A DNA stretch of 64,000 nt from Hydractinia symbiolongicarpus (taxonomy: Eukaryota; Cnidaria; Hydrozoa; Anthoathecata; Hydractiniidae), in the NCBI RefSeq assembly GCF_029227915.1, contig NC_079879.1:12400001-12464000 (forward strand). Reading direction: 5' to 3'. A program made the position numbers and the translations under genes. Shown piece after piece: positions 1 to 64,000 of this stretch (positions are counted from its first letter, which is position 1; each line of letters starts with the position of its first letter). The notes under the pieces are model-generated. The model made no database searches. It was not told where the DNA came from and worked only from the letters and a program-made list of their open reading frames with translations.

Positions 1-879
1 TGCAAATTAAGATAGTATTGATTAATTGTTTTTGCCATTGTAACAACGAGTTGTAAACTGTGCTAAAAGATTTTTCAGAAAAGGGTATATATTACACCTA
101 CTTTGATGTACAGCATTGTTCACTTATACTAAGCTCTCAGCCTGAAGTAAAATCTATTTTTGAACTTTCATCGGGAACATTCTCTTAAAAATAAAAGAGG
201 TTGGCCGACTGTTTCTGCTATGGTGAGGTAGCAAGAAGTTGTAAACTTTTTTTATTTTACCTAAAGTTATATTTTAAAAAATACATATCAACCTAAACAC
301 TAAGATGTTGTGGTACTAGATTTACGACATACTGCATACCTGTACTAAAACGCTCTGCCTGAATGTGTGTTACTGTTTGCGTTCTTATCAGACCTTCCAC
401 TGAGTATTAAACGCCAGAGCGCACAGTTACTTGACGCCAGGTCTCTCGGCTAGTAGAGAAAACCTACCAAACTGTTGTGAATTAGACTTGCACGACAATG
501 GTAACTTCATGTAAAGCTCCTTTTATATTTTGTTAGTGTTCATAACTGAAGTTAGTTGTACTGAGTCTTGTAACTTTTCTGGGTTACCGTAATGATCTAA
601 TTAAGCGCTCAGCATCTTTTAAGCGCCCCCCCCCCCCTCAAATAAACACCCAGGTAATTTTCTCAGAGTTCAATAACCACTCAGCACTTATTCCCCTCCC
701 GCTTGAATAAGCACCCATCTGATAAAAGGGGGTGCTTAATCGAAAACTACCTTAAGAATCTAGGCGCTTACTTGAAATTTTTACTTTCTTATATTGAAAG
801 ACTAAACTTGATTTTGTTACATCTTTTGTTCAGTTTTATTTTTCCATATCTTTAAAATAAATCTGAAGATTAAAGCATA
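1..879. other. No gene seen; AT-rich DNA with a C-rich repeat
   Basis: I see no supportable coding region here. At about 600-770 there is a C-rich low-complexity stretch (a run of C near 626-638) with recurring motifs of the kind AAGCGCCC, AATAAGCACCC and GGTGCTTA in both orientations. This looks like a fragment of an interspersed repeat. Confidence 0.5.
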
Positions 880-1003
880 TCTATGTTGCAATACCCGTAT
901 ACGTCTGTCCGTCACGCATAATGGTACTGCAAGTAGTGAGACGCACTCGATGCGGTATAAAAAGGACGGGCAAAGCTGTGGATTTTCCACGGGCACCAAC
1001 TAG
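880..1003 (+). mobile_element. Short non-autonomous Helitron-like repeat, copy 1
   Basis: The copy begins A|TCTATGTTGCAATACCCG and ends with a GTGGATTTTCCAC hairpin followed by CACCAACTAG|T. A 5' TC, a 3' hairpin, a terminal CTAG and insertion between A and T are Helitron hallmarks. The body carries GTCTGTCCGTCACGCA and a TATAAAAAGGACG segment shared with the other copies. It has no coding capacity, so any mobility would depend on a Helitron replicase elsewhere. It converges tail-to-tail on copy 2. Confidence 0.6.
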
Positions 1004-1019
1004 TCATAATAAAATAATA

Positions 1020-1153
1020 CTAGTCATTAGCCCGTGGAAAAATCCACGGGTTCGCACGTCCTTTTTATAGCGCATTGCGTGCGTCTCGTTACTTACGCAG
1101 CTAAGCTACCATTTTGCGTGACAGACAGACGTATACAGTTATTATAATATAGA
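1020..1153 (-). mobile_element. Short non-autonomous Helitron-like repeat, copy 2 (inverted)
   Basis: Read on the minus strand it starts A|TCTATATTATAATAAC and ends with the hairpin CCCGTGGATTTTTCCACGGG followed by CTAATGACTAG|T. It is oriented head-out and tail-to-tail with copy 1, only 16 bp away, so the two together form a ~270-bp imperfect inverted repeat. The TC and CTAG ends, hairpin position and A/T target agree with copies 1 and 3. Confidence 0.65.
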
Positions 1154-4100
1154 TATTTGATTACTGATAACGTCTCATAACAGAATATGTACCACTTGAT
1201 ATTGTTTCATAGTCTGTATTTTAACTTTAACTTTAGTATATTCAGTTCCGTGTGATTTACATATTGGAAAAAAATCGATTCCCCGTGTCCTTTCTAGAGA
1301 CAGGACGTATTGTTCTATGTGAGCTTATACATAAGGTGAGTCTTTTTATCTTTCGTGTTGTTTATATTATCGGAGGTAATTTTTCACAAAATTAATTTAG
1401 CTCGTGAAAGGTAAGGATAATAATGTTATCGATACTTGTTATCGATAATAATGTTATCGATACTTAAGCGGCGCCCTTTTATAAGTTTCCAAATTATACT
1501 TATGTTAGATAACATGTGACTTATCAATTATATAGTAATATTAATCTTAATCCGACTCCATACAAACTATACATTTTATTTATCCGTGAAATACCTTTTA
1601 AGGTTACGGCAAACGTAAGTGGATTTGGCGTGTTCAAACTTTAAGCGGCCAATACCAAAACTATAGTTTTTTCGTACCAGCAAACATTTAGAAAGCAAAA
1701 AAGATGCGTTAGGAACGAGATTGAATAGTTCTGGCGACGAGGTTGGCGATGTTGGTAGATTAAATACCGCGGCTTAAAATCACAAAAAACATTGTGTTTA
1801 CGAAATTTGCGCGCGGAAAGGTTGTAGGCTAAGATGCATGCTTAGTCTGGGATACATAAACATACCGTTGAATGTACCTGCAGTTTTTTTGTGATTTTTA
1901 CCGATTTTGCAACAAACATTTTAAAAAAGAATTTGCTGCGTCAATATACCTTCCTTGGCCCCAGGGTATCTTGACCTCTAAGCCAAATCCTTAAAACCCG
2001 TCACGATGTTTAGAATTTTTATCACCCATGTATTTGAAATTGACAAAAATGCTCTGGGAACGAGATGGTATTAATCATAATTGGCAAAAAGGTGCGTCTG
2101 TTTTTTTAATGCCGCCATGGCTATTGCAATAAGTAACTTGGTAGCAGATAATTGTATTATCTATTGACATGTTTGTTTGTCGAATGACATAATTGCATTC
2201 ACCTTTGTTCATTAAACAAGTTGAATAGTGTTGATGGAAGTTTGAGCAAACTTTTTTTAATATTTTACAAAGTTCCAGACTTGGTATACTTAATAAATTA
2301 GCATAAAAAGGTGAGGGACTTCTAAATTTGTATGTGTATTCCTAAAAATGTACTTTTCTTTGATAAACATTAGGCAATTAATAATTCTCGTTTGACATAC
2401 ATCTGCTGAGGGTTATTAGGTAAAGTACAAACACCAAGACCTGTTATGTTTTTAACCCGCATGAAACTTAACAAAATCTTCAAAGAGGCAATAACTTGTT
2501 TTTGCTTATATTTTTTAATTCTACAGCCCAAAAAGCTTTTAGTATTTCTCTGATATATTGATCCCAATTTTTTAGACATTTTTCCTGATAGTGCTATCAT
2601 TTTTAAATTTATGATGTCGAAGTGCAGTATGGGTAAATACCTAAAATCAAAATTGATAATAAAACAAAAAGATGTATAACCTTTGTGATGACCAAGGCTA
2701 ATTTGAATTTCATTTGAGATGTTTATTATTCTTTTAAATAAAAAAAAATAAGAATTAATCTCTTATGGTGATTTTAGGGAAATAAGTAAATGCAGTGTTG
2801 TATATTTCCAAAACTTCGTAGCAACACAAGATTGCAAAGTATTTTCATAAAAATTACGACACGTTTTATTTTTAACATGTTTCGACTTTACCAAAGTCAT
2901 CTTCAGAATATTATACAAAAGTTGATACATACACTCTTTATACAAAAATTTTTTCGAAAGTTATTTAAATATTTCCCAAAAGTACAATTTTATATGAATT
3001 ATACACAAGCTAATCCATGTTGACAAAATAATATTAGATAAACTAACAAAAGTTAGTTAAATAAAATTTATATACACAATTTGTTTAAGACAATTAAATA
3101 TTTCCCAAAAGTACAATTTTTTAATTTTATAAAATGAATTTACACATGCTAAATCAATATCTAAGTAACAAAAACGATATTGAACAAGCGGCTAATACAA
3201 AACATAAAATTAAACGGATAAATTGATGATGCAATGCATAACTTGTTTATTGAGGTCTGGTTTCAACCAAGAAATATGCATACCCTCTTTGAGTTTCCTC
3301 TGCCAATCAGTGTCTGCATGATCCAAAATAGAAAGCTTTTTGATATGTTATCAAGAACGACGCTTTTTTAAAAGCGAAGGTATAAACAATGTTATTTCCG
3401 ATCATGTTTTATCTGTCCTTCACTCGTGACTTAGAAAGTCACCCCAAATTACATGTGGCTAAAATAAATATTAAGTATATAAAATTAGATTGGTAAATAT
3501 AACACATAAATAACAATAATACTGCCTGAGCTAAAACCGACTTACCGAACTGAATAAAACCCTTAACGCAAAAACAGTGTAAATACATCTTGCTTCCCCT
3601 TCTAATGTTTCGTTTGTATGTATGTTTAGAGCGAATGTGGTAAGAATGTAAACTAATTCCCAAAAGTATAGGAAAAGAAACAGTTTCGACGGAAATATTT
3701 CATATTCCAAAGAAAGTTACAAATATATTATATAAAAAAATAAAACCCATCATAATCATCATCCCTTTTTGGATTGAGTCTCGTGATTTAAACAAATTGC
3801 TATTTCGAGCCTTGAGTAATTACACGAAGCAATTGAATTCATGCGTGATAAAGAGAGGTGCTGCATTCAAAGAAAATGAACTTATCTTTAAATTTGCCAG
3901 CGGGAAAGTAGATTGATTGTTGTGCAGATATTTCTTATTTAAAACGAAGAGGCTCGTAGATTTAATATCATAAAGTCTTCAAGAACCAATCACGCACTTG
4001 TGGGCTGAAAGGCCCTTCTCCCGGCGGGCCACCTTTATCGACCTCTGCTTAATGCTTCTAAGTTATTAGGATCTGCGATTGAAGCGCCTTTGTGAAAAAA

Positions 4101-6244
4101 TGCTGATAAGGCCGATCTGATCAAAAAAACCTTAAATAACCAAGCCAAAAATTCAAAAAAATGCTGTCGTCAGCAAAAGATGTTGCTGACACTCATAATT
4201 TAAAACATGATTTTTAATTGTCACGTAAGAGATACAATTCGTACCAAGTTTTATGACCTAAAACCCAATATGAGAAAATATTATTGGGTTAGGGCAGTCC
4301 CCGGTGTTTTAAGCCTGTTTTCGCAACACATATTTTTGATGTTTTTTACTTTTTCTCAAAAATTCAAAACATTTTCTAGTTCATTATCTACTTAAATTCG
4401 GAGGCAACTTACAGCTCAGCCTTGAAGGAATATGTATTTGAATGTAAACAAACGCAACTTTGCCTTTGCACATCCAGTGAAATTTTCATCTCCTATAGTT
4501 TCATAAGAATCTAATTGAAATGATAATAGAACTTAAATTTCGGTAATTATAAAGTGACTTTCTAATAATTGCTCAAAAATTCAATTCATATATTTTAATT
4601 AAAACTGTTAAAACCATGATGACCTGTACAATATGGTTGAAACAAATAAAAAAAACTCTAAACCATAATTTTCGTAGCGACTAACTTTGGGACGTTCCCA
4701 GAATTTTTTACGGAAAGTTTGTCGTGTCGAAACTTGGGATTATTGTACTGAATTTGCAATACACCTTTCCCGAATTATTTTTTGTGTAATCTTGTAATTT
4801 TGTGAAATCTTTAGATTTATACAGCAGAAGTCAAAACATCAAAATTCTAAAATCTTTAAAAAAACCTGTAATTCGGGAAACGTGTATTATGACGAAAAAT
4901 ATTTACGTACAAAAAGAAAGTGGAAATACATTGTTCAAATATAAAATTTATTGTCCGTATTGGTCCTGACTTTCACCAAACGGATTACATTCAAGATTTT
5001 AACAATATTATACTGGGGAGCAAAAGGCAATTGTTTGCCAAAAAGTTATAAACTACAAGTTCTGCTGTTCATACTTCTCAAATTGGGAATAACATTACGT
5101 TTCTTGCACTGGCTCCTGTGTGGTATTCAACAATAATTACATGCGTACGATCTTAACAACAACGCTAATTAAGAAGATCTTTATAAAGCAATACTTTTTT
5201 TTAAACTAATACAATTGGTTTAAAGTCATGACATGAAAAATTGCATTGTGGTTAAATTAGCTATGACAAATTTTCAATATATTCAACGAATGATAGTTTA
5301 ATAAGATCGTTAACATCTCAGGTAAGAGTTGTTTATTAACTTTTTGTCGTGCCTTTCAGGAAAAACAACTTTTTCAGTGTCCTTAAATGTGTTAATTTTT
5401 CTATATTTAATTTCAAAATAACAAGAGCGAATCTCAACTCTGTCTTTTTGACAAAAACGTGGATAAAGTTTTGTTCTGTTACCTGTCTTGTGCTGATCTG
5501 ACACAAAATAAAAAAAAATAAAAAAAACAAAACATTTGCTTATTTATTATGGTAAAAATATGTGTAATTGGGATATTGAAGATAAAAAGAGACGATATAT
5601 AGCGATAAAGATATAAATGCAAGTAGTGGGAACCCTCAATAAGACAATCCTCATTAAGACGTAATCTCAGGTGAGCGTTACAAATTTACAAAAGGCAGCA
5701 TGCTGTTAACAAACACAAGACAAGAACAGTGAAAATGAAACACAGAGTTTTATTTAAAGGGGTTACGAAACGATTCAATAAGCTAAATCCCCGCAATTTC
5801 CGAAGAATAGCGCGTAATAAACGGACCACTCAAAAAGGTCAAAGTGCAAGATATTATACACACTTTAGAACCATATAGACGTCTAGACAACCTGTTTATG
5901 AATATTTAATTTCTTATGATGAATTTCCTACTTTTTTATTTTTATAAAAAGTAAATTAAAAAAAAGGAAATATTTCCTAAAGTATTATTTTTGGCGGTAA
6001 AATGAGCTACGGTTTGTAAAATATAAGATATCAGTAAATCAAAAGTTTGTTTTAACGAGAAAACAGAGACAAGACGAGGAGTTGTATTTGTAAAAAATGA
6101 TATGTTGCAAACTTAAAGAAAGTACCTCTAAAAAGATTTGAAAGTAATGGTTGTTGCTTAGACTGGCTTTATGTACAATGAACATGATACAAAAATATGT
6201 TTCTATGCAAATTTTCGAACGATATAGTTAGCTAGCTAGTTTAA
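1154..6244. other. Gene-poor AT-rich region
   Basis: Only short random-looking frames occur here. Small local structures include a duplicated ATCGATA/ATGTTATCGATACTT motif near 1420-1465. An imperfect ~60-bp duplication is built around AAATATTTCCCAAAAGTACA (near 2967 and 3098). A decayed retroelement-like motif lies at 2874-2906 (see rejected items). I find no supportable exon chain on either strand. Confidence 0.4.
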
Positions 6245-6354
6245 TCTATATTATAATGCCCGTAGACGTCTGTCTGTCCGTCTGTCTGTCACGCAAAATG
6301 GTAGCTTAGCTACGACGGGCGAAACCGTGGATTTTTCCACAGGCTAACGACTAG
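6245..6354 (+). mobile_element. Short non-autonomous Helitron-like repeat, copy 3
   Basis: This is the cleanest copy. It starts TTTAA|TCTATATTATAATGCCCG, has a GTCTGTC-rich body with ACGCAAAATGGTAGC, then the hairpin CCGTGGATTTTTCCACAGG, and ends CTAACGACTAG|T. At about 110 bp it is shorter than copies 1 and 2 because the middle segment is deleted. It ends about 390 bp upstream of the first MFS gene. Confidence 0.65.
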
Positions 6355-6745
6355 TTTATTATAAAGTTTGAGTTATAATCAAGGTAAGTACTTATATCGA
6401 AAAAACATTAATATGTAACATATGTAGAAAACGTTTTCGTCATTTGCACTTACATTTGGCTGCACAATATGATTTTTGAAATGATTTCAGTGATCATAAA
6501 CGTTCCCACCGCCATTAGCTCGACTTTTGTGTAAGTCGAAAACCAACAACCGTTTTGTAGGCCTTTTAATAAGCAATGTCACGTGGAAAATAGAATGCAT
6601 CGCATTCAACATTGACAAGCCCTTATCCAAGGATAGGTTTTTCCCATCAATGTCCTAAACATATTAAAAGCAGGACGTGTTGTTATTTCTCTTTAGATCA
6701 TACATTTGTTTCCTTTTTAGACTATTTTTAACCAGAAGTTCAGAA

Positions 6746-8128
6746 ATGACAGCAAAGAAAACAAAAATTAGCGTGGAAGACCTTAAAGAATGGTATAAAA
6801 AAAGGCATCGCACCTTTATTGCCTTTACATGTCAAAATACTTGCTTGGGGATGGAATATTCTTTGACATTTGTAACTTTATGGCTATATCTTGAAGAAAC
6901 GCTAAAAGCCTCTCAATTAAAACTGTTCTATGGTCTAATTTCTGCAGTGTACGTAACGACACAGATAGCAGCATCAATTGTTATTGGTTATATTTTCGAT
7001 AAGTACAGAAATACATCAAGTATGTTTCTAATTGGGAATTGTTTCATTGTAATCGGAAATGCTATCTATGCTATACCATACTCGCCCTGGAATCTATTTT
7101 TTGGTAGACTAATTTCAGGGCTTGGAGGGTGTCATCGACCTATTATTAGTAGTGAATTAGCTAGATCATATTCTAATGATGAACTATCTTCAAAGTTTTC
7201 TATAATCGGGATGGCATTTGGTCTAGGATTTGTTCTTGGCCCTGGAATTAATTTTGTTTTTGTTAAAACAGATTTTTTTATTGGTTGGTTACATATCACT
7301 TACACAAATGCTCCTGCCTGTTGCTTGGCTGTCGTTTTTATGTTAAATCAAATTTTGGTAACGTGCTTAGTGAGTGACTTGTCCAAAGAATATAATTTTA
7401 AAGAGCAACAGACATTTGGTAAGGAGATTGCAGAACATGCATCAGTAAATAACTCAGATGATGAAAGTAATGCGCTGTTGCTATCAAACAAAAACAAAAA
7501 CGAAAGTTGTATTTCTGTATTCATACAACTTTTAAAGCACACAGATACTTTAATAGTTCTCTTGTCCTCATTTATGTTCATGTATTGCATGGTATCATTT
7601 GATCTGTGGCAACCATTGGCTAATGTTAAACTAATGCATTGGGGAATACTTGAAATCAACATCATTGTGTTTGCAAATGGAATAGCCTCAGTCGTTTTTC
7701 TACTATTTATAACGTATCGACCGTTAAATGATCATTCTATGGTATATATGAGTTGGATTTGTACTCTGTTTGTCACATTGATCCTAATTATGTATACCGT
7801 GCTAGCAGTATATAACTCAAACCTAATTCTAAACATTGTATGTTGGACATGTTACCCAATACTTTTCGCAATTCTTGTTATTTTTGATGATGTATTTCTT
7901 ATTGGTGCTATGGCAAAGATGACTAGTTCACGAGTGCAAACGTTAACAGAAAGTATAAGATTGGCATTTTCGCGGGCAGGAGCATTAACAGCGTTGTTGA
8001 CAGCTGCCATCTCTTTTACACAACTACATTATGTGTGTACCTGTCTAGCTGTTTTATCATATTTTGGATTTTTAGCATTAGTTTGGAGACGAAAGTCGCT
8101 GCAAAATCCTGTTGTTATCATTAAATAA
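6746..8128 (+). CDS. MFS transporter, MFSD8/CLN7-like (copy 1)
   Basis: A 460-residue single-exon polytopic membrane protein of the major facilitator superfamily. It has about 12 hydrophobic segments split by a polar loop near residues 225-255 containing an acidic NSDDESN run. Motif A after TM2 reads GYIFDKYRNTSS (G-x3-D-K-x-R). A TM5-like GFVLGPG resembles motif C, and the early WLYLEETL segment recalls MFSD8/CLN7-type lysosomal carriers. The substrate cannot be told from sequence. I chose the ATG at 6746 because MTAKKTK aligns with the start of the paralogue at 15420; the frame is also open upstream. A consensus acceptor (TTCCTTTTTAG) ends 25 bp before this ATG, so the 5' UTR is probably spliced. 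The paralogue lies 7.3 kb downstream on the same strand. Family call is good; the exact subfamily is inference. Confidence 0.78.
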   Translation: MTAKKTKISVEDLKEWYKKRHRTFIAFTCQNTCLGMEYSLTFVTLWLYLEETLKASQLKLFYGLISAVYVTTQIAASIVIGYIFDKYRNTSSMFLIGNCFIVIGNAIYAIPYSPWNLFFGRLISGLGGCHRPIISSELARSYSNDELSSKFSIIGMAFGLGFVLGPGINFVFVKTDFFIGWLHITYTNAPACCLAVVFMLNQILVTCLVSDLSKEYNFKEQQTFGKEIAEHASVNNSDDESNALLLSNKNKNESCISVFIQLLKHTDTLIVLLSSFMFMYCMVSFDLWQPLANVKLMHWGILEINIIVFANGIASVVFLLFITYRPLNDHSMVYMSWICTLFVTLILIMYTVLAVYNSNLILNIVCWTCYPILFAILVIFDDVFLIGAMAKMTSSRVQTLTESIRLAFSRAGALTALLTAAISFTQLHYVCTCLAVLSYFGFLALVWRRKSLQNPVVIIK

Positions 8129-9925
8129 TTTTTGTGCAAAAAGAAGCCGAAAAGAAAGTGCAAAGGAAGAAGAATGTTGTTTTGTTTAAATATATTTTTT
8201 TTGTATTTTTTTTGTATATATCCTTATAAATATATGTAACACAGTGATTTTTTAAACCTTTCACCTAGATCCAAGTTCCATGCAATATGTAATGAGAAAT
8301 TGGAGAGACAAAGAACAACTGCGTATGCAAAAGAAACAACTTTATTTTAATAACTATAAAAAATTTCCGTTCGCCTGCAACAAACTTTATCAGAAAATAA
8401 TATACAAAAGAAATTTGTTGAAAATATACGATGTTATAAAAATGCTACAGAAAACTAAGATCGGGAGTGAAAACATCAAACCAAAAAAGATAGGAAGGAA
8501 ATTTGCATGTCACCAATCGTTTATCAAATGTTTTGTACACGTTTTGTGGCGCCGCCAATCGCGAAAACGACTCAACCCTTTATGGATGGCGCTTGTAGGC
8601 CCAATCTAAAACTTTTCTTTTTCAAGAAGGATTTTTTCGATTTTTACGTTAAGTAATGTATTGTCCAGATAGTCAATTAAAATGAAACGTAAAAAATTTG
8701 TAGGGTTGTTAGATGCACTCTATAAAATGATTTACAAAGTTGGCTTAACGACGTTTTCAACTGCTCGTGGAGCCAACGTCTTGTTTTTTACAATTCGGAC
8801 AATAGTACATGTAGATAGCATTTTGTGTGGTACAACTAAGTTGTTTACAGTTCGCAAATTATTTGTATTTGCGGAACTGCGCGTAAACGAGCTTAACGTG
8901 ATAAAAAAAAAACATTTCCTATATATGACGGGATCGCCTGACGTTTTACTGATCTAGTTGTTTTGGTTGTGTAGCTGCATGTAACCTAATTGTCTTAAAT
9001 TTTTGGCCCTATTGTGGGTTAGCTTTATTAAACCACGTAGGAAGATTTTTGAATCAGCTGCAGAATCCTGTATATAGTCGCAGTGTTTCTTCACGATGCT
9101 TTTCATGTTTAGACCACACGAGTTGTACTCAGGCGTAATGTAGGCTTTATATTGCTTCGATTTACGACTAAAACTAATCGTTTGAGGAACAAATTCTACG
9201 TAAATGCGTTGCAACTCCAATTGGTATGCAATATATTAATGGTTTAGGGTCACATGAATTACTGTTAATATACACTCAAATGCTCGTTGATTTGCTGCAC
9301 GCTGTCGTTATGAGATGTTTGTCAATTATTCTAATCATTAAATCAAAGAAACATACTGTTGCCACCTATTTCCATTGTTTTGAGGATACTAGTTGCAAGA
9401 GTATTAATGAAATCGAGAAAGTTTTGTTAACGATTATGATCACCACACCAAAGAGATAAACAATCGTCGTATTATCTATCAATTTAATGTCGAAATATTC
9501 ATTGTTAATGGCGTTAAAAACAGCGTCATCAACGTAAGCTACTGTCCTTCTGTGTCACCACTTTTACTGTTGTACTTTCCATGTTACATCTACTATAGTA
9601 ATACGCTAGATCTGTCAATTTGTATGGTGCAATTTGGATATGCATTTTTCTTTCTGGAACACAAGCAAGCAGCTATATCTCTACGACAAATTAGCTACAT
9701 TTACGTTACGTCACCACTTCCATCGCGGCGCACTTATAACTTTTAACTTTCTTGGAAGGGATGGGAATAACTGATGTATCTCCTGCATAAGCAACTAGGG
9801 ACCATCTTGGACCAATTCCCTAAGGCTGGGCGAACCCACCCACTTCGAAACACACAGACTGATGACATCAAAATTCCAATGACAAATTTCTTTCGCATTG
9901 TTTTCTTAACAAAGTAGGTTTTCAC
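8129..9925. other. Cluster of unidentified short open frames
   Basis: Past the 3' end of the first transporter, several open frames of 60-110 codons lie on both strands: plus 8280-8609, 8682-8957, 9226-9459 and 9552-9746; minus 8954-9220. On the minus strand a further stretch near 9540-9370 lacks stops (VAYVDDAVFNAI...). I recognise no domain. The mixture of partly open, strand-alternating frames suggests either chance or a decayed mobile-element gene. No function is assigned. Confidence 0.2.
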
Positions 9926-10599
9926 GAGCTTATCGGCTAGATAGTCGTAGGCTACTTCCGCCTCTCTATCTTTAACTTTTGCAAAATAAGTCTTGACAAT
10001 AAAACAAAATTGGCGTCAAAGTAGCTAGCTAGTTATACAAAAGTATGTACAACTAGATTTTTTTCCACTTTCGCGGTATGTTAAATATAAAAACAATTTA
10101 AGAACGCCAACCTTTAATAGGAGAAATGTAAAAACAACCAGGATCAAAGTCAAATACGTATGACTGCGGAGCGGATTCAGTTTCCCCTCCTAATAACTTT
10201 TGAAATGCATGCCCAAATTAAATGAAATTGACACAGTTATAGTACGTCATAGAATGAACAAAATGGCAACAATTAATTTTTGCACTTTTCTGTGATATTA
10301 TCAGAAGCTTTAAATTTGTCCAAGATAGCACTATCTGCTTAAAAATCAATTAATTCAGTTCTGCAGCGACTTTTCACTTTCTGTTTAAAGTTTCTGAGTT
10401 AAATTAATCACGGGTCAAATATTTGCAGAATGATTCTTTTTGATAAAATAAAGTTGTGCTGTAAGTATCAAGTTATAAAAATTATCCTAAAGAAAGTTAT
10501 TATACTTTCCAGATTTAAAGGATTTCGTAGACAATTTAAGGGGTATTTTCCAGTAATAGCCATTATTATATACGTGTCAACTTTTTTTCTATATACAAT

Positions 10600-11101
10600 A
10601 AATTTAATTATTACCCGGGTAAAAGGTCGTCATCAATCTTTTCAAAAATCGCGCAATGTGATTGGTTAGACTTACATCGTAGCGGGCAATATTCCACGGT
10701 ATTGTCCGCTAACATAGCAATCGTTTTAAAGTTTAAATATGGTAGCATTAAATGTAACTAAACACGGAAAAAAGTAACCAAAACGCGAAACAGAAGTAAA
10801 ACTTACTTTTATCTTTTAAAGAAGTCTATGTTGTAGCTACAATAAATGTTATGTTTGCACGATATTCGATCTTAAAAAAGTAATTATATTCGATTTTAAA
10901 AAAGTATATTTTGTGTTCGAATGCACGTTTCATGAGAATAGTTTCTTATAATGTTTTATTTTTGTTGTAAAATGCAGTACCCGGATAATAATCCATATAA
11001 TAAAAGTTTATTTCGGGCAATACCTTCGAATATTGACCTCTGTCGCGTATTGCCCTCACAAGCTCAGGCAATAATACATAGTTATTATAGGGTTAATGTT
11101 C
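10600..11101 (+). repeat. ~0.5 kb interspersed repeat, copy 1
   Basis: It begins near TTACCCGGGTAA, contains the inverted repeat GCGGGCAATATTCCACGG/TATTGYCCGC, a conserved CGCAATGTGATTGGTTAGA stretch, and ends near ACCCGGATAATAATCCATA...TATTATAGGGTTAAT. The same order of blocks is found inverted at 19015-19437. Many GGGCAATA motifs occur in both orientations, typical of a fold-back non-autonomous DNA transposon. No transposase is present, and its target duplication could not be fixed. Confidence 0.55.
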
Positions 11102-11175
11102 CGTACAATCGTGCAATAACTGACGCGATATTCTACGCTTGCTTTGTACTTCAATTTACAATGCAAATGCGATGA

Positions 11176-13830
11176 CTCTTGTAAGCAAAAACGAAATCGG
11201 GATATCGTTACTCCCTTTCATGGGCCTTTTATTTAAGAAAAATGCAATAGAAAAATAAAAATTGTCTGACAAAAAAAGAGATGTTAGGTATATAATAAAG
11301 CATATATTCCATGCTCGTTTGTCGAATATTAGATTTATCCGCTCTTGGTAAGGCAGAGTGGATAAATCTTGATATTCAACGAGCGGTCCTGAAATATCTG
11401 CTCAATATCTAAGGCTCTGAGAGAAATTGAAACTAAAAATTTATCTATTTGACATTTGGTCCAATAGATAAATATTAAGACTTAGTAGAATCACTACGAT
11501 GCAGCATAGCAAAAAAAGGGTATTAAAAAAAGGCAGGGGCAGTTAAACAGACTCGTTCAATTCACCAAGAAGTTTTAAACCTCGTGGAATACACATTCTC
11601 TGCATTTATTAATTTCCCAACAGCAAACAGAGTTGATCAATTATGTTCATCACTTTAATTTTTATTCGTGCAATAATTGCGTATTAAATTTGATTTGTTT
11701 ATACCTTCGTGTAACCAAAATAAAGAATCAATAGATTGAAACTACAAAGTACTGTTATGTACTGTGCATGGCGTGTGTATGTTGCACGCATGTTATATAT
11801 ACTGCTTTGGATTGTCAGGAAGTGAAAAAAACGCTGCATCTATTCAAGATACACATTACTAAAACTTTTGGAGACTGTCACAAAACTGTTCAAGTAGCTA
11901 CAATTAATCTTCCTTGAAACATATTTAATCGCTTTATAATTAATGATAAGATGGAGACGTAATTGCTTAGCTTCATGATCCCACAAAAGGGAAAAAATCA
12001 TTTATCACACAGTCAGTCGTGATAACAACAGGTTTTATTCATCTTTCATGTCCTGTGTTAGGCAATATAATTATACATAATTTTATTTTTTTAGTATCAA
12101 CTTAGTTAATATAGTTCGTCTTATTTTTTTACCAATGGATGGATGTAAGCCAGAGTATTTTTCGAGTATGAACAGACAACAAGGAAAATATTGTTGCAAC
12201 GAATACAGCTACAAGAAGTAAGGCATTATAGTAACTTTGTGCGAAAGTTTCTACAGAGTAAACTTGCTTAACTGTAAGAATCACAATATTTTTTTATTTA
12301 TTAATAATTTATGGTGTTTGCTGAACATTAACTGCGCCATTCTCCATTTTCTTTAAAAAAAATTTAGATTTAAGGTGCCTTAATAGGTATCGATAGTGCG
12401 CATGAAAGAAATGTGTCGGTTTTAATTATTATTATTTGTTCTATTTTTGACTTGACCTTAAAAGAATTTAAAAAACGTTCTACCTAAAAAGTGGCCACTT
12501 TAAAGAGTTTAGAAAACCCAGATTCGCTTAAGTTTAGTTTGAAAGCAAAAAGTAAATGGATTATTGCTAATAATTCCCTTTGTGACGTACTTTTAATTTC
12601 CCAAATTTCTGTTGCAAATCTTTGATATTTTAATAAAAGCGTCATCCGTACTTAATAATGACGGTGATAGATGGAATTATTTTAATCTGCTCTCGTGTTT
12701 ATGGTCAAAGCCAGTCACGTGGTTTTAAGTTTTGAAATCGTCACATGTCAATCAATAAGGTTTTCTTCGGTTGAGCAAAGCGAACTAGAAAATATTTAAA
12801 AAGAATGCCTCGTTTCACGTAATAAAGGCCTGAATTAACAAGGGAATCAAACATCGAATTTTGATTTTAATAAAGTATACAAGTAGACATTATTTAATCT
12901 CGCATCAAGGTTAATCATAAAATTATGTTACAACAACACTGAGTTAACAAGTAACATCTGTCACATCTCATTTAACGCTTCTTTAAACATTAATTCATTT
13001 AACATAAAAAAACTATTACTTGGGTTTACGATTTTGTTGTTTGCGGTTCTTATCACTTGCAGATGTTACATTTGTCATTAGTTAAAAACAGGAAAACTAT
13101 AATTAACACAAAAGGATCTATTTAAACTATTTTTCTTAGGGCAGCGACTTAAATTCGCAAAGCTACCCACAAGGACTTTGAAAGGTATGTTTTCACTGTA
13201 GAATTCTTCTTTTTAAAATTTTTTAAGCCAGCTGAAAGTGGAAAATAATTTAAATGGAACCCTTGCTGTGTGCTGCGTATTATAAATCTTAAGAAGTCCG
13301 CTTTTTGTGCAATACTGCGGTTGAACATCAATAAATACTTCGCAAATTTTAAGGTGTGGCTTTATTGTGAAAGTGGAGCTAAGAGTGTGCTGTTAAATAA
13401 AAGTGAATGGTCCTATCTGTTTCGGTATTCTAAAAATGTTTGTACCTTTAATTTTGCAACAAGTTCTGTCAAAAAACAGTAAACATAAATTTATATGTCA
13501 TCGATGTGTGGCGTACATATTAAAAACATCGTGACGCAACAATCAATTTTATTTCGTCTTTTCCGTAGTTTCACAAAAGTTTAATTTAAAAATTTTCTTA
13601 TACAAAATTCATGGTTAATTAACTTTTATTGTTCCTTCAAAGCAGTTTCTTTGTTACAAATAACTACAGTCAAAGTTGCAGACAATCACTTTGCGTTGTC
13701 TATTTCATTGAAAAAGTTTTAATTATTCGCGCCTTTTCAAGGAAATTAACAGAAACAAGTTTTTAATAATAGAAGGAGAACAATAAATTTTAGAAAGATT
13801 TTGTAAGTGATTTTTTGTTTGTTCTAAACA
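11176..13830. other. Gene-poor AT-rich region
   Basis: I see no supportable gene. A short inverted motif lies near 11320-11385 (CGTTTGTCGAATATTAGATTTATCC against GGATAAATCTTGATATTCAACGAGC, interrupted here by a short centre), suggesting a small foldback. The rest is AT-rich DNA with only chance frames. Confidence 0.35.
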
Positions 13831-14082
13831 TAAATTTGAAATTTAGTTTGTAAATTTTGTTTCATCTTCAACCATTTATATTTTTTATAACAACAATAAA
13901 GCTGGATGTGTTTATTTTTTTTGCTGAAATTTATTATGTTTTTAAATGAAAAAAAATTTTTTTTCAGTTAAAAACATAATAAATTTCAGCAAAAAAAATA
14001 AACACATCCAGCTTTATTGTTGTTATAAAAAATATAAATGGTTGAAGATGAAACAAAATTTACAAACTAAATTTCAAATTTA
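13831..14082. repeat. 252-bp near-perfect palindrome
   Basis: Two 115-bp arms (13831-13945 and 13968-14082) are exact reverse complements. They surround a core that is itself the palindrome TGAAAAAAAATTTTTTTTCA (13947-13966). Only the pair 13946/13967 mismatches. Identity stops sharply at both outer borders (13830 and 14083 do not pair). There is no flanking direct repeat that I can see and no resemblance to the Helitron-like or other repeats of the window. The DNA or RNA could fold into a ~115-bp hairpin. Confidence 0.9.
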
Positions 14083-14340
14083 GCTTTTTAAAAGCTATTT
14101 GCAAGAGAAGACTCTTTCTTAACCTTAATCAGGTCGTAAAAAGGCGCAAATTATTGTTAAATATATGAATTTTACGAGAAAGCGGCGTAACAATACTTCC
14201 GATAAACTATAGGATAAAAAATAAAAAATGTGTAGTTTACACTACTTCCGTGCCTATAATTGTATATTTCCAGGGATCATGACTACCGCAGAGTAATTTC
14301 ATAACAGGTGCGCGAAACAATTTTATAACAGGTGTGCGAA

Positions 14341-14620
14341 GTAATAACGTCGGCTCATTGTTCCACGGGTTAACGACTAGTCTCTTTAATAATAGCCGTA
14401 TTCCGTCTGTCTGTCTGTCTGCGAAAGCTGCGTCCTGTTACAGAAACACAAAGTGTGATATATCAAGGACGGACGACCCTGTGGATTTTTTCACGGGCTG
14501 GTCTATATTATAATTCGTATGTGTCTGTCTGTCAGGCATAATGGTAACCGCAGTAGCGAGAAACACGGAATGCGGTTCGTGGATTTATAAATCGGTAGTA
14601 TTAGGGTAAACATCGCTACA
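14341..14620 (+). mobile_element. Cluster of degraded Helitron-like repeat copies
   Basis: A 3' end (TTCCACGGGTTAACGACTAG, ending 14380) abuts a second copy beginning TCTCTTTAATAATAGCCG at 14381. That copy has a GTCTGTCTGTCTGTCTG body and the hairpin CCTGTGGATTTTTTCACGGG near 14478-14498. It is followed at 14502 by a third 5' end (TCTATATTATAATTCGTATG) that fades out by about 14600. This looks like nested or tandem insertion of the family found at 880, 1020 and 6245. Confidence 0.5.
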
Positions 14621-15419
14621 AAATATGCATAGTTTTCATGTGGCCTGTTTGAGGAGCTTAAGATCACTATAGTAACAAAAAAACCTTCCATGAATATTTT
14701 ATTTTATTAGAATTTACGCTTTGAATAAATAAATCAAAAACATTTGCCGGTTCGTGGTCCTATCACTTTTAATTAACAAAAAAGAAATCTGTGAGAAATA
14801 AAAAGATAAAGAACTTACCGGTAACAATTTTAATGCTTGTTCATTAATAAATTATAAATGGTTACCGTGTCTGTCTAACAAACATCGTAGTCAAGCACCT
14901 AAGAACACAGGTTCAGAAGTTCACAAAGATTTTTAGGTTTCACATTTTATTTGGAAATGTTACGTTAAAAAGAGTGTTTGCTTTGATAAAAAAAAATATT
15001 TTTTAATAATTCTTTTAAAAATTAGTCGGCACAAAATTGACAGTAAAATATATTGGCCAAGAGTAACTAAATTCTATACAGGTGGCTAACATCCGACCTA
15101 CGTTTTAACCGTAGTGTAATCTTTGTTTACTATCTTTTGTCATTATACTCAATCCCTGGCAACTTCTATTCTTCTTCTTGTTACTGTTTACTTGTGCACT
15201 TGTGAACTATAGAATGACAGTATAATTCTTGTTTATGTCGGCGTTCCTTAATTTAAAGTAGTTTGACAAAAGATTAGGAGTAATTTATAGCACTCGGTTT
15301 TTTCTCTTTTTTGAGACATTCGGGTGGAGCGTCTTAGCTAATAATAATTTTAATATTATATCTATATATTCATCATCCTGTCTACTTTAGAAAGAAACTA
15401 AATTCAGCAAAAATTGAAG

Positions 15420-16808
15420 ATGACTGCAGAAACATCAATAAGCAGTGGGAAGGATATCAAAAGATGGGAAAAGAAAAGACAACGTACATTCATTGCCTTT
15501 ATTTTTCAAGCTATTGGTCTGGGAATGGAATATTCATTGACATTCATTACCTTATGGTTATATCTTGAAGACACACTCAAAGCTTCTCATCTCAAACTAT
15601 TCTATAGTTTAATATCTGCAGCGTACCTGACGGCTCAAGTTGTATCATCAATTGTAATTGGCCAGATCGTGGATAAACATAGAAATGTATCTTCTATGTT
15701 TCTCTTTGGGAACACTTTGATTGTAATCGGAAATGTAATTTATACTATACCATACTCCCCGTGGAATTTATTTGCCGGTCGATTAATTTCAGGGGGAGGA
15801 GGATGTCTCCGGTCTATCATGACAAGCGAATTAGCCAGATCATACCCTGCTGATAAACTATCGTCAAAGTTTTCCATAATGGGGATGGCATTTGGACTTG
15901 GGTTTATTTTAGGTCCAGGTATCAATTTTGCTTTTCTTAAAGCAGATTTCTTCATTGGGCAATTGCATATTAGTTACACAAATGCCCCCGGTTGTTACTT
16001 GGCTATAATATTCATATTGATTCAAGTTCTAGCAACGTGTTTAGTAAGTGACCTATCGAAAGAATATGATTTAAAAGATCAAGAAACAATTGGTGAAAAG
16101 ATTGTACAATATGCAGCAGTAGCTAACTCAGACGATGAAAATAATGAATTCTTACCACCAAATGAACATCAAGACAGAAACAGAAGTGGTATTCGTGTAT
16201 TCAATCAACTTTTAAAGCATACAGATACGCTAATAATTCTTTTATTCTCCTTCATGTTCATGTATTGCATGGTTTCATTTGATCTCTGGCAACCATTGGC
16301 AGTTGTAAAACTGATGCATTGGGGAGTGCTTGAAATCAACATCATCATATTTGGATACGGTCTAGCTTCAGTAACTGTATTACTTATAATAGCATATCGA
16401 CCGTTAAGTGATCATTCGATTGTATATTTCAGTTGGGTTTGCACTTTATCCATAACATTGATTCAACTGATGTACATTGTGTTTACAGTGTACAACACTA
16501 ACTATATTCTAAATGTTGTGCTATGGACATTTTACGGAATACTTTTCGCAATCATTGTCGTTATGGAGGAAGTGTTTCTAATTGGTGTTATGGCAAAGAT
16601 GACTAGTTCTCGCGAGCAAGCCTTTACCGAAAGTATAAGATTGGCATTTTCGCGGTCAGGAGCATTAATAGCGTTATTGACAGCTGCCATCTCTTTCACA
16701 CAACTAGAGTATGTGTGTACCTGTCTAGCTGTTTTGTCATTTTTCGGATTTTTAGTTTTGGTGTGGAGACGAAAGCCGCTGCAAAATCCTTTTATTATCA
16801 TAACATAA
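15420..16808 (+). CDS. MFS transporter, MFSD8/CLN7-like (copy 2)
   Basis: A 462-residue single-exon paralogue of the transporter at 6746, with the same layout: a charged N-terminus, then about 12 membrane segments. Motif A is GQIVDKHRNVSS, a TM5 GFILGPG follows, and a hydrophilic central loop near residues 225-258 contains NSDDENN. The C-terminus (VWRRKPLQNP) is almost identical to copy 1 (VWRRKSLQNP). Differences concentrate in the central loop and N-terminus, as expected for a functional duplicate. The start is the ATG at 15420, in the same context as copy 1, with an acceptor-like TCTACTTTAG 29 bp upstream suggesting a spliced 5' leader. Both copies are free of stops and frameshifts, so both look active. 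Substrate is unknown. Confidence 0.8.
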   Translation: MTAETSISSGKDIKRWEKKRQRTFIAFIFQAIGLGMEYSLTFITLWLYLEDTLKASHLKLFYSLISAAYLTAQVVSSIVIGQIVDKHRNVSSMFLFGNTLIVIGNVIYTIPYSPWNLFAGRLISGGGGCLRSIMTSELARSYPADKLSSKFSIMGMAFGLGFILGPGINFAFLKADFFIGQLHISYTNAPGCYLAIIFILIQVLATCLVSDLSKEYDLKDQETIGEKIVQYAAVANSDDENNEFLPPNEHQDRNRSGIRVFNQLLKHTDTLIILLFSFMFMYCMVSFDLWQPLAVVKLMHWGVLEINIIIFGYGLASVTVLLIIAYRPLSDHSIVYFSWVCTLSITLIQLMYIVFTVYNTNYILNVVLWTFYGILFAIIVVMEEVFLIGVMAKMTSSREQAFTESIRLAFSRSGALIALLTAAISFTQLEYVCTCLAVLSFFGFLVLVWRRKPLQNPFIIIT

Positions 16809-19014
16809 AGTAATACCAGATTTTCTTTTAAAATTCGAAAGATTTAAAAATATATATAAAGTTAATTCCATATTAATTTAGAGTAGAGTTTATTGTCGGT
16901 TACAGGCAGAAGCTAAAACATTTTTTATTTTTATTTTATTGATATGGTGATGATATTCGTCGTGTTATTTTGGTGTTTTTTTTAGTCCTTTTTCATTTGT
17001 TTTTAATTTTGCGCTACGGTCATTGAAACTACTAACTGCAAACTATGAAACTATTATTAAAAGAGTTGCTACTGTGTTGAATTTAAATAAGTGTTGGATC
17101 ATCCAACAAGTTTTAACTCCTAGACTATGGGCTTATCTTGGAGAGATAAAAAGTGTTAAAGAGATAAAATGGAGCGCTTAATGATCGAATTACGGAGTGT
17201 AGATACGTGTAAACCAACGTAGCAGTCTGTATAAAAGTAAATATTTCTAAGTTTTATTATGTAAATACTCGACAGTTGTCAAAAAAGGAATGATTTCTGT
17301 TTATTCAATATTTCTAACTGACGTTATTACAAACATTTTCATTTAAATATTAATGATCATATTAAATGTAGAACTTTGCATGTAAAATATTTCAGGATCT
17401 CAATCTTTTTTACAGAGTAAACAATACGTATTTTAACTACTTAAAGAACACAAACTTTCGCAGATGCACACTTTAACGAGGTAAAACAATCGCGAAATTT
17501 TTGGAATTTACTTTTTCGAATAAAGACTTGTAAATAAGTTTACAGTTAAAAATCTAAAAAAACATTAAAATATGATTTCAATAAGACTTTTCAAAATTTG
17601 ATAAAAAATATTGTCGCAAAAATACCAGATGGCGAAGCTATGTCTGGAAACCAGATAAGATTTCGTAGCTTTCGCACACGCGTAACTACGTTCAGTTTGC
17701 GTTTGGACTAAATAATATAATAATATCGAGCTGTACCTCAAATTTGACTTCTACAACAAACCTGAAAAGCGCTCGTCTACTTTACGGTTGCATTTTGATC
17801 GTCATTCTAACAGATTGAAGTGGATTTATAACTGTAAAGAAAGTTATAGGACAAAAATTTTGAAACAGTGCACCCGTTGTGTTCAAACTATACAAATGAT
17901 GCTTTTTACCGCTGTTTTATTCTGTTTTTAAGCCATTCCTTATATTTTTTTTATTTTATTTTAATGACTGACTAATATCAGGTTACATTTGTTCCTCTTT
18001 CCTTTCTGTTAAAACACCCACTGATGGTAGGAATAGAATATATTCATGAAAAACGTTCTGCAATTTTAAAGATGAAAAACAATCTCAGAAGATAAAAACG
18101 CAACGAAAAACGCATAATTGGAGATGGGGACAAATAATTACTATGTTTTTGTTCTTAAAAGTAACAATAGCCACCGAACAGCAACCCCTTCTGCATTAAT
18201 ACTTTTTATCAATCTTTTAACTAACGCTGGATCGTTTTGTAAGTGGGGAAATAAACTTAATTTTCATAATTCAACAAACTCAAGTGTTTTCTTTATTTTT
18301 GCTATAGTTCTTAATATATTTTTTTAAAGTTCTGCTTCGTGGTTAAGCACTCGTCTCACTCTCGGCAGCGAAATCGGCGCAACAGTTGGCTTACAAAAAA
18401 CAATACCCTTGTTAACAAAAAGGTACAGAATATGATGATGTACTGTCTGCTCTGATAAACTACAGGCTCTGGGCTAGTAAAATTTTTCTATATAAGAATT
18501 CGTGTACTGCATAATGTTCCTGTTGTTGTTGTCAGTTCAATCTAAACAATGCAATCACAAAATATAAAAAGTTTTGTTTCCTTCTTATTGGGACGTGAGA
18601 ATTTAGTACAGAGCGTGTTTCATTCGTGCTACATATACGTACAGAATACATTTACTGAAGTTATGCACTAGCTAGCTTTAGCTACCTACTGTACTGCATA
18701 CTCATGAAATTGTCAGAATCTCGCTACCTAGCTATAGCTAGCTACAATATCTCTATATGCTTTTCCCTTCCTTTTTCTTTACTCAGGTCTAGCAGATTTT
18801 TCATGCTGTCATATTCCTGCCTACCTTAAATGCTTACGGTAACCAATGTTATGATTAGTTGGTTAAAGAAAAAGCACAGGCATGACAGTCAGTATTGACA
18901 TTTTAAGTCACTGGTAGTTAAGCTGTAACTGTTAGCTCTGTGTTAAGTTCACATGCTTAAATGTAGTTAAATACTCATGAAAATAACATTTGGCACTAGC
19001 TTGACAGTACCAAA
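16809..19014. other. Gene-poor AT-rich region
   Basis: The 3' flank of the second transporter followed by DNA with only chance frames. Runs of GCTAGCTAG/TAGCTA simple sequence occur near 18665-18750. I see no exon chain or RNA gene. Confidence 0.35.
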
Positions 19015-19437
19015 TATTAACCCTATAATAACTGTTTATGAGGGCAATAACGGAGAATATTGACCGACGTTGAAGTATTGCCCGAGCCTGTGAGGGCACT
19101 ACGCGACAGAGGTCAATATTCGAAAGTATTGCCCGAAATAAACAGTTATTATATGGATTATTATCCGGGTACTGCATTTTACGAAAAAAAAAGTATATAA
19201 ACATAGCAAGTTTTTATTGTAGCTACAAATAAGAATTCTTTAAAAGATAAAAGGAAGTTCACTTTTGTTTTGAGTTTTAATTACATTTAATGCCACCATA
19301 TTTAATCTTTAAACACGGTTGCTATGGTAGCGGGCAATACCGTGGAATATTGCCCGCTATGACGTAAGATCTAACCAATCACATTGCGCGTTTTATGAAA
19401 ATACCGATGCCGCCCGTTTACCCGGGTAATAAAACTG
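19015..19437 (-). repeat. ~0.5 kb interspersed repeat, copy 2 (inverted)
   Basis: This is the reverse-complement counterpart of the repeat at 10600-11101. Read on the minus strand it runs from TTATTACCCGGGTAA through CGCAATGTGATTGGTTAGA and GCGGGCAATATTCCACGG to CCCGGATAATAATCCATATAA and ends near TATTATAGGGTTAAT. Part of it stays open in one frame in both copies (MQYPDNNPYN...), but that frame lies within fold-back sequence and I do not treat it as a gene. Confidence 0.55.
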
Positions 19438-19724
19438 GGTATTGACAGAATGAGTACCTATGGTAAATTTTGTCCGTCTAACCCTTTTGAAATAACAAAT
19501 TTTTACATCGGTTAAATGTTTGTTTGTGGGGCTAATGTATTCAAGTTCTACTTTTTGAAACATTTTGGGGCCATGTATACACCTCAACAACTTTGAATAT
19601 CATGTCAGGACACAATGTATTGTCACAAAAGGTTGGCATGAATGTTTGTTATCACAATGGAGAAAAATTTGGATAAGAAAAAAAATTGGATGACGTCAAT
19701 CAATCAAGAAACAGGCTTGAAAGG

Positions 19725-20150
19725 TGAAAAATCCATAGTCACGCGTCTGGAAAAACTAAAGATGAGAGTCCACTTACACGAGCTGTCACGTCTACCTACT
19801 TGCTCTATTTATGTAATATGCTGTCGTGTAACAGAGATGTCTGGCTGTAAATTTTGTTAATGTTTGCTGTATTTTTTGACATCATGATAGCTTTTGTTAA
19901 TTAACCTGATAAACAAAAGATCATAGTGACGCGTCTGGGAAAACTGAAGATTAGAGTCTATTTCCACCAGCTGGGAGTTCCAGCAACTTCCTCCGATTGT
20001 GTAATATGTGTTTTGTTTAAGAACAATAGGTCCGGTCGTTAATTTCGTCAATGTTTGCGGAATTTTTTAAAATTATAATTTTTTTTGTTTATTACTCTGA
20101 TTTATAAAAAGAGATCACAGTCACGCGAAACTAAATATTACAGTCATTGT
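19725..20150 (+). repeat. ~190-bp repeat in tandem, two units plus a partial
   Basis: Units start near 19728 and 19920, with a partial third near 20110. Each begins with a CATAGTSACGCGTCTGG block, followed by AAAACTRAAGATNAGAGTC, CCAGCTG or GAGCTGTC, TGTAATATG and a 3' part with TTTGTTAATTA. Related units recur at 24485-24790 and, more decayed, near 37780-37900 and 45560-45790. Function unknown. Confidence 0.5.
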
Positions 20151-21453
20151 TTTATGATTATGAATACTTTCTCTTACTGTGTACATCCAGCGATTGCAAT
20201 AGATGTCAACGTAAAGAACCAAAAAGTAAAAAATAAGTATTAAGTTGATCCTTTCGTTTTCCGTTCAACTTTTTGGAAATAATTTTTTTGTCTGTAAAGC
20301 GTTCAACTTATTTCTGAGATGTCGATGGTTTTATTCCTACATTAGGCTGTTGTCTTGTTAAACAAGATTTCACATAAATTTCTGTAGCGAAAATAGAAGC
20401 TTTAACACTCTAGAAGCGTTTATGTCTCTTCTGGAAACAATTGACAGGGTTAGTCTTTAAAATTATGTAGGCTAACCACATAAAATATAAACCACAACTA
20501 TCCTTTGAACCCTGATTTAGTAGCAAGGAAGATAATAACTAATTATAAAGTGCATTTGTGTTTTCAATTGCTATTTTGCCCTTTTAGGTTTAATTTGGCA
20601 CCATTTTTGAAATCTGTTTCACAACTAGCTTACACCCCAGAGAAAGCAAACTTCATTTTGAAAGCTCATTGAAACTGATAAATTAATATCCTCAATATTA
20701 ACATCATCAATACTGATTTTTCTCCTTGTTAGTATGCATTTAATATCGTTGGCATCTGTACCAATTCAAATTCCCGCAGTTATTAGTAGTTTTCACTGTT
20801 GCCTGTGAACCCAACACAATGTTTTACATCAGTTCTATTTATGCTGCTTTTATTTGTTAACGTATCTTAATACAGAAGTAAAAGATTTGCCAAGCTAAAG
20901 AATCCAGCGTCAGTGTGAAGGAATAACTAGCATGTTAAAGGTTAAATGACTAGAATCTTAAGTTGGAAAGATTTGGCGGTTATACTAATGGAGTCCAGGC
21001 TGAAAAAGTCAATGTTGTCGACGGTAATTGCAGTGCAAGTAAGGATAGAAAGCAAAAAAGCTTTTTCTTAGAAAAAGTATTAGCTCTGACGCTATATACT
21101 GCTTAAATAACAAGCCATTTATTCCAAACCGCTTGAATAAGATGCAAAGAATTACGTTCAAATATTCTTTCATAATACATAAAACTATAAATGTAATGAT
21201 AAAACTATATTTGATTGAATAACTATATAAAACCTTTTTACGCTAAAATTTTAAAATGCGATCAACGCGTTTAAAAAATAGGATATCTATAAAACTTATC
21301 CTATGTTCCTTGTCTGTCGGTTAAATCTGCTTTTGCATCTTGTTAATAAAATAAAAAATGTTGTGTTCATTAGTTAATGCTGTTGAACTGATCAATGTGT
21401 AATTTCAATTTGTTTCGTCATGTGAGACGCGCCATGCCAACAACAGATAAAAT
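20151..21453. other. Intergenic; downstream flank of the first peptide gene
   Basis: No gene is seen. The segment from about 21130 to 21453 is the 3' flank of the minus-strand peptide gene and holds a block containing GCGATCAACGCG (about 21258) and ACTATAAATRTAAT (about 21184) that recurs downstream of the other copies. Polyadenylation was not fixed. Confidence 0.4.
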
Positions 21454-22097
21454 CTACATAGGAGTAAACTGATAATTGTTTACGCATCTCTTTTTGTTAA
21501 ATATCTTGGAGCATGTCAAACGTTTCGAACACTCACAATCAGCATTGGTGTCGCAATGATGAAATATTTTTTTACAGTGACGTAGTGAAAACTTGACCCT
21601 TTGTTTCGTCAGTTTAATCTAAACAAACGCAATCATATAAATATTGGCACGTGATGATTTTGTACAGATGGGTGGGTGTCCTCAAGAAAATCGGATGGTA
21701 AGGTATGGATAGTAAGTCATTCAGCTACAATAATATTGAACAAATGACAAAGTTTGTCTCAACACTGGCTACATAAAATTTAAACGTATCAGTACCTACC
21801 AATACTTCTTCACGACGTTTTTCAATTTCTCTTTCTTGCGTAACTAATTCAGATAAGCTGTCTGATTTTTTGGTTGAAATAGCACTAATGATAATGAGGA
21901 AAATGCAGAATAATTCTTGTATCTAAAGGGCAAAAATTGCGTTAGTAGATCGAATCTGGAAATACACCTAACTTATTAGCAAAAAGCTACATACAAATCA
22001 ATATTCGAGTGAGACATTAGCCCACAGCCAATATTCTTTAATTCATACTGGCGTCTAATATCAGGATATGAGAATTAAGATTCACCGAACTTACCAT
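21454..22097 (-). CDS. Secreted six-cysteine (knottin-like) peptide, copy A
   Basis: Three-exon gene. The ATG (22095-22097) is the last codon of exon 1 and is followed directly by GTAAGT. Exon 2 (21800-21922, 41 codons) encodes a hydrophobic secretion signal followed by a charged pro-segment containing EKRREE. Exon 3 (21454-21618, stop TAG) encodes the Cys-rich part. All junctions are phase 0 and the product is about 96 residues. Six cysteines have spacing C-X6-C-X5-C-X1-C-X5-C-X8-C, with a DADC-like turn and a basic character, resembling inhibitor-cystine-knot peptides except that Cys3 and Cys4 are separated by one residue. The role could be venom, defence or signalling; none can be assigned. 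The dibasic site could be a convertase site. It has an earlier-branching signal exon, shared with copy B. Confidence 0.8.
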
Positions 22098-22175
22098 TTT
22101 TGCGTTTTAATGTTTTGTTTGAAAGGAATATTTCGTTTTGATGCACTTATTTTTTTAAAAAGTTAATACAGAAAA

Positions 22176-22320
22176 CGACCAGCGCCTTCAGCGTTCAGTC
22201 AATTACAGGTGAATTTTTGAAGTTTTAGTATTTTTAGGCCTTTTTTATTATTGTCACTACATCTATTCATTAAGGATACAATCAACATCAGGAAGCGTGG
22301 TATCGTCAATTAATGGAAAC
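22176..22320 (-). promoter_or_regulatory. Promoter block of peptide gene copy A
   Basis: Two blocks are shared with the other four genes. The upstream block (22266-22320 on the plus strand: TTCATTAAGGATACAATC then AACATCAGGAAGCGTGGTAT) is the distal one. A GACCAGCG block (22176-22183) probably marks the transcript start. Between them lies an AT-rich stretch with AAATAC/TAAAAC that could be a TATA-like element. The GGAAGYGTGGT core looks like adjoining ETS and RUNX sites; that reading is inference. Confidence 0.55.
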
Positions 22321-24484
22321 AGGATAAAATCAAATCCTGTAATATGACGTTCTTATATTATATAAAAAGACAGCCACGAAGCTCAATACTTAATTGAAAT
22401 GTTGGCAGTTATAAGGAGATCCTAGCATACCATCACCAACAACAGCTAAATAGACTGGGCGTAAATGGAGAATTACCAGCATAAAAAGAACAAAAAACGA
22501 AAAAAGGAGCAAGAAGGCCTATTGCTCTAAGAACTTCCGCTGTGCAGTTGGATATTAGTTGGATTTTTTAGACTACGTGTTTAAAGAATAAGAAAAACAC
22601 ATATCAACCTTGTATGTTGTACTGCATTTCTCACTCACATATTCAGTGGAATCTTATTTCAGTATCGATGTATTTAATATCAACTTATCAGCATCATTCT
22701 ATTAGATTATATGTTTTTATATAATTCTGAATTCATTTAAGAAAGACTGGAATGTCAAATTGCAGGTACCGATTGTCATAAAATTTTATCACTCACAAGT
22801 TAATCAGCAAAATTTGTGTTGACTTCTTTGTTAACGGATGTAGATCTCAGAATGATTTTTTTTCTGATATTTTGATTAATCAAAACATTCATCAACAGCA
22901 ATTGACTATAAAAATTTTTAAAAGGTATTGCGCATCCGCATAATCCTGTAATTTTCTTTTTACATTTGTTTACTTTAGAAGTATATGGCATGCTTGTTCA
23001 CTACAACAACGCAGCTTTGTGTCTAAAAAAACAATCTCACCCAAGCCATGCTTCATGTTGCGTAACATAAGGAGTTCCGATGATCACTTAAAACGAGAAA
23101 CCATTACCTGTCTGTAAAAGGGGAAAGGGTTTCACGCAATGTATGTCGCTGGAAGCAAGACATTAGACCTAACACGTTGTGAGTGCTGTGAGGGTTTTTT
23201 CCGTGAGCTCTAAGTTAAAAACAACACAAATAAATATTACAGTATTAACAATTACACCAGTGTCATAAGAAATATATTTCTAATGATGGCGAGTAAATTT
23301 AATTTCTCTGCAAAGAAAAATTAGCATCTGTGGACAGCCAAAAAATGCATTAAAATTGATGCTTCGGATTGGATATGGACGGGCGATAAATTAGAATAGT
23401 TATTTTATTTCATTTTTAAAAAATATTCCTCATCTTTTTACAAAATTCAAAACAAAATGAGTTTTATTTTTTCATATTTCCGAAGCTGATATCAGGCTTA
23501 AACGATTAAAAATTAAATTTGCGATACGACGAACGGTTTAATGTATAAAATACGCTACAATATGACTTTAGAACTGTTAATAGGGAGATTAGAAGAAGAA
23601 GAAATTGTCCTATTTTTTTCTGACTACCTTTTAACCGAGTTAGTTTTTTTCAAAAATAATAGGCGAGAAACAGGGTAGAATATTCTATGTACAGATGTTG
23701 TTTAAAAGACAACGTGGTATAAACTCTTTGAAATAAAAAGTCGTGAGGAAAATTAACAAGATTTTTGTCCTATTCAAAGGTTATCAAAGATCAGAAATTA
23801 CTACTTGTCATAGTAAATCTTTCAAGCAGAGCTTTCGAAGTGTTTATGTAAAAATATGAATTATAACAGGATTATCAACACATTGGATAGCTAGGCATCA
23901 ATATATATTTTTTTTTTTTTTGAAAAGATAGCATTCCAGTAAATAAACCAACTATCAGTGATCAACATTGATTCAATCCTTGGATGGCGTTAAGAAACGT
24001 CATTTGACAACGCAGTTTTAAGAAATTGTTGATATATCTCTGTTTTAGCTTCGCTTGTATTATAAATCTGCCATATCTAATTTTTATTGATTCAAAAACT
24101 GCAAACAATACAACGCAATTTGAGTTTCCGTTGCAACCGCTTTAAATTTCGAACTGTTCCTATTTTTTAATCTGCCACTGTAACTGTTAATTATATATAT
24201 CAAAATAAAAATGTGAGTCTATGGAAAGAAAAAAGAGAGTTTGACCTGCCGAACTGAGTTCACACAAAAAGGTGAATTATGTATTAATGCATTTATCTTT
24301 GTTTTGCTAAAATACGCGTTTTAATTATTTTACTAATGCGAATGAACTGCTTACGTGTGTAGTTTTTATCAGATATATGACATGTCAATTGCAGGCATAT
24401 GTGGTGTGTAACATAGATCGTTAATTTTGTCAGATGTTTTTGACACTATAATTGTGTTTGTAAATGGCTAAAATGATTCTGATG
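22321..24484. other. Intergenic AT-rich DNA
   Basis: No supportable gene is seen. The stretch includes a run of T near 23908-23921 and otherwise only short chance frames. Confidence 0.35.
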
Positions 24485-24790
24485 CATTAAAATTCCATAG
24501 TCACGCGTCAAGGAAAACTGAAGATCAGAGTCCACTTACACGAGCTGTCAAGTCTACTTACTTCCTCTGGTTATGTAATATGTTGTCGTGTTACAAAGAT
24601 ATGTCTGGTCGTAAATTTTGTTAATTTTTGCTGAGTTCTTCGACATCATAATTGTTTTTGTTAATTACTATGAGGCATGAAAAATCCATAGTGATGCGGC
24701 TGGAAAATTAAAGATCAGAGTCCATTTACCCCAGCCGTCTTCATTATAACAATTACTTCCTCTGGCTTTGTAATTTCTTAGATCGCAACA
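24485..24790 (+). repeat. ~190-bp repeat, two units
   Basis: Two head-to-tail units start near 24490 and 24685. They match the tandem units at 19725-20150 through CATAGTCACGCGTC, GAAAACTGAAGATCAGAGTC, TACACGAGCTGTC and TATGTAATATG. As in that locus, the repeat lies upstream (plus-strand left) of a peptide-gene copy, so it was probably carried in the early duplication of copies A and B. Confidence 0.5.
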
Positions 24791-25762
24791 GATGACGGCC
24801 TAAAGAGCCATAAAGTATAAGATAAAATCTGAATTTTTTCACATTGCTTTGTTTTTATATCCACTCTTTGAACCCTTAATGAATAATGTGGAAGAAAAGA
24901 AATAATAAAAAAGCCCACATATTTTTACAATCACTATCCCATTCTTTAACTTTCCTAATGACATCGGTTTTATAATTATCTCATGTCCTAAAAAAAATAA
25001 AAAATTTTTCAAGTTTACTTATGAATCGACATCCTGCTCTTCATAAGTAGTTTAAAGTTTATCTACTTTATCCACTGAATTAGATTTCTAAGATTCTTTA
25101 AATGTTTTATCGACTGCTAGATATTTCAAACATTAGAAGTCATCTATTAGATAAAATTTTACGTAATTCATGTTTGTGGTTTATATTTATAAACTTCCAT
25201 TTATACAGAAAAAAATCTATTTTGTCGCAAATACTAGGCTATAATGTCCAGTATATGGAAAAATGACTGACAGGCTATAGTGACCCTGAAGTTAGAGAGA
25301 ATAAGCGGTTGTACTAATAAAATCAAATGAGATATAAGGCGGGGGTTCTGACTATTTAAGTCACTGTGGTGGGAAGCAATTGATGAAGTGTTTATACATT
25401 TTATACATGGTGTTAAGTGCATCTACCCCGACATGAATTCCACAATTTTTAAATAAGATGTAACGATCTACGTTCATATATTCTCTCCTAATAAATATAT
25501 ACTATAAATATAATAATAAAACTGATTTTAATTAATTATATAAAACACTTTTATGCTAAAATTCTAAATTGCAATCAACGCGTATAACTTTCTTCTTTAT
25601 GCCTTATGTTTTAGATTTTATTTATAAAACATTTTATTTATAACGTTAAGCAAAATAATGTTTTATTATTAATTCATCCTCTTGAACTGATTTATTAGTA
25701 ATGTCAAATGATTTGTTACTTGAAAAAAACATTTGACACACCATATCTGCAAGAGATAACGC

Positions 25763-26405
25763 CTACATCGGACTAAACTGATAATTGTTTACGCATCTCT
25801 TTTTGTTAAACATCTTTGAGCATGTTAAACGCTTTGAACACCCACAATCGGCGTCAGTGTCGCATTGATGGAATATTTTCGTACAATAACGCAGCGAAAA
25901 CTTGACCCTTTGTTTCGTCAGTTCAACCTAAACAAAGCAATTAAGACTTATATCGGTACGTGATGGCTTTTGTGCAGAATGTGGGTGTCCTGACAAAGGT
26001 CAGATTGTAAAATGGGCTACGTAAAACGAAACTAATAAATACTTACCAACGCTTTTTCACGCAGTTTTTCAATTTTTCCTTTTTGTTTAAGTATTTCAGA
26101 TAGGTTATTTGATTTTTTGGTTGGAATAGCACAAGCACTCATGAGAATGAGGAAAATGCAGAATAATTCTTGAATCTAAAGACAAATAATGCACCCTATA
26201 TAAATATACAATAATAAATATTTAAACAATAGAAAACTAACGTAGTAGATTAAACATATAAAGCATAAAATAGATACATGACTTGTTGTAAAAGGCTACA
26301 TACAAATCAACATAATTTTTATCCATAGATACTTTTACCTAATAAATGCTTATTCATATTGCGATTTTCATGAGTATAGAAGTCAGGAATTACTAAACTT
26401 ACCAT
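25763..26405 (-). CDS. Secreted six-cysteine (knottin-like) peptide, copy B
   Basis: Same three-exon plan as copy A. The ATG is at 26403-26405 (end of exon 1, followed by GTAAGT). Exon 2 is 26047-26175 (43 codons), with a signal segment of the form IQELFCIFLI and a Lys-rich pro-segment. Exon 3 is 25763-25927, stop TAG. About 98 residues. The six cysteines keep the same spacing as copy A. An extra cysteine lies in the signal exon, within the hydrophobic segment or near its cleavage point. The Cys3-X-Cys4 residue is Gly here and Glu in the others. Exon 3 is otherwise nearly the same as in copy A, while the pro-segment has diverged in length and charge. No frame damage is seen. Confidence 0.8.
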
Positions 26406-26472
26406 TTTTGCGTTTTAATGTTTAGTTTGAAAAGAGCTCTTGATGTATTCTTTTTTCAGTGGGACAGAAGAC

Positions 26473-26639
26473 GACCAGCGCATTCAGTTTTTATTTTATC
26501 GATATTTTATGTATTAAGTCTTCTTAGTGGAATTACTTAAATACTTTGTTATCTATTGTCACTTCCATGATTCGATTCATTAAGGATACAATCAACATCA
26601 GGAAGCGTGGTATCGCCAATTAAATGTAGAAACAATAGG
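26473..26639 (-). promoter_or_regulatory. Promoter block of peptide gene copy B
   Basis: The distal conserved block is at 26576-26639 (TTCATTAAGGATACAATC, then AACATCAGGAAGCGTGGTAT, then ATGTAGAAACAATAGG). The GACCAGCG block is at 26473-26480. Their order and ~100-bp separation match the other copies. Confidence 0.55.
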
Positions 26640-29600
26640 TTGTAAATCAAGTAAACAGGATAAAATCAGACCGTAAAATTTGTTGCTATATAATTAGCAG
26701 TATAAACAACCTATGTTCGGATAGGGGACATGGAAGACAACCACGAAGCAAAATAAGAAAGAAAAATTATATGCATTACAAAAAATGATATAATAATCAC
26801 TTCAATATCGTACGTAACGGTTATTAAGCAGCTTGAATTTTAACCGTGTTCCATTTTTCATGCGCCATACATGTTGCAACTTTTTTGTTTCTACCAAACG
26901 GGGAAAAATTGTCATAGTATCTTTCCACAATTTTGCAAAAGACGAGCGTCGACTTACTTTAGAACAGTTGAACAGTGGGAAACGCAGCAACATATTCGCC
27001 GTAGCAACAATATAATGTAATTTAGTTGCATTAAGACTACACATGAAAGAAACTTTACGGTTTTGTGTAAGTATTGGAATAAAAGCGAAATTTATTTATG
27101 TATCGCTTTTGCAAATGGCGAAACGAGAAACAATAGAACTTAAAACATGTTCTCATTTTACATATTTAAAACGTTGCGTGTGGCTCGTCACGCATAGTTA
27201 CACAAATAACGGAATGTTAGTCAGCATAATCACGTTCGAATGAGGCTAACCCCTTCCTTAATTAGTTTAAAAGCTTTTTTCACAAATATCAATTCGCATA
27301 ATTTTTTTAAAAAGCCTTCAGGTTAAAATTGTTCTTAATGTTCTTTTCAAGCGCACTAAGACTTAAGAGAAAAAGATTAGAAACGAGGAAAAACAGATGC
27401 ATCGTAAGACAATGAAAACAGTCACACGAAAATTGCATGATTATAAAAGCTAAGACGAATAGAACATACCTTTGGATAATGTTTGAGTATAACGTTAAAT
27501 AACGTTCGTAGACTATTCAATCTCAAAGGAATCAACACAGGAATTTTTTTTCTGAAAGTATGTTGACAATGGTCTGATGACAAAATTGTACAATACCACA
27601 TACGTAAGTCTCTCAATCATGGCAAATTCACGAGAAATAACAACGAACAATCAAATTATCCCTGCCAACTGAGTAAAGAAATTTTAATTGATAACACACG
27701 TATTTACAAATTCTTTAACATCCTGAGCTGTTAGTTTTAATTGACATAATAAGAGAGTTGCAGCATTTATTCTACTTGCTGTCTGGACAATGTAAAGGTT
27801 TTGTCCTAAGTTCTACAAGAAAAGTTCAATTATTTGTAATGAAGTTCCAGTGATTACTTTCGGTTTAAATACTTATTTATTAAATATTTTTCACTTTGAA
27901 ATCCATTTTAAGAGAGAATGAATTTTTTTACAGGATCATGATCAGTATAAAAGATTTATCAAAGGATAAAAATGTGAGAAATTATATCCATTACCAAAAA
28001 ATAAACGATGCGGGACAAAATTCAAAACGTATGCTGAACGACCAGGACAAACACTTTTGTTAAGCATGGAAATTAAAGATCATAAAAATGTATTAACAAA
28101 AACCATAGGACTTACAAGAGCAGGAATTAGTGGTTGTGTATACATTAGGTATCAGGCAATGAACATTTCACTCTTCAGTGCAAGACAAAAACGTTTAGTC
28201 CAAGGAAATGATCTAGTTTTTAGCTTACCAATTTTACCTTATTAGGTAAGGGCTTTTTCTCTCTTGTAGAGGTAATTTTTGGGGATTATTCTTTTAGGGT
28301 AATTTATGGCAACCAAAAAGAATTTAATATCGCTCAGTATTTTCATAATCTAAAATATTTGGTCTGTAAATCATTATTTTGATCTGCAAAATCGGTGTAT
28401 TAAAAATGCGCTCTTAAAAAATAAGTCGAAATAATAAATGATCAATAATTGCAAAAAATACTGTTTACAAAGTAAATATTTCAGTTTAACCCTCTATTTG
28501 CTATGAGGCATTACTATGATATTTGCTTATATTTATCTATTAGACAACTCATACTAAATGTTTAGGGTCCACACCACTCAGAGCCTTGGTTTTTGGCCAT
28601 TTCTCGAAACTAACCTTTATATGTCTATGAAATACTTATAATCAGGAAAATATAGAAACCTTTGTTAGAATTATATTTTGAACAGGAGAAGTACTAGACA
28701 ACTTTAGTATATCAAGGTAGCTCTTCTGTAATGTTTGGACGTGTGTTTGGAAAAACTTGCTTTTTATGGGATTTTTTTATGATATCAGTCCCGTCGACAC
28801 ACAAAAACTTTTTTACAGAATTTGTTTACCTGTTGCCTCAGAACAGCTTGAAAATTTAATAAAAATAATATATTGGATTGGTTGAACACATCTGTTGGTC
28901 AAGTTTTAAGGAATTATTTCTAATTTGATCCTAGGTATTCCGTAGTAACCCACGCAGGAGATGACGTCAGTTTTTTCTATCATTTAACAAGTTTTTTGCC
29001 TGAAACTTTTAGGTGAATTGCAATGAATTCGTTTATTTTGAAATAGTATTGACGCCAACCGACCCTATGTACGTTACTACGTAATGCTAAAATGGCACCT
29101 TTTCCGTTTAACAAATGAGAAGAAAAAACATCCTCTTTATTACTATGCCGGTAATAACCCATGTTCTGTAAGAAAATAAATTAGAAAATTTACATAGGAA
29201 CAAGCGCCTACTCGTCGTCTAACCTTTATAGTTAAGGAGAAAGCCGTATACCAACAATTTCACACCTTACTTGGTATGTCCAGTTATACAAAAGTTACGT
29301 AACATTTGACATAAGGAATTTGCTAGTATGTCTGTTAAATTGATGCAAAGCCAGCTACATGTCCAAAATTTCTAAAAGTCGATAACTACTAAATTAAAGC
29401 TAAAAGTCATGGTGGCCAGCATGCAGTTCTATATTCACCTCAAATGCTATGATTGTAAGCTGAAAAATACAACAAAACAATATACAAAAACCTTTCGCAG
29501 GAGATATGTAAAGCTTTTAGAATGTAAATTCAGTCAAAGTGAACAGCCAAGAAGTCAAGAGAAATTATGGATAGTAAGCTTGTTACTAATAAAAATTAAA

Positions 29601-29850
29601 ACAAAAGATGTAGCGAGAAACAATTAGAGTGGGATACAAAAAAATTATTGACATGTTTTGGCTACAATCATAGAACTTGCTATATAGCAATGCAAAAAGA
29701 CTTTTGAAATCACCTGTATTTTTAGTTTAATGTCATATTATTCATATTTAACTATCCGAAACACCCACATTCTGTACAAAAAACCTCACGTACCAAGATA
29801 ACGGAGGTAAAACTCTCTATATTTTGTAATTTTATAGCTTAGGTTAAGTG
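26640..29850. other. Intergenic; start of duplicated segment
   Basis: No gene recognised. Blocks at about 27650-28250 (for example TTTTAATTGATAACACA and TATTAGGTAT/CAGGCAATGAACATTT) recur at about 34680-35380. The region near 28935-29330 (TAGTAACCCACGC, TTCACACCTTACTTGGTATG) recurs near 36740-37100. These mark an old ~7-8 kb segmental duplication. Confidence 0.45.
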
Positions 29851-29950
29851 TGCGAAACAAAGGGTCAACTTTTCAATACGTCACTGTAAAAAAATATTTC
29901 GTCAATACGATACTGACACTGATTGTGAATGTGTAACGCGTTTTTGATTT
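29851..29950 (+). pseudogene. Relic of the peptide Cys-rich exon, inverted, copy 1
   Basis: The plus strand carries a recognisable remnant of exon 3 of the peptide genes, in opposite orientation to the five intact copies. It starts near GCGAAACAAAGGGTCAA, keeps GTCACTGTAAAAAAATATTT, then a degraded centre, and hits an in-frame TGA soon after GTAACGCG. The second cysteine codon has changed to TAC. No signal exon is found next to it. It is therefore a decayed fragment. Confidence 0.65.
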
Positions 29951-31606
29951 TTCAAGTGTTTAGCCAAAAAAGATATGCAAGCAGCTATCAATTGAGTCTT
30001 TAGTTTGTAGCATGCATCCATTCGCAATGCGTAGTAAGATTTTAAATTTATGCATACTGTTCACGCTTGTAACAATCACAGGTGTAATATAGTTAAAACG
30101 TTATTACTATTACAAACGACGGAGTGAAGATTTTTATTATCCCGCGTGTAGATATACATTTACAGTCTGTGCTGGATAAGTGGAACATCTATGGGACCAG
30201 CGAGAATAATTTCATTTATCGAATCTTCTACTTATCGATTTTTTGAGCAAATGAGTCATTTACGGGTCGATTCTCAAAACGAAAGAAAAAAGAATAGTAT
30301 GGAAATTTAAAAGACAAAGTAAGCCTAACAAAACAATTTTCAATCTTTTTTCTTTTTCTATTTCTAAACTTCACAAGAAAAATAAACTTAAATTGTAGTA
30401 TGCTTCCAGTTTTTGGATAATTCGCTTTCTATCATCGCCGTAATTGTTATGGTACAAGGCCGAACTTTTTCAAATTCCATATTAAAACTGAAGTTCTTAA
30501 TAGTTCTTAATACCTCTTGATATTTCACTTCTTAATTGCGTTGAAGAAGGCTTTTCAAGGTCTACTTTGATGTCAATACATCCTTTTTCGTCATCTTCTA
30601 CTGCTCTGACTGCCTCCTTGTCTTCACAAACCGTTGCAAGGATCGACTCGTCGGTAAAACAGGTTTTATTACAGTAATGTTATCATCAGGATTCGCATAC
30701 TCTTCTGGAATAACGTTGACGTGAACTCAAATGACGCCAAGAAATTTTAATTTATCATGTTGCTTCTTGATTCAACTTGGTGTTACCCTAAAATGCAGTA
30801 TTTGTCGATTTTACTGTAGCAAGCCTTCGCTTGGATGCCTGCGCTGCTGCAATTTTAAAATGTGATAAGCCATGTTGGTTTGCATTTTTTGTTTGTAAAA
30901 TCAAATTTTTTGCCATGAAAACGCGTAAAGATAATTTGAACGTTCTTTAAACATTTGCGGAAGAGGTTCCATTTACTATATATATGTCTCATTGAACCAG
31001 AAAAATGGTTTCACTTATTAAAAGTTCCACTTATCAAGGGTTCCACTTATTCGACTTAAAGAACAGCCAATTCATAAAGCAAATCCAAGGGACCAAGAAA
31101 ACTTGTTCCATGTAGTGAAAAATTACGCTCACATATTCTCTGATAATAAATAATACTATAAATATAATCAATAAATAGTTATATATAAGTTATAGTGCTA
31201 AGTCCTAAACTGCGATCAACGCATTTAAATAATGAAAAGTTTTTCTTTATTCCTCTTTTAGACTTTATGTTTATAATCGGTAAAGCATTTTACCATTAGT
31301 CTTTGCCGTTGATTCAATTAATTTATACTTTCGAATTGTTTTGTTACTATTACTATGTCAATAAATAACTATACAAAAATTATCATGTTTAAATTCTAAA
31401 TTGCGATCAACACGTTTTAATATTAATAGTCCCGTTAAAGTCCTTCTTTCTTCCTCTTCCTTCGACTAAATCTATTTTTATATTTTACTTATAAAAAAAA
31501 TCGGTGAAGCATTTTACCACTTTTACCACTTTTAATCAATTTATGCGTTCCAGTTGTTTCGTTACTTGATAACGATTGGTGATAACTTGACAACAAGAGA
31601 TAAAGT
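29951..31606. other. Intergenic; 3' flank of copy C
   Basis: No gene is seen. The flank of the copy C gene contains two diverged versions of the conserved downstream block (around 31130-31225 and 31360-31410, each with TGCGATCAACRC), whereas the other copies show one. A local duplication in the 3' region is likely. Confidence 0.45.
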
Positions 31607-32379
31607 TTACATTGGATCCAGTTGATAATTGTTTACGCATCTCTTTTTGTTTAATATATTGGAGCATGTCAAACGTTTCGAACACTCGCAATCAGCATCT
31701 GTATCGCATTGATGAAATATCTTTTTACAGTGACGTAGCGAAAACTTGACTTTTTCTTTAGTTAGTTCTATCTAGAAAAAACAATGCACGAAATTTATCT
31801 TGGTGGTAATTCCACACAACCAGTCGTAATTCGTTCGACATTTTTTTAAGGATTTAGAATGTATGCTGCCGACTTTATACTAGGTATTTGCTGGACACTT
31901 ATACAAGAAATCAGATTGTATGCTAGTGTTTAACAAAAAAAGGTTAATTTTGCACAAAGGTAAACAAACAGTTCTTGCAGAGAGCTTTTAAAATTGGAGG
32001 GGTATTTAAAAATCCATGCTTCACGACTTATAGTACTTACCAATGCTTTTTCGCCAAGTTTCTTAATTTTCCATAAGCCATTGGACTTTTTAGTTGGAAC
32101 AGCATGAGTACTCATTACGATGAATAAGACGAACAACAGTTCTTTGATCTAAAGAGTAGCGTATAATTAGGATAGGCGACTGCAGTTTTACCCACAAGAA
32201 ATTAACTTAGTCTTCAAATTAGCCTGCAACATCTTAGGATTCGCCTGACATCTACCCAGCAAAAAAAGTTTGAACAGAAAGAGAAATACAACAACTATCA
32301 GATGGAGTTTTGGTGCACACGTAAAGATTTCAGGCAATTGTTTATTATTATAACATAGTATATTTCCTAAACATACCAT
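31607..32379 (-). CDS. Secreted six-cysteine (knottin-like) peptide, copy C
   Basis: ATG at 32377-32379 at the end of exon 1 (followed by GTATGT). Exon 2 is 32041-32148 (36 codons) with a signal segment of the form IKELLFVLFI and a basic pro-segment. Exon 3 is 31607-31771, stop TAA. All joins are phase 0; about 91 residues. It keeps the C-X6-C-X5-C-X1-C-X5-C-X8-C framework. With D and E it forms a subgroup with a shorter signal/pro exon and with LTKEKV instead of LTKQRV at the beginning of exon 3. The C-terminal tail after the last Cys is VNNYQLDPM, close to that of D. Confidence 0.8.
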
Positions 32380-32449
32380 TTTGGTTTTTTTGTTGTCTGC
32401 GTGTGGTAGCAAGATTTTCTTCTTAGTTATTGTTTTTAGAGTAGAAGGC

Positions 32450-32602
32450 GACCAGCGCTTTCAATGTCATACCAATTTTGTATTGCATGTTGAAGTTTAA
32501 AGTATTTATTCACTTTGTTACCTATTGTCACTTCCATTGTTCATTAAGGATACAATCAATATCAGGAAGTGTCGTATTGCTAATTAAATGTGGAAACAAT
32601 AG
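32450..32602 (-). promoter_or_regulatory. Promoter block of peptide gene copy C
   Basis: Distal block at 32540-32602 (TTCATTAAGGATACAATC, ATCAGGAAGTGTCGTATTG, AATTAAATGTGGAAACAATAG); GACCAGCG block at 32450-32457. Here the RUNX-like core reads TGTCGT rather than TGTGGT, the only copy with that change. Confidence 0.55.
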
Positions 32603-35600
32603 TTTGTTAATCATGTAAAAAGTATTAAATCATGTCCTCTGACTTCAATGTTCTTAATATTTGCGGTGTACGCAATCTTGACAGAGGATATTGGAAAGTA
32701 CCACAAAATGAGCAGAGTGAATCAACGTTTTTTCGCCAATCTTCCGACAAAAGACTATTTTGCTATACCGTATTGTTATGTCATCCAATGATGACATAAT
32801 CGTTTTAGCATGCACGGTTTTTATAAGCAACATTTTATAATCATTTAAGGTTGTATCCCCGCTTGAAGTAAGTAAATAAAATCGGATAAAGCCAGGGTTA
32901 AAAAAAACAATAGATTTTGATAGGTCTTAAAATTATGTAAGTTTCATAAGAAAACTTGAGTAAAAATAAAGTTTGACTTCGATAAACATACTAGCCAAGG
33001 ACGGAAAAAGCAAGCACTCAAACTAAAAGTGCACAGTCAACAGTTAACAAATAAGCAAGATTTATGCTTTACACGAGGGCAACATCAACCCTTAACAAAA
33101 ATCTTTATTGCTAATAGAAAAGGGATTCCAATTTGATTTAATTAATTTCGAAAACGAAACGCTGGCATTGGTAATCTAGAGCTTTTATTTCATGTCGAGG
33201 AGCGGCGAAGAGAGATGAAGTCTGTAGATAATGATTTTTTTGTAACTAAATTCCTTGGGTTGATAGTCGAGGTTACCTTCGTGTGTGGAGTAAAAAGAAG
33301 TGGATTTATTTCAAGCATTCCAAGCAATTCCAGTGTTAATTGAAACGTTTGTTACAGTAGAATTGGAAGTATTCGAAATTGGGTATTAGACCTCATCTGG
33401 TTAGAAATGGCCTAAATTTCTCTGAAGGCAAATATTAATAAGTAATATTTATTTATATTATATTTCACAAACAACTAAGTAATATAATGAAAATTGACAA
33501 GAAATTGTTTTAAATCTAAATTACACACTTATCAAACCACACAAACAAGCTTTTCTAACAACTGTAGGACAAAAATGTTAAGTAAAAAGAAGGGTCAAGT
33601 AGACAACAAACTTGATTTTTATATGCAACACAAATTCTCTATTACTCTATTTTTTACGTATTCACTATTTTCATGGCTTTGTATCATGGACTTAATTGCC
33701 ATTTATATCAAACTTAAAATTTGCAAAAAAATAGCAGTAACGAAACACAGCAGAAAAATGATATGACGTACTAAAAACGCTTACAATTAGAAAGATTGTG
33801 GGTGGATAATAACAGTCACAAAGGTATACCTTTACCTGTTACCTATAACGTCATAAGAATTAACATTCCTTACGTTGTCTTGAGACAAAAAAATACCAAA
33901 TGCAATTATGAATTTGCGTAAACATTCAATGTGGAGTTTTCTTTAAATTTCCTTTAAAACTGGTTCATGATGAATCTTTCCAAGACAAACTTGAAGAATG
34001 CTACGAGCTTAGCACATAGCAAAGTTATTACCTATCCAATGAGTTGGAAAATTTAGATGACATCATAAAATTGAAAACATTTTTTGACAGCCTAACATAT
34101 CAGATTTCTTAATCGTTAAGTACATAACTTTGATTGCAACATTTACTGTCGTTACTGAGTAGACATTTGCTCCTCAGACAAACGTCTTTGTTCTTCAGTC
34201 TAAATGAATTAAAAGTGCCAATTTTTTTATTCTCGTGCGCTGCATAAAATGCTTGATGTAAACAAAGAAGGACCGATACATAAAATAAACCCTCATTTCC
34301 CTAACTGTCTTTTTGTTGGAAAACAAAAACAATTGATGTCCTTTACTAAAAAACAATTACTTATCTGCCCAAATTTGTCATCCCTAAGAGTATGTAGAGG
34401 AGGTCAAAATTGGGGCCAACGAATTTTCTCCTTTTTCGAGATCTATAACAAAAAAATTAAAAATTGCTCGCTCTTTTTGTCGGCTAAAATCCTTTGTCGG
34501 CTCTATGTGAGCAAGATTTAGACCGACAAGGTTTAACCCGAGGTGTGCTTTATTCGCAGAAAATGGTTTGTCAGTATAACAAAAAATGGAGCATTATTTC
34601 GAGAAAACCATTTTAATTTAATAATTTGTTATCACTATTACCATCGGCGCGGGGCACTGGGTAGATAATTTACTATGAACAATCAAATTACACCTTGCGG
34701 CTGAATAAAGAAATTTTAATTGATAACACAACCATTTACACATTCTTTATAATCCTAAGTTATTAGTTTCAATTGACAAGATCCTAAGTTATTAGTTTCA
34801 ATTGACAAGATAAGACGGTTGCAACATTTCTTATGGTTGCTGTCTGGACAATGTACAGGTTTTGTCTTTAGTACTTCAATTGTTTGTAATGATGTTTCGG
34901 TGACTATACTGGCCATAATCTTTGCTCTCAAATAGAAGAGAAGAACTGTTTTACAGGATCTTAATCACCATATCGAAATTGTTTATCAAAGGACAAAGAT
35001 GCAATAAAAATCCATTATCGAAAAATAAGCAACGGACAAAATTAAAAACACGCTCTAAACGTCAAGCTTAAATTTGAAATGCTCTTCTTCTAAAATCTAC
35101 TCGCTAAACAACCAGGATAAATATATTTGTTAACAAGCTTCAAGCTTGCTTTAGTGAGGCGACAAGTGTATTTATTGTATTGTCTAGATACCAACAGCCA
35201 AAGGAAATATATAGCTGTACGTTATGGGAATTAAAGGTGCACGAGCATAAACAATGTGTTAACAAAATTTCACGGTCTTACAGAAGCAGAAATTATTGCC
35301 TGTCTACATATTGGGTATCAGGCAATGAACATTTTTCTCTTCAGTTTCAGAGAGAGAGAAAAAAATGTCTGTTGCAGCTCTAAAAGGGTGACTAGGGGAT
35401 GGGAGTAATTTATGACAACCAAAAAGCATTTAATATTGATCAGTATCTACATAATCTAAAATATCTGGTCTGAAATTTTTGTCTGCAAAATAGGTGATTA
35501 AAAATGCACTCTCCAAAAAGATAAGTCTAAACAATGAGTGATCAATGACTACAAAAAATACGGCTTACTACAAAGTAAATGTTTTAGTTTTCCCCTCTTT

Positions 35601-37680
35601 TTTACTTTGAGGAATTACTGTGAAATTTTTCGAGTGTTCATTTTTATCTATTAGACACTTCATGCCAAATTTCTCATACCTCTCCTAACCTTAGATATTG
35701 GTCATTACTCGAAACTATTTTAAATTTCTGTGAAATACTTATAATCGGAAAAATATAGTAACTTTTGTTGGATTATTCTTTGAACTGGAAATGTACTAGA
35801 CAAGTTAGGTATTATCAAGGTAATCAGTCTGCAATATTTGAAGATGGATTCGAAAGTCTCATGTTTGATATTTTTATGCGAAATGTGTAACAACTTTTAT
35901 TTGGCTATCAGGAACTTTAAACAGCATGTTAAAATTTGTTCTAGCAACAAAGTAAATAAGTTTTAAAGTAGTATTTCGGGCACATTTCAACCTTACAGAA
36001 AAAGTGTTGACAGAAGCAAAAATATATTAAATAGCTACACCCGGAGAACTGTTTAATTTTGTTATAATTCTTGTTCACTCGTTGCCTTCACCAAGTAGAG
36101 ATTGGAAAGCTGATCAGAATAATGTATCGTATGTTTCTGCCGAACTGATTAGGAGATAAGGGTCTTAAAATGTTTGCTGACGTCAGCAAGGACCAAGTAA
36201 TGTACAAAAAACTTATTTACCCGTTACCTTCATAAGTAGACCTTAAAACGCTGATAATAAAAACCCATAGGATCATTTGCTTTTGACGAACAGTAAGGAA
36301 ATATAAGCGTTTACAAGTTTCAACAGTCAACCAGTTCGTTCCGAAACAGAATTTGGGATTAAGGTTTGCAAAACTTACTCAATATGGTTTCAGGTTGTTT
36401 CTAGTTTTCCTTGCAGTAAAAATGACTGACGTTAGTTATTATTAGTTCGAGTCAAGCTATTGACAAAAAATTAATGTTATTGATGCCATGTTTTTTATTT
36501 TTCAATTCACAATTCAGACATGAACACATCCACTTTGCCTCTTATATACAAACGGGCACAGTCTTTGTTTTATTATAAAAATATAGCCCATGCAAAATCC
36601 ACTTAGGCAGCTCTGTGTAAGATTTTTGATGTCCGGAATGACCCGTCGAGACACAAAATCTTTTTGGGAGAAATTGTTTACCTGTTGCTTACGTTGAATA
36701 GAGATTAAAAACTTAATAAACATTTTTTCCTAGGTATTCCCCAGTAACCCACGCTGGAGATGGCGTCAGTTACTTACGTCAGTACAATTCGCTATTCTTA
36801 AAATTATATTGACTCCAACCTGCCCTATTTATGTTAAAATGGCAACTTTATCATTCAACAAATGAAAGGAAAAAAACATCCTCTTCGTAAGCAATACACA
36901 TAGATTTGGCGGATTACTATAGGCCATTTCGTATTACTATGCCAGTGGTAAATCCATCTTCTGTAACAAATTAAGTTGGAAAATATACTTAGAAGCAAGC
37001 GCCTAATAAAGTTCATTCCTTAATCTTCATCTTTCCCGCACGATATTTTCCAGCTGAGGAAAAAGCAGCATACCAACAATTTCACACCTTACTTGGTATG
37101 TCCAATTATATAAAAACTTTCGTAACATTTGACAGTAGGAACTTGCCAGTATGTCCATTAAATTGATGCATAACTACCTACGTGTCCGAAAATGCTAAAA
37201 ATCAATAGCAACTTATTTAAAGATAAAGCAGGTTTTATTGTCCAATCATGGTGGGCAGCATGCAGTTTTGTATTCACATCCAATGCTATGATTGTAACCC
37301 GTAAAATACAACCAAACAATAAACCAAACCCAGTCACTTGAGATATAGACATTCATATGTAATGCTTTTAAAATGTTAAGCCAAAATGAACTGTCAAGAA
37401 GTTAAGAAAAATTATAGTGAGCTTATTATTACTCAACATTTAAAAAACATGTAGGAAAGCACAGTTAGGGTAGGATGTAAAACAATCAAAGTCAAGTTTA
37501 GGAATCCTCTAGATTACAATTCAAAAAGAGTTTCGAAATCATTTTTAGTTCAATGACTCCTTATTCATACTTTACCATCCGACCTTTGTCGAAACGCCCA
37601 CATTCTGTACAAAAAAATCTAACGTAACACGATAACAGCGGTACAACTTTGCTATATTTTGTAATTTTATAGTGTAAGTT
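32603..37680. other. Intergenic, duplicated segment
   Basis: No supportable gene. Landmarks shared with the next unit include GTGGGTGGATAATAACAGTC (33799, again at 41512) and a block near 34430-34640 (GATCTATAACAAAAA, TTTGTCGGCT) that recurs near 42850-42990. A block at about 34690-35400 matches about 27660-28260. A short direct duplication, AGTTATTAGTTTCAATTGAC, is at 34757 and 34790. Confidence 0.45.
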
Positions 37681-37740
37681 AAGTTGGCGAAACAAAGGAT
37701 CAAGTTCTCAATGCATCACTGTCCAAATTTCTCGATATTA
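37681..37740 (+). pseudogene. Relic of the peptide Cys-rich exon, inverted, copy 2
   Basis: A shorter and more eroded plus-strand remnant: GGCGAAACAAAGGATCAAG, then TCAATGCATCACTGTCC; similarity fades afterwards. It lies 7.83 kb from the relic at 29851, the same period as the intact genes C to D. Confidence 0.5.
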
Positions 37741-37778
37741 TATTTGTGTTCGTAAGTTACTGTAATCACTAAGATGCA

Positions 37779-37900
37779 TAAAAACCTATAGCGGCACGTC
37801 TAAAGAAACTAAAGATCCGAATCCACTTACACGAGCTAACTATGATACTACAATTATTTCCTAAATTTGTGGGTTTGCAAAAGAGACCGCCTGAAGGATC
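37779..37900 (+). repeat. Decayed unit of the ~190-bp repeat
   Basis: The segment CCTATAGCGGCACGTC, then AAACTAAAGATCCGAATCC and ACTTACACGAGCT, corresponds to units at 19725 and 24485, but only the first part remains. Confidence 0.35.
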
Positions 37901-39489
37901 ACGCAATGAAAAGGAGTTGTAAATGTGATGTTTTGATTTTTTACCATATTTTACCATATTTTTATCTTATTCTACCTTAATTTTACCTCATTTGAATTTC
38001 ATATATTTTCACAATCGGCATTCCAACTTTTCACATAGTAATAGTGTTACGTTTTTAACAACTTCAGTTTCACACCTTAGGAAAAACAGACATTTTTGAG
38101 TCATCTAAACCCGGGAGTTAACATCCTGTTTGCCTCATGCTTACATGGCAGACATTTGCGTACATGTTACATGTTTCTATTATGCTCTTTAGTGGGTATC
38201 TAATGTTTTTAGCATATGCACGTATGTATTAATCTTGGAGGTAAAAAGCTTTGATAAAAACGCTCTGTTGCTCCGTATACCATTTTAAATAACATACAGG
38301 CAGGTAGAATAACAATACTGAAATATGTTTTTAATGTAAAACGAAAAAGGAATCGGGCTAAAAAGATTAGGGATGGACATCCCTATAATAAAAGTCGTTG
38401 TCTGCCTCTCGGTCAAAACCAGATGATGTTAACCTAAGCACGTAAACTTTAAGCTAAAAATAACAAATCCGATATCTTTTTGTCGCCTTTGGTGCGACAT
38501 GCGAAAATAAAATTATTAGCGCCGATAAATTTTTAACTCCTATTTAAGTCCATATTCTAAAAATCCTAAAGTTAATAAGCCCCCAGGACTCTTTTTCAGA
38601 TAATTACAGTAGCCAGGGGAAAAAAAGTCCACCTTACTGTTGGAAAAAGAATCATGATATTTTGGGAATAGCTTTCCGTGATGTTAACTCGGATAAATCT
38701 TTTACATATTACAAACTTAGTATAAGGTGTGGGTCTTCTTCTAAGAAACAAATGGTTTGAAAGACGATTTCCACAACAACAGAACTAAAGAAGGAACAGC
38801 TGTTATGAAACTTCAAATTAATTTTTTTTTCACATTATGTTGTAATTAAAATACTTTACACTTGCTCGTGGTTGACAGTACCCATTCTGGCTATTTCCAG
38901 CCCATTTTTTCTCTGAAATTAAAGCTAAAAATAATAAACTGATAGGGTAGTTTTAACACTCTAACCAAAAAATAATAAACTAGAAAGAAGACTAAAATTT
39001 TGTAATAACTGAAGTTGAGGTCTATGTGTCTTATGAGGAGCTTCGAGTTGTGAACATACATCTTATTCGTATTCTTAAAATATTATCTTGAAGAGCAATT
39101 TTATATCTAAAAAGAACAGCAAGATATGTATTCGTTTCGGCTTTCATAAATAAAAAACATATTTTATATATATGCTAGGCGGGAAAGAGAAATAGCTTTT
39201 AACTGAAGTTGCGAATTTTTAACTGGAATTGTAAAGAATTCTATAAATATATAAAAATTTTGTCAATAAATAACTATACAAAAATTATCATGTTTAAATT
39301 CTAAATTGCGATCAACACGTTTTGATAATAATAGTCCCGTTAAAGTCCTTCTTTCTTCCTCTTCTTTTGATTAAATCTGTTTTCATATTTTACTTATAAA
39401 AAAAATCGGTGAAACATTTTACCACTTGTTTTTGCCGTTGATTTAATCAATTTATGCGTTGGTGATAACTTGACAACAAGAGATAAAGT
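37901..39489. other. Intergenic; 3' flank of copy D
   Basis: No gene is seen. A conserved downstream block with CTAAATTGCGATCAACACG lies near 39300, matching the second version of it in the flank of copy C (near 31390). Confidence 0.4.
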
Positions 39490-40219
39490 TTACATCGGAT
39501 CCAGTTGATAATTGTTGACGCATCTCTTTTTGTTAAACATCTTGGAGCATGTCAAACGTTTCGAACACTCACAATCAGCATCTGTATCGCATTGATGAAA
39601 TATTTTTTTACAGTGACGTAGCGAAAACTTGACTTTTTCTTTGGTTAGTTCAATCTGAAGAAGAAGAAAAATTTGCCAAATCTACATAAACTTTTAAAAT
39701 GAAAGTCATTGGAAAATGAAAAAATAAACCTTTCGCTGAAGCTATTGCTTTTATACCGGCTATTTGTTTGACATTGATCTTGTTTCACAAAGAAATATTA
39801 TCTTTCCATAAACGTTAGGCGTGAATTAAGCAGGTAAACAGACAGTTTTTGAAGAGAATCTTAATACTTAGCATTTTTTAAAAATACATGTTTTATGTTT
39901 TAAAGTACTTACCAATGCTTCTTCAGTAAGTTTTTTAATTTTTCTTATGCCATTTGATTGTTTGGTTGGAATAGCATGAGTACTCATTACAATGAATAAG
40001 ACGAACAACAGTTCTTTGATCTAAAGAGTAGCGTATAATTAGGATTAGCGACTGCAATTTCACCAACAAGAAATTAACTATGTTTTTAAATTTGCCTGAA
40101 ACTTCTTAAGATTAGCCTGACACCAAACCAGCCAAAAGTTTGAGGAGAAAGAAAAATGCAACGATAAAATCAAGCAATCGTTTAATAATATAACATAGCA
40201 GATTTCCTAAACATACCAT
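39490..40219 (-). CDS. Secreted six-cysteine (knottin-like) peptide, copy D
   Basis: ATG at 40217-40219 ends exon 1. Exon 2 is 39913-40020 (36 codons), carrying the signal and a Lys-rich pro-segment. Exon 3 is 39490-39654, stop TAA. About 91 residues, phase 0 throughout. Same cysteine framework as the others. Its coding exons are nearest to copy C, and the surrounding introns and flanks also align with C, so this pair reflects the recent ~7.85 kb duplication. The pro-segment has changed more than the Cys-rich part (for example GIRKIKKLTEEAL against GLWKIKKLGEKAL in C). Confidence 0.8.
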
Positions 40220-40292
40220 TTTGGTTTTGCGTTATCTGCGTGTAGTTACAAAAAAAATTTTTCGTTCTTTTATCTTTTTTGAAGCAGAAGGC

Positions 40293-40445
40293 GACCAGCG
40301 CTTTCAATGTCAGACCAATTTTGTATTGCATATTGAAGTTTAAAGTATTTATTCACTTTGTTACCTATTGTCACTTCCATTGTTCATTAAGGATACAATC
40401 AATATCAGGAAGTGTGGTATTGTTATTGAAATATGGAAACCATAG
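40293..40445 (-). promoter_or_regulatory. Promoter block of peptide gene copy D
   Basis: Distal block at 40383-40445 (TTCATTAAGGATACAATC, ATCAGGAAGTGTGGTATTG); GACCAGCG block at 40293-40300. This copy has the best match to an adjoining ETS-RUNX pair (AGGAAGTGTGGT). Confidence 0.55.
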
Positions 40446-43400
40446 ATTGTTATTCATGTGAAAAGCATTAAATCATGTCCTCTGACTTCAATGTTCTTAA
40501 TATTTGCGGTGTGTGCAATTCTGACAGGGGATATTGGAGAATACCACAAAATGAGGACAGTGAATCGACGTTTTTTCCGTCATCTTTGACAAAAGGCAAT
40601 TCTATTATACCATATTGTTATGACATTCAATGATAACATAATCGTTTTAGCATACACGCTTTTTTTAAGCAACATTTTATAATCAATTTAAGGCTGTGTC
40701 CCTGCCTGAAATAAGTAAATAAAATCGAATAAACACGGTGGTTAAAAAACAACAATAGAATTTGATAGGTCTTACAATTAGGTAAGTTTCATAAGTAGAT
40801 TTGAGTAAAAATAAACTTTGATTTTGCTTGACGTACTAGCCGAGGGCAGAAAAAGCAACCATGCAAACTAAAAGTACATAGTCAACAAGTAACAAATAAG
40901 CTAGAGTTAATTCTTTACACCGGGGCAATATTGACCCTCAACAGAAATCTTTGTTGCTAATAGAAAATTATGTCATACCAATTACTGTACTAGCTGCTAA
41001 TATTAGACACCTTCGTGTGTAACATTGGAAATCTGGAGTTCTTGTTTTATCCCGAGAATCAGCTAAGATGGATAAGGTCTGGTTTTATAACTAATCATAG
41101 AGGTTACCTCAATGGGTGGTTTTTAAGGATGTAAAGTTATTTTAAGAATTTCAAGAGGAAACAATAAGAAAAATTTGAGAATGTCAGCGTCAGTTGAAAT
41201 GGTCGTTTCACTGTAGAATTGGTTAAATTCAGCATTGAAACGATTTATAATTTTCTAAATAAAAAAAAATGTTAGTATATATAATATTATACAAATTCTT
41301 AAATAAATAATCTACGTTAAAAAAACTTCATATATCAAATGGATAAAAAAGACTCGATTTTGATATCCAACAAAAATTTTCCATTTTTATATTTTCTTTT
41401 ACGTATTCACTAACTTGATGGCTTTGCATCATGGCTTTAATTGTTATTTAAAAGATTGCTAAAAAATTAGCAGTAACAAGACACAACAAAAAATTAGTAT
41501 GACGGTGGATTGTGGGTGGATGATAACAGTCATAAAGGTATACCTTTGCCTGTTACCTATAACGTCATAAGAATTAACATTCCTTAAGTTGTCTTGAAAA
41601 AAAATCAAATACAATTATTATTTTCCGAAAAAAGAAAATTTAAAGACAATTCCACTTTTTGTGGGATTTTCTTTGAATCCTATAGCAAAGTATTTATGAT
41701 GGTGAAGTACATAAGAAATGACATTTTTCCAATGGATAATTTAGATGATATTATAAAAGTTGTTCAGAACCTCCAGATTTCTGATTATATATTACCATAA
41801 TTTTGGCTGCAACACTTGGTGTCGTTGCTGTGTAGACATTTGCTCCTTAGACAAACGTCTTTTTTCTTAAGTTATAATGAATTAAATGGGCCAATTATTT
41901 TTCTTATGTAATTTTAACAAGTACTATGAAGCACAACTACTAAAAAAACCTACATATATGTTTTTTATAATCAAACATTCTCACAAAGCACGAAAACAAC
42001 ATGGCTTATTTTTTATATTTTTTGTGTCCAAATTTTGTCCCTCACAATCCATAATTACATTAACGGTCGTCGCCATTATCGATAAAAAGCCAACTTGTGT
42101 CGTAGAATTGTGGCGTCACACGACGTGCATAGCTCAACGGGATTTTTAAGACAATGGATGAGGATTTAGCCACTTTTCCGTCTTGTCAGAGTTATTTAAA
42201 TTTATCGCTAGACTCGAGCGATGAAAAAGACAAGCTAAATTCTAGTAGAGAGACATCCTCGTAGAAAAATAATTTGCAAGAAGAATCTTACATGCGAAAA
42301 CAGGTATAAACAAAAACTTTGAAACTGTTCTTGTTTTGGTTTGCCTTGCTTTCACATAATAATAATTTCACATTATCATTTGAATTGTTGTTTTCAAAAC
42401 TAGCATATTATACATTAATTAGTAAATTTTATGCAAATAATAACGCAAGAAGAATTTCAAAATAAATTCGAATACACGTAATACTTAATTTTTTAAGTGA
42501 TCAACTTATGTCCAAAACTATATTTATGGCAATAAAACATTATTTTATTCTGCAAAAGATATTTATTTCAAAACATGATGAATAAGATTACATTCATACA
42601 ACCACAGGAGACACTGTTTTTCCCATTTAGCATTCCTTCGCTTTGTTTATTTAGAATGCGATTTTTACATCCAGACGGAATTACGACACACAAGTTAGTA
42701 ATTTACCGGTAACCGTGGTACTACTTCGACTTAATTATCTCGAGAACTAAAGCTCATAAGGATTCAAAAAGGTGCACAGTTCATATTCTCACTATAATGA
42801 ACATTAAATAATATAATAAGTGGTCAGCGAATTTTTTGGCTTTTTCCAGATCTATAACAAAAAGTTGCTCAAATTTTTTGTCTGCAAAAATTCTTTATTG
42901 GCTCTAAGTAAAAAAAAAGATTAGGACCGATAAGGTTTGAGGTGTGCTTTGTTAACAGAGAATGATTTGTCAGTCTCATAAAAAATTATGCCGACAAAGT
43001 CTTTTTTTAATTATATGTCACTGAGAACATAAAATGTTATCTGTATCAACATCGAGAAGGGAGCAATGGTTTGATCAGTAACGATTTTTGTTGTGAATGT
43101 GATATAGTGGTCCAATTTTGTTTTTTCTCTCTAGCTTTTATTTAGGCTTCGTTTACTTGGAATGAGGTTGTATCAAGACATTCAATAACTGTACCAAGAT
43201 ACATAACTTTAAAAAAAGTAACTCATAATATATATCTTGCAAGCGCTTGATGCTACCTCAACTGCTCTTTGCTATTGATCTGATCATTTGTTTCATTTTA
43301 GTTCTTCGTCACCGCTAAAAGTATTCGATAAGATGTATTGCGTTAGCTATTCCATGAATTTGATATAGCATGTCCAAAACCTGAACGTAATGCCCCTGTG

Positions 43401-43485
43401 TCTTAGCATAGCTTAAAATATAACAAAATTGTTTTCTACTGCCTGCCATTTTATTTGACAAAGGAAAATGGTGTCCATTATTTTT
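40446..43485. other. Intergenic, duplicated segment
   Basis: No gene recognised. Two plus-strand frames at 41594-41800 and 41886-42149 are open for 68 and 87 codons but have no recognisable domain. Sequence homologous to the former at 33900-34120 is broken, so it is not treated as coding. Confidence 0.35.
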
Positions 43486-44189
43486 ATTTTATTTATTTAT
43501 TTATTTATTAACTGTCTTTCAGGCACTTCCATATTTTACAATGGCTATTCGTCCTATTAAAATAATAATAATATTTAAATAAAGAAATAAGTTATTCTAT
43601 AAAAAAAGACACTGTAAAACTGTAGACAAGATTAGCAGAGTTCAAAGTGGCGAAGGATAGAAAGACATCGATATATTAGATTCTGACGGAGAATTGAGAC
43701 CAGAACATATGAAAATGAAAATTATACACCAAAATATATAATAAAAAAAATATACATATATTAAATATATTTATTAATCGACGGGCTTAAGAAATAAAAA
43801 CAATCGAGCAAATGAACAAAAATTGAGACTAAGTAGAGCAGAAGGAATAAATCAAAGCATAAAGTATTGCTCATGGATTGGTCTCAATCGGTCAGTAGAT
43901 GTTAAGTTAGGATATTGAGAAATTGTCGTTTAAAAAAAAAAAAAAAAAAAAAAAAAACTAGGTATGTTGCATAATAAAAATCGCAAGACCATGGTCTAAT
44001 AAATATTTTTTCAAAAAAGTACGAAATTTTTTGTGATCAGGTTCTTCCCTGATAGCTTTGGGAAGATCATTTAGAAGGCGACTTGCCTTACCAAGAAACA
44101 ATTTCTCCGACACTAGGCAGCATTTACACGAAGTTTCATTTCGCCTTCGAAATAATAATGTTATTTTGTTCTGTTCCTTGTCTAGTCTT
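43486..44189 (-). mobile_element. 3' fragment of a non-LTR retrotransposon
   Basis: On the minus strand about 77 codons (44189 to a TAG at 43958-43960) encode the tail of a reverse-transcriptase protein, with the typical closing motif LLNDLPKAIREEPD, then KKFRTFLKKYLL. Downstream are a 3' UTR-like stretch and a tail of TAAA-type repeats (plus strand 43486-43510, TTTATTTATTTATT). A 26-bp A run (plus strand 43932-43957) lies directly after the stop. The 5' part, including the catalytic reverse-transcriptase core and endonuclease, is missing, so this is a dead 5'-truncated copy, probably CR1- or L2-like. Confidence 0.6.
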
Positions 44190-44450
44190 TATAAGTGTTT
44201 ACAAGAGTAATCTATGCAATCGACAAAGAAAGTGTTGAAGATATGACAAAAACTAAAAGAGAACCATGTCAACAATTAATTACAACAATAGAGGCGACAT
44301 TATATGCAGAACAAGTAATGAGAATTAATTGCCTACAGAAATGCTATGAATTCCAGAATAAGAAGGATGTGTTAACCACTCATCATCTATAGAATACTGA
44401 TACCACAGTGACATCCTAGAATGTGGTTGAAACAAAGTACTTTGTTCTGC

Positions 44451-44990
44451 TTAATGTAACAGTGAAGACAAAAATAAAAAACTGCCTGCTTTTGATTCGG
44501 TTATTATGACAAATACTGTTTTCAGTAAAAACTTTGACCGGATAATATTACAAATAATATTACGAATGTTATATACTATAATTAAATGAGCGACTAGAAA
44601 GAAAGATGACAAAGAAGATTTGTACCAAGGACACGCCCAATAGCATAATGACATTCCTGATTAAACAAATGATAAATGTGTGATTAAGAATGTTTTAGAA
44701 GGGTTTATTACAGCCGCTTCTATCTATTGATAGAACTTTTGTACCAATTGCTGCTGAGAAGCCTTAAAATAATCTTATTTAATTGTTAAATATTCAAAAC
44801 AACTTTTTCTTTTCGTTCCTATTCACTATTTATTCCATCTTGAACTCAATCAATGTTGTATAAAAATTGCATTTAAAGATGGTCACAGTAAGGTAGACAG
44901 TGTCAGTTGGATCAAAAATGACGTCAGTTGGATCAAAAATGACGTCAGTTGGATCAATATGTCCTTTGAATCTGATCTATGCAACCCATG
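44451..44990 (+). repeat. Interspersed repeat, copy 1, with a 22-bp tandem part
   Basis: The block includes TTGACCGGATAATATTAC, GGACACGCCCAATAGCATAAT and TGTGTGATTAAGAATGTTT. It ends in about 2.5 tandem units built on TCAGTTGGATCAAAAATGACG (44902-44958); the units create TGACGTCA palindromes. Related copies are at about 46370-46760 and, truncated, 50915-51075. Confidence 0.45.
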
Positions 44991-45319
44991 CAACCCCTTG
45001 GTGAACAATATATATGTATAAGGCATATACAAAATTTTACAACACTTTTCAATTTACGTGAGCACTTTTAAAAACTCCCAAAAAAATTTAATACTGTCTC
45101 CAGAATGCAATGCTTTCCGCAAATTATTTTTTTCAAATAATTTCTTTTATCTAAAGCACAGATTAAAGTTAGCAGATGTCACAAAATTTAGACACGCATT
45201 TTTATATTAATTACGCGAAATTTAGCCAGCCATCCGGCCTTTGCTGCAACACCCACATTGTGTACAAAAAACCTTACAACTAATGTAATGAAGGTACAAT
45301 TTTTTATGTTGTGTCAGCT

Positions 45320-45355
45320 TGTAGGCTGAATTGAAGAAAGAAAGGGTCAAAGTTT
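45320..45355 (+). pseudogene. Trace of the peptide Cys-rich exon, inverted, copy 3
   Basis: Only the first ~30 bp remain recognisable (GAAGAAAGAAAGGGTCAAAG, then TTTCTATTAC). It is 7.6 kb after the relic at 37681, preserving the unit period. Weak on its own; the position gives it support. Confidence 0.3.
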
Positions 45356-46369
45356 CTATTACATATTATACATAACATGTTACATTTATATGTTTATATA
45401 CTTAAAACAATGGCAATTGTAATACTGGTAAAAACGTTATTACCATTGCAAACAACGTCTTAAAAACACTAATGTTTTTAAAAAGTAATAAGTGATAATA
45501 AAATAGACAAAGTGAATGTAGGATAGACAACGGGGCTTTATTTCGATAAACGTTTCGACGTAAATAAACTTCTCATAGACACTATTGTGGTTCTTATCAA
45601 ATATATCACATCCAAATTACAAGAATGTGTTGTTGTGTCACACAGACATGTTTGATCGCTACTTTTGTCAATCCTTGACGATTTTCTTATGTTTCCATTG
45701 TGTTTTTCAAAGAAAATTAGACGTTTAGAAAAGCTAAGGATCAAATTCCGTCCACTTGTGTAATTTGTTAGTTTTCAATTTAACGCGGCTAAAAAGATCA
45801 TTCAGTAGAATGTAAATATCAGTTCACTTCTATTTTGTTTCTTCATTTCCGCCTTATTTAATACTGCCGTTAAGGTTCTTTTTAAGACTTCAGCTGATTC
45901 GCTTCTTTTTGCTAAGGATACACAAAATAGCGGGCAGAGTTTCTTGCAATGGCTTAAAAAATTGTTTTACTAAAAATGAAAAACCTATCTAATTTTTTTT
46001 GTTTACTTTTATAATCCCAACCTACATTTTTATATCGTATTGTTTCACCCCTTTATTATGGATGGGTTTGATCGCAATGAATACCATGTTCATTGCGAGG
46101 TAAAACAATTCTCACTTGATTAAGCGGTATGCAACATTTGTGTACTCCACAAATTACTATAATAATAATTTCTGAGTGTCAAATGTTACTAGCCTCTACA
46201 CCATGTTGGTAGAATCCTTGAGAGAACTTTTGACCTTAATGCTATTTTTTATTTTTTGTTTTGCATCCATACAGGAATACACTCCTGCCTCTTAATCCAT
46301 TCCAGTCGGAGAACTCAAGTGCATGTGTGCAAAGATGACTGACAACAGCTGCAAAACTGAATTGAATTG

Positions 46370-46760
46370 AAACTTTGACGGGATAATATTACGAATGCTA
46401 TATAATATAATGAAATGAGTGACAAGAAAGAAAGGTGATGAAGAAGAATTATACTAAGCACACGCCCAATAGCATAATAACATGATTGATTAAACAGATA
46501 ATTAATGTGTGATTAAGAATGTTTCAGAAGGGCTTAATAACCGTTCTCCATCAATTGATAAAACTTCTGTACATACTGCTGCTTGAGAAGCCTTAAAAGA
46601 ATCTTATTTAATTGTTAAATATTCGTTCCCAATCGCTGTTTATTCCATCTTGAACTCCATTGGTGTTGTATAAAAATTGCATTTAAAGATGTTCAAAGTA
46701 AGGTAGGCAGTGTCAATTGGATCAGATATGACGTCATTTTAGTCAGATCAATATGTGCTT
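46370..46760 (+). repeat. Interspersed repeat, copy 2
   Basis: It repeats the order of blocks in 44451-44990: ACTTTGACGGGATAATATTAC, CACGCCCAATAGCATAATAA, TGTGTGATTAAGAATGTTTC, TTGTATAAAAATTGCATTTA and GGATCAGATATGACGTCA. It lacks the 22-bp tandem expansion. Confidence 0.45.
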
Positions 46761-46769
46761 TGAATCTGA

Positions 46770-46808
46770 TCTATGTTAGCCCATATAGGGGATATGGGCT
46801 AACATAGA
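46770..46808. repeat. Perfect 17-bp inverted repeat with 5-nt loop
   Basis: TCTATGTTAGCCCATAT, loop AGGGG, then ATATGGGCTAACATAGA. It directly follows the copy 2 repeat and has no T run behind it. It could be a transposon border remnant or a local hairpin. Confidence 0.7.
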
Positions 46809-47329
46809 CCCAAAAATATTTAACCATTTTAAACAATGTTGTTTAGAACAAATGTTGGTCTTATTCCAAGAACAATATCTTTTCTTCTCGACAAAGACAT
46901 TGTTCCGTTCTTTCAATCAAATAATAAACATCTTTAGCATTTAATGTATTTGATTTAGAGTTTTCAATAAAGTGCTTTTTGCACCGTAACTGGTTATAAT
47001 TTTAAATTGTGTTCCGTACTTCTTGAATGAGATATAAAGAATTATGTTCATATATTCTCTAACAATAAATAATGTTATAAATATAATAAAAACTCTATCA
47101 ATATAAGTCATTTTCCTAATTTTAAAGTGCGATCAACGCGTTTGAAAAATAAATATTAACAAAATAAATTCTTCTCCCTTCTCATTTGCCTTTAGTATCT
47201 ATGACTGGGTTTAGATTTTACTCAGAAATTCATCTTGTTTCTTTACCATTGGTTTTCTTGCTGCTGAACGAATACTTTTAATTCAAGCCGTTTCGTTACT
47301 TGACAAACATTCCCAACAGGAGATAATGC

Positions 47330-48075
47330 CTACATCGGACTAAACTGATAATTGTTTACGCATCTTTTTTTGTGAAATATTTTTGAGCATGTCAAACGTT
47401 TCGAACACTCACAATCAGCATCAGTGTCGCATTGATGAAACAGTTTCTTACAGTGACGTAGCGAAAACTTCACTTTTTCTTTAGTTAGTTCTATCTAAAG
47501 AAAACAAAATTCTTACAAAATTCATCTTGGTGGTAATTAAGAGTCTGTTAATGGCGGAGACCAGATAGTGTTCACAAAAAGTCGTTACTACTTTGACATT
47601 CATACCAGAAATCAGATTGTATGCTGGTGTTTAACAAAATAAGGTTAAATTTGCACAAATAAAAACAGAGAGCCTTTAAATTTCGTGCGGTATATAAAAT
47701 CCCTGTTTCATTACTTATAGTACTTACCAATGCTTCTTCGCCAAGTTTTTTAATTTTCCATAAGCCATTGGACTTTTTGATTTCAATGCCATGAGCACTC
47801 ACAATAATGAGCAAGACGAACAACAATTTTTTAATCTAAAGAGAAAAGAGTAATTAGAATATGCGACTTTTAGATGACGTTTTTGCTACAAGAAACTGAC
47901 TATTAAAACTAACCTTAGCCTAAAACTACTAAGATTGCCAACTATCAAGCAAAAATGCAGAGAGAAAGAAAATTCAACATTTTGACGAGGAATTAATTCG
48001 CACCCACAAAGTTACAAAATCTTAGTAAGGCAATCTTTTGTCAATGAAGCATTTAAGATTCACTTAACCTACCAT
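47330..48075 (-). CDS. Secreted six-cysteine (knottin-like) peptide, copy E
   Basis: ATG at 48073-48075 ends exon 1 (followed by GTAGGT). Exon 2 is 47728-47835 (36 codons). Exon 3 is 47330-47494, stop TAG. About 91 residues; joins are phase 0. Cysteine framework as in A-D. Its signal exon groups with C and D (VVLLIIV-like core, then GLWKIKKLGEEAL), but its C-terminal tail (VNNYQFSPM) is that of B, and its 3' end CTACATCGGACTAAACTGAT also matches B rather than C/D. This mixed pattern suggests that E is the older member of the C-E group or that gene conversion occurred. Confidence 0.8.
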
Positions 48076-48149
48076 ATTGGGATTGCCTTGTGTGCGTTTC
48101 GCTGCAAAAATATCTTCCTTTTGTGATATTTGTTTTTAGAGAAGAGGGC

Positions 48150-48301
48150 GACCAGCGCTTTCAATGCCATACAATTATGTATTGCTTTTTGAAATTTAGA
48201 GTTTTTATTCACTTTGTTGCCTATAGTCACTTCCATTATTCATTAAGGATATAATTATCGTCAGGAAGCGTGGTATTGTCAAATTAGTGTGGAAACAATA
48301 G
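48150..48301 (-). promoter_or_regulatory. Promoter block of peptide gene copy E
   Basis: Distal block at 48239-48301 (TTCATTAAGGATATAATTAT, CAGGAAGCGTGGTATTGTC, GTGTGGAAACAATAGG); GACCAGCG block at 48150-48157. Confidence 0.55.
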
Positions 48302-51300
48302 GTGGTTAATTATGTAAAAAGGATTAAGTTATATCCCTTAACTTGATGATGATTAGATTTGCGGCATGTGTAATCTGATAGAGGATATTGTATAAACCAC
48401 AAAAAAGCGAAAGCGAGCTTGCATTTTTCAGTAATCATCCTTATTTGTCTGCTAAGAGGATTACACGAAAACGTTGCATAACCATCTTAACAAATTTTAA
48501 TGATTGAATGATCCATTAAAACAAAATTGCGCGTGAACACGTATTCATATGTAACATAAGTGTATCAGCTTTTGATTTTTGATTTTACACCGTCATCAGC
48601 GGAAAATTATGTCTTGTTAGCAATCTCTACATCTCTTTGGTGAGTATGACGGAAATGAATGCATTTAAGGAATTTACAACATAAATATTGAATGCCAACA
48701 AGTTATTACCAAGAATGCAAAACCGTAAGAACCAATTGATTCGTACTAAAAATTTGAACATACCAAAATTTGCAGGACTGCTGAAACTTTATCAGAAGCT
48801 CTTTGTTGTGTCTATATTATCTTATCAACTGTTAATTAATTAAACTCATAGCTCACAAAAAGTTGACAAACAAAAAAGGAATTGTAAATGATGAATCTGG
48901 AATATTGGAAGTACACCATGTCGTTTTGTCACAGAATCAAGTCTGCAGACAACAAGTAAGCAGGAAATAGTAAACAGCTATCCTCGATTAAAGTCCAAGA
49001 AAAAATCTACAGAATTTTTTCGCACTAATTAGTTCCGCAGTGTTTAATATTTTAGTTCTTGTGGAATTCTTTAAATCTCAAGAAATTTGTTAACCATAGA
49101 AAATAGGTACAGGTAGCCCTTTATGACTATTAACAGTTGCCTAACCAGTCACATTTTTTTAATTATAAACTTTTTAATACGTCATACTAATTTCCTGCCG
49201 ATTTTTCTACACTTCAAGTAAGCATTTTTGCTGTGACATATCTTTCCAAAAAGAATTTCTGGAATGTCGTAGGCATTGGTGCACTTTAAACATGGAAGAG
49301 TTGTTATATTCGTAAACTACATGGAAATGACATACTTCCATTAAATTGAAAAAATTTGGATTGATGGTATTACATTGTGAAGATTTTTTGACATCCTGAC
49401 TTCTTAGTTTCGTTGTTAATTAATTGCATAATGAGGCTTACATTTATTCTTATTAATGATGTCTAAATGTCTAGACATTTGTTTGTAAGAATAATTTCGT
49501 TTTTCTCCGTTAGTTCTTATGAAATAAAAATGCTAAACTTTTCCAAATACTGTATTGGTAAATAAAATACATATATGAACTGTTTTCTTGCTTCTTTTAT
49601 TAAAGATTTGTTTGCAATTCAATCTACAAGGCTACTCGTAGAATGAGGGGCACAGGCAATAATGAATCGGTACAATAAATGAAATGCCATATTCCGCAAT
49701 TTTATCCCGAGGAATAAAACTACGGAATGTGCTTAACTAAAAATAATTTACAAACTGACCTAAACATTATCGTCCCTGTAGACGTAATAAAAATAGGGCT
49801 AGCAAAAAATTTAAGCTACATGGAAATTTTAAAAATTTGATTTTATCAATACGTTAAGAAACGAATTGACCTGGCTTTGCGTGAACCGGTTGTGGCTCAT
49901 TTGTGCATACATATGCCAAAATCTATTCTTGAGTAAGGATATTACATACTATTGGTACTGTTCTCCTAATTTTACTGTCAAAAGCGAGACATTTAAAAGT
50001 TATGCTATAGTTTTCTGGACTTTTTAATAATGGGCAGAATAGTTTTAAATTTTCCCTGTCCATGGCATCAAATTTTCTTGTCAAATCTTGTGGCACTTTT
50101 TGACTCGAGAACTAAAATATTTGTCGGTTGAAATGCTTTTCGGGTCTTCAAGGCAACAATTCTTCCAATGTATACAATAATAGAGCGAACAAAACATAAA
50201 ACAATTAGATTTTCCTTATTATTAGTTAAAACTTGCACACAAAGCTTTATTTTAAAAAACATTGCGCTATGTATTTTACTCCGACAACTTTATTTTCAAT
50301 CTTATTTCGTATTTGCGGAAATGTAATGCAACTATAAATGAGAAAAAGTTTTCAATAGTGTTTCGAACAATTAAGATGCATAGACGCTTGCAGCGTGAGA
50401 AAAAAATCAACATTGTTAACATTGTTATATATAACATTGTTCGTGATCATAACATAAAGATGTGAATGAAAATCTTTCCTGTCTGAACATATTTTCAAAT
50501 AACAAAAAATGATTTTTGTGGCCATTTGACAATATAATTTCCAAACATCTTAAAATGAAGGGGAACCATTACAGCAATGAATGTATAACATGCTGGACAA
50601 GGAGTAAGTTAACAATACCCACAGCAAAGTTATAGATCAAAAAAACTGATAAACTATTTCTACAGAGATGTTACAATGAATTGTTAACCGTCTGGATTTT
50701 GCAAGTGTGCAACACGGATTGTTAGGCATTCACATTGGCTTAGCGCTCTTGAAGATGATGGCTTAAAAGGTAATTGAACAGATTAAGATGTAAGAAAACG
50801 CTGCCTACATAGGAAATCACAAAATGCTAAATCATTTGTCCTTAATTTGTCTTTAATTCAGCTACTATGACAAATACTGCTCGTGATCATTATCCGTAGA
50901 AGCACTAACTGGATACTATTACGGATGGTAGATAGTCTAATTTAATGACTGACAAAAAAATAATGACAAAGAGAAATTATCACAGGACCACGCCCAATAT
51001 CATAATGACGAGACTGATTAATAAGAGAACAAATGCGTGATTAAAAACTTCAGAACGGCTGATTACGTCCGCTTTTAGTCTAAAGTCGAGTTTGGTGTTG
51101 AAAAGTACTCACCCATCTAAAGTATTCTATTTTGAACTTTTATCGCAGGATATCTCGAGATCGAAGGAACTTCGATCTTCAGATGGAAGCTTCGATCTTA
51201 AAATGGAAGGTTTGATAAACAAAATCGAAAGGTGCACTTTGATGTCGAGATGGAACTTCGATATCGAGATACAACATTGATCAATAAAATGTGTAGACAT

Positions 51301-51320
51301 GGTCCTAATAAGCTTCCGTA
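48302..51320. other. Intergenic AT-rich DNA with a truncated repeat
   Basis: No gene is seen. A third, truncated copy of the 44451/46370 repeat lies at about 50915-51075 (GGATACTATTACGGATG, CCACGCCCAATATCATAATG). At 51145-51275 a short family of TTCGAT/ATCGAA motifs (ATCTCGAGATCGAAGGAACT, CTTCGATATCGAGAT) forms an imperfect inverted repeat just left of the large transposon. Confidence 0.4.
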
Positions 51321-51329
51321 GAAAAAACA
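51321..51329 (+). repeat. Left target-site duplication of the transposon
   Basis: GAAAAAACA, identical to 63343-63351 and abutting the inverted repeat. If the family uses 8 nt, the last A would belong to the element. Confidence 0.75.
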
Positions 51330-51459
51330 AACATACTCACCTAACAAAAATGGATATAATAGCGATAATGCAAAATGGATGTTATATCCATATGTACGGA
51401 GATATTAGAATGGATATAATATCCATTTCTAGAGAAAATGGATATAATATTGAATTTGA
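51330..51459 (+). repeat. Left terminal inverted repeat
   Basis: About 130 bp matching the right end in inverse orientation with few mismatches. Four copies of a TGGATATAAT-type motif occur, one of them the full palindrome ATGGATATAATATCCAT (51410-51426). These are candidate transposase-binding sites. Confidence 0.85.
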
Positions 51460-52513
51460 AACGACGAGAACTGGCAGCGTCCCAATAATAGCACATTGAG
51501 GTTTTAGTTATGGATACGAGGCTGTTTGAAGAGAGTTTCGGAACTGCGAAACAAACCTGGCCAACGAAGACGGTTCTCTTTTTTGCGTTTGCTTCTAGAT
51601 TAAAATAAGTTCAATTCAAGTGTGTTTTGTGATAATGTAGTGTTGATTTATGTATTTTTTGTTGGTTAGAAGTTTCTGCATAAGAAGCAACTAGATGTCC
51701 TGACTCTTAGTAGGTGTTGGTGTGGCAATTATTGTAAAGACAACTCCATCCCATATCTGCCCATTTTTTTTCTTTTGTACTTTTTTTAAACAGCAATATT
51801 AGCTACCTATAGCTAACTAGCTATGGGATACATTTACGGTGACTTCATTGGATAACAAGGCAGGAACATAGCTAGTAAGGGTCTAAAAATAATATAAATA
51901 AGCCCTCTTCTTCTTGGCTTAGCTAGCTAAAAAATATCACAGTCGGTGATATTCAGGGCTGATACAGGGAGTACTCAATTTTCCTTGTGTTCTTTCTTGT
52001 TCTTCTATTGCCTGTGAGGATGCACGCACATAAACACTCACAACTCATCTATCGATGCAGGATAGCTAATGATATGGCATGTAAAAACTAGCACCACACC
52101 ACTTCACTAATTACACTGAAAATATTTTTTAAATTGTTGTCTTTTGTCAGATCACGAAATTATAAGCAACCTTCTTTAAACCCAACAAGAAGTAAAAACT
52201 ATCAGAGGTTTATCTGTTATTATATAAATGGTTTAGGAAAAATAATAATAACAACAAAAACCTATAATTAGGGGATTGTTCCACTGTGGCCATTAGAACA
52301 AAAAAAAAATAAAGAAAAGAAAAATCTTATAGACTGCCTCAGCTTAATCACATAATTTTGCTAGTAGCCTAGTACAGTTAAAAAATGTATTTTGTGATAG
52401 TCCCTTGCTTTTCTTTCTTGCAGGGCTTTTGCGTCTTGATCCGTATTAGAAAAACGTGGTAAATTATCTTTCTGACTAAACTTTCTTTATAGTAGGTAAA
52501 AACTAAAATCGAG
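51460..52513 (+). other. 5' region of the transposase gene inside the transposon
   Basis: No coding frame is recognised. It should hold the promoter and 5' leader. An acceptor-like TTTCTTTATAG ends at 52492, 21 nt before the transposase ATG, so the leader is likely spliced. Confidence 0.4.
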
Positions 52514-55500
52514 ATGGGACCAAAGAAAAAAGCTGGTGGTCAGAAGCTGAGTGACTATTTGTCTGTACCTAGTCGTCACTTATTGTTAAAAATGCAAGAA
52601 GAGGAAGGCAGGGTTTTTAAAGATCCCAATATTCTCAAAGCAATCTACCAAGCAAAATTAGAAAGATCAATGGATAGCCGCACGTCTTCAACGTCAAATT
52701 CTGCCAGTTCTGATTCTTTTATTAGTAGTAATAGTACACCATGCTTTGCAAGTTCAAAATTAGGGTAAGAACATAAATTAGCATGTAAATGTTATGAAAT
52801 ATATTATTTTTGATTGAATTAATATATCTTCTATTGAACATTGTGCCTACAACTTTATCGGAGTACGAGTATAGTCCGGTTATAATAGCCTTTTTAGATT
52901 TATGTCATTTTATTTAAGTAAACAATCCTTATTAACATCAAGTATGGTCGCACTTCTAAATGAAAAGAAGAAGAAAAGTGTGTCATTAAAGAAAAAGATA
53001 GTTCCCTTTGTGATGTCAAGGAGTGGAACTTACAAATCTAAGAGACCAGTGAAGTTAGTAAATGAAAGGGATAAAAAAATTGAATTGACTGGTAAGTTGA
53101 AATTTGTGAGAAGTATTGAAAGATGTATTTATTTCTGCAATATGTTTAACCTGAAATTTACAATAAACTTTAGCTCCACAATTACAAATGGATGTCTGCG
53201 AAACACCCAGTATGCCTGAATATGTTATGGAAAACAGCGAAGAAGGTTGGGGTGTATTCATATATAAATGTGAATTCATTGAAGCTTTGGTGTCATTTCG
53301 AGTTTTAGTTTATATATGTTTTACTTTAGCTTTAAACAGACAACTGCAATTATCAGAGAAATTTTTGGGCGAAATTTCAACTAACCGGAAAGCTCCTATA
53401 ACCTGGGCTGAAAGAGCAAGTAGATTTCAAACATCTTTCATAGCAGAACGTGAGCAGTTGCACAAAGCATTTATGCTATCACAAAATCCAGGGCATAGTT
53501 CATGCACTAACTGTCATGAAGCTGAGTGTTCTGTGATCTGTATGGATTGTAAGCAGTACAAACACCTTTGTATTGTCTGTGATGAGATGCTACATTCACA
53601 TCAACCATTTCATGATCGCATTGGTTATGTTAATGGAGAAATGGTTGAGTTAAAACCAATACAGTCAATTGATTTCAATGGAAATTTAATCGAATTTGGT
53701 AAAGTGTATATATAGATATTATGTGCATCATTGTTGGAATAAAGCACCACTTCTGTGCATGCTAATATCTATACTTGCTATGACTGTACAAAATTAATGT
53801 TTTGATATTCAGAAAAGCATGTACCACTGGCAGTAAAGAGTTGTCCACAGTGTGGTTCTTCTATTTTCCATAAAAGAACTGACAACAGTCGTATTATATC
53901 TGTTATTTCATTTAAAGGTAACAATTGTTTTCTAATATTTTGTTAACATTGCATTTATTTGATAAACACATTTTTTGCAGAAACAATGTTAAAGTACATG
54001 TATATTAATTAGTGTCAATATCAATGTTTAGATGATTTGATAAACAACCCGTAATTCTTGATTTGATTTTACCTTAGGACGTTACGATTTGTTTGGTTTT
54101 TCCTGCATTTGTGTCCAATGCTCAGCTACCTTCGATCCATTGACAATAGAAAACATTGTTGAAAGCAATTATTGGCCAATGACTGTAAAACGCATTAACA
54201 CAATCATTGATATTGCTTTGTTGGAATTTTTAACCAAACTTCAACAAAGGATGCCAGGTTCATCAGAGCATAGTTTATTATCAACACTCAAAATGTTATC
54301 TACAGATAATGGTCGGGTGAGTTTAAGAGTCTTAAAATGAAACATATAAATTGTATGCAAAAAACTTTTGATTTAATTTTAAATTTCAGTCCTCAAGCAT
54401 AAACAACACTGCATTCTGTACATCTTGGAGAGAATACAAATTTTGCATGCATAAGATGGACATGCTGCAGCAGAAAAATTGGATGGAATGTCCTTCGTGT
54501 CATAATGATCAACATTCTTGTCATGTAGATGGAAACAACAAATTGTATCGCTACAAATCTGCTGGTAATAAAAGGTTGGTATTGTTATATTCATTTTTCC
54601 AAGTAAATTTTTATCAATTTGAATTCATTTACCTCAAGAAGTGTGTTGGAGTAGTTTAGATTTGCGTACCATATTTCAACTCTGGGCCATCGTTCTATCA
54701 AGATTTATTTATTTGTGATTCGGAATGTGTGGAAAGAACTGTAGACAATGTATATTCAAAGAAGTCCGGTTATGTAAAGGTGTGTGCTTAAATGAAAACA
54801 TTTTTTCCTTTTTTTCATTTTCTTGGAACTCTTTAATGTAGTTTTGAAATTTGTGGAAATTTTTCAAGATTTTTTTTTAATTAAAACACTAAATTTAAAA
54901 TTTAGACTAAGAATGACTGTGGTAACACTGTCTGGAGGGCTGCTAAGAACACTGCAAAGCATAATAACAAATTAGATGTTACTGGACTGAGTTATTGTGC
55001 ATGCAGACACTGTGTTGCTCAAAAGGGACTGAATATGACTCAGGGAGAAATATTTGCATACTCATATCACCTACAATCTTCCTTTATGACTTTAAATAAA
55101 GTAAAGTATTTTTGGTGTGATGTTGCTTGCAAATATTATCCATGGTTAGCAGATGTTGATGTGAACCTCAGCCGATCTATGACTCCAGCATTATCAGTTA
55201 TGCATGCAAAGGCACATTCATCATCATGTCAGGTACATTTAAATTTCTCAGGTTATGTTTATGAAAAATTTGTATCACAACGAGATATGTTTTTTATTTT
55301 ATTTTTTGTTTTATGTTCTTAAATTTATCCTAGTACAATAAAAATAACACATATTTATTGTTGTGTAATAACATTTTTATTATCAATTAATAGATACTCT
55401 GGGACGGTCGTATGAAGAGTGGCACAGGTTTGACAACTGGTGAGGAGGTGGAGCAGGTCAACAGTTATTTGTCTCGTTTAGGAAATTCAACAAAGCATCA

Positions 55501-57419
55501 GTTGCGTGAAGGTATGTTAATCTAGAATAAAAACAATTAACTGGAAACATTTACTATTATGAATATGGTAATGACCAGGAAGATTTCTTGTTTCATTCAT
55601 TGTAATGCTTGCCCTACCTTCGAGAGTCTCTCACCATAGTTCGAAATGATACAATTACCTGCATGGTATTGTCTTGGAATCGTCAGAAAGTCATCAAATT
55701 ATCATCCACATTAAAAAAGAAATTCTTTAAGGTAGGATTTAAAGGCCCTTGCAATGTTATACTGTTGTCATTACCCTTATATAATAATGTTATAAAGAAT
55801 AAATGCTAGCACAACATCCAGCATGTAAAAACTGGTAAATAAGGCAAATAAAGATGGAAAAATAATTGAACAGTTATTAATGGCTATTAAATTAATCCAG
55901 TTTTCTTTATTGTGTTAGACAAAAAAGTTGTTGGCTTTATCGAAAACACAGCTGGAAGATAAAATGATGGGAAAGGGGTGTGCGTTTCAGGAACAGAATA
56001 TATTAAAATGGAAAGAAGAACTTATTTTTTGGGCTAAAGGTTATATTGATATTTTTATTGCTTTCAAAATTACTTTTTCACGTGTTAATGTGTTTTTATA
56101 CTAGGCTATACATAAAGATTTTATTGATTGTCTCTCTTTTCAATTCATAGTGTTTTTATCAATTTACTATATGTTCAAATTTTGCAGAATCCCAGAATGA
56201 CAACAGGAAAATCTTCACTGAAATGGAAGAGTTGGTCGTGTTATCTTGTTATCTAGGGACAAGTGATATTTTATCTAAGGAACTAACAGAATTGTTAATT
56301 GGCACACCTTATCTGCGAAACACAAATCAACAAAATTTCGAAAGAGCAACGTTTCTCAGATCTAAAGTATCATCTGAACCTACCTTGGACGATGTTGTTC
56401 CTATAAAAAGGAAGTTTCTGCAGATCTTCCAAGATGAAACCGAAAAAGCATATTCTGGCATAGCCCAAAGTAACATGCAGATGTCAAAGTTAGCAGGTTC
56501 TTATTTTCTTCTTTATATGTATGGATGATAAATATCTATTAAACTCCGAGTTTTATATTTGTGGTCAAAAATTTTGGAACAATAAAGTTTTATAATACGT
56601 GTGGAACTTTACTTTCATAGACTCCTGTAAAATGAGAAAAAGAATTCGACTTAAAACGTCTGAAGAGAAAAAAAAACTTAGCAAATTTATCAGGAAATAT
56701 AATCAAGTTGCTGATGAAGTGGGTGTGGCTACAATTAATGTAGATGTTGGAAGAGACAACTTTGACTTTCCGTGGCTAGAAGAGGAAGGTCATGAAGGTA
56801 CTGCAAATAAAATGTTACTTTGTGTTTGCCTTTGTACTCTCTGTGACACATTAAATCATTGAATGTATGGTGTGTGCATTTTTTATTATGTTTATTGCCT
56901 CATATTATTTTTTTTTTTATGTTTCAGGATTATCGATGAACTTTAAACGTTCTGTTGTCATTCTTTTTGAACTGATAAAACGATGCGAAGAAGAAATCGA
57001 AATTTTGCAAAGAGAAATGACAAACTATCTGTCGTATTACAAAAACGTGATTGTTAAACTTGAAGAATCTACGAAAGTGATTCAACAGACTCCAAATGTT
57101 AGTCATTTACCTGCACAGCATAACTGATCAAACATTTAATTTAAGAGATTACACTCTCTTTTTTGTGTAAATTAGTAAGTCGTGAAATTTTACGTTTTAG
57201 GTGATATCCCAATCGAAAATTCTCTTCATAAAAAAAGGTGTACGATTTGCAAAAAAACAATTATTGAATGGTTACCAACATTTTTTGGACATAATGAAGA
57301 CGAATACCGACAGTACCTATAGTGTAGAAGAATTGACTGATGAAGATGATTCCGACAATGACCTTGATAGTGATGATGATGATAGTGATGATTCGATTTC
57401 AGAAAACGAATACGAGTAA
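52514..57419 (+). CDS. KDZ/Zisupton-type transposase, 15 exons, apparently intact
   Basis: Inferred exons: 52514-52764, 52898-53091, 53174-53698, 53813-53917, 54078-54316, 54390-54578, 54660-54779, 54906-55232, 55394-55511, 55625-55731, 55919-56039, 56188-56496, 56621-56797, 56928-57097, 57201-57419. All have GT/AG borders and compatible phases, and they sum to 3171 nt (1056 aa). Order of parts: basic, Ser-rich N-terminus; a CxC-type zinc cluster near residues 259-300 (CTNCH, CMDCKQ, CIVCDEMLH, QPFHD); CPQCG; GRYDLFGFSCICVQC and NYWPMT; CPSCH followed by DGNNKLYRYK. The RNase H-like core follows: DVTG with CRHC (Asp about 565), WCDVACKYY (Asp about 613), HAKAHSSSCQ, then GTGLTTGEEVEQVNSYLS (Glu about 667/670). 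The C-terminus is coiled-coil-like with an acidic DDDDSDD tail. Exon 3 contains a possible 84-nt in-frame intron (53246-53329). Exon 2 could begin at 52919 instead, and the exon 10 acceptor is the least certain. AATAAA lies at 57429. Confidence 0.87.
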
Positions 57420-58146
57420 TTAGTTGTAAATAAATAACTTATTTGTTTTTGGATTGCCGTTTTTACACCTTTCAGCAATTTCCTAATTATTTTACTCTAT
57501 TATCCCATCAGTTTAATCAAGATATCGATTAAATATTTGCATTCTTCGAATTCTACCATGGGGTTCTTTTGCTACGTAAAACATGACTTCTTAATTTCGC
57601 ATGAGTTTTTAACTCCAAGGAGATTTTAGTATCTTTCTGTGTTTATATATAATTGTATTTTTAACAAAAAGAGTAAAATATGTAAACAGTATATTATTCA
57701 AACATTCACGAAATCGAAGTATAACTTCTTTCTAATTTCACAGTACCCTCAAATAATTATTTTTTATTGTCTTTGTCTTTCTCCACACGAATAGCACCTG
57801 AGCTATACAATGCGGTTATTCTAATATCACAGTTTCCTCAAATCATTATTTTTTACTGTATTTGTCTTCTATACTACAAAATACTATAAAATATACAGAG
57901 GACTGTCGATGTAATCAACCGCCGATATAGTGGAAGTTTCGATGTAGGTCCATTCCCCTTGAATTTTACCCTGAAGAAACTGTTATATACCGTTCTTTGT
58001 AACGAACTCCCGATATAGTGAACTCTTGATTTAAAGAAGTAAGTTATTCGTTCCCCACACTCAAAAAAATCTCGAAATAAGGAACTCAAGGCACTAAAGG
58101 TAATAGAACTTCGGCAATATTTTCAACATGGGTATCAAAAAAACAA
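57420..58146 (+). other. 3' flank of the transposase gene
   Basis: AATAAA at 57429-57434 is the likely polyadenylation signal. Beyond it is AT-rich DNA. The segment near 57890-58085 has repeated CCGATATAGTG motifs but no supportable gene. Confidence 0.5.
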
Positions 58147-59830
58147 GACGTGGATACTAGCGAAGAATTGGATTTATGATTTGACGTACGTGTAAAAGTT
58201 CAACTCGACCTCCATTTTCGGGGTATTTGTGTCTCCATCAAAAAATTCAAACAAGACGTGGATACTAGCGAAGAATTGAATTTATGATTTGACGTACGTG
58301 TACGAGTTCAACTCGACCTCCATTTTCGGGGTATTTGTGTCTCCATCAAAAAATTCAAACAAGACGTGGATACTAGCGAAGAATTGAATTTCTGATTTGA
58401 CGTACGTGTACGAGTTCAACTCGACCTTCCATTTTCGGGGTATTTGTGTCTCTATCAAAAAATTCAAACAAGACGTGGATACTAGCGAAGAATTGGATTT
58501 ATGATTTGACGTACGTGTACGAGTTCAACTCGTCCTTCCATTTTCGGAGTATTTGTGTCTGAATCCAAATATTCTAACAAGACGTGGATATTAGCGAAGA
58601 ATTGAATTTCTGATTTGACGTACGTGTACGAGTTCAACTCGTCCTCCCATTTTCGGAGTATTTGTGTCTGAATCCAAATATTCAAACAAGACGTGGATAC
58701 TAGCGAAGAATTGAATTTCTGATTTGACGTACGTGTACGAGTTCAACTCGACCTTCCATTTTCGGGGTATTTGTGTCTCTATCAAAAAATTCAAATAAGA
58801 CGTGAATACCATCGAAGAATTGGATTTATAATTTGACGTACGTGTACGAGTTCAACTCGACCTACCATTTTCGGAGTATTTGTGTCTAAATCCAAATATT
58901 CTAACAAGACGTGGATACTAGCGAAGAATTGAATTTCTGATTTGACGTACGTGTACGAGTTCAACTCGACCTTCCATTTTCGGGGTATTTGTGTCTCTAT
59001 CAAAAAATTCAAACAAGACGTGGATACCATCGAAGAATTGGATTTATAATTTGACGTACGTGTACGAGTTCAACTCGACCTTCCATTTTCGGAGTATTTG
59101 TGTCTGAATCCAAAAATTAACCCACGACGTGGATACAAGCGAAGAATTGAATTTCTGATTTGACGTACGTGTACGAGTTCAACTCGACCTTCCATTTTCG
59201 GGGTATTTGTGTCTCTATCAAAAAATTCAAACAAGACGTGGATGCAGGCGAAGAATTGAATTTCTGATTTGACGTCCGTGTACAAGTTCAACTCAACCTT
59301 CCATTTTTGGGGTATTTGTGTCTCCATCAAAAAATTCAAACAAGACGTGGATACTAGCGAAGAATTGAATTTCTGATTTTACGTACGTGTACGAGTTCAA
59401 CTCGACCTTCCATTTTCGGGGTATTTGTGTCTCTATCAAAAAATTCAAACAAGACGTGGATACTAGCGAAGAATTGGATTTATGATTTGACGTACGTGTA
59501 CGAGTTCAACTTGTCCTCCCATTTTCGGAGTATTTGTGTCTGAATCCAAATATTCTAACAAGACGTGGATACTAGCGAAGAATGGAATTTCTGATTTGAC
59601 GTACGTGTACGAGTTCAACTCGACCTTCCATTTTCGGGGTATTTGTGTCTCTATCAAAAAATTCAATCAAAACGTGGATACTAGCGAAGAATTGGATTTT
59701 TGATTTGACGTACGTGTACGAGTTCAACTCGACCTTCCATTTTCGGGGTATTTGTGTCTCTATCAAAAAATTCAATCAAAACGTGGATACCATCGAAGAA
59801 TTGGATTTATGATTTGACGTACGCGGGATC
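58147..59830. repeat. Minisatellite, about 16 units of 108-109 bp
   Basis: Units run from AAGACGTGGATACTAGCGAA through TTTGACGTACGTGTACGAG, TTCAACTCGACCTTCCATTT and CGGGGTATTTGTGTCTC to the next unit. Two variants (TCTATCAAAAAATTCAA and TGAATCCAAATATTC at the joint) alternate irregularly, suggesting growth by blocks of more than one unit. Each unit contains the inverted pair CGAGTT-C-AACTCG and a TGACGTACGT segment. The array lies wholly inside the transposon. The last unit breaks off at about 59821 into unrelated sequence. Confidence 0.92.
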
Positions 59831-60322
59831 TTGCCGAACCATCTTAACCGTACGAGTACTGGGCATTCCATTTTCGGAGAATTTATTTTCTATCAGTGAA
59901 ATTTAAGTTCACCGGAAATTTTATAACTTTTCCTTATGTGTGAAGTTTGAATCTGTGAAACAAACTCCATCCCCCAGCAGAGGAGCCAACAGCGAAACTT
60001 TGGTCCCAGGTAGTTCCCCCACCCCGCGCCTGAGAAACGCTAGATAGCCAATCAACTTTAAGGTATTGTTTTGAATGAGCTCTATGAAGAAAACAGTTCC
60101 ACTCTCTCTTTTTGATTCCACGTGAAGAAACTTGATTGCTGTGAATCTGTACCATCTTTTTAGCAGAGGTAGGGATTTTTGGGCAGAAATGTTTTTTAAG
60201 CGTTGTATGATAGTATTTTTACTTTCTTTTAGTTCATTCTTAATTTTCTTGTGTGAGCTGCTAGTTTTTCTGAAGCCATACTTGATTTGTTTTCTCATTA
60301 GTGTTTTGTTTTATAGAAAAAA
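59831..60322 (+). other. 5' region of the zinc-ribbon gene
   Basis: Locally less AT-rich (CCCCACCCCGCGCC at 60017). This segment precedes the second transposon gene and probably holds its promoter and leader. An acceptor-like GTTTTATAG ends at 60316. The minus-strand frame across it is not supported as a gene. Confidence 0.35.
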
Positions 60323-60865
60323 ATGTCAACATCTTTAACGTCAGTATTGTCAATGACAACGTCAACAATATCAGCTATGTTAGCGACAGAACCTACGTCA
60401 ACGACATCAGCTTCGTCAGCGACATCAGCTTCGTCAGCGACATCAGCTTCGTCAATAAAGTCAATTGCGTCAGCAAAGTCAGCTTCGTCTGCAAAATATG
60501 CAGTTAGTGATGGCAAAACAGATCCCAAAAAGCCATTTGGAAGCAAGGTAGGTTACTTAATATGATTTCACAAGGAGAACAAGAAATTTTTGTTGACTTG
60601 CCCTATTTCTCATATAAACATGCATTTTAATTTTTAGATTTGCCCCAATTGTTCTACCTTGAATGCATCTGCTTGTGGTCACTGCCGACAATGTGGTGAA
60701 AAATTTGAAAAGAAAAGTAGGAAGCGTGCATTAAACATTCCTAAAAACACGACCCGGAACGACCAAGATAACCCTGCCCTAATATTAATCCTGAACTCCG
60801 GCATAACTTTCAAGGTTCAGCCCCACTGCGGTATAATTCTTATTCCTTTTTTAAGTGACTCATGA
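60323..60865 (+). CDS. Transposon-borne small zinc-ribbon protein, two exons
   Basis: Exon 1 (60323-60547) and exon 2 (60638-60865, stop TGA) join in phase 0 across a GTAGGT...TTTTTAG intron, giving about 150 residues. The N-terminal ~55 residues are almost only Ser, Thr and Ala, built on an 18-bp repeat (TSASSA units). A DPKKPFGSK segment follows. Exon 2 starts with a zinc-ribbon-like cluster, CPNC-X7-CGHCRQCG, followed by a basic KKSRKR stretch that may be a nuclear signal. After this the C-terminus has no recognised domain. It lies inside the KDZ-type transposon on the same strand as the transposase, so a DNA-binding or accessory role is possible but unproven. It could also be a captured host exon pair. 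Confidence 0.6.
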
Positions 60866-63212
60866 AATAAAAACATCGCGCCACAAGTAAAAGAGCGCAT
60901 TACATGAGCAAGCAAAAATTCGAAATCAAGCTGGGCTATGCTTATCCAAACAATACAAGCAGACTTAGAATAATGCTTACGTTATGCTTATTGCAGAAAC
61001 AAATAAACTTAAACGCTCCCTCGTATAAGATGAAAATGGTCTTGTTTTTAGTGTTTACAAAACAACCACAAAACGTAAAACGAGGTGCAGGCAATATAGT
61101 AATTCAGTCTTAAGACTTTTAATATATTAATTGGGATAAGAGCACTTTAGGAACTTTAAGTTTAATACATTTGAAAACAAGAAATTTTAGGAAAGATTAA
61201 CTTTTGACATAACATACCACAACAAATAGTAAACAACAAATAGCATTGTTACAAAGAATATATTTATATATACAATCTTCATATTAAAATATTTACAATT
61301 GAATTTGGTGTGTCACTAAAACATAATTTTCCTACAGCACCTAATTCTAATACAGCTCCTGTAAATTTCTTTGGCTTGAGTTTATTGCACTATTAAAAAG
61401 TCCAAAGCAATTTTCAAATTGAAAAAAATTGAAACAGTCTGTCAAATAAAATTTTAAAATAAAATAAGATTCAACCTTAAAATTACAAAAATTTTGGAAA
61501 GCTTACCTGGAACCAAACTGCGTAAATCAGGGCTATCAATAAGGGGAGAGCAAAGGCTCACTCAATTCTGAGAAATGAAACACTAGTTTTGCCATTAATT
61601 CCCCCCCCCAAAAAAAATTCTGGCTGAGCAATATGAATTTATCTCACATGGAAATCAATGTTCTCTTTCTTATTATTTTCAGTAAAAAAGAACCAAAATA
61701 AATAAAAAAAGACTGTGATAAAATATGCGTTTATAATCTTATTCTATTTATTCAGATTGCTCGACCAGTTTAAATTATTGTAACCTTGGGGAACGATGTA
61801 TTTTTCTGGTGTTATTTTCTTATTGATAAGCCTGGTAAATATATTTACAGCAGCACTAAAATATTTTGTATGTCCCGGACTATTGTGAAAACAATTACTT
61901 AATTTTGTAAACATACAGACATACACACCCTTTTTATTTTCCCACTTTGCAAAACAAACATATGTTTTGCGCAAAAAGAGTAAAAACCACAGAAATAATA
62001 ACTGAAAAAAAAATGAACTTGAAATGGAGCCTAGCTAAGTACAGTTAGCGCTCACAATAAAAACAGAGAATAAAATATGACAGACTCACTTTTGTAATTA
62101 GAAATAATACCAACCAAACATATTTTGAGGGTGGTCAAAACAAAAAACATAAGGGGCCATAACAAACGAGGTTTGTTACGCCTAGGAGATTTCGTCTATT
62201 AACATCCCCACACACCCAGCCACTCCCTTAATGGATACTTTTATTCCTAACCCCAGAATCCACCCAAAAATTAACTATATACACATTGAACTTCTGATCG
62301 ACAGAACAAACCCTTGTAACAAGCTTGCAGAGAGCGGAATTTGATACTGGAAAATGAACCTGTCATGGATGACATTTGCCATTGTTCAAATAACCAAGAA
62401 ACTTTATCCCATACCTTCTGCCTTTGTGGTTTAACTGCACAGCAAAAACACAAAGAAAAAAAGCCATGACCATGACTCATGCTTAAACAGATTTTCACCA
62501 TGAAATAAATATCTTTAGCAAATTTATCTCAACCCTGACCACTACACCTTTTGCTGAAAAAACCCGCTAAGCGTCACAAACCTATTTTGTTGCCTGCCCC
62601 TAGGCAGATTTCTTTGTTTACATTTTCAGTGGTCCTCTAACATATGTGTGCTCTATGATGCTTTTGTAAGAGAAATCTGCTAGAAATTTTTTATTTTAGC
62701 AAGATCTAGCTAGCATATTATTGCATGCCACACGAGGAGATGTCAGTTGCTGAAACTAAACAAAGAAAACTGTCTGTGTTTAGCTAGAAATTAGACTATA
62801 AGTAACACAAAAATCGACATATAGTTATATAAGATTGTGCTATAAAGCATCGTCTGGTATTCTTCTCTGAAGAGTTATCAAACACCTATCAGTGATATCC
62901 GTTATTAGCTTATAGCTGGCTAGCTAGCTAACAACATACCACCATCACAACTTTTGCAACCCAGACAGCCATTCCTTTTTTCACTTTCTTCTTCTCTCTG
63001 ACCTTTTAAATTTAAGCAGACTGGCTATAGCTAAACTAGATCTTGGTGGATAATTTCACAATACTTCTTTTTATGGTCCTTAAGTCGCCAGCTGCGAAGG
63101 AAGGGCAGTATAGGATTCGTTCAAATCAGAAAGTTGTGGCTTCCACAGCTCAGTACACCATCTTTCTTTTTTGCAATAAACGGATTGATTAGTTGATGAA
63201 AACATAACAAAG
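60866..63212. other. Right part of the transposon, no gene recognised
   Basis: Only short frames occur on either strand. TAGCTAGC simple sequence occurs near 62700 and 62920, and a run of C/A lies at 61602-61618. I looked for a SUMO-protease-like domain, known from fish Zisupton, and did not recognise one. Confidence 0.4.
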
Positions 63213-63342
63213 CTGATATCAGCTATTATATCCATTTTCGCTAGAAATTGATATTATATTCATTTCATGAAGCCGTGCATATGGATATAATATCCATTTT
63301 GCATTATCGCTATTATATCCATTTTTCTTAGGTGACTATGTT
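63213..63342 (-). repeat. Right terminal inverted repeat
   Basis: Reverse complement of the left end, with the same series of TGGATATAAT motifs. Differences from the left end are scattered single bases plus a short length difference near 63270-63275. Confidence 0.85.
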
Positions 63343-63351
63343 GAAAAAACA
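63343..63351 (+). repeat. Right target-site duplication of the transposon
   Basis: GAAAAAACA, equal to 51321-51329, directly outside the inverted repeat. Confidence 0.75.
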
Positions 63352-64000
63352 GGTATCAAACTCAGAATTTAGATTTATGACTACTTATATGGTTTTCTCT
63401 CTTACGTTTTTTTTTTACAGGGCAGCGTTAATTATAGGACAGCAAAAAAGATAAAGTATGATATATTGAATTTAATGTTCACTGATTCAATCATTGTGCA
63501 AATAAAAGGGAAAATAATTTTTAGACTATCTTATGATGCTCCAGATATGGTACATCTGAATCAAGCACATGTTTTATTGATATTTTTTATTTTACGTTTA
63601 GTTTGGCATATTTCGGAATATTTGATTTTTCCGAAAGGAGAGTATTACTTTAGCGATATCAAGCAGAGGAATTTTCTGAAATGACGATAAATGTTTTTAA
63701 GTCAGAATTATTCTTTCATAAAATAACAACAAGGATTTATGTAATCATACGCTTCAGGGAGTCAGCACAGTTTTAATTAATCATATAGAGACAACGTCAT
63801 CTATGTCTTGGAATTTTACTCGATTCAGTGAATAAGTGACACAGACATTAAGGATGTAGATAAAATTAACGCATAGATTTTGTGATCCGTATTTTCTTAT
63901 CAATTTAAGTATCTCCTAGGCTGCATACATAATATCTAGGATCCGCATAAATATTATAACACCTATAAAATTTATGTGGGTAATGGATATCCTGTGATAA
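63352..64000. other. Host flank right of the transposon
   Basis: AT-rich DNA. The frame at 63466-63684 (72 codons, plus) has no recognisable domain and no clear splice context; not called. Confidence 0.35.

Follow-up and report, generated by a model that had tools for sequence, protein, structure and literature searches.

Structure and borders of the element

The window analysed here, a stretch of 64 kb, holds a 12,013-bp KDZ element at positions 51330-63342. The element consists of two terminal inverted repeats (TIRs) that enclose a multi-exon transposase gene, a minisatellite and a possible second gene, and it lies between the two copies of a 9-bp direct repeat that we read as its target-site duplication (TSD) (Table 1).

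Table 1. Features of the KDZ element, in coordinates of the window
Feature	Position	Strand	Details	Basis
TSD, left copy	51321..51329	.	GAAAAAACA, 9 bp	read directly
Left TIR	51330..51449	+	120 nt, starts AACATA	repeat finder and alignment
KDZ transposase gene	52514..57419	+	16 coding exons, 1008 aa	spliced translation equals P0001; Pfam KDZ, CxC3
Transposase exons 1-4	52514-52764, 52919-53091, 53174-53245, 53330-53698	+		
Transposase exons 5-8	53813-53917, 54078-54316, 54390-54574, 54680-54779	+		
Transposase exons 9-12	54906-55232, 55394-55511, 55640-55731, 55919-56039	+		
Transposase exons 13-16	56188-56496, 56621-56797, 56928-57097, 57201-57419	+		
Predicted catalytic KDZ core	54387..55510	+	exons 7-10; D450 (HVDGN), D570 (WCDVACK), E624/E625 (TGEEVEQ)	
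Exon 8 acceptor dinucleotide	54678..54679	+	AA, not AG, in the splicing that yields the NCBI product (tttcAA)	
Minisatellite	58141..59823	.	109 bp, 15.5 copies, downstream of the transposase gene	
Possible second gene	60323..60865	+	two exons, 60323-60547 and 60638-60865; 150 aa; canonical intron	
Right TIR	63224..63342	-	119 nt	repeat finder and alignment
TSD, right copy	63343..63351	.	GAAAAAACA, 9 bp	read directly

The repeat finder reported the TIRs as two pairs of segments, 51330-51399 with 63273-63342 (94%) and 51409-51449 with 63224-63264 (93%), which a single gapped alignment unites, with 107 of 120 columns identical (89.2%) and one gap. The outermost 70 nt are the better matched (66/70 identical), and the left TIR contains repeated TGGATATAATA plus a single palindrome, ATGGATATAATATCCAT. 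The TIR alignment has a local score of 93, whereas 500 dinucleotide shuffles averaged 16.9 and never exceeded 27, and the terminal 24-mer, allowing up to 3 mismatches, occurs in the 64 kb only at the two ends of the element (mean 0.00 in 100 shuffles).

Both copies of GAAAAAACA are exact and adjoin the TIRs without a gap. From the base composition, the probability that 9 bp at a given position match by chance is 1.1e-5; in the window the A-rich 9-mer itself has five occurrences on the + strand and one on the - strand, both flanking copies included. On the premise of symmetric ends (AACATA..TATGTT), the duplication measures exactly 9 bp, and one of 8 bp would leave a single terminal base unmatched on one side. 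The length is read from one copy of the element, and 8 bp plus one chance base is perhaps an alternative. When both flanks were compared with the rest of the window in search of a paralogous empty site, the 650 nt on the right had no other match and the 500 nt on the left matched nothing but a diverged repeat around 44554 and 46378. The first-pass annotation had described matched TIRs, a 9-bp repeat exactly outside them and, accordingly, defined borders in an animal host; all three descriptions hold, the last also in that the product is a Hydractinia symbiolongicarpus protein at NCBI.

The transposase gene and its product

The gene was first modelled from splice signals as 15 exons (2853 nt; 950 aa plus stop), to which an acidic last exon was added to give 1013 aa. 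Its inclusion is supported by counterparts, in relatives, of the acidic C-terminal tail that it encodes. The 16-exon model (Table 1), which is free of stops and frameshifts, yields a product identical at every residue to NCBI LOC130644823 isoform X2 (P0001), and the differences between P0001 and the 1013-aa model are confined to the surroundings of the splice joints. LOC130644823 is already in NCBI, labelled “uncharacterized”, and its isoform X2 we take, from the name, to be a RefSeq prediction. The earlier reading of 15 exons in frame survives in part: the 15-exon version does have a length divisible by three, and the model that matches NCBI has 16 exons. A product of 1056 aa, as first proposed, was not reproduced, while the motifs on which the family assignment had been based (DVTG...CRHC, WCDVACK, HAKAHSSSCQ and GLTTGEEVEQ) are all present.

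That assignment was confirmed by profile search, in which the 1013-aa model matched Pfam KDZ (E=7.8e-23) and CxC3 (E=3.7e-16). The KDZ domain (PF18758) scores 81.7 bits in the splice model and 93.9 bits in P0001 (curated cut-off 26.6), and CxC3, which lies N-terminal to the KDZ core, scores 59.4 bits (cut-off 26.6), both of which place the protein in the KDZ superfamily. The acidic residues of the core, numbered after P0001, are invariant in 12 of the 12 rows of alignment A1. Within the superfamily, the TIRs agree with the Zisupton lineage, and together with the 9-bp duplication they set the element apart from Kyakuja, a KDZ group with a 7-bp duplication and no TIRs as described in PMC12730594. 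In a Foldseek comparison of the whole structure model with the PDB, 214 matches were returned at E<=10 and none at E<=0.001, with no transposase or integrase among the best 50 of the 214; a sequence search of the PDB gave 8 weak rows, the best of which was the CONSTANS zinc fingers (E 0.0062).

Relatives and phylogeny

The protein search with the 1013-aa model returned 14 proteins, with LOC130644823 isoform X2 as the best and relatives from Clytia, Acropora, Dendronephthya and fish. An alignment-based search returned three rows: the LOC130644823 product, a EukProt transcript product (P0015), and LOC130648956 (P0016). The cnidarian KDZ relatives are those of Clytia (P0005), Acropora (P0002 and P0004), Dendronephthya (P0003), and Hydractinia itself (LOC130648956, P0016). 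Like the window protein, P0002-P0005, P0015 and P0016 carry KDZ (6/6), and CxC3 is shared by P0002-P0005 and P0015 but not by the short P0016, the predicted structure of which was discarded (mean pLDDT 44.3). The cnidarian proteins nevertheless differ from the window protein, with 30-36% identity in alignment A2 (31-43% by local BLASTP of the cnidarian rows), and no close orthologue was found among the returned relatives. P0015 differs further in a C-terminal extension, which matches, weakly and below the Pfam cut-off (E 0.002), a profile of the herpesvirus tegument N-terminal region and could, as a guess, be a cysteine protease-like domain. Among viral contigs, 118 pattern matches were obtained and 0 confirmed.

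In a tree of 13 rows (P0012, P0013 and P0014 omitted, P0015 taken as cnidarian by guess, and neither fungal sequences nor any named Zisupton among the rows), a fully supported branch separates the cnidarian rows, among them the long-branched window protein, from the fish rows. As far as these sequences go, the tree does not suggest a recent transfer from fish to hydroid.

Comparison with described KDZ elements

The statement that complete elements of this kind are rarely described outside fish and fungi proves too strong, given the Clytia, Acropora and Dendronephthya relatives among public proteins and the published elements of Pristionchus (PMC9297572), Ectocarpus and Chlamydomonas (PMC12477816). 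A close parallel in architecture is offered by KDZ1, KDZ2 and KDZ3 of Cryptococcus neoformans, whose mobility has been shown (PMC12810828). They resemble the window element in size (~9-11 kb), in having TIRs (139-241 bp), and in combining a KDZ core with a cysteine-cluster domain; they differ in their fungal host, in carrying CxC1 rather than CxC3, and in a duplication of 8 (4-8) bp rather than 9 bp (PMC12810828). Fish Zisupton, as described in later papers, likewise has a multi-exon KDZ transposase and TIRs (PMC12730594; PMC9297572), but the duplications of Zisupton and Dileera are given as 8 bp (PMC12730594). The Zisupton of Pristionchus pacificus shares an animal host, a KDZ domain and TIRs with the window element and has 18 or 31 exons; unlike it, the nematode element is reported with dozens of copies and no detected duplication (PMC9297572). 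A giant KDZ element is described in Ectocarpus, and an active one of 31.7 kb is cited for Chlamydomonas (both PMC12477816). An earlier Repbase view had Zisupton without a DDE transposase (PMC3706591).

The words Zisupton and KDZ are absent from the main text of two Hydractinia genome papers (PMC11067881; PMC10411563), and a literature search on Zisupton in cnidarians brought up no paper on a KDZ element, judged by titles and the openings of abstracts, from which we do not claim absence from print.

Interpretation

Here, we propose with high confidence that the element is an insertion, in the Hydractinia symbiolongicarpus genome, of a full-length KDZ cut-and-paste DNA transposon of autonomous type. 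This is based on its matched ends, the abutting duplication, the KDZ and CxC3 domains, the conserved D/D/E residues, and an open gene in which 14 of 15 introns are canonical. It is a well-bounded addition to a superfamily already known in corals and hydroids, and not a new kind of element.

How might such an element move? The spliced transposase, acting in the nucleus, would bind the 120-nt ends, with the cysteine-cluster domains on the protein side and the TGGATATAATA repeats on the DNA side as the probable contacts. Cleavage by an RNase-H-like DD..E active site (D450, D570, E624/E625) would free the 12-kb element, which would then enter a staggered cut, host repair of which would leave the 9-bp (perhaps 8-bp) duplication. 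The binding, the chemistry, and any activity at present we infer.

Whether this copy could still supply its own enzyme turns on the acceptor of exon 8. Of the 15 introns, 14 are GT-AG; the exception is intron 7, whose last two bases in the window are AA exactly where the NCBI product requires a junction. The NCBI protein may derive from DNA with a different sequence here, from another allele or assembly, or else the junction may be non-canonical; the AA may weaken the window copy. It is possible, though we think it somewhat unlikely, that the insertion is genuine but dead, the change at the acceptor blocking a normal transposase so that the copy moves only with an enzyme supplied by another. 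An alternative in-frame GT-AG intron (54579-54659) would preserve the frame at the price of a longer joint, yet P0002-P0005 align to the NCBI junction to within a single residue and do not have the 8 residues that this splice would add, which favours a dead copy, as does a 90%-identity cluster of the transposase whose 5 member sequences lie on one contig. Against this, the 16 exons are intact throughout, and this very product is the one listed by NCBI, where it may stem from an AG allele or from a junction that is truly used.

The same single-contig cluster, along with the long open gene listed by NCBI, would also fit a KDZ-derived gene domesticated for a use to the host and kept under selection, with the old transposon ends still flanking it. 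We consider this very unlikely, as both ends and the exact duplication are preserved and the relatives returned are distant, none of them a close orthologue. That unrelated inverted repeats came to flank a KDZ gene by chance or through an assembly artefact has a negligible probability, the A-rich 9-mer being fairly common in the window but the TIR score exceeding every shuffle and the end pattern being confined to two places.

In light of the element being a KDZ transposon, does Hydractinia hold a KDZ family that is mobile today? We regard a family that still moves and makes staggered cuts of 9 bp as an unlikely prospect; its element might be the first from a cnidarian with both ends and the duplication defined, and its host is an animal whose germline and stem cells are accessible. 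The exact ends, duplication and gene model of a cnidarian KDZ element provide a basis for testing mobility in a laboratory hydroid. The ends can also be used to look for non-autonomous relatives among the unclassified repeats that make up 48% of the Hydractinia assembly (PMC10411563).

That a gene labelled “uncharacterized” at NCBI encodes a transposase bears on gene counts and on how the KDZ gene of the Hydractinia symbiolongicarpus sex locus is read. That gene, HyS0067.3, is described as a “likely KDZ transposase” specific to male gonozooids (5.67 FPKM, versus 0.03 in females; PMC9926710, Table 1). The sex chromosome is likely to be chromosome 1, and HSymV2.0 scaffolds are numbered by size, the largest being 42,572,105 bp (PMC10411563). 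The window gene is probably not HyS0067.3, as the scaffold of P0001 measures 35,016,489 bp against 42,572,105 bp for chromosome 1, assuming an HSymV2.0 origin (PMC10411563).

Other features of the element and the window

The product of the possible second gene has Ser/Thr/Ala-rich repeats followed by a zinc-ribbon-like CxxC..CxxC end. A homologue search with residues 60-150 gave 2 candidates, 0 at E<=0.001, and the product had only below-cut-off matches in Pfam; the two-exon reading frame may not be a gene.

Elsewhere in the window, two similar single-ORF major-facilitator transporter genes lie on the same strand 8.7 kb apart (6668-8125 and 15402-16805), and a palindrome with two 131-nt arms, 98% complementary and without a spacer, lies at 13826-14087. 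Diverged repeat units recur across 19700-48430 at spacings of ~4.3 kb and ~7.8 kb, in up to 5 copies (20 of 31 families listed), a pattern resembling repeated tandem duplication of one segment. Inverted repeat arms of 60-120 nt (10608-11078 and 19071-19432; 87-92% complementary, ~8-8.7 kb apart) enclose one of the transporter genes and may be the termini of a further large element.
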